A DNA stretch of 47,273 nucleotides from Nanobdellota archaeon (GTDB lineage Archaea; Nanobdellota; Nanobdellia; Pacearchaeales; GW2011-AR1). Below the pieces are notes generated by a model, which did not search any database, was not told the DNA's origin, and saw nothing but the letters and a program-made list of their open reading frames with translations. The position numbers and the translations under genes are program-made. Position 1 is the first letter of the stretch; every line of letters starts with the position of its first letter. Below are positions 1 through 47,273 of the stretch, one piece after another. Location: contig JAUSIC010000012.1 in the NCBI GenBank assembly GCA_030648285.1, positions 1 through 47,273 on the forward strand, in the 5' to 3' direction.

Positions 1-55
1 CATCAGGTGTTTAATATTATAAAAATATAAAAAAAGAATTAGAATAAAAATAAAA

Positions 56-271
56 TTATTGTTTCAAAATTGCAAGCACAACGCTTACCAATGTTGCTAT
101 TACTACTATCCATCCTGCTACCATTGTTACTACACTTGCTCCTAAAGAATCAAGCCAAGGCACAGTCAATGTTCCACCTGTCATAGCAAAACCCACAGCC
201 AATGAAACTAGCACACCTGTAAGCCATGCAACAAAGTTCAAAACTTTCCCAACCATCATTTTTTTAGCCAT
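56..271 (-). CDS. Small membrane protein, two predicted TM helices
   Basis: 71-aa ORF with two hydrophobic stretches; MAKKMM start. Confidence 0.6.
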   Translation of the reverse strand: MAKKMMVGKVLNFVAWLTGVLVSLAVGFAMTGGTLTVPWLDSLGASVVTMVAGWIVVIATLVSVVLAILKQ

Positions 272-336
272 TTTTTATTAGATTATCCAACCTCCTTTCA
301 ATACTATATATTAGGATATATAGTTTAAAAAAGTTT

Positions 337-2040
337 CTACATTTTTTCTATCGTATCTATTCCAAGAAGGTTCAAAGAATTCTTCAAAACATAACGAAAT
401 GCTTCCAGCAAAGATAATCTAAAAGATTCGTTGTCTGAATTGATTACAGGGCAAGAATGATAAAACTCGTTGAAGATTTGCGCTAACTGGTAAGAGTAAT
501 TTGCAATCATTGAAGGATTATAATTCTTGTAAGCATCAAGAACAACTTCTGGAAATTGAGAAAGTTTTTTTGTCAGTTCAATTTCTTTTTCTTCAAGATT
601 TTTTATTTCCAAGTTTTCTGATAATTTCTTTTTTGCTTTTTTCAAAATTGAAGAAGCACGTGCATAAGTGTAAAGAATGTAAGGGCCTGTGTCGCCTTCG
701 AAGTTGAGTGCGTCTTTTGAATTAAAAATTATATTTCTACTTGCTCCTTGCTTTAGCATAGAATATTTTATTGCTGCTATTGATATTTTCAATGCTCTTT
801 TTTCCAATTCTTTTTTTGAGACTTTGGGTTCTCTTTTCTTTATTTCTTTTTTAGCATATTTCATCATCTCATCAATAAAATAAGAATAAAGAATATTTTC
901 TCCTGTACGAGAAGACATTTTTCCTGTGGGAAGACGAACCATTCCGTAAGAAAAGTGTTGTAATTTATCTGCATAATTTAATTTTGCTAATTCAAGAGTT
1001 TTAACTAATTGCTTAAAATGCAAATCTTGCTCATTTGCAATAAGATAAAGTGATTTTTGCAAATCAGGAAAATCTATGAACTTTTTCTCTGCGAGAGCTA
1101 AGTCTTTTGCAGAATACAAAACAGTGTTATCTTTTCTTAACAGAACCCAAACTCCTAACTTATATTCCTGCAAATCCATGATTACTGCTCCGTCACTTTT
1201 TTTAGCAATATTATTCTTTAGTAATTCTTCTGCAATTTCTTTTCCTTTTTGTTCTACTTCTGACTCAAAATAATGCACATCAAAGAAAGTGTTTAATTGC
1301 TCGTATATTTTTTTCCAGGATTCTATTGAAAGACTTCTTGTCTTTTTCCATAATTCATTTATTTTTTTATCGCTTTTGTTCTCTATTTTTCTGTTTATTT
1401 CCTCAACTTGCTCTTGCAATTTTTCATTTTTAGCAAGACGTTTTACAGCATCAACATAAATTGAAGCAATCCATGATTCATCTTTTTTTAGTTTTTGTTT
1501 TGAATGATATTTCTTGTAGCACCATATCCATTTTGCTATATGCATACCTGTATCTCCGCTGTAGTTTGCTCTTATTACCTTATTTCCTGCAAATTCTAAA
1601 ATTCTTGAAATGCTCTCTCCAAGACTTGTTCCTCTTATATGCCCGACATGAAATGCTTTATGTGTGTTTGGCTGTGAAAATTCAACCATTACTTTTTCAC
1701 TTTCTAATTCGGGTTTTCCAAAACTTTCTTTCTCATCAAGAATTTGCTTTACTAATTGCCATGCGAACTTTTTTCTGTTCACGAAAAAGTTAATGTATGC
1801 TCCTGAAGTTTGTATGTCTTCGAAACCTTTGTTATCAATATCTCCTCTTATCTGTATTGCAATGTCTTTTGGATTTTTTTTCATGAACTTTGCAAGAACA
1901 AAGCAGGGAAATGCAAAATCTCCCATTTCTTGTGAAGGAGGAATTTCAATAAGGTTTTCTATTTTTTCATCTTTGAGATTTATCTTGTTTTTAAGAAAAA
2001 CCTTTTTCAATGATTTGACAATCTGTTCTTTTTCATTCAT
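337..2040 (-). CDS. argS: Arginyl-tRNA synthetase
   Basis: FSQPNTHKAFHVGHIRGTSLGES class I signature, KMSSRTG motif, C-terminal DALR-like region. Confidence 0.96.
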   Translation of the reverse strand: MNEKEQIVKSLKKVFLKNKINLKDEKIENLIEIPPSQEMGDFAFPCFVLAKFMKKNPKDIAIQIRGDIDNKGFEDIQTSGAYINFFVNRKKFAWQLVKQILDEKESFGKPELESEKVMVEFSQPNTHKAFHVGHIRGTSLGESISRILEFAGNKVIRANYSGDTGMHIAKWIWCYKKYHSKQKLKKDESWIASIYVDAVKRLAKNEKLQEQVEEINRKIENKSDKKINELWKKTRSLSIESWKKIYEQLNTFFDVHYFESEVEQKGKEIAEELLKNNIAKKSDGAVIMDLQEYKLGVWVLLRKDNTVLYSAKDLALAEKKFIDFPDLQKSLYLIANEQDLHFKQLVKTLELAKLNYADKLQHFSYGMVRLPTGKMSSRTGENILYSYFIDEMMKYAKKEIKKREPKVSKKELEKRALKISIAAIKYSMLKQGASRNIIFNSKDALNFEGDTGPYILYTYARASSILKKAKKKLSENLEIKNLEEKEIELTKKLSQFPEVVLDAYKNYNPSMIANYSYQLAQIFNEFYHSCPVINSDNESFRLSLLEAFRYVLKNSLNLLGIDTIEKM

Positions 2041-2073
2041 AACATTTATAATATATTTTGATTTTTATATGTT

Positions 2074-2985
2074 ATGAAATCTTATGATGTAATTATACTC
2101 GGAGCAGGACCTGGTGGATTAACTGCTGGAATTTATGCGGCAAGAGCAGGGCTAAAGACTGCAGTTATTTCAAAAGATATAGGGGGAACAGCAACATCTA
2201 TTGTAAAACTTGAAAACTGGCCTGGTTTTCACGGAACAGGACCTGAACTTATTCAGAATATTTACGAACATCTCAAAGAGTACAAGGTGGATATAATCTT
2301 AGACGAAATTAATCTTATTGAAAAAAAGGGAAAAGGATTTATTATTCATTCCAAGAAAAAAAATGTAGAAGGAAAAACAGTAATAATCACAACTGGAAAA
2401 GGAAGAAGAAAATTAAACATTCCTGGAGAAAAGAAATTAACCGGAAAAGGAGTTAGTTATTGCGTGATGTGTGATGGATTTTTTTTCAAGGATAAAATTA
2501 CTGCAGTTATAGGAGGAAGTGATAGTGCTCTGATGTCTGCATTGAGTTTATCAGATATAGCAGAAAAAGTTTATATCATTTACAGAGGGGAAAGATTGAG
2601 AGATGGCAAGCTCACTGTAAAAAAAGTCCAGAAGAAAAAGAATATTGAAACTATTTACAATGCAATTCCTACAAAGATTTTGGGAAACAAAAAAGTTGAA
2701 AAAATTGTTTTTGACATAAAAGGAAAAGAAAAAACATTGGATGTTGATGGAATATTTGTTGAGATTGGTTCTATACCCCTTATGGAGTTCGCAAAAAAAC
2801 TCAACTTGAAATTAGATGAAGAAGACAATATAATTGTTGATGACGAGATGAAAACTTCTGTTCCTGGAATTTTTGCAGCAGGAGATGTTACTAATTCAAA
2901 AACAAAGCAAGTTGTTGTTGCTTCTAGCCAAGGTGCTATTGCTGTTAAAGGTGTTATGGATTTCTTGAAAATGAGAATTAGATGA
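2074..2985 (+). CDS. trxB: Thioredoxin reductase / NAD(P)/FAD-dependent oxidoreductase
   Basis: GAGPGGLTAGIYAARAG FAD motif, CVMCDG redox CxxC, GIFAAGDVTN motif. Confidence 0.93.
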   Translation: MKSYDVIILGAGPGGLTAGIYAARAGLKTAVISKDIGGTATSIVKLENWPGFHGTGPELIQNIYEHLKEYKVDIILDEINLIEKKGKGFIIHSKKKNVEGKTVIITTGKGRRKLNIPGEKKLTGKGVSYCVMCDGFFFKDKITAVIGGSDSALMSALSLSDIAEKVYIIYRGERLRDGKLTVKKVQKKKNIETIYNAIPTKILGNKKVEKIVFDIKGKEKTLDVDGIFVEIGSIPLMEFAKKLNLKLDEEDNIIVDDEMKTSVPGIFAAGDVTNSKTKQVVVASSQGAIAVKGVMDFLKMRIR

Positions 2986-3026
2986 CTGCAATAATTTTTA
3001 AAAAGTTATTCGATTAACTAAGAGCA

Positions 3027-3203
3027 ATGACAACCTCATGTACAGATGATAAACATCCTTTTTACAAACAAATGTCAGGAATGCCTCTTGACGAAACAAT
3101 TAATTTCTTCACAGATTCAAGAATGAAGATGGTTTCATTAGCAAGGAGAAAAAAGATTTTTGAGAAGAAATGGAGAAGAAGATTTTTACAAAGCATTTCC
3201 TGA
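3027..3203 (+). pseudogene. Small hypothetical ORF, possibly frameshifted
   Basis: MTTSCTDDKHPFYKQMSGMPLDETINFFTDSRMKMVSLARRKKIFEKKWRRRFLQSIS*; the +1 frame continues plausibly as RNGEEDFYKAFPDFVPISSDD*. Confidence 0.35.
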
Positions 3204-3233
3204 TTTTGTTCCGATTAGTTCTGATGATTGAAA

Positions 3234-3259
3234 TAAAAGCCTCAAGAGAGGATTGAACT
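3234..3259 (-). repeat. Duplicate of the tRNA-Thr 3' end
   Basis: taaaagcctcaagagaggattgaact is identical at 3234-3259 and 3334-3359. Confidence 0.9.
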
Positions 3260-3337
3260 TAAAACCTCGCGGTTTTATATCCCGACACAACTTTCTTTCT
3301 GCATCTTATGGAAAGTTTACACAAAAGTTCAATTAAA

Positions 3338-3410
3338 AGCCTCAAGAGAGGATTGAACTCCCGACCTTTGCTTTACGAAAGCAACGCTCTGCCAACTGAG
3401 CTATTGAGGC
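3338..3410 (-). tRNA. tRNA-Thr (anticodon CGU)
   Basis: Minus strand gcctcaa-tagctcagttggcagagc-ttgct-ttCGTaa-agcaa-...-ggttcaatcc-like T arm-ttgaggc; cloverleaf can be drawn. Confidence 0.93.
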
Positions 3411-3478
3411 TGATTTAATTAAATGTTATACTTCTTCATAATTAAACTTATAAACTTATAGAGTTTTTGACAAAAATA

Positions 3479-3622
3479 ATGGATGAAAAGATGATTATGG
3501 CTGTTATCGCGGGAGCAAACGAGGCTTTAAAATACAAAGGAGAAAACTTTAATGCAGACGACCAAGAAGTTTTGAAATTCGTGACAAAGAAGGCAAAAGA
3601 GATAGTTAGAAAAATCGATTAA
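3479..3622 (+). CDS. Small hypothetical protein (47 aa)
   Basis: MDEKMIMAVIAGANEALKYKGENFNADDQEVLKFVTKKAKEIVRKID*; TATA-like ttataaacttata just upstream; missed by ORF length cutoff. Confidence 0.6.
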   Translation: MDEKMIMAVIAGANEALKYKGENFNADDQEVLKFVTKKAKEIVRKID

Positions 3623-3676
3623 TTGATTAAATTTATAAGTCGAATTCTATTAAATTTTTTAGATTGAAGTCATTAG

Positions 3677-3761
3677 GCGGGTGTGCCAGAGTTGGTCAAA
3701 TGGGCAGGACTTAAGATCCTGTGGCTTAGTGCCTGCGTAGGTTCGAACCCTATCACCCGCA
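3677..3761 (+). tRNA. tRNA-Leu (anticodon UAA)
   Basis: gcgggtg acceptor pairs cacccgc; anticodon loop ctTAAga; long variable arm; gttcgaacc T loop. Confidence 0.95.
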
Positions 3762-3869
3762 GTAATAATTTTAATATTGTGAGAACCTTAGGTTCGACGA
3801 GCAACTTCACGATAAGAACCAAAGGTTCCTAATACTTCCTATTAATATTTTTAGTGGGGTTGCGAACAT

Positions 3870-3888
3870 CCCTATCACCCGCAGTAAT
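3870..3888 (+). repeat. Duplicate of the tRNA-Leu 3' end
   Basis: ccctatcacccgcagtaat at 3748-3766 repeated exactly at 3870-3888. Confidence 0.9.
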
Positions 3889-3917
3889 TGTCTGCTATGC
3901 AGAGACTGATGATAATA

Positions 3918-4008
3918 TTAATAGAATAATTGAAGCCTTTTGTAGATATTTAAGTTGAACAAAGTCGTTTCAGATTAACCTTATTATTTATCTTGCGAAC
4001 GAAGTGAG
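3918..4008 (+). repeat. Dispersed intergenic repeat family, copy R1
   Basis: ttaatagaataattgaagccttttgtagat...ttaagttgaac...gtttcagattaacc...gcgaacgaagtgag. Confidence 0.85.
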
Positions 4009-4016
4009 TAACTATC

Positions 4017-4991
4017 TTACCTAAACAATTCAGAAATAGATTCTCCTGTTTGAGCCCTATAAATTGCTTCTGCAAACAAATGAGAAACATCAATGACAGT
4101 GACATCATCTCCTTCTCTGTGATTGGTATTGCTTGTCATAACTTTGTCAAAATTTTTTTTCAGTTCTTCTGTTCCATTTGTAAATAATCCATGGGTTCCA
4201 TAACAGAATAATTTTTTAGCTCCGCTTTTTTTCAACAAATCTGCTGCCTTGCATAATGTTCCTCCAGAGTCTATTATATCATCGACAATTAATACATCTT
4301 TATCTTTAACATCACCAACAAGAATGGTTTCTTCTATCTGCCTTGAATCTCCTATTCCTTCTGTTGTTCTTCTTTTATAGATAAACGCTAAAGAATTACA
4401 TCCTAATCTTTGTGCGAATGATTTTGCCCTGTCAACACCTCCTGCATCAGGAGATAAAACAACAAGATTTTCAAAAGAACTTATTATATTATTTTCTTTT
4501 ATGTATTTTGCAACAGCAGGAAAACTATAAAGATTGTCTAATGGAACATTTTCAGGGTAAAATCCCTGAATTTGAGAAGCATGCAAATCCATAGTTATAA
4601 TTCTCTTTAATCCTGGAGAAATGCTCCACGCCAAAGCTCTTGCAGAAATAGGAACACGGGATTTTTCCTTTCTATCTTTTCTTGAATAAAGCATATTTGG
4701 AAGAACAAAAGTAACACTTTCTGCAGAAGCATTCAGCAACAAATCTTTTAACAACAAAAGTTCAACCCACCATTCCTGTGGATTTTTTGAAGAGTCGTGA
4801 ATAAAATAAACTTCTTTTTTTCTGATATTTTCCAAAACATGCATATCTATCTCATTGTTCCTGAATTGATTCACAGATAACTTTCTTAAAGGAATAAAGA
4901 CGTCTTTTGTTTTTTGAACATAATCACAGATTTTACAGGCAAAATCCCATGCTTTAGAATTAGGGTCTGCTAATAACACCACTTTATCCAT
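4017..4991 (-). CDS. prs: Ribose-phosphate pyrophosphokinase
   Basis: VLIVDDIIDSGGTL PRPP-binding motif, SPDAGGVDRAKSFAQRLG, YSRKDRK motif. Confidence 0.93.
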   Translation of the reverse strand: MDKVVLLADPNSKAWDFACKICDYVQKTKDVFIPLRKLSVNQFRNNEIDMHVLENIRKKEVYFIHDSSKNPQEWWVELLLLKDLLLNASAESVTFVLPNMLYSRKDRKEKSRVPISARALAWSISPGLKRIITMDLHASQIQGFYPENVPLDNLYSFPAVAKYIKENNIISSFENLVVLSPDAGGVDRAKSFAQRLGCNSLAFIYKRRTTEGIGDSRQIEETILVGDVKDKDVLIVDDIIDSGGTLCKAADLLKKSGAKKLFCYGTHGLFTNGTEELKKNFDKVMTSNTNHREGDDVTVIDVSHLFAEAIYRAQTGESISELFR

Positions 4992-5039
4992 ATTAAAAAA
5001 CGTAGAAATGGATTTAAAATCATTTGTATAATCCAGAAT

Positions 5040-5765
5040 ATGAAAAAGAGAAATCAGGTGTTAATATTGATTTTTCTTGTCTGTATATTGATAATAGTGA
5101 ACTATAATTTTCTTGATAATAAAATTGAAGGATTCTTGATTGGAGAGAGAATTGAATATGCAAAAGTTACAAGAATTGTCGACGGAGACACTATAAAGAT
5201 AAATAATAATGATACAATTCGTTTCTTAGGAATCAACACTCCTGAAAGAGGAGAGAAATATTACAAAGAAGCAAAAGAGTTCTTGGAGAAAGAAATTTTA
5301 AATAAAACAATAAAAATTGAAAGGACAGAAGACAACAGGGACAAATATCAAAGACTGCTGAGATATGTTTTTCTTGATGGAAAAAACATAAATGTTGAAA
5401 TTGTTAAAAATGGATTGGCAAATTATTATTTTTATTCTGGAAAAGACATTTATTCAGATGAACTTGAAGATGCATGGGAAGAATGCTTGAAGAAAGAAAT
5501 TAATTTATGCGAGAAATCTAAAAACAAATGCGCTGGTTGCATTGAAATAAAAGATGAAAACCTTATATTATATAATAGCTGCAGTTTTTCTTGTTCTCTA
5601 AAGGATTGGACAATTAAAGGAGAGGGAAGAGAAAAGTTTGTTTTTAATCAGTCTATATTAATAGCTGGAGGAAAAACTGAATTTAAATTAGACTTGACAA
5701 ACTCAGGAGGAAGCTTGTTCTTGAGGGATGAAGAGGGGAAGTTGGTTGTTTGGGAGAGTTATTAG
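5040..5765 (+). CDS. Secreted/membrane-anchored thermonuclease (SNase) with C-terminal lamin-tail-like domain
   Basis: N-terminal TM; RIVDGDTIKINNNDTIRFLGINTPERGEKYYKEAKEF SNase motif; C-terminal ENLILYNSCSFSCSLKDWTIKGEG resembles LTD. Confidence 0.85.
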   Translation: MKKRNQVLILIFLVCILIIVNYNFLDNKIEGFLIGERIEYAKVTRIVDGDTIKINNNDTIRFLGINTPERGEKYYKEAKEFLEKEILNKTIKIERTEDNRDKYQRLLRYVFLDGKNINVEIVKNGLANYYFYSGKDIYSDELEDAWEECLKKEINLCEKSKNKCAGCIEIKDENLILYNSCSFSCSLKDWTIKGEGREKFVFNQSILIAGGKTEFKLDLTNSGGSLFLRDEEGKLVVWESY

Positions 5766-5814
5766 TTATAGAAAAACGAGTAATTATAAAAAGAAAAGAA
5801 ACTATTCATTTTTG

Positions 5815-8079
5815 ATGAAGAGGAAGTATCCTAAAAATAAGAGACTAATTATAATTACTAGTTTATTAGCAGTTTTTGTTTTGATTAGCTTAACTTTTAT
5901 AATTTATTCAGGATCTATTCAGCAAAAGACAAATTCAAATCCGACTAAAAAATCTTCTATGCCTGGATTTGGAGGAGGGCTCGGGGATACAAGTAAAAAC
6001 GAACCACCAAGTGAAATAACTTTATCTTCATCAAATGTAGTAGGTTCAGGAGGGGGAGGCGGAGGAGGAAGTTCAAGTAGAAGTTCTTCAAGTAGTCCAG
6101 ATTTAAGTGAGTTAAGTTATTCAAACAATAATCTCTCTTCTAAAAATTTAATTAACACTTCTAATTCAAGCAATGAAACTGTTAATGAAAATCTAACAAT
6201 TAGTTTATCCGTAAATAATGCTGATATAATGAGTAATAACAGTCCTATTATTCCTCAACCTCAAAGCAGACTGATTGTTGATCCTGCAACAATTCCAACA
6301 TCAGATTCTGGAACAGAAACGCAGAGTGTGCAAGCGAGAGCGATAACAGATCCATCTGGGAGTATAATTAAATTTACTACTTTTCCATCTTTTACTCTCT
6401 GCAATAATTATGATGACCCTGTTAATTTTGCTCTTGGCTTAGGAACAGTGAACTTAAATCTGGGTTGGGATTATTCAACTTGTCAGGTAGCAATATCATT
6501 TAGTCCATATAGATGGGACATTCCCATTAAATATTGTTTAATAGAAGATGATTTTACATGGGGTTGGGACCAAATTGTATGTAATTATGAAACTGCTACT
6601 ACTTATAACTGCAATACTCTTAATTTAGAAAATTATCATAGGACTACTGTTAAAAGAAAATTTGATAATATTAATTTAAGAAACGAATTTTATGATGATT
6701 TGGGTGAAGGAAGTAAAATTGAGATTTTTGCATCTGTTTCTAATGATAAAAATTACTTTAGTGAATATCGCACTTCTTCTAATTATGAGCTTTGGAGCAT
6801 TTATAGCGACACTTGTGACTGTGTCTCTGGAGATTGTTGTAGTTCAAGTAGACCATTTAGGTTTAAAACTTCCGGAAGTCAACCCACCGGAAAAACAGAT
6901 TACTATTACTGCTCTGGTTCAAATTCTCCCTTTGGAGGAAGTTCTGTGAAGTATAAAGATTATTATTGTACTGGTTCAAGTAAAGATTCTCTTTTTAGTA
7001 CTTTTACTACTGACACTTGCGGAACTTGTGAGTTTTGCCAAGAAGGAGATTCAACTTGTTGGGCTTATAATGGATACGAAACTTGTGGAACAAGAGATTG
7101 TGATTATCTAGATACCTCTTGTAGAGATTATAGTGATGTTGATAAAGGATGTGTTGTTGGTTCATGTACTTCCTATCAAAGTTGCAATTCATACACGGAT
7201 GTAGATAAAGGAACATCTTGCGGTACAAATAAGAAATGTGATGGACTTGGTGGCTGTACTACCTGCACAAGTCATATATATACTGGATGTTCTGAGGATG
7301 ATATTTACTGGTATAATCAATGTGATGACAGGGAAGAAAGAAGATGGGAATGTGGAGATGATTCTGAAGGAACAACGTGGTATCCTTATTGCTCTGGAGA
7401 TCAGTTATGGAAAAAGAAGACTTGCATTAATAAGGGATGTAGTAGTAATACTTATTGTGATTATGAAGAGTATGACTGTTATAATACATATGTAAAAACT
7501 TGTGAGTTTGGTTGTGAAACTGTTCTTGATGGCCGTAATGCACGATGTAAACCAGATCCAAACATAATTTGCAGAGACAATTATGATTGCGGAATAGATT
7601 TAAGTTCAACATTCTGTCGTGGAAAGGAGGTATATATTGGAACTACATATTATACATGTAATTATCCTGGAACCCCTCAGTCAAGTTGCACTTCTGATTA
7701 TTATGAATCTTTGAAAGAAGTATGCATTTATGGTTGTTCTAATGGAGAATGTGAATTGCCTGCGCCTGACTTAACCATAACTGATTTAGTCGTTCAAAGA
7801 ATAAATGGGAAAAATGTTACTCTCGCCTTCACTGTAAAAAATATCGGCAATGTAATTGCAAATTCTGTTTATTGGAAAGTTGATTCTGATTCAGAAGACG
7901 GAGATCCAAGCAGAACAACCCCTACTGCACTTAGTCCTGGAAATTGGACAAGGGCATACATGATGCTGACTTATCTGAATTCAGGAAACTATAACCCGGC
8001 AGTAATTGTTGATTTTGATAACTTAATCGTTGAATCAAACGAAATTAATAATGAAGCAAGCATTTCAATAAATGTTTGA
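5815..8079 (+). CDS. Large cysteine-rich secreted surface protein with CARDB-like C-terminus
   Basis: ATG at 5815 gives an N-terminal TM (RLIIITSLLAVFVLISLTFII), Gly/Ser linker, many Cys, terminal DLTITDLVV...VTLAFTVKNIGNVIANSVYWKV. Confidence 0.75.
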   Translation: MKRKYPKNKRLIIITSLLAVFVLISLTFIIYSGSIQQKTNSNPTKKSSMPGFGGGLGDTSKNEPPSEITLSSSNVVGSGGGGGGGSSSRSSSSSPDLSELSYSNNNLSSKNLINTSNSSNETVNENLTISLSVNNADIMSNNSPIIPQPQSRLIVDPATIPTSDSGTETQSVQARAITDPSGSIIKFTTFPSFTLCNNYDDPVNFALGLGTVNLNLGWDYSTCQVAISFSPYRWDIPIKYCLIEDDFTWGWDQIVCNYETATTYNCNTLNLENYHRTTVKRKFDNINLRNEFYDDLGEGSKIEIFASVSNDKNYFSEYRTSSNYELWSIYSDTCDCVSGDCCSSSRPFRFKTSGSQPTGKTDYYYCSGSNSPFGGSSVKYKDYYCTGSSKDSLFSTFTTDTCGTCEFCQEGDSTCWAYNGYETCGTRDCDYLDTSCRDYSDVDKGCVVGSCTSYQSCNSYTDVDKGTSCGTNKKCDGLGGCTTCTSHIYTGCSEDDIYWYNQCDDREERRWECGDDSEGTTWYPYCSGDQLWKKKTCINKGCSSNTYCDYEEYDCYNTYVKTCEFGCETVLDGRNARCKPDPNIICRDNYDCGIDLSSTFCRGKEVYIGTTYYTCNYPGTPQSSCTSDYYESLKEVCIYGCSNGECELPAPDLTITDLVVQRINGKNVTLAFTVKNIGNVIANSVYWKVDSDSEDGDPSRTTPTALSPGNWTRAYMMLTYLNSGNYNPAVIVDFDNLIVESNEINNEASISINV

Positions 8080-8123
8080 TAAATCACAATGATATTATAA
8101 AACTAAAGTTAATTCATAAAAAC

Positions 8124-9095
8124 ATGGGATTGGAAAATCTTTTTCACAAAGTAGGAAAATCTGCAAGAAGGATATTCTGTGCGGGAGCAATTACATTAGC
8201 ATCCTTAGTATCTTGCTATCCTAATTATGCTCCTGTGGTAACTTCTGGTCCTGAAACAGAAGAGGTTGAAGAGGGGAGTTTTTATAGTAAAACACTTGTG
8301 GTAACTGATGCCAATAAGAATGAGGTATTATCCGCAACAATCTCCCAAACTCCATCACAGTATCTTTCAATAAGTTCACCAACAGTCACAGGCAATTCGA
8401 CTGAATGGACAATTTCAGGAACAATTCCAGAAGTTAATGCAGATACAGAATCAAATATTAGTATTGGTATCTCAGACGGAGAAGCTTCTGTTCCATGGGA
8501 TTATAAACTAACTGAAAAGAATATCCCTTATTCGCCAGATACTACTGTAACTAAAGAATTTACGAATAATGGACAAGTAAAGTATATTTTTTCTGGAACA
8601 GATGATGGCTCTATTGAACATATTGCTGCAAGATTTAACAATACTGGCGATTATCAGAATTTTAACAATAATGATTCTGTTTTAGTTCAAATAATTGAAG
8701 GAAACAATTCAGTAGAAGCAAGAGCTTATGATAATGAAGGATTAGCTGACCCAACTCCTGCTTCAGATTCTTTTGTTTCTCCAACAGAAGAAGAAGCTAA
8801 CCAATTTATTGAAGGAATTCTTAGTGGAAGAAGTGGAACATACGGGCATCTTGAGAGAGATGTATATATTTCTATAGGGGAATCTGATGTTTTTCATGTT
8901 GATCTTCTTATAAGAAAAAGTGATGGAACAGATGCTGTAATTAATTATACTGGTCATCAAAGCAGTTTAGAATCAGAATTATATAATAAGGGGCTTTTGG
9001 ATTTGTATGGAATTCCTAATCTTTATCTTGCTAGAATTCCAGAAAGCGAAATGCAATCTCAACTTGAGGACTTTATAGATAACGGGTATAATTGA
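8124..9095 (+). CDS. Putative lipoprotein with Ig/cadherin-like domain
   Basis: Start MGLENLFHK preferred over TTG at 8076; hydrophobic leader ending LVSC lipobox; NYAPVVTSGP...NADTESNISIGISDG. Confidence 0.7.
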   Translation: MGLENLFHKVGKSARRIFCAGAITLASLVSCYPNYAPVVTSGPETEEVEEGSFYSKTLVVTDANKNEVLSATISQTPSQYLSISSPTVTGNSTEWTISGTIPEVNADTESNISIGISDGEASVPWDYKLTEKNIPYSPDTTVTKEFTNNGQVKYIFSGTDDGSIEHIAARFNNTGDYQNFNNNDSVLVQIIEGNNSVEARAYDNEGLADPTPASDSFVSPTEEEANQFIEGILSGRSGTYGHLERDVYISIGESDVFHVDLLIRKSDGTDAVINYTGHQSSLESELYNKGLLDLYGIPNLYLARIPESEMQSQLEDFIDNGYN

Positions 9096-9172
9096 TTTAA
9101 ACTATATCCTAAGAAATATATATTGAAATATGAAATAGTAATATTTAAAAAATATAGGTTCTAATAGATGGT

Positions 9173-9676
9173 ATGGAGGGGAAGAAGTTAAAGGGGATAA
9201 TTGTTATTGGTCTTCTCATTGCTTTACTTGGTTTTATGGATGCTGCATGGATTATTTATCATAGAAGCACGATAACTACTAATATTATTGGAGAAAAAAG
9301 TATGTATAATATTTCACAGGAATTTGCTAATACTCTTTCACTGAATACTTCTAGTGGAATTACAAATGTTACAAGTCTTATGGAAATTGAAGGCATAACT
9401 GGAAATATAAACATGAGTTTTGACATACAAACAAGAAAAACAGACTTAACCAATGCAAGTTGCCCTAATTATGATGATGATTGCTGTGTTATAGTAACTC
9501 ATATTCATAATACAAATAGGAATATCCTATCTAACTGCCCATCTAATATTGGAGACAAGGAAAACTTCACTTTTCTTACTCCTGGCACAAATTATTTAGA
9601 ATATATGATTGAATGTGTTGAAGATTCTTGTTCTCAAAGGATAAATTCTAACATAACTCTTGAAGAAAGGAGGTAA
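9173..9676 (+). CDS. Hypothetical secreted/pilin-like single-TM protein
   Basis: N-terminal MEGKKLKGIIVIGLLIALLGFMDAAWIIY helix, extracytoplasmic C-terminal part. Confidence 0.55.
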   Translation: MEGKKLKGIIVIGLLIALLGFMDAAWIIYHRSTITTNIIGEKSMYNISQEFANTLSLNTSSGITNVTSLMEIEGITGNINMSFDIQTRKTDLTNASCPNYDDDCCVIVTHIHNTNRNILSNCPSNIGDKENFTFLTPGTNYLEYMIECVEDSCSQRINSNITLEERR

Positions 9677-9740
9677 GTTCACTAATTCACAGGAATGACA
9701 AATGTGATAATTTTATAAATAGGGGGTTTGTTAGCGCAAT

Positions 9741-10943
9741 ATGAGAAACCTTGTAAAGAAATTACTTTTAGGAGCATTAATTGTAGTATCTACTGCTTTT
9801 GTTAGTTGTAAGCCTGCAGTAGTTGAACCACCTGCGAATTATGCTCCTGAATTTACTTCAGATCCATTAACCGAAGTTACTGAAGGAAGTTCTGTTAGTC
9901 GCTATTCCAATGCAACAGATCCTGAGGGAGATAAGTTAACTCATTCCTTTCTTTTAGCGCCGCCTGAGGTTTCTATTCATCCAGATACAGGATTACTTAC
10001 AGTAACAGCTCCCCAAATTGATGCAGATACTCCTTATGATATTATAGAGGGAATTTCAGATGGAATAAACCCTGTTGTTACAAGAGATTATACTCTAATT
10101 GTTAAGAATGTTCCAGAATCTCCAATACCAGTCTTCTCAGGAAAGCCTACTGTTCAGGTAGAATCCGGAAATGTGCCTTTAGAAGATTTAGTAAGTTATT
10201 CGGGAAGTGTTACAAATGGGACTGTTGTTAAACAGGAAATTGGAGCAGATTTGAATTATGATGGGAATTTAGGAGATGGTGAAATAATAGAAACAAGCAC
10301 TTCTGCAATTAAGGACAAGAAAATAATTTTTACACAACCAGGAACATACCAAATATATGGACGAAGCACAGATGATAAAGGAAATATAGGACTATCTGAA
10401 CCGACTGCAGTTACTATCTCTCCTACAATTTCTAATCCGGATTTAGAAGCAACAATGACTTTTCCAGATACTTATACAATAGGAAGCAAGTTTACTTTTG
10501 ATGGGCAAATTAAGAATAAGGGTACAAGCGATGAAACAATAGATGTTTCACAAGAAGATAATTTAGAATATAGATTAATAAAAGAGATAATTCCCGGAAT
10601 TGGAGAAGAAGTGCTTAATCAGAAATTTCAAGACAATTTAAAGATTATTCTAAAGTCATCAGGATATTTTGGAATAAAACAGATAAGAAAAGGAGATACT
10701 CTTTATGATAAACCTCTTGAAAATGATTCTTTTGTTTTAACAATTTCTCCTCAGGATACAGATATAATATGGAATGGAGTGAATCGCACTTCTGTTTTTC
10801 ATTTGGTTTATCCAGAAGGATATCCCACACCTAGTCCTTGTTACAAATTTATAAAAAGCGGAAATTATCGTATTGCAATAAGCATAAAAGATAATGATTT
10901 TAATTATTTATCAGACCCATTTAATGTAAATAGTATAAATTAA
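9741..10943 (+). CDS. Putative lipoprotein, Ig/PKD-like domains, paralog of 8124-9095
   Basis: FVSC lipobox; NYAPEFTSDPLTEVTEGS... IDADTPYDIIEGISDG parallels the 8124 protein. Confidence 0.7.
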   Translation: MRNLVKKLLLGALIVVSTAFVSCKPAVVEPPANYAPEFTSDPLTEVTEGSSVSRYSNATDPEGDKLTHSFLLAPPEVSIHPDTGLLTVTAPQIDADTPYDIIEGISDGINPVVTRDYTLIVKNVPESPIPVFSGKPTVQVESGNVPLEDLVSYSGSVTNGTVVKQEIGADLNYDGNLGDGEIIETSTSAIKDKKIIFTQPGTYQIYGRSTDDKGNIGLSEPTAVTISPTISNPDLEATMTFPDTYTIGSKFTFDGQIKNKGTSDETIDVSQEDNLEYRLIKEIIPGIGEEVLNQKFQDNLKIILKSSGYFGIKQIRKGDTLYDKPLENDSFVLTISPQDTDIIWNGVNRTSVFHLVYPEGYPTPSPCYKFIKSGNYRIAISIKDNDFNYLSDPFNVNSIN

Positions 10944-11005
10944 AGAGTAGTACTAAAAAGGAAAACATTTATATAGTTCCTTTTTTTAACTAATTTTATA
11001 ATAAA

Positions 11006-13294
11006 ATGAATAAATCTAAATTCTTTATTTTCGCATTGCTTTCTATAGCAATTGTTCTATCGGCATTTTCTGTTGCGGCTTTTGTAAGCCCAGCAAAAGT
11101 TGATTTAGGAACAGCTGGCGATTTTGCGATTTTGTCAGAAGCAGGAATTACAAACGTCCAAGGAAGCACTACACATATTATTGGAGATATGGGAGTTAGT
11201 CCAATTACTTATGCTTCTATAACTGGGTTTGATTTGATAGGTGTTCCAGCTAATGATGTATTTTTGACATCTGCTTCAGTAACTGGAAAAATATATGCGG
11301 CTGATTTATTTCCTCCAACCCCTATTAATATGGGAACGGCTATAAGCGATATGCATACAGCATACACTGCTGCTACAAGTCCAGCACCTGATGCTACTGA
11401 ATTATATTCAGGTGATATTAGTGGAAGGACTCTTACTCCTGGTGTTTACAAATGGAGTTCTGGTCTTTTAATAGGTAGTACTGGTGTAACTCTTTCTGGT
11501 AGTGCAAATGATGTTTTCATCTTTCAAATAGCGCAAGATTTAACTGTAGCAAACGGAGCTATAGTTACTTTGAGTGGCGGTGTACTGCCTCAAAATATTT
11601 TCTGGCAAGTTGCAGGACAAGTTACACTTGGAACTACTGTTCAATTTAAAGGAATTATACTTTCCAAAACATTGATTTCAATGAATACAGGCGCAATATT
11701 AAACGGAAGAGCATTAGCACAAACAGCTGTTACTTTAGATGCAAATGCTGTTACAGCACCTACAACAGTACCAAGAACACCAATAAATTTACATGTTAAT
11801 GATTATGTAAATACCCATGTTACAATAAGCCAACCTGAGACGAAAGTTGAATTTTCATTAGTAAATCCAGTGGGACAAAGTTCTGATAATGTTGTAATTC
11901 CTTTTACTGTTTCTGGAGGAAAACTTGTTCTTACAGACAGCAATATGCCTCCTTTCTTAAATGAGATGTTATCTTCTTACACTTTTCCTATGCCTGATGG
12001 AACAACTGGGACTATTTCATTCAAAATTTCAGACATCATAAATGGAATAAATTTCACAGCAAATGTTGCAGATGGAGCAACTTTCCCTACATTCTCAAGC
12101 GTTTCAGTAAGCGGTACAATCCCTTTGAGTATAACTGGTCTTCCAGGGATACATAATCTTAATGACTTGATAACTTTAATTAACTTGGTTACTCCTAATA
12201 GTTTAACTCTTGCTGATTTGAATAATCCTGCTTTTTTAACAACTCTTGCACAGAGTAATCCTTCTCCAACTCCAATGGTAGGAACTGCTTCTCTCGTTAA
12301 ATTAGGAAATGATATTACAATTATTTACAATAGAGGATTTACATATGCACAGCAAAATTATCCAAGTACTGATGCTTTTATTGAAGACTTATTAGTTTCT
12401 ACTGTTCCTAATTCTGGAACTGGTAATCTACAAAGTTTCGTAGATACTGCTTCTTTATTACATTTTATACCTTCTACTTATCAGGACTTAGCAAATTTGG
12501 ATTATACTGTTTCTACTGATTTGACTTTAATAGATAACAATTTACAAGATGGAACTTATCCAGTACCTGTAATTCTTACATCTTCATATGGGGATGAGAT
12601 TACTGATAATATAGAATTAACATTAATAGGACTTCATGCTACTCCTTATGTACCAAGCACAGACAATCAGGCAAGTAATTGGATTAGCAAAGTATCAAAT
12701 CTTCCTTTTGGAAGTAAGGATGTAAGCGTAGCCCCTCTTCTTCCTTCACAAGTGCCTTCTGCTGGAACAAATATTAATTTCCTAAAGGCAATGACAATCA
12801 CAGTAGATCAAACTACAACAACTACTAAGGGTGGAGATATTCATTTTAGTGTTGACAAATCTTCTGTCTCAAACAGAAATAAGGTAATTTTATATGTATT
12901 AGAAGGAAGTGTCTGGACACCTCTTACTATGGATTATTCTTTAAGTGATAGTGCAACAGAATATACTTATTCAGCACACACACCTCACTTTTCAACATTC
13001 ATGATTGGTGAAGACATAACTCCTGCTTCTAGTGGTGATGGAGGAGGCGAAACAAGCGCAGGTGGTGGAACTAGAACTGTGGGAACAACTTCAACAACAC
13101 AATCAACAACAACCCCAACAGGAGGAATTACTCCTACATCAAACCCAACACCTGCTAATCCTGCACCTTTAACAGGAGGCGTAGTTGGTTTCTTAACATC
13201 TACAGGTGGAATTGTAGTCCTTGTATTCTTGGTTGGAATAACAGCAACATTGGTTGGGGTAAGTATAGTCAAGAAAAGAAGAGTAAGTGCTTAA
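11006..13294 (+). CDS. Ice-binding-like (DUF3494) surface protein with PGF-pre-PGF-like region and C-terminal TM
   Basis: DLGTAGDFAILSEAGITNVQGSTTHIIGDMGVSP..., LSGDISGRTLTPGVYKWSSGLLI, FWQVAGQVTLGTTVQFKGIIL...MNTGAILNGRALAQTAVTLDAN; HTPHFSTFMIGE; terminal TM + KKRR. Confidence 0.88.
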   Translation: MNKSKFFIFALLSIAIVLSAFSVAAFVSPAKVDLGTAGDFAILSEAGITNVQGSTTHIIGDMGVSPITYASITGFDLIGVPANDVFLTSASVTGKIYAADLFPPTPINMGTAISDMHTAYTAATSPAPDATELYSGDISGRTLTPGVYKWSSGLLIGSTGVTLSGSANDVFIFQIAQDLTVANGAIVTLSGGVLPQNIFWQVAGQVTLGTTVQFKGIILSKTLISMNTGAILNGRALAQTAVTLDANAVTAPTTVPRTPINLHVNDYVNTHVTISQPETKVEFSLVNPVGQSSDNVVIPFTVSGGKLVLTDSNMPPFLNEMLSSYTFPMPDGTTGTISFKISDIINGINFTANVADGATFPTFSSVSVSGTIPLSITGLPGIHNLNDLITLINLVTPNSLTLADLNNPAFLTTLAQSNPSPTPMVGTASLVKLGNDITIIYNRGFTYAQQNYPSTDAFIEDLLVSTVPNSGTGNLQSFVDTASLLHFIPSTYQDLANLDYTVSTDLTLIDNNLQDGTYPVPVILTSSYGDEITDNIELTLIGLHATPYVPSTDNQASNWISKVSNLPFGSKDVSVAPLLPSQVPSAGTNINFLKAMTITVDQTTTTTKGGDIHFSVDKSSVSNRNKVILYVLEGSVWTPLTMDYSLSDSATEYTYSAHTPHFSTFMIGEDITPASSGDGGGETSAGGGTRTVGTTSTTQSTTTPTGGITPTSNPTPANPAPLTGGVVGFLTSTGGIVVLVFLVGITATLVGVSIVKKRRVSA

Positions 13295-13420
13295 ATTAGT
13301 TCTTTATTAAATATTAAAAATCATGTAGACTCCGCGCAATTTCACGAGAATAATCCCTAAGCGATTGAGTGAAGTTGGAAGTTGTAGGTTTGCTCAAGAG
13401 CAAGAAATTAGAAACTCAGT

Positions 13421-13678
13421 GTAGACTCAGAGGTTTGCTCAAAGAATACCAAGAAGTTTCCTTTAATCATTCTCAGTTCTGCTACCTGTTAAGCACCTTA
13501 TCAAATGTTTAGGGCTGCTCCGATCAAGGCCTGACCCATTTCGCATCTGCAAGATCGAAACAGACAAAACGTCAACGTCCGAATAAAGACTTTTTGACAA
13601 TCTTATCACTTACCTCCTTGCAGTCTGCCTAAAGCCCGTTTGCAAATGGCGTAGGGCTAATCCGCCGACCTAGTCTAC
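13421..13678 (-). ncRNA. Signal recognition particle (7S) RNA
   Basis: Minus strand contains GGGTCAGGCCTTGATCGGAGCAGCCC, the SRP helix 8 core; termini GTAGACT...AGTCTAC pair; Alu-like GGCG...CGCC and GCCC...GGGC near the 5' end; locally higher GC. Confidence 0.88.
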
Positions 13679-13764
13679 TAAAATACAACAAGAAATGACT
13701 TTTTAAGGGTTTTGGATAAACAAAACGTTTTTAAAGAATTATTTCATTGATTTATTATATACTC

Positions 13765-13790
13765 CCCAGCATTGCTTCGGCAACGCTGGG
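13765..13790 (+). other. UUCG stem-loop 5' of the NYN-domain gene
   Basis: cccagcattgc-ttcg-gcaacgctggg (one A.C mismatch) followed by T-rich tract. Confidence 0.75.
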
Positions 13791-13812
13791 TTTAATTTTA
13801 CTAGTAAATAAT

Positions 13813-14352
13813 ATGGAAAGAGTGATAATATTTATTGATGGAAGTAATTTGTATCATATTATTAAGAGTTTATTTAATAATTCTAAAACCTTGATGGATT
13901 TTAATTTTGAAAAATTCGTTAAAAATTTATCTGGTGGAAAAAAATTAGTGAGAACTTACTATTATTCTGCTCCTCTTGATAGAAAGAAAGATGAAGAAAC
14001 TTACGCAAAACAACAAAAATTCTTTGAGAAATTGAAAAAACTTCCAGATTTTGAACTAGTTTTATGTAGAATGCAAAAAGATAAAATTGAGGGTAGAACA
14101 GTTTATTGTGTAAAAGAAGATGACATACATATAACTGTTGATATGGTAAAACTTGCATATAATGATGCTTATGACACGGCAATTCTTGTTTCTACTGATG
14201 GGGATTTTATTCCTGCAATAAATACTGTAAAAGAAAGAGGTAAGATAGTTGAAAATATTGGATTTGAAAACAAATTTTCATGGCACTTAAAACAAAAGAG
14301 TGATAGATTTAGAAAATTAACAAAACAAGAGTTAATAACTTTTTTTGATTAG
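13813..14352 (+). CDS. NYN/LabA-like (DUF88) PIN-fold protein
   Basis: MERVIIFIDGSNLYHII, DDIHITVDMVKLAYNDAYDTAILVSTDGDFIPAI acidic motifs. Confidence 0.88.
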   Translation: MERVIIFIDGSNLYHIIKSLFNNSKTLMDFNFEKFVKNLSGGKKLVRTYYYSAPLDRKKDEETYAKQQKFFEKLKKLPDFELVLCRMQKDKIEGRTVYCVKEDDIHITVDMVKLAYNDAYDTAILVSTDGDFIPAINTVKERGKIVENIGFENKFSWHLKQKSDRFRKLTKQELITFFD

Positions 14353-14434
14353 AATAATTGAAATCTATCATAGATGTTTAAGTTGAATAACATCGTTTTA
14401 GATTATCATAATAATAAATTTCGAACGAAGTGAG
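14349..14434 (+). repeat. Dispersed intergenic repeat, copy R2
   Basis: ttagaataattgaaatc...gatgtttaagttgaataacatcgttttagatta...tttcgaacgaagtgag. Confidence 0.85.
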
Positions 14435-14478
14435 ACTATTTTCAAAACTTTAATAAACTCTTTTTTATTTTATTAATC

Positions 14479-15063
14479 ATGGTGATGATGGGGAAAAAAA
14501 GAGGGCAATTTTATTTATTAGCAGCAATCGTGATAATAACAATCCTTATCGGATTTTCTGTTGTTTCTAATTATTCAAGAAACAAAGAAGTTGTTCAGTT
14601 ATATGACTTGAAGCAAGAACTGAATATTGAAACAGCAAAAGTTCTTGAATATGGAACATACCAGCAAGTAGATGCACAAATATTATTATCTGATTTTGCA
14701 GAAAGTTATGCAGATTATGCAGGAGAAGGGAAAAACCTGTATTTCTTCTTTGGAAACTTTCAGGAGATAACAGCTGTTGCTTATCAAGATTTGTCAAGAG
14801 GTGAAATAAAAATAAAACTCACTTCTTCTGGCGGAGGACATGGACAAAGCACAATAACAGAAACAACGCTTGGAGGACAAGCAGAAATGGTAAACGGACA
14901 AACATGGACTTATACAATACCAGAAGAATTCAGCGACAGGCAGATTCATTTATTAATTGAAATCTTAGAAGAAGAATATCCTTTTAGGATAAAAACAGGA
15001 GAAAACTTCTATTTTGTTCTTGAACAAACAGTAGGGGAGGAAAGATATGTTGTTTCAGGGTAA
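14479..15063 (+). CDS. Pilin-like protein (class III signal-like)
   Basis: KKRGQFYLLAAIVIITILIGFSVVSNYSRN N-terminus. Confidence 0.65.
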   Translation: MVMMGKKRGQFYLLAAIVIITILIGFSVVSNYSRNKEVVQLYDLKQELNIETAKVLEYGTYQQVDAQILLSDFAESYADYAGEGKNLYFFFGNFQEITAVAYQDLSRGEIKIKLTSSGGGHGQSTITETTLGGQAEMVNGQTWTYTIPEEFSDRQIHLLIEILEEEYPFRIKTGENFYFVLEQTVGEERYVVSG

Positions 15064-15070
15064 GAAGAAA

Positions 15071-15622
15071 ATGAAAATGAAGAAAAGGGGAGTGAGCGAG
15101 ATGATTGGATATATTCTTCTTATAACAATTGGAATTGCAATGAGCATTGTTGTATTCACTTGGCTCAAAGGATATGTTCCTAAAGAATCAGCAGAATGCA
15201 GCGAGGGAGTTTCTGTTTTCATAAAAACTTATACTTATGATTGCACTGCAAAAAAATTAACACTAGAAATGAAGAATAATGGAAGATTCAGCATTGCAGG
15301 ATATTTGATTCACGGGACAACACAACCAGCACAGGAATTAGCAACAGAAGATTTGTCTATATTTTATGCTGGAACTACTTTTGTGGGAAATGGAGAAATA
15401 AAATTTGGAAGCGGAGCATCTGTTAAAACAAATAGTTTTAATCCAAGTTCAGAATCTAATGAGCAGGTAATTACCCATAATTTTGATTTTTTGGAACCAA
15501 TTGCGAATTTCAGCCAGATTTATTCAATTGAAATTGTACCAACAAGATATGAAACTATCAGAAGTGTGGCTGCAACCTGTGCAAAAGCAAAATTAAAACA
15601 AGAACTTGCATGTTCTCCTTAA
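15071..15622 (+). CDS. Archaeal pilin-like protein
   Basis: KKRGVSEMIGYILLITIGIAMSIVVFTWLKGYV. Confidence 0.75.
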   Translation: MKMKKRGVSEMIGYILLITIGIAMSIVVFTWLKGYVPKESAECSEGVSVFIKTYTYDCTAKKLTLEMKNNGRFSIAGYLIHGTTQPAQELATEDLSIFYAGTTFVGNGEIKFGSGASVKTNSFNPSSESNEQVITHNFDFLEPIANFSQIYSIEIVPTRYETIRSVAATCAKAKLKQELACSP

Positions 15623-15661
15623 ATAAAAAACTTTTATAAACATAGAAATACTATAATTAAA

Positions 15662-16093
15662 ATGAAAAGAGGGAAAAAGACAGGGCTTTCTCCTGTAATT
15701 GCAACTGTTCTATTAATCTCAATAGTCGTTGTAATAGGAATGATTATTTTCCTATGGGCAAGAGGATTTGTCAAAGAAGAAGGAATGAAATTAGGGAAAA
15801 ACATAAAACTCACATGTGAAGATGTTGACTTTCAAGCAAGTTATCAAGGAGGAATATTAAGCGTTGTTAATTCTGGAAATGTTCCGGTATACAGAATCAA
15901 ATTAAAAATTTATTCTGACGGAAGTTTTCACACAGACGAATTATCTCCTGAAACAGGAATAAGAGCAGGAGGAACATATACAAAATCAGTGAGTATTACT
16001 GGAGATAGAATGCTTGTTATTCCTGTCCTTATAGACGGAACAGGACAAAAAATGTACACTTGTGAGGACCAATATTATGAAGTCCAATTATAA
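15662..16093 (+). CDS. Archaeal pilin-like protein
   Basis: KKTGLSPVIATVLLISIVVVIGMIIFLWARGFV, DUF1628-like. Confidence 0.8.
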   Translation: MKRGKKTGLSPVIATVLLISIVVVIGMIIFLWARGFVKEEGMKLGKNIKLTCEDVDFQASYQGGILSVVNSGNVPVYRIKLKIYSDGSFHTDELSPETGIRAGGTYTKSVSITGDRMLVIPVLIDGTGQKMYTCEDQYYEVQL

Positions 16094-16592
16094 AAATAAG
16101 GGACTTTCAACAATTATTGTTACTGTTCTTTTAATCGGCTTGACAATTGTTGCTGTTGGCATTGTTGCGAGTGTTGTTAATAATTTAATCAAAGGGAAAA
16201 TGTTAAACACAGAGGCTTGTTTTGGTAATTTCGGAAAAGTTTCAATAGACCCCCAATATACTTGCTTTATTGACAAACCAATAGGGACTCCTGATGAGTT
16301 TCAATTTTCAATTTTTATAGGAGATATTGATGTTGAAAAAATTATCATAGGAATTTCTTCTGCAGGACAGACAAAAAGTTATACTATTCCTGGAAAATAT
16401 GCTGATGTAAGGAAATATGGGGCAGGAGGAACATATAATGAGGACTTGATTCTCCCTGGAAGAAATGCAGGAACAACTTATGTTGTAAATTCTTTTATAA
16501 GCAAACCTGATTCAATAAAAATTGCTCCTGTAATAAACGGACAGCAATGTGATGTTTCTGACACTCTTGTTGAGATTGATAGATGCCTTTAA
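16077..16592 (+). CDS. Archaeal pilin-like protein
   Basis: KNKGLSTIIVTVLLIGLTIVAVGIVASVVNNLIKG; overlaps previous stop. Confidence 0.75.
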   Translation: MKSNYKNKGLSTIIVTVLLIGLTIVAVGIVASVVNNLIKGKMLNTEACFGNFGKVSIDPQYTCFIDKPIGTPDEFQFSIFIGDIDVEKIIIGISSAGQTKSYTIPGKYADVRKYGAGGTYNEDLILPGRNAGTTYVVNSFISKPDSIKIAPVINGQQCDVSDTLVEIDRCL

Positions 16593-16608
16593 TTTTGTTG
16601 GGGAAATG

Positions 16609-16697
16609 TTAATGAAAAAATTGAAGCCTTTTGTAAATGTTGAGCAGTTAAACATCGTTGTGTTTGATTATTTAAATGATAAATCTTGCGAAGCAAC
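16609..16697 (+). repeat. Dispersed intergenic repeat, copy R3 (diverged)
   Basis: ttaatgaaaaaattgaagccttttgtaaatgtt...aaacatcgttgtgtttgatta...aaatcttgcgaagcaac. Confidence 0.75.
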
Positions 16698-16744
16698 TAT
16701 ATTATAAAGAAAAATATTATAAACTAATTTCTCTTAAAATAATT

Positions 16745-17401
16745 ATGAAAAGGGGGAAGAAAAATTGTAGAGGTATTAAGGGACAGGTTTGGATTGAAAC
16801 AGTAATGTATACTCTTATTGCTTTTGCCATAATGGGCTTGGTTCTGGCTTATGCACGTCCGAAAATAGAAGCTCTTCAGGACAAGGCAATTATTGAACAG
16901 TCAATTCTAATGTTAAAAGATATTGACTCTACACTTTTGACAATGGGAGGAGCAGGAAACCAGAGAGTAATAGAAATATCGATAAAAAAAGGAGACTTAA
17001 AAATTGATGGAGTGCAAGACAAGATTGTTTTTGAAATAGAAAGCATGCTTGAATACAGCCAGCCAGATAAAACAATAAGCAGCGGGAATGTAGATATCTT
17101 AACAAAAAAGAGTGGAAAATTTAACACAATAACATTAACCAGAGATTTTTTCGGTGATTATGATTTAACCAATACAGAGAGAGATGAAACGAGAACAATA
17201 AGCAAATCTCCTGTTTCTTATACATTAAAAATCTCTGACAAAGGAACATTTACTCGTGTTACTGCACAAACTTGTCCCCTTGGTGTATCTGAATGCAGTG
17301 GGATGAACCCTGCTCTTTATACGCCAGAATGTACAGGAACACCAACTCTTCTTTGCCAATATACTTCAAAAAGACCAACAATTGATTTTAAACTTATATA
17401 A
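16745..17401 (+). CDS. Pilin-like protein
   Basis: MKRGKKNCRGIKGQVWIETVMYTLIAFAIMGLVLAYARPKI; ATG 16745 chosen because the ORF-track start (16676) lies in repeat R3. Confidence 0.7.
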   Translation: MKRGKKNCRGIKGQVWIETVMYTLIAFAIMGLVLAYARPKIEALQDKAIIEQSILMLKDIDSTLLTMGGAGNQRVIEISIKKGDLKIDGVQDKIVFEIESMLEYSQPDKTISSGNVDILTKKSGKFNTITLTRDFFGDYDLTNTERDETRTISKSPVSYTLKISDKGTFTRVTAQTCPLGVSECSGMNPALYTPECTGTPTLLCQYTSKRPTIDFKLI

Positions 17402-17448
17402 AAAATGACAGAAATAGGAAATTTCAGACAATTCGAGTATCCAACCAT

Positions 17449-19074
17449 ATGTTTGTGCGAAAAGTTGGAAACTCTCACAAATACTCACACACCACAGAGG
17501 TTGCTCGTATAATGCCACAAGAAGACATAATTGAGAGAATAAAGAATTATGAAAGAATAAACATAGATTTTTCTCCAAAAATTCCCCCATTAAAAAAAGA
17601 ACTCGACAAGACAGTTATTGATGTGAGATATTGCGTTATTTCTCCATATGCTTTTGTTCATATTTATTGGGACACAAAAATTTATGAATTGGTTTATGAA
17701 ATAGAAGAACCAATCTTAAATCCTGAAGAAGAAAAATACAGGGAACAAATAATAGTTGCAATGAGAGACATGATTAATTTTCAGACTATTGTTGGAAAGA
17801 ACAAAGAATCATTGCTGGATTATATTGACAAAAGATTCAAGATTTTAGCAATAGAAATGGGGATGGATATTTCTTATGAATCTTACAAGAAAGTTTTTTA
17901 TTATTTATGCAGGGATTTCATGGGATTTAATGAGATAGAACCAATCTTAAGAGATTATTTCATAGAAGATATTGAATGCAATGGTGTTAACAGCCCGATT
18001 TATGTTGTACACAGAATTTTTAGAAACTTGAAATCAAATATTCTTTTCAAGACAAATACAAAACTTGAGAGTTTTGTTGAAAAACTTGCTCAAAGATGCG
18101 GAAAATATGTCTCTTATGCACAACCAATTCTTGATGGAAGCCTTCCTGATGGTTCGAGAGTAAATGCAACTTACACGAAAGACATAACAAGCAGAGGGCC
18201 GACATTTACAATTAGAAAGTTCACAAAAACCCCATGGACTCCTCCTCAATTATTAAGTTTTGGAACACTAAGCCCTGAAATGCTTGCATATCTCTGGATT
18301 TTAGTCCAATACAGGATGAGCTTGCTGATTACAGGAGGAACAGGTTCTGGAAAAACTTCATTGCTGAACGCTGTTGCATTCTTTATTCCTCCTGAAGCAA
18401 GAGTCGTAAGCATTGAGGATACGAGAGAATTAAATCTTCCAAGAGAAAATTGGCTTCCAAGCGTTGTAAGAGAAGCAACAGGTGTTGGAGACAAAAAAGG
18501 AATTGACTTGTTCACTCTGCTAAGAAGTTCATTCAGGCAAAATCCTGATTATGTGATAGTTGGAGAAGTAAGAGGAAATGAAGCATTCGTATTGTTTCAA
18601 GGCATGGCTTCTGGACACTCTTCAATAAGCACCATGCACGCAGATTCTGTGGATACCTTGATAAAAAGATTAGAAACTCCTCCTATAGAACTTTCTCCAA
18701 CTTTGCTTAACATTCTTGATGTTGTACTAGTAATGACTCATGCAATAGTAAAGAAACAGGAAACAAGAAAATTAAAAGAAATAGTTGAAATAGTAAATGT
18801 AAATGATGACGGAACAGCTGTTACTAACACTCCTTTTACATGGAATCCTATGGATGACAAGTTTTACTCAAAAAAAACAAGCAAAGTTTTTGAAAAAATT
18901 TCTGCCAGATATGGATTAAGAGTGGATGATTTGGAATTGGAATTCAGAAGAAGAACCAGTCTTTTGTTCAAGCTTTATCAAAACAAGGTTTTTGGATTTG
19001 AAGAAATCCAAAACATCATAAATGAATATTACAAAAAACCAGAGCAAGTATTGAAAAGGTTTGGGATACAATGA
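17449..19074 (+). CDS. Type II/IV secretion system ATPase (archaeal pilus assembly)
   Basis: ITGGTGSGKTSLLNAVAFFIPPEARVVSIEDTRELNLP Walker A/Asp box, GHSSISTMHADSVDTLIKRLETPP His box; start uncertain. Confidence 0.93.
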   Translation: MFVRKVGNSHKYSHTTEVARIMPQEDIIERIKNYERINIDFSPKIPPLKKELDKTVIDVRYCVISPYAFVHIYWDTKIYELVYEIEEPILNPEEEKYREQIIVAMRDMINFQTIVGKNKESLLDYIDKRFKILAIEMGMDISYESYKKVFYYLCRDFMGFNEIEPILRDYFIEDIECNGVNSPIYVVHRIFRNLKSNILFKTNTKLESFVEKLAQRCGKYVSYAQPILDGSLPDGSRVNATYTKDITSRGPTFTIRKFTKTPWTPPQLLSFGTLSPEMLAYLWILVQYRMSLLITGGTGSGKTSLLNAVAFFIPPEARVVSIEDTRELNLPRENWLPSVVREATGVGDKKGIDLFTLLRSSFRQNPDYVIVGEVRGNEAFVLFQGMASGHSSISTMHADSVDTLIKRLETPPIELSPTLLNILDVVLVMTHAIVKKQETRKLKEIVEIVNVNDDGTAVTNTPFTWNPMDDKFYSKKTSKVFEKISARYGLRVDDLELEFRRRTSLLFKLYQNKVFGFEEIQNIINEYYKKPEQVLKRFGIQ

Positions 19075-19146
19075 TGTTTTCTAAAGAAGATATTGGTAAA
19101 TAATTAATCTAAGAACGCTGTTTAAAATAATAAAAAAGAGGCGATA

Positions 19147-19196
19147 AATTAAGTTGAGGTTTGAGTAACTATATATTAATTCGAGCGATAGCGAGA
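19147..19196 (+). repeat. Dispersed intergenic repeat, partial copy R4
   Basis: aattaagttgaggtttgagtaactatatattaattcgagcgatagcgag; resembles R9b. Confidence 0.6.
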
Positions 19197-19299
19197 CATT
19201 CATAATCAAAATATTTAATAACATAATTCTCATTTTTTATCTATGAGCAAATAGGAAATTTGCCACAAATACAAAAATGGTGAAGAGGTTTTTTGCATA

Positions 19300-19461
19300 A
19301 TGAATAAAGAGGGTATATCTTTTCTTAATCAGTTAATCAGAAGTCTTGAAGAAACAGAAATAAAGCTTGAAGATGCATATAATAGCAAGGATTCTGAAAG
19401 ATTAACTAGATACAAGAGTTTCATGCTGGAAATTCAGAAAAAAATCGGAGAAGCATTATGA
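19300..19461 (+). CDS. 53-aa helical protein coupled to the pilus membrane protein
   Basis: MNKEGISFLNQLIRSLEETEIKLEDAYNSKDSERLTRYKSFMLEIQKKIGEAL*; stop overlaps next ATG (ATGA). Confidence 0.75.
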   Translation: MNKEGISFLNQLIRSLEETEIKLEDAYNSKDSERLTRYKSFMLEIQKKIGEAL

Positions 19462-20756
19462 ATAACGAAAATTTTACTGCATTAAAAGAAATTATTCAGA
19501 AAGAGAAAAAAGCAATGAAAGAACTTGGAAATCTCTTAAATATGAAACAAGACAAAGAACTGGTTTCAAAACAAACAAAACAAATTCAAGATTTCTTGAA
19601 AAAAACAAATGAAAAAATCCCAGATATCTTAAGGAAAGTTTCTCTTATACAACCATTAAACAAACCAATTGATATTCCAGAGAAGAAATTTCAAAGACAA
19701 ACAGAAAAGATTGAAGAGAAAAAGGAAATAAGAAAGAAATTTGAATTTCCACAAGGAGTAAAAAAATTCAACTTGACAGAGCTTGAAAAACTGACTGTAA
19801 AAAGGCTGGGTATCGGAAAAAAGATAAAAGAGATTAAGGAAAAAGAAAGAAAGCCAAGCAAATATATAGGAACAGCAAACAGATTATTTTCAGAAACATC
19901 AAGAAACCTTCTGAAGCAGGATGTATTCAAAACGCTTGAAAAAAACCTTATACAGGCAAATATTGACATTGCTCCTGTTAGTTATGTTTCAACAATGATT
20001 TTCACAGCCATAATTGCTTCAGGAATTGCTTTTGTAATATTCTTGTTTTTATTGCTATTTAACATTGCGGACTTTCCATTTATCTCCTTCATGGCTGAAC
20101 CTCTAGGAGCAAGATTCCTGAAAGTTTTCTGGATTATCTTAGTTCTTCCCCTATTGACTTTTGTAGGAATGTATGTTTATCCTTCAATGGAAAAATCCAG
20201 CAATGAAAACAAAATAAACCAAGAACTTCCTTTTGCAGCAATACACATGGCAACAATTTCAGGCTCTTTAGTTGAACCAAGCAGAATTTTTGAAATAATA
20301 ATCTCAACAAAAGAATATCCTTTCTTAGAAAAAGAATTCAAGAAGCTTTTGAATTATGTCAATGTTTATGGTTATGATTTGGTAACTGCACTGAGAAATG
20401 TTGCGACAAACACATCAAGCAGAAAATTAGCTGACTTGCTGAACGGACTTGCAACAACAATAAACTCAGGAGGAGATTTGGCTGATTTTTTCAACAAAAG
20501 AGCACAGAGCCTGCTTTTCGATTACAGATTAGAAAGAGAGAAATATATAAAATTCTCAGAAACATTCATGGACATTTACATTAGCGCAGTAATAGCAGCA
20601 CCAATGATATTGATGCTTTTGCTGATGATGATGAAGGTTAGCGGCTTGGGACTCTCATTGAGCAGTGGAATGATAGCATTAATCATGGTTTTAGGAGTTG
20701 CAGCAATAAACGTTGTCTTTCTTGTATTCTTGCATTTAAGACAACCAGGAGACTAA
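19458..20756 (+). CDS. Type II secretion F-domain membrane protein (TadB/FlaJ-like)
   Basis: Charged N-terminus, several TM helices, ATISGSLVEPSRIFEII...LADLLNGLATTINSGGDLADFFNKRAQ. Confidence 0.85.
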   Translation: MNNENFTALKEIIQKEKKAMKELGNLLNMKQDKELVSKQTKQIQDFLKKTNEKIPDILRKVSLIQPLNKPIDIPEKKFQRQTEKIEEKKEIRKKFEFPQGVKKFNLTELEKLTVKRLGIGKKIKEIKEKERKPSKYIGTANRLFSETSRNLLKQDVFKTLEKNLIQANIDIAPVSYVSTMIFTAIIASGIAFVIFLFLLLFNIADFPFISFMAEPLGARFLKVFWIILVLPLLTFVGMYVYPSMEKSSNENKINQELPFAAIHMATISGSLVEPSRIFEIIISTKEYPFLEKEFKKLLNYVNVYGYDLVTALRNVATNTSSRKLADLLNGLATTINSGGDLADFFNKRAQSLLFDYRLEREKYIKFSETFMDIYISAVIAAPMILMLLLMMMKVSGLGLSLSSGMIALIMVLGVAAINVVFLVFLHLRQPGD

Positions 20757-20757
20757 C

Positions 20758-21606
20758 TTGGAGATAAAAAAACCTCAACTGATAGCAATAATAGCATCTG
20801 TCGTGGTAATCGGAGTTTCATTCATTTTTCTAAATACAAATTTATTTTTCCTGCTGATTGGAATTGGTGTCCTTATTGGGGTAACTCCTTTTATATTCCA
20901 AACAATCTATGAGACAAAAGTTTCAAATGAAAAAGAGGAAATGTTTCTTGAATTCACAAGAAACCTTGTTGAAAGTGTAAGAGTTGGAACTCCGATAAGC
21001 AAGAGCATCATAAACATAAAAGGAAAATCATACGGAGTTTTGAGCGAAAATGTCAATAAACTTGCAAACCAGATTTCATTAGGAATTCCATTGCATACTG
21101 CACTTCAGGTTTTTGCAAGAGATGTTAATAATAGAACAGTTTCAAGAGCATTGACACTCATCGGAGAAGCAGAAAGAGCAGGAGGAGACATTGGAGAAAT
21201 ATTAGAAGCTGTTGCAGAATCTGTAAGAACTTCTGACAAACTGAAGAAAGAAAGAAAAGCAACTATTTCCACATTGGTTGTTCAGGGTTATATCATATTC
21301 TTTATTTTCATGGCGATAATCTTAGTAATGCAATTCAAGATTCTTCCATTGCTTTCTGGAATTGCAGAATCAGGAGGATTGGGAATTGGCGGATTAAGTG
21401 GAGCATCTGGTTCAGGAAGTGCTGCTACCAAAGAAATTTCGTCTTCATTCTTATGGCTCTTGTTAGTCCAGGGTTTTTTCAGCGGCTTGACAATTGGAAA
21501 AATGTCAGAAGGAAACATAAAATCAGGACTAAAACATTCCTTTGCATTGATGGTTGTTTCTTTTCTTGTTTCTGCAGGAGCAAATCTGTTCATACCTGCT
21601 GGATAA
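20758..21606 (+). CDS. Type II secretion F-domain membrane protein (TadC/FlaJ-like)
   Basis: LEFTRNLVESVRVGTPISKSI...ALTLIGEAERAGGDIGEILEAVAESVR; TTG start. Confidence 0.85.
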   Translation: MEIKKPQLIAIIASVVVIGVSFIFLNTNLFFLLIGIGVLIGVTPFIFQTIYETKVSNEKEEMFLEFTRNLVESVRVGTPISKSIINIKGKSYGVLSENVNKLANQISLGIPLHTALQVFARDVNNRTVSRALTLIGEAERAGGDIGEILEAVAESVRTSDKLKKERKATISTLVVQGYIIFFIFMAIILVMQFKILPLLSGIAESGGLGIGGLSGASGSGSAATKEISSSFLWLLLVQGFFSGLTIGKMSEGNIKSGLKHSFALMVVSFLVSAGANLFIPAG

Positions 21607-21618
21607 TATTGCTTTAAA

Positions 21619-21643
21619 CGATTACAACAGGCTTCACATTAAC
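21619..21643 (-). repeat. Dispersed intergenic repeat, fragment R10
   Basis: gattacaacaggcttcacattaac matches the terminal module of R7/R5. Confidence 0.5.
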
Positions 21644-21693
21644 CCTTCTCTTCAATAAAATAAATTTATAAGTTTGGATTACTCTCTTCTATA

Positions 21694-22470
21694 ATGAACA
21701 AGAGAGGGAGTCACGTAGGAGCAATGCTGTCATTTGTTATTTTCATAACATTTCTTATTTTCCTTTATTCAATACTTCAACCAGCATTAAAAATAGAAGG
21801 TAGCAAAGAGGACATGGTTGATTATCTAACTGGAAAGTTAAGAGAAAATTTTACAGAACAATTGTTAAGCATATCCATTACTATAAATGAAGCTTACACT
21901 GGAGATTACATCAGTTCTGGAAAATCCTGCCTTAATGCTAAAAATATTTTAACAGGAATTGAACAACCCTCTATAGGATTGAACAGAGATTTGTTAATAA
22001 TAAAGAATTCAAGCAATTCAATTCTTCCTTACATTATAGAAACCGATGATTTATCAATTAAAACAGGACTTCACTTTGATGGCTTCTTCAAAGTATATTC
22101 TTCAAAATATATTGAAACTTCAAAATGCCCAACTTGCGGAATTTCTGGATGCTATCTTAAAACAGGAACAACTACAATACCTTATACGATAACTTCTGTT
22201 GGACAAATGAATGAAACTTTCTTAAAAAAAGCAAGAAGATTCAAAGAGGATTATGAATTAACAGGAGCTTATGAAACAATAAAGACCCAGTTAAAAGTTC
22301 CAGAGAATATTGAGTTTAGTTTTACCTTCAGGACAGCAGAAGGTGAAATAATAGAACCTTCAAAAGTTCCTCCAACTGGTGCAAATATTTATGTAGGGGA
22401 AACTCCTATTTTATATATAGATGAAAGTGCTAATCTTGAACCAGGCTTCCTGACTCTCAAGGTTTGGTAA
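21694..22470 (+). CDS. Pilin-like/secreted single-TM protein
   Basis: MNKRGSHVGAMLSFVIFITFLIFLYSILQPALK. Confidence 0.6.
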   Translation: MNKRGSHVGAMLSFVIFITFLIFLYSILQPALKIEGSKEDMVDYLTGKLRENFTEQLLSISITINEAYTGDYISSGKSCLNAKNILTGIEQPSIGLNRDLLIIKNSSNSILPYIIETDDLSIKTGLHFDGFFKVYSSKYIETSKCPTCGISGCYLKTGTTTIPYTITSVGQMNETFLKKARRFKEDYELTGAYETIKTQLKVPENIEFSFTFRTAEGEIIEPSKVPPTGANIYVGETPILYIDESANLEPGFLTLKVW

Positions 22471-22478
22471 AAAATAAT

Positions 22479-23009
22479 ATGAAAAAAAGAGCTCATGTAC
22501 ATTCACTCTGCAATTTTTTTCCAAAAAATCGCAAAAGTCATAAACCAACAATTTTTCAAAAGAAAAATCGCAGAGGATGGCTGAAAATTGTAGAAGCATT
22601 TATTGCAATACTTTTAGTTGCATCTGTTGCATTAATTGTAATAAACAGAAATGCAGCAAACAAGGATATTTCAGCAAGAGTTTATGAAGCAGAAATTTCA
22701 ATTTTAAGAGAAATCCAGTTAAACACTACGATGAGAACTTTAATATTAACAACCCAAATACCTCCTTCAACTACAGGAGTAGAATCAGAAATGGTAAATT
22801 TTCCTGTAATGATAAATAGTAAAATAGCTGAAAGAACTCCGAACTATCTTGAATGCAAAGGAAAAATCTGTGCTTCAAGCAATTCCTGCTTCTTGGACAA
22901 TACAGGAGATAAAAAAGAAATATTTGCCCAGAGCGTTATAATAACTGTTACTTCTGGCTCTACAGGATATGAACCAAAACAACTAAAGATTTTTTGCTGG
23001 TCGAGATAA
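22479..23009 (+). CDS. Pilin-like protein with extended N-terminus
   Basis: KKNRRGWLKIVEAFIAILLVASVALIVINRN. Confidence 0.6.
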   Translation: MKKRAHVHSLCNFFPKNRKSHKPTIFQKKNRRGWLKIVEAFIAILLVASVALIVINRNAANKDISARVYEAEISILREIQLNTTMRTLILTTQIPPSTTGVESEMVNFPVMINSKIAERTPNYLECKGKICASSNSCFLDNTGDKKEIFAQSVIITVTSGSTGYEPKQLKIFCWSR

Positions 23010-23010
23010 A

Positions 23011-23460
23011 ATGAGAATTAGAAAGGCAACAGAACAAGATAAAAAACAAGCCATAAAAATTGCTGAAGAATTAAAAGAATGGTTTACTAGAACAGCAATT
23101 AAAAATATGAAAATTGATTTTGATTTAAATAGTTTAATTGTAATTATAGATAAAAATAAGGTTTTTGGCTTTTTGTGTTATACTTCTTATTCTGGAAGAA
23201 TGCAACTAATCTGGATGGGAGTGAAGAGAAGTGTCCAGAGAAAAGGATTAGGAGATAAACTTCTAAAATGGTTAGAAAGAGAGGCTAAAAAATTAGGATT
23301 ACATTTAATAGAAGTTGAAACCTTGCCTGATGAAGATGATTATGAACCTTACAAACAAACTCGAGCATTCTATTATAAAAATGGTTTTAAGAGAATTTTG
23401 TATAGAAAATCAAGAACTAAAGGTGAAGACGATCAGATTGTTTTAGAAAAGAAATTATAA
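23011..23460 (+). CDS. GNAT-family N-acetyltransferase
   Basis: MGVKRSVQRKGLGDKLLKWLEREAKKLGLHLIEVET...RAFYYKNGFKRI. Confidence 0.88.
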   Translation: MRIRKATEQDKKQAIKIAEELKEWFTRTAIKNMKIDFDLNSLIVIIDKNKVFGFLCYTSYSGRMQLIWMGVKRSVQRKGLGDKLLKWLEREAKKLGLHLIEVETLPDEDDYEPYKQTRAFYYKNGFKRILYRKSRTKGEDDQIVLEKKL

Positions 23461-23462
23461 AG

Positions 23463-23543
23463 ATGAAAAAATTCAAATTCCTCTACTCGGAACCCGAATT
23501 TTTTAAGAAACAAATAGAAATGAAAACAAAAGGAGAAATATGA
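23463..23543 (+). CDS. 26-aa leader-like ORF echoing the archease start
   Basis: MKKFKFLYSEPEFFKKQIEMKTKGEI*; first 21 nt 19/21 identical to archease start; ATGA overlap. Confidence 0.4.
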   Translation: MKKFKFLYSEPEFFKKQIEMKTKGEI

Positions 23544-23953
23544 AAAAATTTGAATTCCTCGAACATACTGCAGATGTAAAATTTCGAGCATTTGGAAAAA
23601 ATATAGAAGAAGTTTTTTCTAATTCTGCATTAGCAATGAAAGAAAAAATTTATGATGAGAAAATCAAGAAAAAGGCAATGAAAAAAATAAAAGTTCAGGG
23701 AAAAGATTTTGAGTCTCTTCTTTACATATTTCTTGAAAAATTCCTTTATCTTTTAGAGGGAGAAAACTTTATTTTTGACAAAATTAAAAAAATAAAAATA
23801 GACAAAGAAAAATTTAAGTTAGAAGCAGAAGTTTCAGGAGACAAGGCATCAAGTTATGATATTTCAAATCCTGTAAAAGCTGTAACTTACAATGAGATGT
23901 TTGTAAAGAAGGAAAGGGAGAAATGGATTAGCCAGGTTGTGTTGGATGTTTAG
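23540..23953 (+). CDS. Archease (RtcB cofactor)
   Basis: MKKFEFLEHTADVKFRAFGKNIEEVFSNSALAM; adjacent to RtcB. Confidence 0.92.
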   Translation: MKKFEFLEHTADVKFRAFGKNIEEVFSNSALAMKEKIYDEKIKKKAMKKIKVQGKDFESLLYIFLEKFLYLLEGENFIFDKIKKIKIDKEKFKLEAEVSGDKASSYDISNPVKAVTYNEMFVKKEREKWISQVVLDV

Positions 23954-23956
23954 ATG

Positions 23957-24046
23957 TCTGCTTCGCGAATATTGATGATTATGATAATCTAAAACGACGA
24001 TGTTAAGTTGAACAAAATTGACAACAGGCTTCAATTTTTCTATTAA
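23957..24046 (-). repeat. Dispersed intergenic repeat, copy R5
   Basis: Minus strand ttaatagaaaaattgaagcctgttgt...gttcaacttaacatcgtcgttttagattatcataa...ttcgcgaagcaga. Confidence 0.8.
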
Positions 24047-24103
24047 TTGTTTTCTATTCCATCAATTAAAAAATATTATAAACTTCTAGAAATTAACAAA
24101 TTT

Positions 24104-27001
<2,898 letters not shown>

Positions 27002-27075
27002 ACCTTTTTCTCTGATTTTTGTTACTCCTTTATAGAAATGAATAAATTTAAATATAAGTATTACCTGTGTATTTG

Positions 27076-28584
27076 ATGGTAAAAAGTCTAGAACAAGAGG
27101 CAAAAGAAGGAAGGTTTAGACGAGGTATAAAAAGAGCAACTTTAGTAGCGAGTGCTTTGCTCGGTTTATTGCCTGTTATGATAAGCTGTAAAAATTCCCC
27201 TGTTGGTCCAAATCAAAAGCCAACAGCAGAGATATATGTAACTCCAAATAGAGGAGTTGCTCCGTTTTCCGCTCAAATTGTAGTTAATGGTGAAGACCCT
27301 GATGGACAAAATGACATTAAAGAATACAGCGCTTTTGCAGATTATAACAAAAATTTCAAAGAAGACGATGGAGAGGGATTAGTTCCTAGCCAATCAACTC
27401 CAATTGACATTCCTTATACTTTTAGTAATCCTGGAAATTTTAAGATATATGGAAAAGTTGTTGATTCTGCTGGAGTTGAAGACATAAAAAGTTCAGATGA
27501 ACTGGAAATTTCTGCCCCTCCTGTAACACCACCAGTAACGCCTCCTCCAGTTGAACCTCCTGTAGATCCTCCTACTCCACCTATAGAACCGCCTGTTGAT
27601 GAAGATTATCTAACTGTTCATGGAAGAGTAGAAAATTTTGAAAAAGAAGGAGTTGGAATAGAAGCAATAGTTGAAGTATTAGATCCATCAAATAATTCTC
27701 TTGGTACAACACAAACAGATACTAATGGATATTTTGAATTTCAATCAACAACTAAAAAAGCTAAAGATTTGAATGAAATTACTCTAAAAGCAACAGGAGG
27801 AACTTCTTTAACTCATGAAAGTTATACAAGAATGATAAGAGCAAGTGTGAATAAAGATGCAGAACCAGATGTTGATTTAGCAAAACCTGTTGGAGTGGTG
27901 TCATATCCGGATTTATTAAAAGGAGAAGACTTTAGCAAAGAAGATTTTAAACAATATATGAAAGAAGTAAATCCTCTTGTATTAAAATATAATGTTCAAA
28001 ATGTAGAAATAACAGTTGATAATCCCTTAGATGCTACAAATCCAACAAACCCACCAAGAGGTTCATTTACATCAATTCCAGGAGAGAATAACGATGAAAT
28101 TGATTCAATTGAACAAAAGGTTCTTGATGAAGATGATATTGCAAGCCTTGCTCCTGGAAAAACATTATATGTTCAAAGAGACGATGAAACTACTACAAAA
28201 AAACATTATTCTGTCCAAAACGGGGAGATTGTTCCTGAAGATGGTTGGGCTATTGTTGTAAGAGATAAGAATATGAATACAGCAGGAACAACTCTAACAA
28301 GTGGAAGTGGTGGAAGTGTATACGGAACAGTAATTTTCCTAAAAGATCCTTTGAATAAAGGAATTACTACTCATGAATTCGGACATAGCTTAGCATTTAC
28401 TGGGCATGCAAAAACACTTGCTAAGAAAGAAGCAGATGGGAAATATTATGCAAATGAGAAAACAATAATGGCAGAGGCTGTTAATTCTCCTTATGAAAAA
28501 CCAGGTTTTGCTGATAAAAAAGCAGCTAAGATACTTTATGCATATCCTGGAGAAGATATTGAGAATTACTTAGGATTAAACTAA
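27076..28584 (+). CDS. Putative lipoprotein metallopeptidase-like protein with carboxypeptidase-regulatory-like domain
   Basis: VMISC lipobox, Pro-rich linker, VHGRVENFEKEGVGIEAIVEV...TDTNGYFEF, TTHEFGHSLAFTGH zinc motif. Confidence 0.78.
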   Translation: MVKSLEQEAKEGRFRRGIKRATLVASALLGLLPVMISCKNSPVGPNQKPTAEIYVTPNRGVAPFSAQIVVNGEDPDGQNDIKEYSAFADYNKNFKEDDGEGLVPSQSTPIDIPYTFSNPGNFKIYGKVVDSAGVEDIKSSDELEISAPPVTPPVTPPPVEPPVDPPTPPIEPPVDEDYLTVHGRVENFEKEGVGIEAIVEVLDPSNNSLGTTQTDTNGYFEFQSTTKKAKDLNEITLKATGGTSLTHESYTRMIRASVNKDAEPDVDLAKPVGVVSYPDLLKGEDFSKEDFKQYMKEVNPLVLKYNVQNVEITVDNPLDATNPTNPPRGSFTSIPGENNDEIDSIEQKVLDEDDIASLAPGKTLYVQRDDETTTKKHYSVQNGEIVPEDGWAIVVRDKNMNTAGTTLTSGSGGSVYGTVIFLKDPLNKGITTHEFGHSLAFTGHAKTLAKKEADGKYYANEKTIMAEAVNSPYEKPGFADKKAAKILYAYPGEDIENYLGLN

Positions 28585-28634
28585 TTTTTTTATAAAACAA
28601 AAATCTTTATAAAACTCATTTCTTTAATATAAGC

Positions 28635-30341
28635 ATGCAAAAGAGGAAGACGAAACTATTAGTTTCTTTGATATTATTTATATTTTTAATCGGCTTTAGT
28701 TCTGCATTGACTTGCAGTGTATTAACACCAGCACAATGTAACTCTTTAACTCCAGCAGGACATGTCTTGATGAATTTCTCATCTGATATAAATGCTCATG
28801 GTGGAAAAGATTATACTAATCGTGTTTTATGCTGTGATCAAGGTAGTAATATTGCTTGTTCTGCCTTGACTAATCCACTTACAGGAGAACCAAAAAATAA
28901 AATTTTGGGGTTATCTACTTTAACTAATGGACATATAGAAGGACCTGATCAAAATCACTATCCAAGTACAGGAGATATATGTTATGAAGATTTAGATTGC
29001 ATTACAACAAATTTAGCATGTCCTACAGATCACTCTTTAGAACTATTGAAATTATCCTCTTCAACAAATGCTCATGAAGGAACAGGGACAGGATATCCAA
29101 CTAGAATATGCTGTGGTTCTGCATTATTACTTGGACAATCTTGTTCTCTCTCTTCTGCTTCTTGGGGAAGAACAGATGCTCATGATGATGAAATAGTTGC
29201 AATGAATGTCCAAGGAACATACTGCGGTGGACAAGTTACTTTTCAGATATACGAAGATGATTTGGTAAATGATGATGCTTTAACTCCTATTTTACAAGGC
29301 ACTTACCCTTCTAAAGATTGGCAATCTAAATGGACTTATTCTGGAGATGATGATTTAGGAAATGATGCAAGAAGTTATTATTTTATTGCTTCTGTTGCTG
29401 GTTCTCAAGTCACAAGCAATATATTAACTGTTTCAAAACAAACTATTCAAGAATGGTGTGCTGCTAATTCAATAGATGGATGCAGTGATTATTCTCAAGC
29501 ACAATGTTCAGAAAATCGTTGTGGAATAAACCTAGGATGCCCTTCAATGCAAACAGGAGAAACATGTAGTTGTGCATGGAGTACTGCAGTTACTCCTGCT
29601 TCTTGTAATCCTGTAATAATAGGTGCAACAGAAACAGATAGTGATGGAGATGGTTTAACAGATGATGAAGAAGATGTTGATGGAGATGGAATTGTCGATT
29701 CTGGTGAAACAAATCCTAATGATCCTGATACAGATAATGATGGATTTAGTGATAGTGAAGAAGTTGCTGCTGGAACAGATCCTTTAGACCCTGCAGATCA
29801 TCCATTACCAGATGATAATAACAACGACGGGGATGTCACTGATCCTGGAGATGATGCTGATGGAGATGGATTGATAAACAGCGTAGAAACAGATACAGGA
29901 ACTTATGTCAGTCCGACAAATACAGGAACAGACTCTAATGACTCTGATTCTGATAATGATGGATTTAGTGATGGTGACGAAGTCAGATTAGGAACAGACC
30001 CTAATGATGATTCTGATTTTCCTCGAGCAATAACAGGCAGAACAATAGGCAATAAAATAATTCATGTAATAGACACAGATACAGACGGATGTGATGATGG
30101 AGTATTAGAATACCAATGGTGGTGCGAATGGACAGGAGCTTCAGCAGATGATCGTCCTGGTGCAGAAGAATGTCCTATAAAAACTAATCCTAAACCTGAA
30201 TTCGCTTCATGCATTGCACAGGCACAATTGCCATTCTTTGGAACTTATCAATTCATAATAAGTTTTGTTTTAATATTAGGAATTTATTTCTTGATAGCGA
30301 AGATAAAGAAGAGAAAATTAGGGAAAGTGTTAATAGAATAA
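28635..30341 (+). CDS. Surface protein with thrombospondin-type-3-like Ca-binding repeats and C-terminal TM
   Basis: DSDGDGLTDDEEDVDGDGIVDSGETNPNDPDTDNDGFSDSEEVAAGTDPLDP; signal peptide; terminal TM. Confidence 0.85.
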   Translation: MQKRKTKLLVSLILFIFLIGFSSALTCSVLTPAQCNSLTPAGHVLMNFSSDINAHGGKDYTNRVLCCDQGSNIACSALTNPLTGEPKNKILGLSTLTNGHIEGPDQNHYPSTGDICYEDLDCITTNLACPTDHSLELLKLSSSTNAHEGTGTGYPTRICCGSALLLGQSCSLSSASWGRTDAHDDEIVAMNVQGTYCGGQVTFQIYEDDLVNDDALTPILQGTYPSKDWQSKWTYSGDDDLGNDARSYYFIASVAGSQVTSNILTVSKQTIQEWCAANSIDGCSDYSQAQCSENRCGINLGCPSMQTGETCSCAWSTAVTPASCNPVIIGATETDSDGDGLTDDEEDVDGDGIVDSGETNPNDPDTDNDGFSDSEEVAAGTDPLDPADHPLPDDNNNDGDVTDPGDDADGDGLINSVETDTGTYVSPTNTGTDSNDSDSDNDGFSDGDEVRLGTDPNDDSDFPRAITGRTIGNKIIHVIDTDTDGCDDGVLEYQWWCEWTGASADDRPGAEECPIKTNPKPEFASCIAQAQLPFFGTYQFIISFVLILGIYFLIAKIKKRKLGKVLIE

Positions 30342-30474
30342 TTGAAGCCTTTTGTAGATGTCATAAAGTTGAACCACTCGTTAAATATATATCATTAATT
30401 ATTTCTTAATGAAGAAATCTGTCGAAGACGATTTCGTAATAGTTTCTGTTTAGATTAACCTTATCAATAACATT
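30330..30474 (+). repeat. Dispersed intergenic repeat, copy R6 (expanded)
   Basis: First 30 nt identical to R1; shares agattaaccttat; extra internal AT-rich segment. Confidence 0.85.
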
Positions 30475-30501
30475 TATAAAATAAATTATCTATATTCTTG
30501 T

Positions 30502-33048
30502 ATGAAAAGAGAGGTGAAAAGTTTACTTTACATATTTGTTTTTATATTAACTATCAGCATTGTTTCTGCAACTTTTTCATTCGGAAAACCAAATCATTCA
30601 ATAACAAAAACTTATGCTCCTGAAGATAACATAAAAGGATGGATAAACATAAGTTTAACTGATGAGCCTGGAAGTTCACTTTTTGAGACGAGCAGTGGAA
30701 ATTCTATAAGTTTGCTTTATTTAGCTTCAACAGACCCAAGTTTTCAATATTCATGTGTTCCAGCAGGTTGTTCTTCTGGCTTTAGCAAAGAAGGTTCTGG
30801 AACAGCAACAAAAAGCCTTGTATTAACAGAAGCAAACGAGGGATTTTTCGGATTAGAAGCAGTAGGAAATTTCAACAGTGCATCTAGTTTTTCTTTAGGT
30901 GTTACAAGCGATGCTGTTGAATCAATTGCTCCTCAATTATCCATTGATATTTTAAACGATGGAATTATTGACTGGCAATCTTATCTGCCTTCTTCAAATC
31001 AAAGAGACAAAAATTACGGATGCTATGTTACTGCCAACAAAGCAGGACAAGCAGATATAACTTTGACGCCATACTGTGAAAAAATTAATATTTCTATTTC
31101 TCCAAATTTGACAATAGGAGTAGAAGCCACTAAAATAACAGGAGTAACTCCAGTAAACTTTACATTAACAATTTCTGATGGAGAGGGTGTTTATGGAGCC
31201 TGTGAAGCAAAAGCAACAGCTACAGGTTCAATAAGTTGTTCTCCTAATGGAGGAAAGTTAAGGATAACAGAAGAGAAACCTTATGATGTATGCATAAGAG
31301 CAAAAAATTCTGCAGACCAGGCTAATTATAAAATTAATTATGAAAAAACAACTCCATGCGGTTATGTTGGAGAAGATAATACTTGGGATTTTGAGATATT
31401 CAGCCAACCATACAAATACGCTGGGCTTGGAAGCATTGTTTTAAACTGGTCAGAAATAAAAAAATATAATCCAAGTTCTGAAAAAGTTGAAATTCTAATA
31501 AACAATTATATTTTAACAGAGTATGGAAATAACTGTGCCCATGGATGCATTATTCCTATAAAAATATCAGGAATATCACAGAATGCAGGATTATCAAATG
31601 CCTTATTGTCTTATTCTGCTGGAATTTCAACATCAACAGATACAATTTATGACTTAACAGAATCAGATGCAAAAGTTACAACTTCTGGATTCAAGAAACT
31701 AAGCTTAGATGAAGCAAATTTTCTTGCTCCTTCAGAATTTGGAAATTATGACTTTTCTCTTAAATTAAACACCCAAAAAATATTTATAGAAAAAATTTCT
31801 ATCGAAAGAATTCCAAGAATAAACTCTGTAACTCCAAATATTGTAATGGCTGCTTATCCTGCTTTTCTTAGTGTTGATGTCAAGACATTCAGCAGGACAA
31901 TAAATATAACAAAATACAAATGGACTTTTGATGATGGAACAGAAACAACAATCCGGAATTCAATAATACACACATTTCCCAATACAGGTATATATAATCT
32001 GACTGTTGAAGTAACAGATACAAGAAATGCAACTTCTACAAGAAAATTCAACATAATGGCAGAAGTTCCTTCAAGGGCAATTGCTTTTGATCTAGTTGAT
32101 AAATTAGATAGCATTAACAAGTTAAACATTACCTTGAGTAAATTATCTGTTTTTTATAGAAATTCGATAAAAAGCATATTAAATCTAACAGAGATAGAAG
32201 CACAAATAGATGAAATTAAGGCAAGAAATGAAACTGCTTCATCTGACCAAGATTATGTTGATATAATGACTGATTTAATGATTATAAATATCCCAAAAAA
32301 CCTATCAACAAGTGTAAAAGCAACAGCTGTTCCTCTTTTTATAAAAAAAGATGCAATAAATATAGATGTAGTTAAAGACTTAAGCGGAGAAACAAGAACA
32401 ATAAATGAGGAAGAATACACAAATGCAATAATTGCGTGGAATAATGAAAACATCGGGATGAAAGTTGATTTTGATGAAATTTCTGCTAATTACGATGAGG
32501 AAGATATTCCTTTAATCAGATTTTTCAAGGTAAAGATAACACAAAAAACCACTCTTGATGAAGATCCTTATTTTATTATTCCTAATTTTGAGAATTTAAG
32601 ATTTGACAAAGATTATTCAGAAGAAGTGAGTGGAGATAGTTATTATATCAAGTTAACCAGCGGATTATCAGAAATATCTTTTTCCACAACACAAGAATTC
32701 AGTTTCCAAAATCTTCCTGCATTTGTTGCTCCAAAAATAAGCGAATTATCTGTAACAAGCACCCCTACTCCTACATCAGGACAAGAAAATAACAGAATCA
32801 TAGTTGCAATCATTTTAATTTCTTCTTTGGTTGTTCTTGCAGGTGTTAGTTATTTACTTATGCGAAAGTGGTACAAGAACAAATATGAGAATTATTTATT
32901 CAAAAATAAAAATGACTTGTATAATTTAGTTTCATATATACAAACTGCGAAAAGAAATAACATAAGCGAGAGCGAAATCATGAGCAGGCTGAAAAAGTCC
33001 AAATGGAAATCTGAACAGATAAAATATGTGATGAAGAAGAGCAAATAA
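30502..33048 (+). CDS. Surface protein with PKD domain, C-terminal TM and cytoplasmic tail
   Basis: YKWTFDDGTETTIRNSIIHTFPNTGIYNLTVEVTD; IIVAIILISSLVVLAGVSYLLMRKW. Confidence 0.8.
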   Translation: MKREVKSLLYIFVFILTISIVSATFSFGKPNHSITKTYAPEDNIKGWINISLTDEPGSSLFETSSGNSISLLYLASTDPSFQYSCVPAGCSSGFSKEGSGTATKSLVLTEANEGFFGLEAVGNFNSASSFSLGVTSDAVESIAPQLSIDILNDGIIDWQSYLPSSNQRDKNYGCYVTANKAGQADITLTPYCEKINISISPNLTIGVEATKITGVTPVNFTLTISDGEGVYGACEAKATATGSISCSPNGGKLRITEEKPYDVCIRAKNSADQANYKINYEKTTPCGYVGEDNTWDFEIFSQPYKYAGLGSIVLNWSEIKKYNPSSEKVEILINNYILTEYGNNCAHGCIIPIKISGISQNAGLSNALLSYSAGISTSTDTIYDLTESDAKVTTSGFKKLSLDEANFLAPSEFGNYDFSLKLNTQKIFIEKISIERIPRINSVTPNIVMAAYPAFLSVDVKTFSRTINITKYKWTFDDGTETTIRNSIIHTFPNTGIYNLTVEVTDTRNATSTRKFNIMAEVPSRAIAFDLVDKLDSINKLNITLSKLSVFYRNSIKSILNLTEIEAQIDEIKARNETASSDQDYVDIMTDLMIINIPKNLSTSVKATAVPLFIKKDAINIDVVKDLSGETRTINEEEYTNAIIAWNNENIGMKVDFDEISANYDEEDIPLIRFFKVKITQKTTLDEDPYFIIPNFENLRFDKDYSEEVSGDSYYIKLTSGLSEISFSTTQEFSFQNLPAFVAPKISELSVTSTPTPTSGQENNRIIVAIILISSLVVLAGVSYLLMRKWYKNKYENYLFKNKNDLYNLVSYIQTAKRNNISESEIMSRLKKSKWKSEQIKYVMKKSK

Positions 33049-33103
33049 GACAAATATATTTAATCACTGAAATATTTATAAACAAAAAAGATAATAACTA
33101 TTT

Positions 33104-33748
33104 ATGGTGATGAAAATTCTGAAGAACTTTTTTAAGAGAGTTTTTTCTAATCTTTTCAAGAACAGGAAGAATATAAAACTTGGTTTTTACGGACCTCCTA
33201 ATGCAGGAAAAACAAGCCTTGCAAACAGGATATGCAAGGATTTTACAGGAGAGGAAATAGGGACCGTAAGCAAGATTCCTCATGAAACAAGAAAGATACA
33301 ATTCAAAGAAAAAGTAGAGATAAAATCAAAAGGAAAAGCAATGGTTTTCAAGATGATTGACACTCCTGGAATTGCAACAAAAATAGATTATGAAGATTTC
33401 ATGAAATATAGAATGAAGAAAAAGGACGCAAAGAACAGGGCTAAAGAAGCAACACAAGGAGTCATAGAGGCAATAAAATGGCTGGATGATATGGATATGG
33501 TTGTTGTAGTATTAGATGCTTCTGAAAACCCCTATAATCAAGTCAATATCACGATTATAGGGAACTTAGTGGCAAGAAAGATTCCTGTATTGATAGTTGC
33601 AAACAAAGTTGACTTGAAAGATGCAGACATCAAGAAAATAGAGGCTGCTTTTCCAGAATACGACGTTGTTGGAATAAGCGCCAAGTACGGAACAAATCTT
33701 GAAGAGTTTTACGAGTCAATTTTCAAGTTGTCAAAAAAGATAAAGTAA
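33104..33748 (+). CDS. Era-like small GTPase
   Basis: GPPNAGKTSLANRI G1, DTPG G3, ANKVDL G4. Confidence 0.92.
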   Translation: MVMKILKNFFKRVFSNLFKNRKNIKLGFYGPPNAGKTSLANRICKDFTGEEIGTVSKIPHETRKIQFKEKVEIKSKGKAMVFKMIDTPGIATKIDYEDFMKYRMKKKDAKNRAKEATQGVIEAIKWLDDMDMVVVVLDASENPYNQVNITIIGNLVARKIPVLIVANKVDLKDADIKKIEAAFPEYDVVGISAKYGTNLEEFYESIFKLSKKIK

Positions 33749-33779
33749 GTCTTAAAAAGCAAAAAAACTTAATAATAAA

Positions 33780-34187
33780 ATGTCAAAAAGAGGGAGAAAT
33801 TTAGGGAAGATAAAAGGTTTTACTATTCAGTTTCTTCCTTATTCTGAAGTAAGAGATTTGAACAGTGATGACAGAATAAAAAAAATACTTGGGATTGTTC
33901 TTGGAAACAGCATACTGATACTTCAGGGAAGATTAAAGACAGAAGAAGAAGCAAGACTGATTGGAGACACAATGGCTATGATTGATCATGTTAAAACATT
34001 CAGGGGAATTGAACTTGCTGTAATTTCCAGCAATGACAAGGCAGGATTTTTCGGAAAAATGAAAAGCGGGCTTGCAAATGCGCTTTCTGGCGGAGATTTG
34101 GGTGCGGTAACAATCATAGGACCTGCAACAATTGTAAAAGAAATGAAGCGAAACCCCAAAAAAATCGAACTTTTATTAAAACGATAA
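33780..34187 (+). CDS. DUF2073 family protein
   Basis: Recognised archaeal conserved family; between GTPase and Zn-ribbon protein. Confidence 0.75.
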   Translation: MSKRGRNLGKIKGFTIQFLPYSEVRDLNSDDRIKKILGIVLGNSILILQGRLKTEEEARLIGDTMAMIDHVKTFRGIELAVISSNDKAGFFGKMKSGLANALSGGDLGAVTIIGPATIVKEMKRNPKKIELLLKR

Positions 34188-34263
34188 TTTTTTTGATGTT
34201 TCACTCATTCGTATAAATCCAAATGAAAGAAATCCGAAGAAGATTGAGTTGTTGAAGAGATAA
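34180..34263 (+). pseudogene. Echo of DUF2073 C-terminus
   Basis: +1 frame NDNFFDVSLIRINPNERNPKKIELLKR* versus DUF2073 ...KRNPKKIELLLKR*. Confidence 0.65.
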
Positions 34264-34294
34264 AATTGTTTTTGGGGGAGAATTAAAAAGACTT

Positions 34295-34387
34295 GCTCAT
34301 TTCATTCGCAAAATTAATAATATAATTAATATGAAACGATGTTATTAAGTTGAACACGATTACAACAAACTTCAATTATTCTATTAA
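34295..34387 (-). repeat. Dispersed intergenic repeat, copy R7
   Basis: Minus strand ttaatagaataattgaagtttgttgtaatcgtgttcaacttaataacatcgtttc... Confidence 0.8.
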
Positions 34388-34562
34388 CCTTTCCCATTCA
34401 GCATTATGTTAAAATATATCTTCGTGAAGAGAAAATATTATATACTATTACGAATTTCTATAATAAATAAAATCTAAATTAATTTATAATGCCAATGTCA
34501 TCCCCTGATTTAGAAAGAATATTCACAAATAAAAATATAAATGTAGATAGTTAAATCAAAAG

Positions 34563-34976
34563 ATGCCACACCAATGTGTCCACTGCAAGAGAATTATTCC
34601 TGCTGGTAGCGAAGAAATATTAAAAGGATGTGCTAGTTGTGGAAATCATTTTTTCTTTTATGTTAGAGATGAACAAATAGCAAAATTAACAGAAGTGCCA
34701 ATTGAGATTCCTGCAGAAGACAGAAAAAGGGTTGAGAAAGATATTAGAGAAATGGCAGGAATTTCCGATGAGGAAGCACCTGTTATACTTGACATTGAAT
34801 CTGTAAGGGTTACTGGTTCTGGAAAGTTCGAAATCGACTTAGCAAACGTTTTTAATAAGAAAAGACCATTAGTATATAAGCTGGAAGAAGGAAAATACAT
34901 AATTGACCTTTCATCCACCTTAGATAAAAGCGCAAAGGAGATTAAAGAAATTAGAAACCCTGATGAAAAAAGTTAA
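34563..34976 (+). CDS. Zn-ribbon protein (DUF2072-like)
   Basis: CVHCKRIIPAGSEEILKGCASCGNHFFFYV. Confidence 0.75.
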   Translation: MPHQCVHCKRIIPAGSEEILKGCASCGNHFFFYVRDEQIAKLTEVPIEIPAEDRKRVEKDIREMAGISDEEAPVILDIESVRVTGSGKFEIDLANVFNKKRPLVYKLEEGKYIIDLSSTLDKSAKEIKEIRNPDEKS

Positions 34977-36231
34977 TTCTATATTAAATGACGTTCTCGA
35001 AAAAATAAATCCTTCTAAAGAAGAGTTGAAATTCATAAAAGAATCTTTGGAAGAGTTTAAAGAAAAGTTAGAAAAGAGAATAAAAGAGAATAAGATAAAT
35101 GCTATTGTTTTTGTTGGCGGAAGCTTTGCAAAAGGAACATTAATCAAAAAGAAAGATTATGACATAGATATTTTTGTAAGATTTGATTTAAAATACAAGG
35201 ATGAAAATCTGTCAAAGATGACAGCAAATTTATTGAAAAATACTGCTCATTCTGTAATTCATGGTTCAAGAGATTATTTTAGAATAAAAATAAGACATGA
35301 TATTTTCTTTGAAGTTGTGCCTGTCTTAGAAGTCAAGAATCCTAAAGAAGCACAGAATATAACAGACTTGTCTTATTTCCATGTAAGATATATAAGGCAA
35401 AAGATTACAGATAAAATTTCAGATGATATAAAATTGGCAAAGGTTTTTTGCCACGCAAATAATGTTTACGGGGCAGAATCTTATATCAAGGGATTTTCAG
35501 GATATGCTTTGGAATTATTGATTTATCATTACAAGAGTTTTTCAAAATTCATAGAAGTTGTTTCTAAAATGAAGCAAAGGGAAATAGTAGACATAGACAA
35601 ACTTCACAAAGACAAAAGAACAGTAATGCTTGACATGAATAGTGCTAAATTAAAATCTCCTATAATATTAGTTGATCCTACTTACAGGCAGAGAAATGCA
35701 TTGGCTGCACTTTCAGATGAAACGTTCTTGAAATTCCAGAAAGTATGCAGGGATTTTATTAAAAATCCTTCTGAAAAATTCTTTGAGACTAAAAAAATAG
35801 ATTTTGAAAAAGAAGAAAAAGATGCAAAAAAGAAAAAATACGAATTCGTTGTTTTGACGACAAAAACAGACAGGCAAGAAGGAGATATTGCAGGAAGCAA
35901 GTTGTTGAAATTTCACAAGCATATTTCAAATGAAATAGACAAGTTTTTTGAGATAAAAAATTCAGGTTTTGAATACGACGATAAAAAGTCCTCAAAAAGC
36001 TTTTTTGCTGGAAAGAGCAGAAAAGAAATTTTACTTCAAGGTCCAAGAAAAGAGCTTAAAGAATATGTTATAGGTTTCAAGAAAGAACATAAGAATACTT
36101 TTGAAAAGAGCGGAAAGATTTTTGCAAGAGAAAAAGTAAATTACAGCATAAAGGAATTCATTAAGAATTGGAAAGATAAAAATAAGAAAAAGATGGATGA
36201 GATGAGCATAATTGAATTGGGTGTTGAATAA
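34963..36231 (+). CDS. cca: Archaeal CCA-adding tRNA nucleotidyltransferase
   Basis: FVGGSFAKGTLIKKKDYDIDIFVRF catalytic motif; VDPTYRQRNALAALS. Confidence 0.93.
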   Translation: MKKVNSILNDVLEKINPSKEELKFIKESLEEFKEKLEKRIKENKINAIVFVGGSFAKGTLIKKKDYDIDIFVRFDLKYKDENLSKMTANLLKNTAHSVIHGSRDYFRIKIRHDIFFEVVPVLEVKNPKEAQNITDLSYFHVRYIRQKITDKISDDIKLAKVFCHANNVYGAESYIKGFSGYALELLIYHYKSFSKFIEVVSKMKQREIVDIDKLHKDKRTVMLDMNSAKLKSPIILVDPTYRQRNALAALSDETFLKFQKVCRDFIKNPSEKFFETKKIDFEKEEKDAKKKKYEFVVLTTKTDRQEGDIAGSKLLKFHKHISNEIDKFFEIKNSGFEYDDKKSSKSFFAGKSRKEILLQGPRKELKEYVIGFKKEHKNTFEKSGKIFAREKVNYSIKEFIKNWKDKNKKKMDEMSIIELGVE

Positions 36232-36242
36232 GCTAAGAATTA

Positions 36243-36725
36243 TTAAATTTTTGGTTCTAATCCTCTTGAAAGTCTTTCAAGATTATCTATTATCTTGACA
36301 TTTAGCGGAAGAACAATACCTAAATCTTCTCCTATCATTTGCCTATCACCACGATACCAAGCTCTAAATGCAGAGTCATCATTGTGTATACCATAAATAT
36401 AATTTGCGTCTTTTGGATTAAATGGTTCTCTTTTTGCTTCACCACCAAGATTAAAATTCGACACGTAAGATAATCCAAGAGAGCCATCTTCTCTTCTTTC
36501 AACAAAGATAGTATGCCCTCCTAAACTCTCTGAATAATGTGCGACTCTTATTGGTTTAGTAGTTACTCTTCCTGTAGCTCTAAGTCTATCTAAACATTCA
36601 ATAACTAATTCAACAGAAGCATCTTCAGCCTGTCTTATTGCTTTTTCTATTTTACCCGCTTCTCTTATTGCTTTTCTTGCTAAAGGGGAATATTTTTGAA
36701 TCTGACTTGAAGCATTTTTATTCAT
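36243..36725 (-). CDS. Hypothetical protein
   Basis: 160-aa ORF, no family recognised. Confidence 0.6.
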   Translation of the reverse strand: MNKNASSQIQKYSPLARKAIREAGKIEKAIRQAEDASVELVIECLDRLRATGRVTTKPIRVAHYSESLGGHTIFVERREDGSLGLSYVSNFNLGGEAKREPFNPKDANYIYGIHNDDSAFRAWYRGDRQMIGEDLGIVLPLNVKIIDNLERLSRGLEPKI

Positions 36726-36764
36726 TTGGTTTTAATAAAAAACTTACTTATAAAGATTTCTGTC

Positions 36765-37541
36765 TTACGCACTAAACGCTTTTTCAAACAAAGCAGCAAA
36801 AGCCTGTGAAAAAAACTCAGAATTAAGCCAGATAGCTGAATCTTCATCTGAAGAATTCTTTGACAAATAAAACAAAATTTCTTTTCTGTCAATTATAAAA
36901 AATTTAGCAGACAAGTCCACTTTTTTCACTTTTATTCCAAGAATTTTTTCAACTTTCTTTATTGATTCTTCATCTCCAGACAATGCAATCTTTAGTTTTA
37001 TTTTTGATTGGGAAATAACAGACAGCATTTGCTGAAATATTTTTATCTTTGATTTTATTTCTTCAACATCTGTGCAAATGATTATTTCTTTTTCTGCTTT
37101 CTTGATTATTTCTCTTAGATATCCTGAAATATTAGTTTTTCCTTTCAAAGCAACAGATAAATCTCCTCTGTCAACAGGATTAATTCCACCTTTGTAAATT
37201 TCCTCAAGATTTCCAAATTCGTCTGTTTCTTTTATCTTAAGCAAGTAATCTAGTCTTTCCTGCGCGTCTCTCTTTACATCATTTTTAAGTCTTTCAAGAA
37301 TTATTTGTGGTTTTACTCCTATGTATTTTACAGGCTTTCCTATCTTTATTATTGTGAATCCTTTTTTTTCTAGAGTTTCAAGAACATCATAGGTTCTTGA
37401 ACGAGGAACTCTTGATATTTCTGCAATTTCTCCTGCAGAAGCAACTCCTTTTCCAAGCAAAGCTAACCAAACCTTTGTTTCATATACATTAAGTCCAAAA
37501 TAGTCCTTAATTTTGTTTATTAATTCCTGTTTAACTAACAT
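36765..37541 (-). CDS. TrmB-family HTH transcriptional regulator
   Basis: YFGLNVYETKVWLALLGKGVASAGEIAEISRVPRSRTYDVLETLEKKGF. Confidence 0.9.
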   Translation of the reverse strand: MLVKQELINKIKDYFGLNVYETKVWLALLGKGVASAGEIAEISRVPRSRTYDVLETLEKKGFTIIKIGKPVKYIGVKPQIILERLKNDVKRDAQERLDYLLKIKETDEFGNLEEIYKGGINPVDRGDLSVALKGKTNISGYLREIIKKAEKEIIICTDVEEIKSKIKIFQQMLSVISQSKIKLKIALSGDEESIKKVEKILGIKVKKVDLSAKFFIIDRKEILFYLSKNSSDEDSAIWLNSEFFSQAFAALFEKAFSA

Positions 37542-37643
37542 AAAAATTCAACCCGATTTCCTTTTATAAATCTTATGTTTTGTTACTTTTAATGAGTAAC
37601 TACATTTAGAAGAATTTATAAATGAAAAAAATAGGCTTAAAGT

Positions 37644-37997
37644 ATGAAACTTATAGGATTTGAAAGAAACGAAGAAATTGAAGATCCAATTAGAAGTGCA
37701 GTTGACAAAGGACTTTATGTAGTTGTATATGCTAGAGGACAGAACAAAACATTCTCTGGATTAGCAAGAAGAATTTCTGGAGAACTTTTAATCCTAAGTC
37801 CTTTTCTAGGAACAGATTATGCCTCAGGAACTCCGAAGACAGCTCTTATTTCTGGAGACTGCCCAATCAGAATAGAAGATATCTCTGTTATAGAACCTAT
37901 AGACTTCACAAATTTTATGGCTTATTGCAATTATACTAATAAGATGAGAGAAGAATCTAATACAAAAACAGAACAGAAATCAAATAAGACAGAATAA
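37644..37997 (+). CDS. Hypothetical protein
   Basis: 117-aa ORF; TATA-like sequence upstream; 41 bp convergent overlap with next gene. Confidence 0.6.
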   Translation: MKLIGFERNEEIEDPIRSAVDKGLYVVVYARGQNKTFSGLARRISGELLILSPFLGTDYASGTPKTALISGDCPIRIEDISVIEPIDFTNFMAYCNYTNKMREESNTKTEQKSNKTE

Positions 37998-38931
37998 TTC
38001 CTATAAAAATTCCTCCTGTTATGAAAGGCATTGCAGGATAGAACTTCTTCTTTTGAGAAATAAGCAACAGGAAGCTAAGCCCTAATGCTGCTCCTCCTAT
38101 TGCAAATATTGCAGGCATAAATCCTCCTATAAAAGGAGGCAAGCCGAAAGGAAGATATTTTGCACCTGTCTTTAGAATAACTCCTGATGCTATTATAGGA
38201 AATATTATATCTCCTCCACCAAGAATTGCTATGTTCATTTTTATTTTTTTCTTTTTTTCTTTTTTCTTGAGTTTTCCTAAATTAAATCTTAACTTTCCTG
38301 AAGCATAAGGAATGAAAAATCCTGTAAAAATATTCAGTGTATTAATCTGATATTTTGCCATCTTCTGCATTATTCCTGATTGCCAAACAGCCCACATGTC
38401 GTAAATTGAAATCAATATCAATAAAACAATTATTGTCCAAAGATTCAATATAGGCACAAATACTGCTGAAATTCCAGGGTATACAAAGAGTTCTGTAAGA
38501 TTATGGATTAAAAAATTTCTCTTAAACATTTTAATCAGTGCCAAAGGAAAAGCAATAGCAACAGCAACAATAGCGCTATACTTGAATTGAGGAATAACTG
38601 CATAAAGAAAAATTCCTAATGCTAATGTTATCACAATCAAGAACCATATTTTCAATACAATCCCAAGATTGAATTTTGTCAATAAAAATAGCACTAATAC
38701 TGCAAACATAAATGCAATCAAAACTCCGTAAAAGAAAATCCTGTAATCTGATTCTTTTTCAATCTTAGGAGTTTCAAGTCCATAAGGAAGTTCAGGAGCA
38801 CTGACATTCTGTATCTGTCCTCCTTGAAGAACACGAACAGGAGAATAATGATTCACAACATACAAACCTATAAACTGCGTTACAACAAATAGAAAAATAA
38901 GAAAAATTGTAATTTTTACGTCGTGTTTCAC
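37957..38931 (-). CDS. Presenilin/signal-peptide-peptidase-like GxGD aspartyl protease (A22)
   Basis: Multiple TM; ISIYDMWAVW (YD) and ILGGGDIIFPII (GxGD) motifs; terminal PF..GG hydrophobic segment. Confidence 0.88.
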   Translation of the reverse strand: MKHDVKITIFLIFLFVVTQFIGLYVVNHYSPVRVLQGGQIQNVSAPELPYGLETPKIEKESDYRIFFYGVLIAFMFAVLVLFLLTKFNLGIVLKIWFLIVITLALGIFLYAVIPQFKYSAIVAVAIAFPLALIKMFKRNFLIHNLTELFVYPGISAVFVPILNLWTIIVLLILISIYDMWAVWQSGIMQKMAKYQINTLNIFTGFFIPYASGKLRFNLGKLKKKEKKKKIKMNIAILGGGDIIFPIIASGVILKTGAKYLPFGLPPFIGGFMPAIFAIGGAALGLSFLLLISQKKKFYPAMPFITGGIFIGIILSYLISVLFLY

Positions 38932-39017
38932 TTTGCTTGCCTCTTTTATTTAATGCAGTAATAAAAAGAAAAAGGAGTTTTTAAAGATGTTGGGAAAATT
39001 AAAAAATAAAAATTAAA

Positions 39018-40190
39018 TTAACAACCATAAGGTCTACAGCTTCCAGAACAACAATATTGGTTTTGCATAACTCCACCAATCTCTGCAAATGGACAAGATT
39101 GTCCTGAACATACATTATTTCCACAACTATCTGCATAATTATTTGAACCACAAGGTTGGCTTGATTGACTTGAACAAACACATGGGTTTGCTGATGTGTG
39201 ACAAGCTCCATTTGAACAAACTTCATTAGCACCACAGGTTTTTGTTCCTGAACCAGATTGTGTCCAAGTAGTTGTTCCATCAGAACATGATTGAGTGAAT
39301 GCATCACTTGGGCATTTTGATGAAGAAATTGGTGTGCATGTTGTTGTTCCTCCTCCTGTTCCACCGCAATTCCTTGTTCCGGGTCTTGTAGTACTATCTG
39401 AACATAGAGCATCACTTCCTCTACATATAGTTGTAACATCTTGGCATGCTACTCCTTGACCTGGACAATCTTGCCCACAATATTCTGCACAGTATTCTGT
39501 ATAGTAATCTTCTCCATATGAACAATCTTGTCCTCCACAGGAAGGAACAGGATTATTACAACTTCTACTAAAAGCCTTAAATCCTGTTTTATATCCACAA
39601 TCAGAAGCACCACAAGCTGCACAATCTCCTGAATAGAAAGTACTCCATCCTCCATTAGTAGGAGTGCAACCAGGAGCTGGTGTGCCTACTGTTCCGCTTC
39701 CTCCACCAAAGGTAATATCTCCAGTAATATCTGTTTGCCATTTGCATGTATTATCCCTAGCATCACAAACTTTTGCTTTATACCATATTTGATTAGCCTG
39801 GCAGTAATATTGTCTGTTGTCAGGATGATCTATAGAATTAATAGTGCAATCAACACAATTTCCAGGAGTTCCGCAACTCGTCTCTGTTTGAGTACATGGA
39901 CTAGTAGGAGAGGGACATGATGCAACACTGACTTTTCCTGGCAAATGAGTAGAAAAAGCAGTCCATTCTCCTGAGGATTTTGTTGGAATAAAATAATCAT
40001 TTGTATGTGAATTTGTTAATCTATAACATGCTCTACTAAAAGAAACAGCCATTGCTGTTCCATGATTTACTCTATATCCTTCGCTTTCACTAGCAGGATT
40101 TGTATTTGCATAAGTCATAGAAGAAGCAATAATTGTTAAAACAAGAATAAGTACAATAATCTTAAAAAATTTTGAGAACTTTGTTCCCAT
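39018..40190 (-). CDS. Cysteine-rich secreted protein
   Basis: N-terminal signal/TM, dense Cys residues. Confidence 0.7.
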   Translation of the reverse strand: MGTKFSKFFKIIVLILVLTIIASSMTYANTNPASESEGYRVNHGTAMAVSFSRACYRLTNSHTNDYFIPTKSSGEWTAFSTHLPGKVSVASCPSPTSPCTQTETSCGTPGNCVDCTINSIDHPDNRQYYCQANQIWYKAKVCDARDNTCKWQTDITGDITFGGGSGTVGTPAPGCTPTNGGWSTFYSGDCAACGASDCGYKTGFKAFSRSCNNPVPSCGGQDCSYGEDYYTEYCAEYCGQDCPGQGVACQDVTTICRGSDALCSDSTTRPGTRNCGGTGGGTTTCTPISSSKCPSDAFTQSCSDGTTTWTQSGSGTKTCGANEVCSNGACHTSANPCVCSSQSSQPCGSNNYADSCGNNVCSGQSCPFAEIGGVMQNQYCCSGSCRPYGC

Positions 40191-40191
40191 T

Positions 40192-41001
40192 TTAATTCTC
40201 CTTCATTTCTTGAAGTTGAGATTTTAACTTGTCAATCTGTTTTTGCTGTTCTTTTATTGCTTCAACTAAAACTGCAACAATATTTCCGTATGCAACTCCT
40301 TTATGTCCTTCTGTTCCTGAAACTAATTCAGGAAGAACTTTTTCAACATCCTGTGCAATAAATCCAATATTTCTCTCTCCTGAAGCTTTCCAGTCAAAAG
40401 AAACTCCTTGCAATTGCATTACTTTTGACAATGAATTCTGAAGTGGCTGAATTTTTGTTTTTAGATTTCTGTCTGAATTATAAATGAATTCGCCTGCTGT
40501 TATGGAACCTGTACCAGTAATAGTATTTGCTCTAAAATTAATAGTATCTCCCGAGGTAGACCCTAAATAAATGTTATCTGAATATATCCATGAAGTCGGA
40601 GTTTGAGGAACATAGATTCCAGAAGGAAAGTAAGCTGCGGTTCCTGTTCCATCTTTACTACCAGAAGAGATATAACCTCCCGCACCATCTTTAGAATTTA
40701 CATCAACTCTTCCTAAATTATAAGAAATATCATTCCCTAATGTTACCCATTGTCCTCCACCGCCTGCTGTACAAGCCCAATTTGTACCATCAAAGGACAA
40801 ATAATTATTAGGAGCAGCACAAGGAGTTGGAGGGTCAATTGAAGAGATTAAATGCCCTGGATTTTGACTTGGTGTTCCAGCTGGATTTCCTCCTGGAGTC
40901 AGAGCGTAAACTCCAACTGTGAGAACAGCAATAATTCCAAAAGCAATTAAAGAATATAATAATCTATTTGAGAAAAATCTGTGTCCCTCTTTTTTATTCA
41001 T
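40192..41001 (-). CDS. Membrane-anchored protein with peptidase S74 (endosialidase chaperone) C-terminal domain
   Basis: N-terminal TM; SDRNLKTKIQPLQNSLSKVMQLQGVSFDWK...ERNIGFIAQDVEKVLPELV...KGVAYGNIVAVLVEAIKEQQKQIDKLKSQL. Confidence 0.92.
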   Translation of the reverse strand: MNKKEGHRFFSNRLLYSLIAFGIIAVLTVGVYALTPGGNPAGTPSQNPGHLISSIDPPTPCAAPNNYLSFDGTNWACTAGGGGQWVTLGNDISYNLGRVDVNSKDGAGGYISSGSKDGTGTAAYFPSGIYVPQTPTSWIYSDNIYLGSTSGDTINFRANTITGTGSITAGEFIYNSDRNLKTKIQPLQNSLSKVMQLQGVSFDWKASGERNIGFIAQDVEKVLPELVSGTEGHKGVAYGNIVAVLVEAIKEQQKQIDKLKSQLQEMKEN

Positions 41002-41112
41002 AGATAAAATAAGGAGTTAGGCTTTTTAAATATTTTTGTTTTATTTTTGAAGAAGAAATACTTGCTCGTAAATTGTTCGGAACCTCACCCACAGGGGATT
41101 ATACTGCAGATT

Positions 41113-41170
41113 CGTGAAATTCCTCATCACAAAAATTAATAATGAATTAATTTGAAACATCGTTATAACC
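41113..41170 (-). repeat. Dispersed intergenic repeat, partial copy R9a
   Basis: ctcatcacaaaaattaataatgaattaatttgaaacatcgttata resembles R7 in the same strand orientation. Confidence 0.55.
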
Positions 41171-41200
41171 TAAAGAAATTTATCCCTTTTTTGATAATTT

Positions 41201-41255
41201 TAAATTGAAATTTGAGTATTCAATTAACTATAAATTAATTTTCGAACGAAGTGAG
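41201..41255 (+). repeat. Dispersed intergenic repeat, partial copy R9b
   Basis: taaattgaaatttgagtattcaattaactataaattaattttcgaacgaagtgag; 3' module identical to R2. Confidence 0.7.
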
Positions 41256-41308
41256 AAGTACTAAAAGTTAGGAATAATATTAAAATTAATTTTTGTTAAA
41301 AGAAAAAA

Positions 41309-42151
41309 TTATGTACATGTTGTCGAAGTGCCCAAAAATCCCGAATAAGTGATTCCATTACAACAATCATAACAACTTGGACTTCCAATTGGATAAAAAC
41401 ATCTGCTTCCAGATGCACCACAAGGAAGACATGCACCATTTGCACATCCATTAGGACATGGGGCACTATTTGGCAGATTCCATCGGACATCTCTTGTTAC
41501 ACAACTACCAACACCATTCCGGGGAACCTCACATTTAGAATAAAACCCTCTTAAACCATTTCCGAGACAAGCTAAACTTGTAGGAGCTACATTATTACAA
41601 TTAGAACATGACATATCTCCACAACTTGCATCTGTATTTGTACAAATTGGGCAATGTGCTGTTCCTCCTACTGTATTACAATTGCCTCCACAGGATTGCA
41701 CTTCACGATTTCGAGTTTCTGGTACACATGCTCCATTGTCACATTTAAAATAATTTCCTCTTAAATCATTATCAAGAGGACTGCAATATAAATTAATTGC
41801 GGGCAAAGCAGCACAATTAGTACAGTATGTATCTCCACAGCTTGTATCTGTATTATCGCATTTCATACAATGTGCTCCTCCCACAGGGTTACAGCCCTTA
41901 CTACCACAATCCTCAACGAGAACATCAAGACCTGTATTTACTTCACATCCAGTTACACCACAATGATGCCCTTTTCCATAAACATCATTAGCAAAACAAT
42001 CCAAGCTCTCTTTTGGGAGAGCAGCACAATCCTGCACCATTTCTACTTTTGCAGAAACATTTGGTACAATAGATAATATCAATGAACTTAGTAAAATAAC
42101 AGCTAATATTATTTTTAATAGAAATAACTTTTTCGCCTCTCTTTTATTCAT
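41309..42151 (-). CDS. Cysteine-rich secreted protein with internal repeats
   Basis: N-terminal TM; repeated CDNTDTSCGDTYCTNCAALP / CTNTDASCGDMSCSNCNNVAP modules. Confidence 0.75.
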   Translation of the reverse strand: MNKREAKKLFLLKIILAVILLSSLILSIVPNVSAKVEMVQDCAALPKESLDCFANDVYGKGHHCGVTGCEVNTGLDVLVEDCGSKGCNPVGGAHCMKCDNTDTSCGDTYCTNCAALPAINLYCSPLDNDLRGNYFKCDNGACVPETRNREVQSCGGNCNTVGGTAHCPICTNTDASCGDMSCSNCNNVAPTSLACLGNGLRGFYSKCEVPRNGVGSCVTRDVRWNLPNSAPCPNGCANGACLPCGASGSRCFYPIGSPSCYDCCNGITYSGFLGTSTTCT

Positions 42152-42224
42152 AAATAAAACAAGGAGTTGGGATTTTTAAACATTTTTGTTTTATTGGGAG
42201 AGGAAAATTTGGAAGAAAAAATAA

Positions 42225-42340
42225 TTAATAGAATAATTGAAATAGCCTCGTGCCACTCGGCACTCGGAATTGATAAATAGTTAATTTAGAAACGACGATG
42301 TTTAAATTGAACATGAGTATCTAATTAATTATAAAAATTA
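42225..42340 (+). repeat. Dispersed intergenic repeat, mosaic copy R8
   Basis: ttaatagaataattgaa 5' module followed by aacgacgatgtttaaattgaac (R5-like core, opposite relative orientation). Confidence 0.7.
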
Positions 42341-44227
42341 TCATCGAAGACGAACAGTCTCCAAAGTTCTTGGAACATTTGTTTCAACGTGATTCAACTT
42401 GTACAATGCTGCTGCTAAATCCAAGGACTTTGAAACTTCCCCGTGATTTATCAAAATTCTTTTTGGTTTAGGACGAACATTATTGAAGAAAGAAATCAAT
42501 TCATTTCTTCCTGCATGTGCTGACAATCCTTCAAGTGTTTCAACCTGAAAATTAATTTTTATTGTTTCTTCTTTTCCGTCAACCATCATTCTTGTTTCTT
42601 TTGCTCCTTCCTGCACAATTCTTCCTAAACTTCCTTGTCCCTGATAACAGACAAAAATTATTATATTATTTTTATTGCCTGCAAACTCTCTGAAATATTC
42701 AACAGATGCTCCTCCAACAAGCATACCTGATGTTGCAAGAACAATGCAAGGACCTCCTTCAATCACATTTCTTCTTTCCTGAGGTGAAGCAACTCTTGCG
42801 AAAATATCTGAAACAAAAGGATTCTTGTCTTGAAAAACATCTATCCTGACTTTATTGCTCAGAAAATCAGGATAAGCAGTATGAATTGCATTGATATCCC
42901 AAATCATTCCATCTATAAAAATAGGAACTTGCTTTAACTTTCCTGTTTTCATTGCATCTTCTAAAATCAGCATTGTTTCCTGTGCTCTTCCTAACCCTAA
43001 TTCAGGAATAAGGACTTTTCCTCCCCTGTCAATTGCTTTGTTGACTAAATCGAGAAATTTTTCCTCACATTCTATTCTTGGAGGAAATATATCATTCTTT
43101 GAACCATATGTTGATTCTGTGATTATTGTTTCTGCTCTTGGAAATGAAGCAATAGCAGGGTCTAACAATCTTGAACGTGCGTACTTGAAATCTCCTGCAT
43201 AAACCAGATTGTGCAATCCATTTCCAATATTGAGATGAACTAAACTTCCTCCCAATACATGCCCTGAATTATAAAATGTCAGTCTTACATCAGGAGCAAT
43301 GTCTGTGACTTCGTTGTAATTCAGACAAATACTGTGCTTTACCATTTCCTTGATGTCTGTTGAAGAAAATAAGGGTGTTGCTGCCTGCTTGTATGCTACT
43401 CCGATAAAATCCAAAGCCAGCAATGCTGCAATATCCCTCGTAGGAGGAGTCATGTAAACAGGACCTTTGTAACCCATCTTATACAAATAAGGAAGCAAAC
43501 CTACATGGTCAAGATGTGCATGTCCAATTATTACTGCATCTAATCTGTTTATATCAAATTCAGGAATATCAAAATAGGGGAATTTATCACTTCCTTGAGA
43601 AGCAACATCAATTCCGCAATCTAAAAGGATTCTTGATTTTGGTGTTTGAAGCAAGAAAGAACTTCTTCCAACTTGTCTTCCTCCTCCTAAAACAGTCAGT
43701 CTAACCCATTCCTCAACTTTTTCAGGATTCCATTCTTCATAGATTTTTTTTCCTACTGAATTAAGAAATTTTCTTCTGTAATTAGTATTATCATAAAGAA
43801 CAGCGCGAATATTTTCTGTAATCTGGCTTTTTATTGCAGGGCTTCTCTGAACCTGAGGAGTCCATAGAGTTGTTCTCCTGATTTCTTCAAGAATACTTCC
43901 TTGCTTTCCAATAACCATTCCTGGTTTTTTTGCTTCAATTACAACAATGCTTCTTTGAACATCAAAAATTATATTTGTAATTTCTGCTTCTTTTGGAATA
44001 ATTTCTCTTATTTCTGCTTCTACTTTGTCCTTGTCATGAAGAATTTCAATATCTGAACGAAGTTCTATTCTTTTTCTTATTTGTTCCACTATTGATTTGA
44101 TTTTTCCTTCTCCATTTTTGAAAAACTCCTCATTCTTAGTATAGAGAACAATATTTGCTCCTTCAAAATTTGCTTCGGAAATTTTGCCTTCAAGCTGAGA
44201 AGTAATACTTTTTAAGATATCTGTCAT
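42341..44227 (-). CDS. KH-domain beta-CASP ribonuclease aCPSF1 (FttA family)
   Basis: GMVIGKQGSILEEIRR KH motif; VIIGHAHLDHVGLLPYL; GLSAHAGRNEL; ILINHGE. Confidence 0.95.
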   Translation of the reverse strand: MTDILKSITSQLEGKISEANFEGANIVLYTKNEEFFKNGEGKIKSIVEQIRKRIELRSDIEILHDKDKVEAEIREIIPKEAEITNIIFDVQRSIVVIEAKKPGMVIGKQGSILEEIRRTTLWTPQVQRSPAIKSQITENIRAVLYDNTNYRRKFLNSVGKKIYEEWNPEKVEEWVRLTVLGGGRQVGRSSFLLQTPKSRILLDCGIDVASQGSDKFPYFDIPEFDINRLDAVIIGHAHLDHVGLLPYLYKMGYKGPVYMTPPTRDIAALLALDFIGVAYKQAATPLFSSTDIKEMVKHSICLNYNEVTDIAPDVRLTFYNSGHVLGGSLVHLNIGNGLHNLVYAGDFKYARSRLLDPAIASFPRAETIITESTYGSKNDIFPPRIECEEKFLDLVNKAIDRGGKVLIPELGLGRAQETMLILEDAMKTGKLKQVPIFIDGMIWDINAIHTAYPDFLSNKVRIDVFQDKNPFVSDIFARVASPQERRNVIEGGPCIVLATSGMLVGGASVEYFREFAGNKNNIIIFVCYQGQGSLGRIVQEGAKETRMMVDGKEETIKINFQVETLEGLSAHAGRNELISFFNNVRPKPKRILINHGEVSKSLDLAAALYKLNHVETNVPRTLETVRLR

Positions 44228-44242
44228 GTTTATTAAATAAAA

Positions 44243-44911
44243 TTATTGATCTTTGTATTCTGGAACAATTTCTTGTTCTACAACTTTTTTTATTCCCTCT
44301 TTTGTTATAGTGAATATATCAATACCAAAACCGCTTCCTAAATCTCTTTGAGTTGAGGATTTTATTGCTTCTTTTGCCAATTCAATTCCTTCTTTTATTG
44401 TTAAATCTTTCTTGTATTGTCTTTCTAACAAACCCAAAACATAAGGCATACCTGAACCAAAGTTAGCATCATAATTTTCAACAAGGATAACTCCTCCTGC
44501 AGGTTCTATTGAATATAATTCAACTGTTCCGTCTTCATTAAAACCTCCAAGCAAAAATCCTGCCTGTTGTGGAATCATTGAAGGTTGTCTAATTCCATTG
44601 TAACTCATAGCAGCCAAAAGACTTGCTGCTTGTCTTACAGAAGGACGTGTTTTTGAACGAAGCTCTTTTAATTTTAATTCTGCTGCGAGGAATTTTGGAA
44701 CTCTTCTTATATCTGCAACTATTCCTGTTCCTCCAATCAATAAATAATCATTAACAAGAAAAACTTTTCTCTCTGTCTTAGACATAACAATATTTCCAGC
44801 TGTAACTTGCCTGTCTGCAGCCATCACAACTCCGTCTTTGCAAACTATTCCAAGTATAGTTGTACCTGTTTTCAGTATTGAGTTCTTTAATTCAGCATCC
44901 ATTATATTCAT
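44243..44911 (-). CDS. psmB: Proteasome beta subunit
   Basis: Propeptide then LKTG/TTILGIVCKDGVVMAADRQVTAG; GSGMPYVLGLLE. Confidence 0.95.
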   Translation of the reverse strand: MNIMDAELKNSILKTGTTILGIVCKDGVVMAADRQVTAGNIVMSKTERKVFLVNDYLLIGGTGIVADIRRVPKFLAAELKLKELRSKTRPSVRQAASLLAAMSYNGIRQPSMIPQQAGFLLGGFNEDGTVELYSIEPAGGVILVENYDANFGSGMPYVLGLLERQYKKDLTIKEGIELAKEAIKSSTQRDLGSGFGIDIFTITKEGIKKVVEQEIVPEYKDQ

Positions 44912-45024
44912 AGAATAACTCTTTAGAATTTATAATAATGCCAATAGATAGGGGTTTATAAATTTTTGGATTTTGTCGGCTTTGTGTATAAAGTCTGAAT
45001 AAAGGCTTACTTTTTACACAAAAA

Positions 45025-45510
45025 TTAGTTCTCTTTCTGTTTGATAGAAGCCATTTTTGTAAGAAATTCTTTTAATTTATTATACAATTCTAAATGTTGC
45101 TTGTTCAACTCTCCCCAATAAGGTTCTGAAGATTCTAATCTTGTTATTCCTTTCAAATCTTTGGGATATAAGTTATGAGCAAAAATATCCCTTATCTTAT
45201 AAAATTTTATCAAATCCCCCTTAAAATCTCCTTCTGGTCTTAACTCTTCTTTATTCTGTTTGTTAATTTCTTTAATAATTTCAAATAATAAATCTGCTCT
45301 TGAACTTGCACCAAAATTTACTAAAAAGAATTCATTAAATCTAAAAATTCTATTCATATTTAGAGGTTTACAGTTATCTTTTTCATCTCCAAATTTTAAG
45401 TCCAATCCAAAAGATTCTCTTATTATTTTATTAGAAATATTATCTATCTCAATAGTTCTCATAATAATTTCATGTAACAATTCTTTTGGTAATTCAAATG
45501 GGTTGGTCAT
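45025..45510 (-). CDS. Helical protein with R-x4-H (HEPN-like) motif
   Basis: IKFYKIRDIFAHNLYPKDL in an otherwise helical 161-aa protein. Confidence 0.6.
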   Translation of the reverse strand: MTNPFELPKELLHEIIMRTIEIDNISNKIIRESFGLDLKFGDEKDNCKPLNMNRIFRFNEFFLVNFGASSRADLLFEIIKEINKQNKEELRPEGDFKGDLIKFYKIRDIFAHNLYPKDLKGITRLESSEPYWGELNKQHLELYNKLKEFLTKMASIKQKEN

Positions 45511-45524
45511 TTTTTACAAAGAAT

Positions 45525-46238
45525 TTATTGAGTTATTCTATCAAAAGTAGCCATGATATTTGCTATATCTGTTGATGAAAGATTTAATGGGCTTAATTTC
45601 ATTTGAAGTTCTCTACCCCTTCTTGCAATTTGCCTAATTGTTTCTAAGTCCTTTGGCTTTGTCATTAATTCATGAATAACTTTATTCCTTTTTTCATTGA
45701 ATTCTAAAAGAGATTTATAAGTGGGGTTATCGATAATTCCCAATAAATAACTTATAGTAGTATAATCTCTTAAATATTGGGGGTTAAATTTCTTCTTTAG
45801 CAATTCCAATCTCTCTTTATCATTATTTGTCAAGTCTTCAATTTTCTTCTTAAGATATGCTTCAATAGTATTATGTATAAGGGAAATAGCCTCAATGAAG
45901 CATTTACTTCTTAGAGCATGTTCTATAACATTTTCAAAACTATTTGGGTCAACCCTTGTTATTTTTACAAGTTCATCTATTTCTTGGTCTTTCCATGCAA
46001 GTTCTCTTTCTTCTTTCTCATAGACAGATTCTACATCAAACAATCCATATTCCCCACATTCAGAACATCCAAAGGGTCTGTTAAATCCAGCATCATAATC
46101 TGCCTGTTGACCTTCAGTCATTCCAGAATAATCCTGTTCTTGCTCTTTCATTATCCCACCACATTTAGGACATTTTCTTGTTTCAAGAGGTTCATCAAAA
46201 TATCCCTGTTTCTCCAATACCCTTTTTGTTAAACTCAT
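45525..46238 (-). CDS. Zn-ribbon protein with C-terminal R-x4-H (HEPN-like) domain
   Basis: RKCPKCGGIM...FGCSECGEYGLFDV; LLEFNEKRNKVIHELMTKP; ATG 46238 overlaps upstream TGA. Confidence 0.7.
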   Translation of the reverse strand: MSLTKRVLEKQGYFDEPLETRKCPKCGGIMKEQEQDYSGMTEGQQADYDAGFNRPFGCSECGEYGLFDVESVYEKEERELAWKDQEIDELVKITRVDPNSFENVIEHALRSKCFIEAISLIHNTIEAYLKKKIEDLTNNDKERLELLKKKFNPQYLRDYTTISYLLGIIDNPTYKSLLEFNEKRNKVIHELMTKPKDLETIRQIARRGRELQMKLSPLNLSSTDIANIMATFDRITQ

Positions 46239-46318
46239 TTTTCCTCGCACCACCCACAAGTTTTCTTAGGACATTCATGCATTAAAGAAAGTGATGAAGG
46301 GGAAAGTTTGAAGGTCAT
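46235..46318 (-). CDS. 27-aa mini-ORF resembling PD-(D/E)XK nuclease N-terminus
   Basis: MTFKLSPSSLSLMHECPKKTCGWCEEK*; one nt after the HsdS stop and overlapping next start. Confidence 0.45.
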   Translation of the reverse strand: MTFKLSPSSLSLMHECPKKTCGWCEEK

Positions 46319-46319
46319 T

Positions 46320-47273
46320 TTAGAATATCCCAATATTTTTTTCTACTTTAATAATAGCTTTCTTAAGAATGTCTTTAGCTTCATAGTAATATCTATGAGA
46401 TTCTTTAACTAATTTAACAACTTCTGTTTGTTTAATTTTATCTATTATAGGAAGTGGTATTTTCATTAGTTCATCTGAAGAGATAGCAGATAATATTGTC
46501 CCAGAACAACCTCTTTTTAAGAGCAATTGGATAAAATTATTTTTCATTAAAACTAATAAAAATTCTGGGGAATATTCTTCAGATTTTAAAACAAAAAAAC
46601 CATTAGAACAGACGAAACCATCATTTTCAGAATTTATAATTGCAGAACTTTTTAAAGAACCTTCTATTGAAGAAACTATTACATCCCCTTCATTTACAAA
46701 TCTCCTAGCCCTAGTCGGCAAATTTGCTCCATATTCATTTAAGCATTTTTCTATTAATCCTAAAGAAGAATTAATATCAGCTAATTCTACATAGTTATAT
46801 CTTTTTTCTCCACTGGGAATAAAATTCTTATTTCTTATATTTTTCTTATTGAAATGAACATATCCCGTTTTATTATTTTTAATTTGATTTATTAAATTTT
46901 CATAATCTAACCTATAATAATCTGCATCTATTCTTTCATTTTCAAAAACTTCTGAAAACTTTTTAATAAAACTCTTTTTCTTAATTATTTTTAATTCATC
47001 AATATGAACTTCTTTTTTTACTAGTAATTTTGCTTTTTCGTATGCCTCTTTAGATTTCTTTATACATTCGTAAATTTTCTTGACATCTAATATAATATCT
47101 TTTTGATTTGATATTTCTATTGATGGAATTTTAATTTTTTTAATTGATTCTAAATATAATCCTCTTTGTACAGAACCAGAAGTGAATCTTTCTATTTGCA
47201 TCCTCCCACATTTTGTTTTTAAAAATATATAAAGAAATTCAGGTAATATTTTTTCATCATTAACTTCTATTCT
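46320..47273 (-). CDS. Type I restriction-modification specificity subunit (HsdS-like), truncated by window edge
   Basis: Frame stays open through 47273 (RIEVNDEKILPEFLYIFLKTKCGRMQIERFTSGSVQRGLYLESIKKIKIPSI); second half LRRGCSGTILSAISSDELMKIPLPII-like repeats the TRD/helix pattern. Confidence 0.82.
   Translation of the reverse strand, partial: RIEVNDEKILPEFLYIFLKTKCGRMQIERFTSGSVQRGLYLESIKKIKIPSIEISNQKDIILDVKKIYECIKKSKEAYEKAKLLVKKEVHIDELKIIKKKSFIKKFSEVFENERIDADYYRLDYENLINQIKNNKTGYVHFNKKNIRNKNFIPSGEKRYNYVELADINSSLGLIEKCLNEYGANLPTRARRFVNEGDVIVSSIEGSLKSSAIINSENDGFVCSNGFFVLKSEEYSPEFLLVLMKNNFIQLLLKRGCSGTILSAISSDELMKIPLPIIDKIKQTEVVKLVKESHRYYYEAKDILKKAIIKVEKNIGIF

Follow-up and report, generated by a model that had tools for sequence, protein, structure and literature searches.

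The window analysed here is the whole of one contig (C2), 47,273 nucleotides long, from the genome of a Nanobdellota archaeon that is assembled into 621,814 bases on 25 contigs and is 84.7% complete. Gene positions follow our own longest-ORF calls, and the genes recognised in the window through Pfam include those for PRPP synthetase, archease and an intein-bearing RtcB. Rfam matches at gathering score in the window are two tRNAs only; an archaeal SRP RNA gene lies at 13419-13680 on the minus strand with E=1.6e-14 and 66 bits, below the Rfam gathering score of 96.5. The intein-interrupted gene for the RtcB RNA ligase (24047-27001, plus strand) adjoins the archease gene, and an OapB-domain protein is encoded at 33780-34187 (plus strand), adjoining the repeat copy at 34295. 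Elsewhere in the assembly, contig C16 matches the archaeal LSU and SSU rRNA models, in line with an archaeal genome whose size and gene content suggest a DPANN affiliation, and a group I intron match lies within an archaeal 23S rRNA gene (L023:5105-5441). Two elongation-factor-2-like genes, named by eye, are found on contigs C20 and C23 with proteins 79.6% identical, and the pair may represent paralogues or a contribution to the bin from another strain.

The spacers of this window hold related copies of an intergenic repeat assembled from a left module, L1 (GGGGAAAGGTTAATAGAATAATTGAAGYCTKTTGTARATGTT) or L2 (TTCATTGACATCTTGAG; also given as GGTTAATCTATATTGAGGTTCATTGACATCTTGAG), a short centre and a right module such as R (TTTTAGATTATCATTATTATCAATA plus a hairpin). 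The copy at 3918..4008 (+) has L1 at 3918-3950 and R at 3968-4008 with the hairpin GAACGAAGTGAG; both profiles match it, and it is 85% identical to the consensus by BLAST. Further L1-R copies on the plus strand lie at 14350..14434, which matches the R profile, is 94% identical to the query consensus and ends in TCGAACGAAGTGAG, and at 16607..16697, which matches both profiles and has the hairpin TTGC-GAA-GCAA. On the minus strand, an L1-R copy identified by the profiles at 23957..24046 separates archease (23540-23953) from RtcB and is inverted relative to both genes, and another at 34295..34390, found by the L1 profile, carries the hairpin GCGAATGAAATGAGC. The copy at 30328..30474 (+), also found by the L1 profile, combines L1 with an alternative Z-type right end (GAAATCTGTCGAAGACGATTTC hairpin) and contains the stop codon of the upstream gene (30339-30341). 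At 41113..41255 (+) a right-type end (41216-41255) includes an exact TCGAACGAAGTGAG at 41242-41255. The copy at 42225..42340 (+) is a composite in which an L1 start (42225-42244) is followed by an R on the opposite strand (high end 42291), with the hairpin CCGAGTGCC-GAGT-GGCACGAGG. The preliminary description listed ten such places, and the list is essentially complete, as the profiles add none in the window. Two of its entries, however, are degenerate fragments: a right-end piece at 19147..19196 (+), read from the sequence and under the profile threshold, with the hairpin TCGAGCGATAGCGAGA and without a left module, and an L1 piece (GTTAATGTGAAGCCTGTTGTAATCG) at 21619..21643 (-) with a weak match of E=0.24. 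A left module is present at seven of the ten, namely 3918, 14350, 16607, 23957 (-), 30328, 34295 (-) and 42225.

Two other dispersed sequences occur alongside these repeats. The first, a hairpin termed Y (GAGCAACTTCACGA...TAATCC...GTGGGGTTGCGA), has about 17 copies with compensatory stem changes in a stem scan; they neighbour tRNA genes, lie close to the SRP RNA gene and occur within leader ORFs and in repeat copies. One Y module, GCAACTTCACG...GTGGGGTTGC, with a 10-bp stem that includes G.U pairs, lies at 3801..3863 (+) just upstream of the copy at 3918..4008. It is adjoined by a second occurrence (3862-3885) of the tRNA-Leu(UAA) 3′ end CCCTATCACCCGCAGTAAT, about 115 nt downstream of the first (3745-3767). 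The stem scan places other Y hairpins at 13336-13378 (+) and 41079-41123 (-), the latter adjoining the copy at 41113..41255, and on other contigs. The second is a 5′ leader cassette that ends in GGAGGTATTTTGCATAATG or close variants at 35 places genome-wide, for example at 19226-19300 in the window, upstream of the gene at 19458, and at C11:13879 (-). It reads as a short ORF (e.g., MTEIGNFSTNTKLVRRYFA) in 29 of the 35 places, and in 33 its stop overlaps the next start (TAATG), which resembles a natural bicistronic leader. There was no clear match to the cassette in two relatives.

Size of the family and build of its members

That these blocks form a dispersed intergenic family, as the preliminary description proposed, is confirmed by shuffle controls and genome-wide counts. 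The motif TTAATAGAATAATTGAAGCC matches six times in the window with at most three mismatches, far above the 0.02 expected from shuffles, and 47 times in the genome with at most four mismatches, where ten shuffled motifs each gave 0-10 matches. An iterated profile recovered 52 copies of L1 genome-wide; L2 has 20 copies, and the R profile gave 37 matches at E<0.01. When left and right modules are merged, about 80 loci result (81 with the extra modules). An all-versus-all BLAST of the spacers at a loose threshold merged all of them, and its result was left out. The alternative that AT-rich spacers merely resemble one another by chance fits the fragments at 19147 and 21619, which are close to background, but it is refuted for the family by the same controls and counts, and we give it a negligible probability. 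The motif TCGAACGAAGTGAG taken alone is weak in the window (five matches versus two expected); genome-wide, with at most one mismatch, it has eight matches versus none for a reversed control, and it is one among many versions of the right-end hairpin.

The consensus order of the element is GGGGAARGGTTAATAGAATAATTGAAGYCTKTTGTARATGTT, centre, CGTTTTAGATTATCATTATTATCAATA and mini-hairpin, often with CTATTTTYCC after it. The centre is either 10 nt in one of two orientations (GTTCAACTTA or TAAGTTGAAC, varying among copies) or longer. In a typical copy a short centre that can be flipped links one left module, either L1 or L2, with a right module drawn from a small set and ending in a mini-hairpin; the element is non-coding and measures about 90-200 bp. 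L2 elements have the centre and right end in common with L1 elements, and the architectures are mosaic: L1-R (17), L2-R (11) and L1-Z (4) occur together with L2-X-R, L2-X-L1′, R′-L1-R and others, while 24 L1 and 6 L2 modules stand without a recognised partner.

The mini-hairpin is present in 35 of 45 right ends, compared with a mean of 12.9 (maximum 25) in shuffled sequence, and it is formed by 22 distinct stems; the fold persists even as the letters that form it vary. Its loops are GAA, GATA, GTAA, GTGA, GTCA and TTTA, and 14 copies have tandem G.A. Work cited in PMC6895277 describes d(GCGAAGC) and GNA-loop DNA hairpins as extraordinarily stable, and for this reason folding of the right end as single-stranded DNA is favoured, as judged from the loop types only. 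The preliminary description had placed a stem-loop at the centre, GATGTT pairing with AACATC. This stem did not hold up: 43.8% of cells pair versus 43.4% in shuffles, and the loop occurs among copies in both orientations.

A structured non-coding RNA family, another reading offered at the outset, finds its encouragement in the submodules, given that the Y hairpin includes G.U pairs and shows compensatory changes and that X and Z look hairpin-like by eye. A fold of the whole element was rejected, however. Copies fold no better than other spacers (mean z of about -0.1 on the plus strand and -0.3 on the minus strand, with -0.5 for control intergenic DNA), and RNAalifold predicts 0 pairs, leaving no covarying consensus structure across copies. 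There is also no Rfam match at gathering score at the window copies. Together with the unsupported central stem and the random orientation in tandem gaps described below, these results make an RNA family very improbable.

Position relative to genes

The copies had been described as lying mostly 3′ of genes in both orientations, and this is borne out across the genome. Among gaps of at least 50 nt, elements occupy 24 of the 40 convergent ones, 46 of the 184 tandem ones and 7 of the 85 divergent ones, and when only gaps of at least 120 nt are considered, elements remain rarer in divergent gaps than in the rest (p=0.007). Certain copies begin a few bases from a stop codon. The 54 L1 copies comprise 35 in tandem gaps (16 in gene sense and 19 antisense), 13 in convergent gaps, 5 in divergent gaps and 1 at a contig edge. 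Because tandem gaps show no preferred orientation, an RNA element that acts from one strand is disfavoured, whereas a role in both directions is conceivable. The suggested role as a 3′-UTR or termination element therefore fares unevenly: the location fits, but orientation in tandem gaps is random and no difference in T-tract or poly-T terminator signature was seen at gene 3′ ends.

A related possibility is that the copies, wherever they came from, have been exapted as bidirectional 3′-end elements, each now kept by selection as protein-bound terminators, insulators or stabilisers of mRNA 3′ ends. Copies do lie near gene 3′ ends, and convergent gaps of at least 50 nt mostly carry one; by eye, most of those without an element are either short or occupied by RNA genes or by ORFs that gene calling missed. 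Such an element is not required, however, because all 51 convergent pairs with a gap below 50 nt lack one, and avoidance of promoters would by itself account for the location. The lack of a T-tract difference also counts against this rival. It is kept alive mainly by the constraint on the left core, several columns of which are invariant across the 52 copies (heterogeneity of column conservation, p=5e-52) while the copies themselves have diverged. Identity between copies reaches only about 88% in the best pairs and no near-identical copies exist, so nothing points to recent movement. For the 16 closest pairs, mismatches amount to 6.6% in the core versus 18% outside it, an outside value that takes in some flank, and the core is largely kept also in copies picked by the right module alone. 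This pattern does not resemble passive decay and is surprising for transposon copies that are decaying. Taken as a whole, exaptation strikes us as a possible account, although one on the unlikely side.

Insertion, lineage restriction and the search for a mover

The family was sought by DNA search in 58 genomes, a set that includes its own genome and no second genome of the same genus, and by profile search in 115 genomes of the same family; outside its own genome, both gave isolated matches at chance level only. Candidate matches in relatives G020 and G051 were rejected, as no L/R match above background exists at these loci, and a scan of other genomes' contigs gave two isolated matches, in a Bacteroidetes MAG and a Spirochaetia MAG, without a second module. 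In this genome 113 of 378 spacers have at least five similar partners, compared with 7 of 182 (AT-rich strings) and 0 of 111 in the parts of two relatives that were searched; no comparable intergenic families were found in the searched parts of G011 and G002. The preliminary description looked to related strains for conservation of the repeats. None was found at genus level, and the family is regarded as real despite this because of its genome-wide copy number and the evidence for insertion.

That evidence comes from gap lengths at syntenic junctions. At 27 junctions that bear an element here, the median gap is 206 nt in this genome versus 45 nt in two relatives, whereas at 24 element-free junctions with an own gap of at least 100 nt the medians are 207.5 and 182.5 nt (one-sided Mann-Whitney p=2e-4 for the two kinds of junction). 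An earlier tabulation of 26 element junctions found the own gap longer in 25, with a median difference of 145 nt, and three convergent pairs measure 157, 120 and 135 nt here versus 2, -15 and -11 nt in G002. Since the gaps in relatives are short at element junctions and long at element-free ones, the elements are DNA added relative to these relatives, as shown by gap lengths in genomes too divergent for exact empty sites.

The Y1/HUH, DDE_Tnp_1, rve and IS1595 transposase families (PF01797, PF01609, PF00665 and PF12762) are absent from the 85%-complete genome, and the PF01797 (Y1/RAYT) search does give matches in control genomes. The TnpB zinc ribbon PF07282 has one match, below cut-off, and none of the largest paralogous protein groups looks like a transposase by eye. 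A single tyrosine recombinase of 275 aa is encoded; its presence in G011 and G002, both free of the repeats, counts against it as the mover. A classical DDE-type MITE derived from a lost insertion sequence, with the terminal inverted repeats GGGGAAA.../...TTTCCCC, would agree with the purine-rich left ends that by eye mirror pyrimidine-rich right ends, and with the reversed right module upstream of about 11 of the 54 L1 copies. The inverted repeats are short and imperfect, however, two different left modules are used, no DDE gene is present among the families tested, and no clear target-site duplication was seen by eye at the junctions read. We consider this origin unlikely.

Interpretation and relation to known systems

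The explanation that we judge probable is a lineage-specific family of short, non-coding, non-autonomous insertion elements with a BIME/MITE-like mosaic build, a reading based on about 80 pieces that sit at gene 3′ ends and that the tested relatives lack. Of the three readings first offered, a non-autonomous mobile element is thus the best supported, in view of the short junctions in relatives and the occurrence of both orientations. A recombinase acting in trans would have taken the left core and the right hairpin as its signals, probably in the form of folded single-stranded DNA, and insertions would have persisted only at sites where they disrupted neither a promoter nor a reading frame. 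This mover may be extinct, may be encoded in the 15% of the genome that the assembly lacks, or may belong to a type that is not recognised. The near-invariance of the left core in copies that have otherwise diverged suggests that something still binds them, and copies were possibly retained for a 3′-end function. A broader scenario, which we put forward as speculative and doubtful, is that a mosaic family with no recognisable transposase spread into a streamlined archaeal lineage and became bound 3′-end punctuation between transcription units, alongside a second dispersed cassette that equips gene starts with a leader peptide and a ribosome-binding site. Dispersed repeats fill about a quarter of the spacer in this genome of ~0.6 Mb, which is roughly 10% spacer, while two relatives carry little or no comparable repeat DNA. 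The family is therefore a case in which to ask how small elements multiply when no transposase is apparent and whether they turn into 3′-end signals. Its conserved core, and its exchangeable hairpins with loops of DNA type, offer concrete handles for identifying the mover or a protein that binds the copies.

Integron attC sites, which belong to a cassette array beside an integron integrase, were considered and rejected: the repeats are scattered over the whole genome in either orientation, and the single tyrosine recombinase has kin in repeat-free genomes. According to PMC3733652, REP/BIME sequences (see also PMC2817692) are short extragenic palindromes in mosaic combinations with alternative complementary stem residues; they are situated mainly between convergent or unidirectional genes, and many lie no more than 20 bp from a 3′ end. 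The archaeal family is similar in its many short extragenic palindromes (the hairpins in 35 of 45 right ends), its mosaic build and its location near 3′ ends. It differs in that the 45 right ends have no consistent GTAG/CGTC tag by eye, that the genome, at 85% completeness, is without a RAYT (Y1, PF01797) transposase and that the elements are mostly a non-palindromic conserved module. Like MITEs (reviewed in PMC10969869), the elements are short, non-coding, dispersed and, from the gap comparison, inserted relative to relatives. Unlike MITEs, they have two interchangeable left modules and no parent IS was found in the 85%-complete genome; as for MITE ends, GGGGAAA/TTTCCCC is seen by eye, and no duplication was seen in the junctions read. 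The family is therefore a member of neither group: it lacks the GTAG/CGTC tag and RAYT of the first, and in comparison with the second it has neither a parent IS nor proven inverted repeats or duplication. Pneumococcal BOX elements have a modular organisation built from blocks, and the archaeal repeat resembles them as a modular intergenic repeat. It differs from BOX (PMC3049150, which covers BOX and RUP) in sequence and domain of life, and its modules are exchanged, not simply iterated. Rickettsia palindromic elements are hairpin units that occur in several contexts. Here the likeness lies with the Y hairpin, which is found beside tRNA and SRP RNA genes and within leader ORFs, whereas the L/R elements differ in being intergenic.
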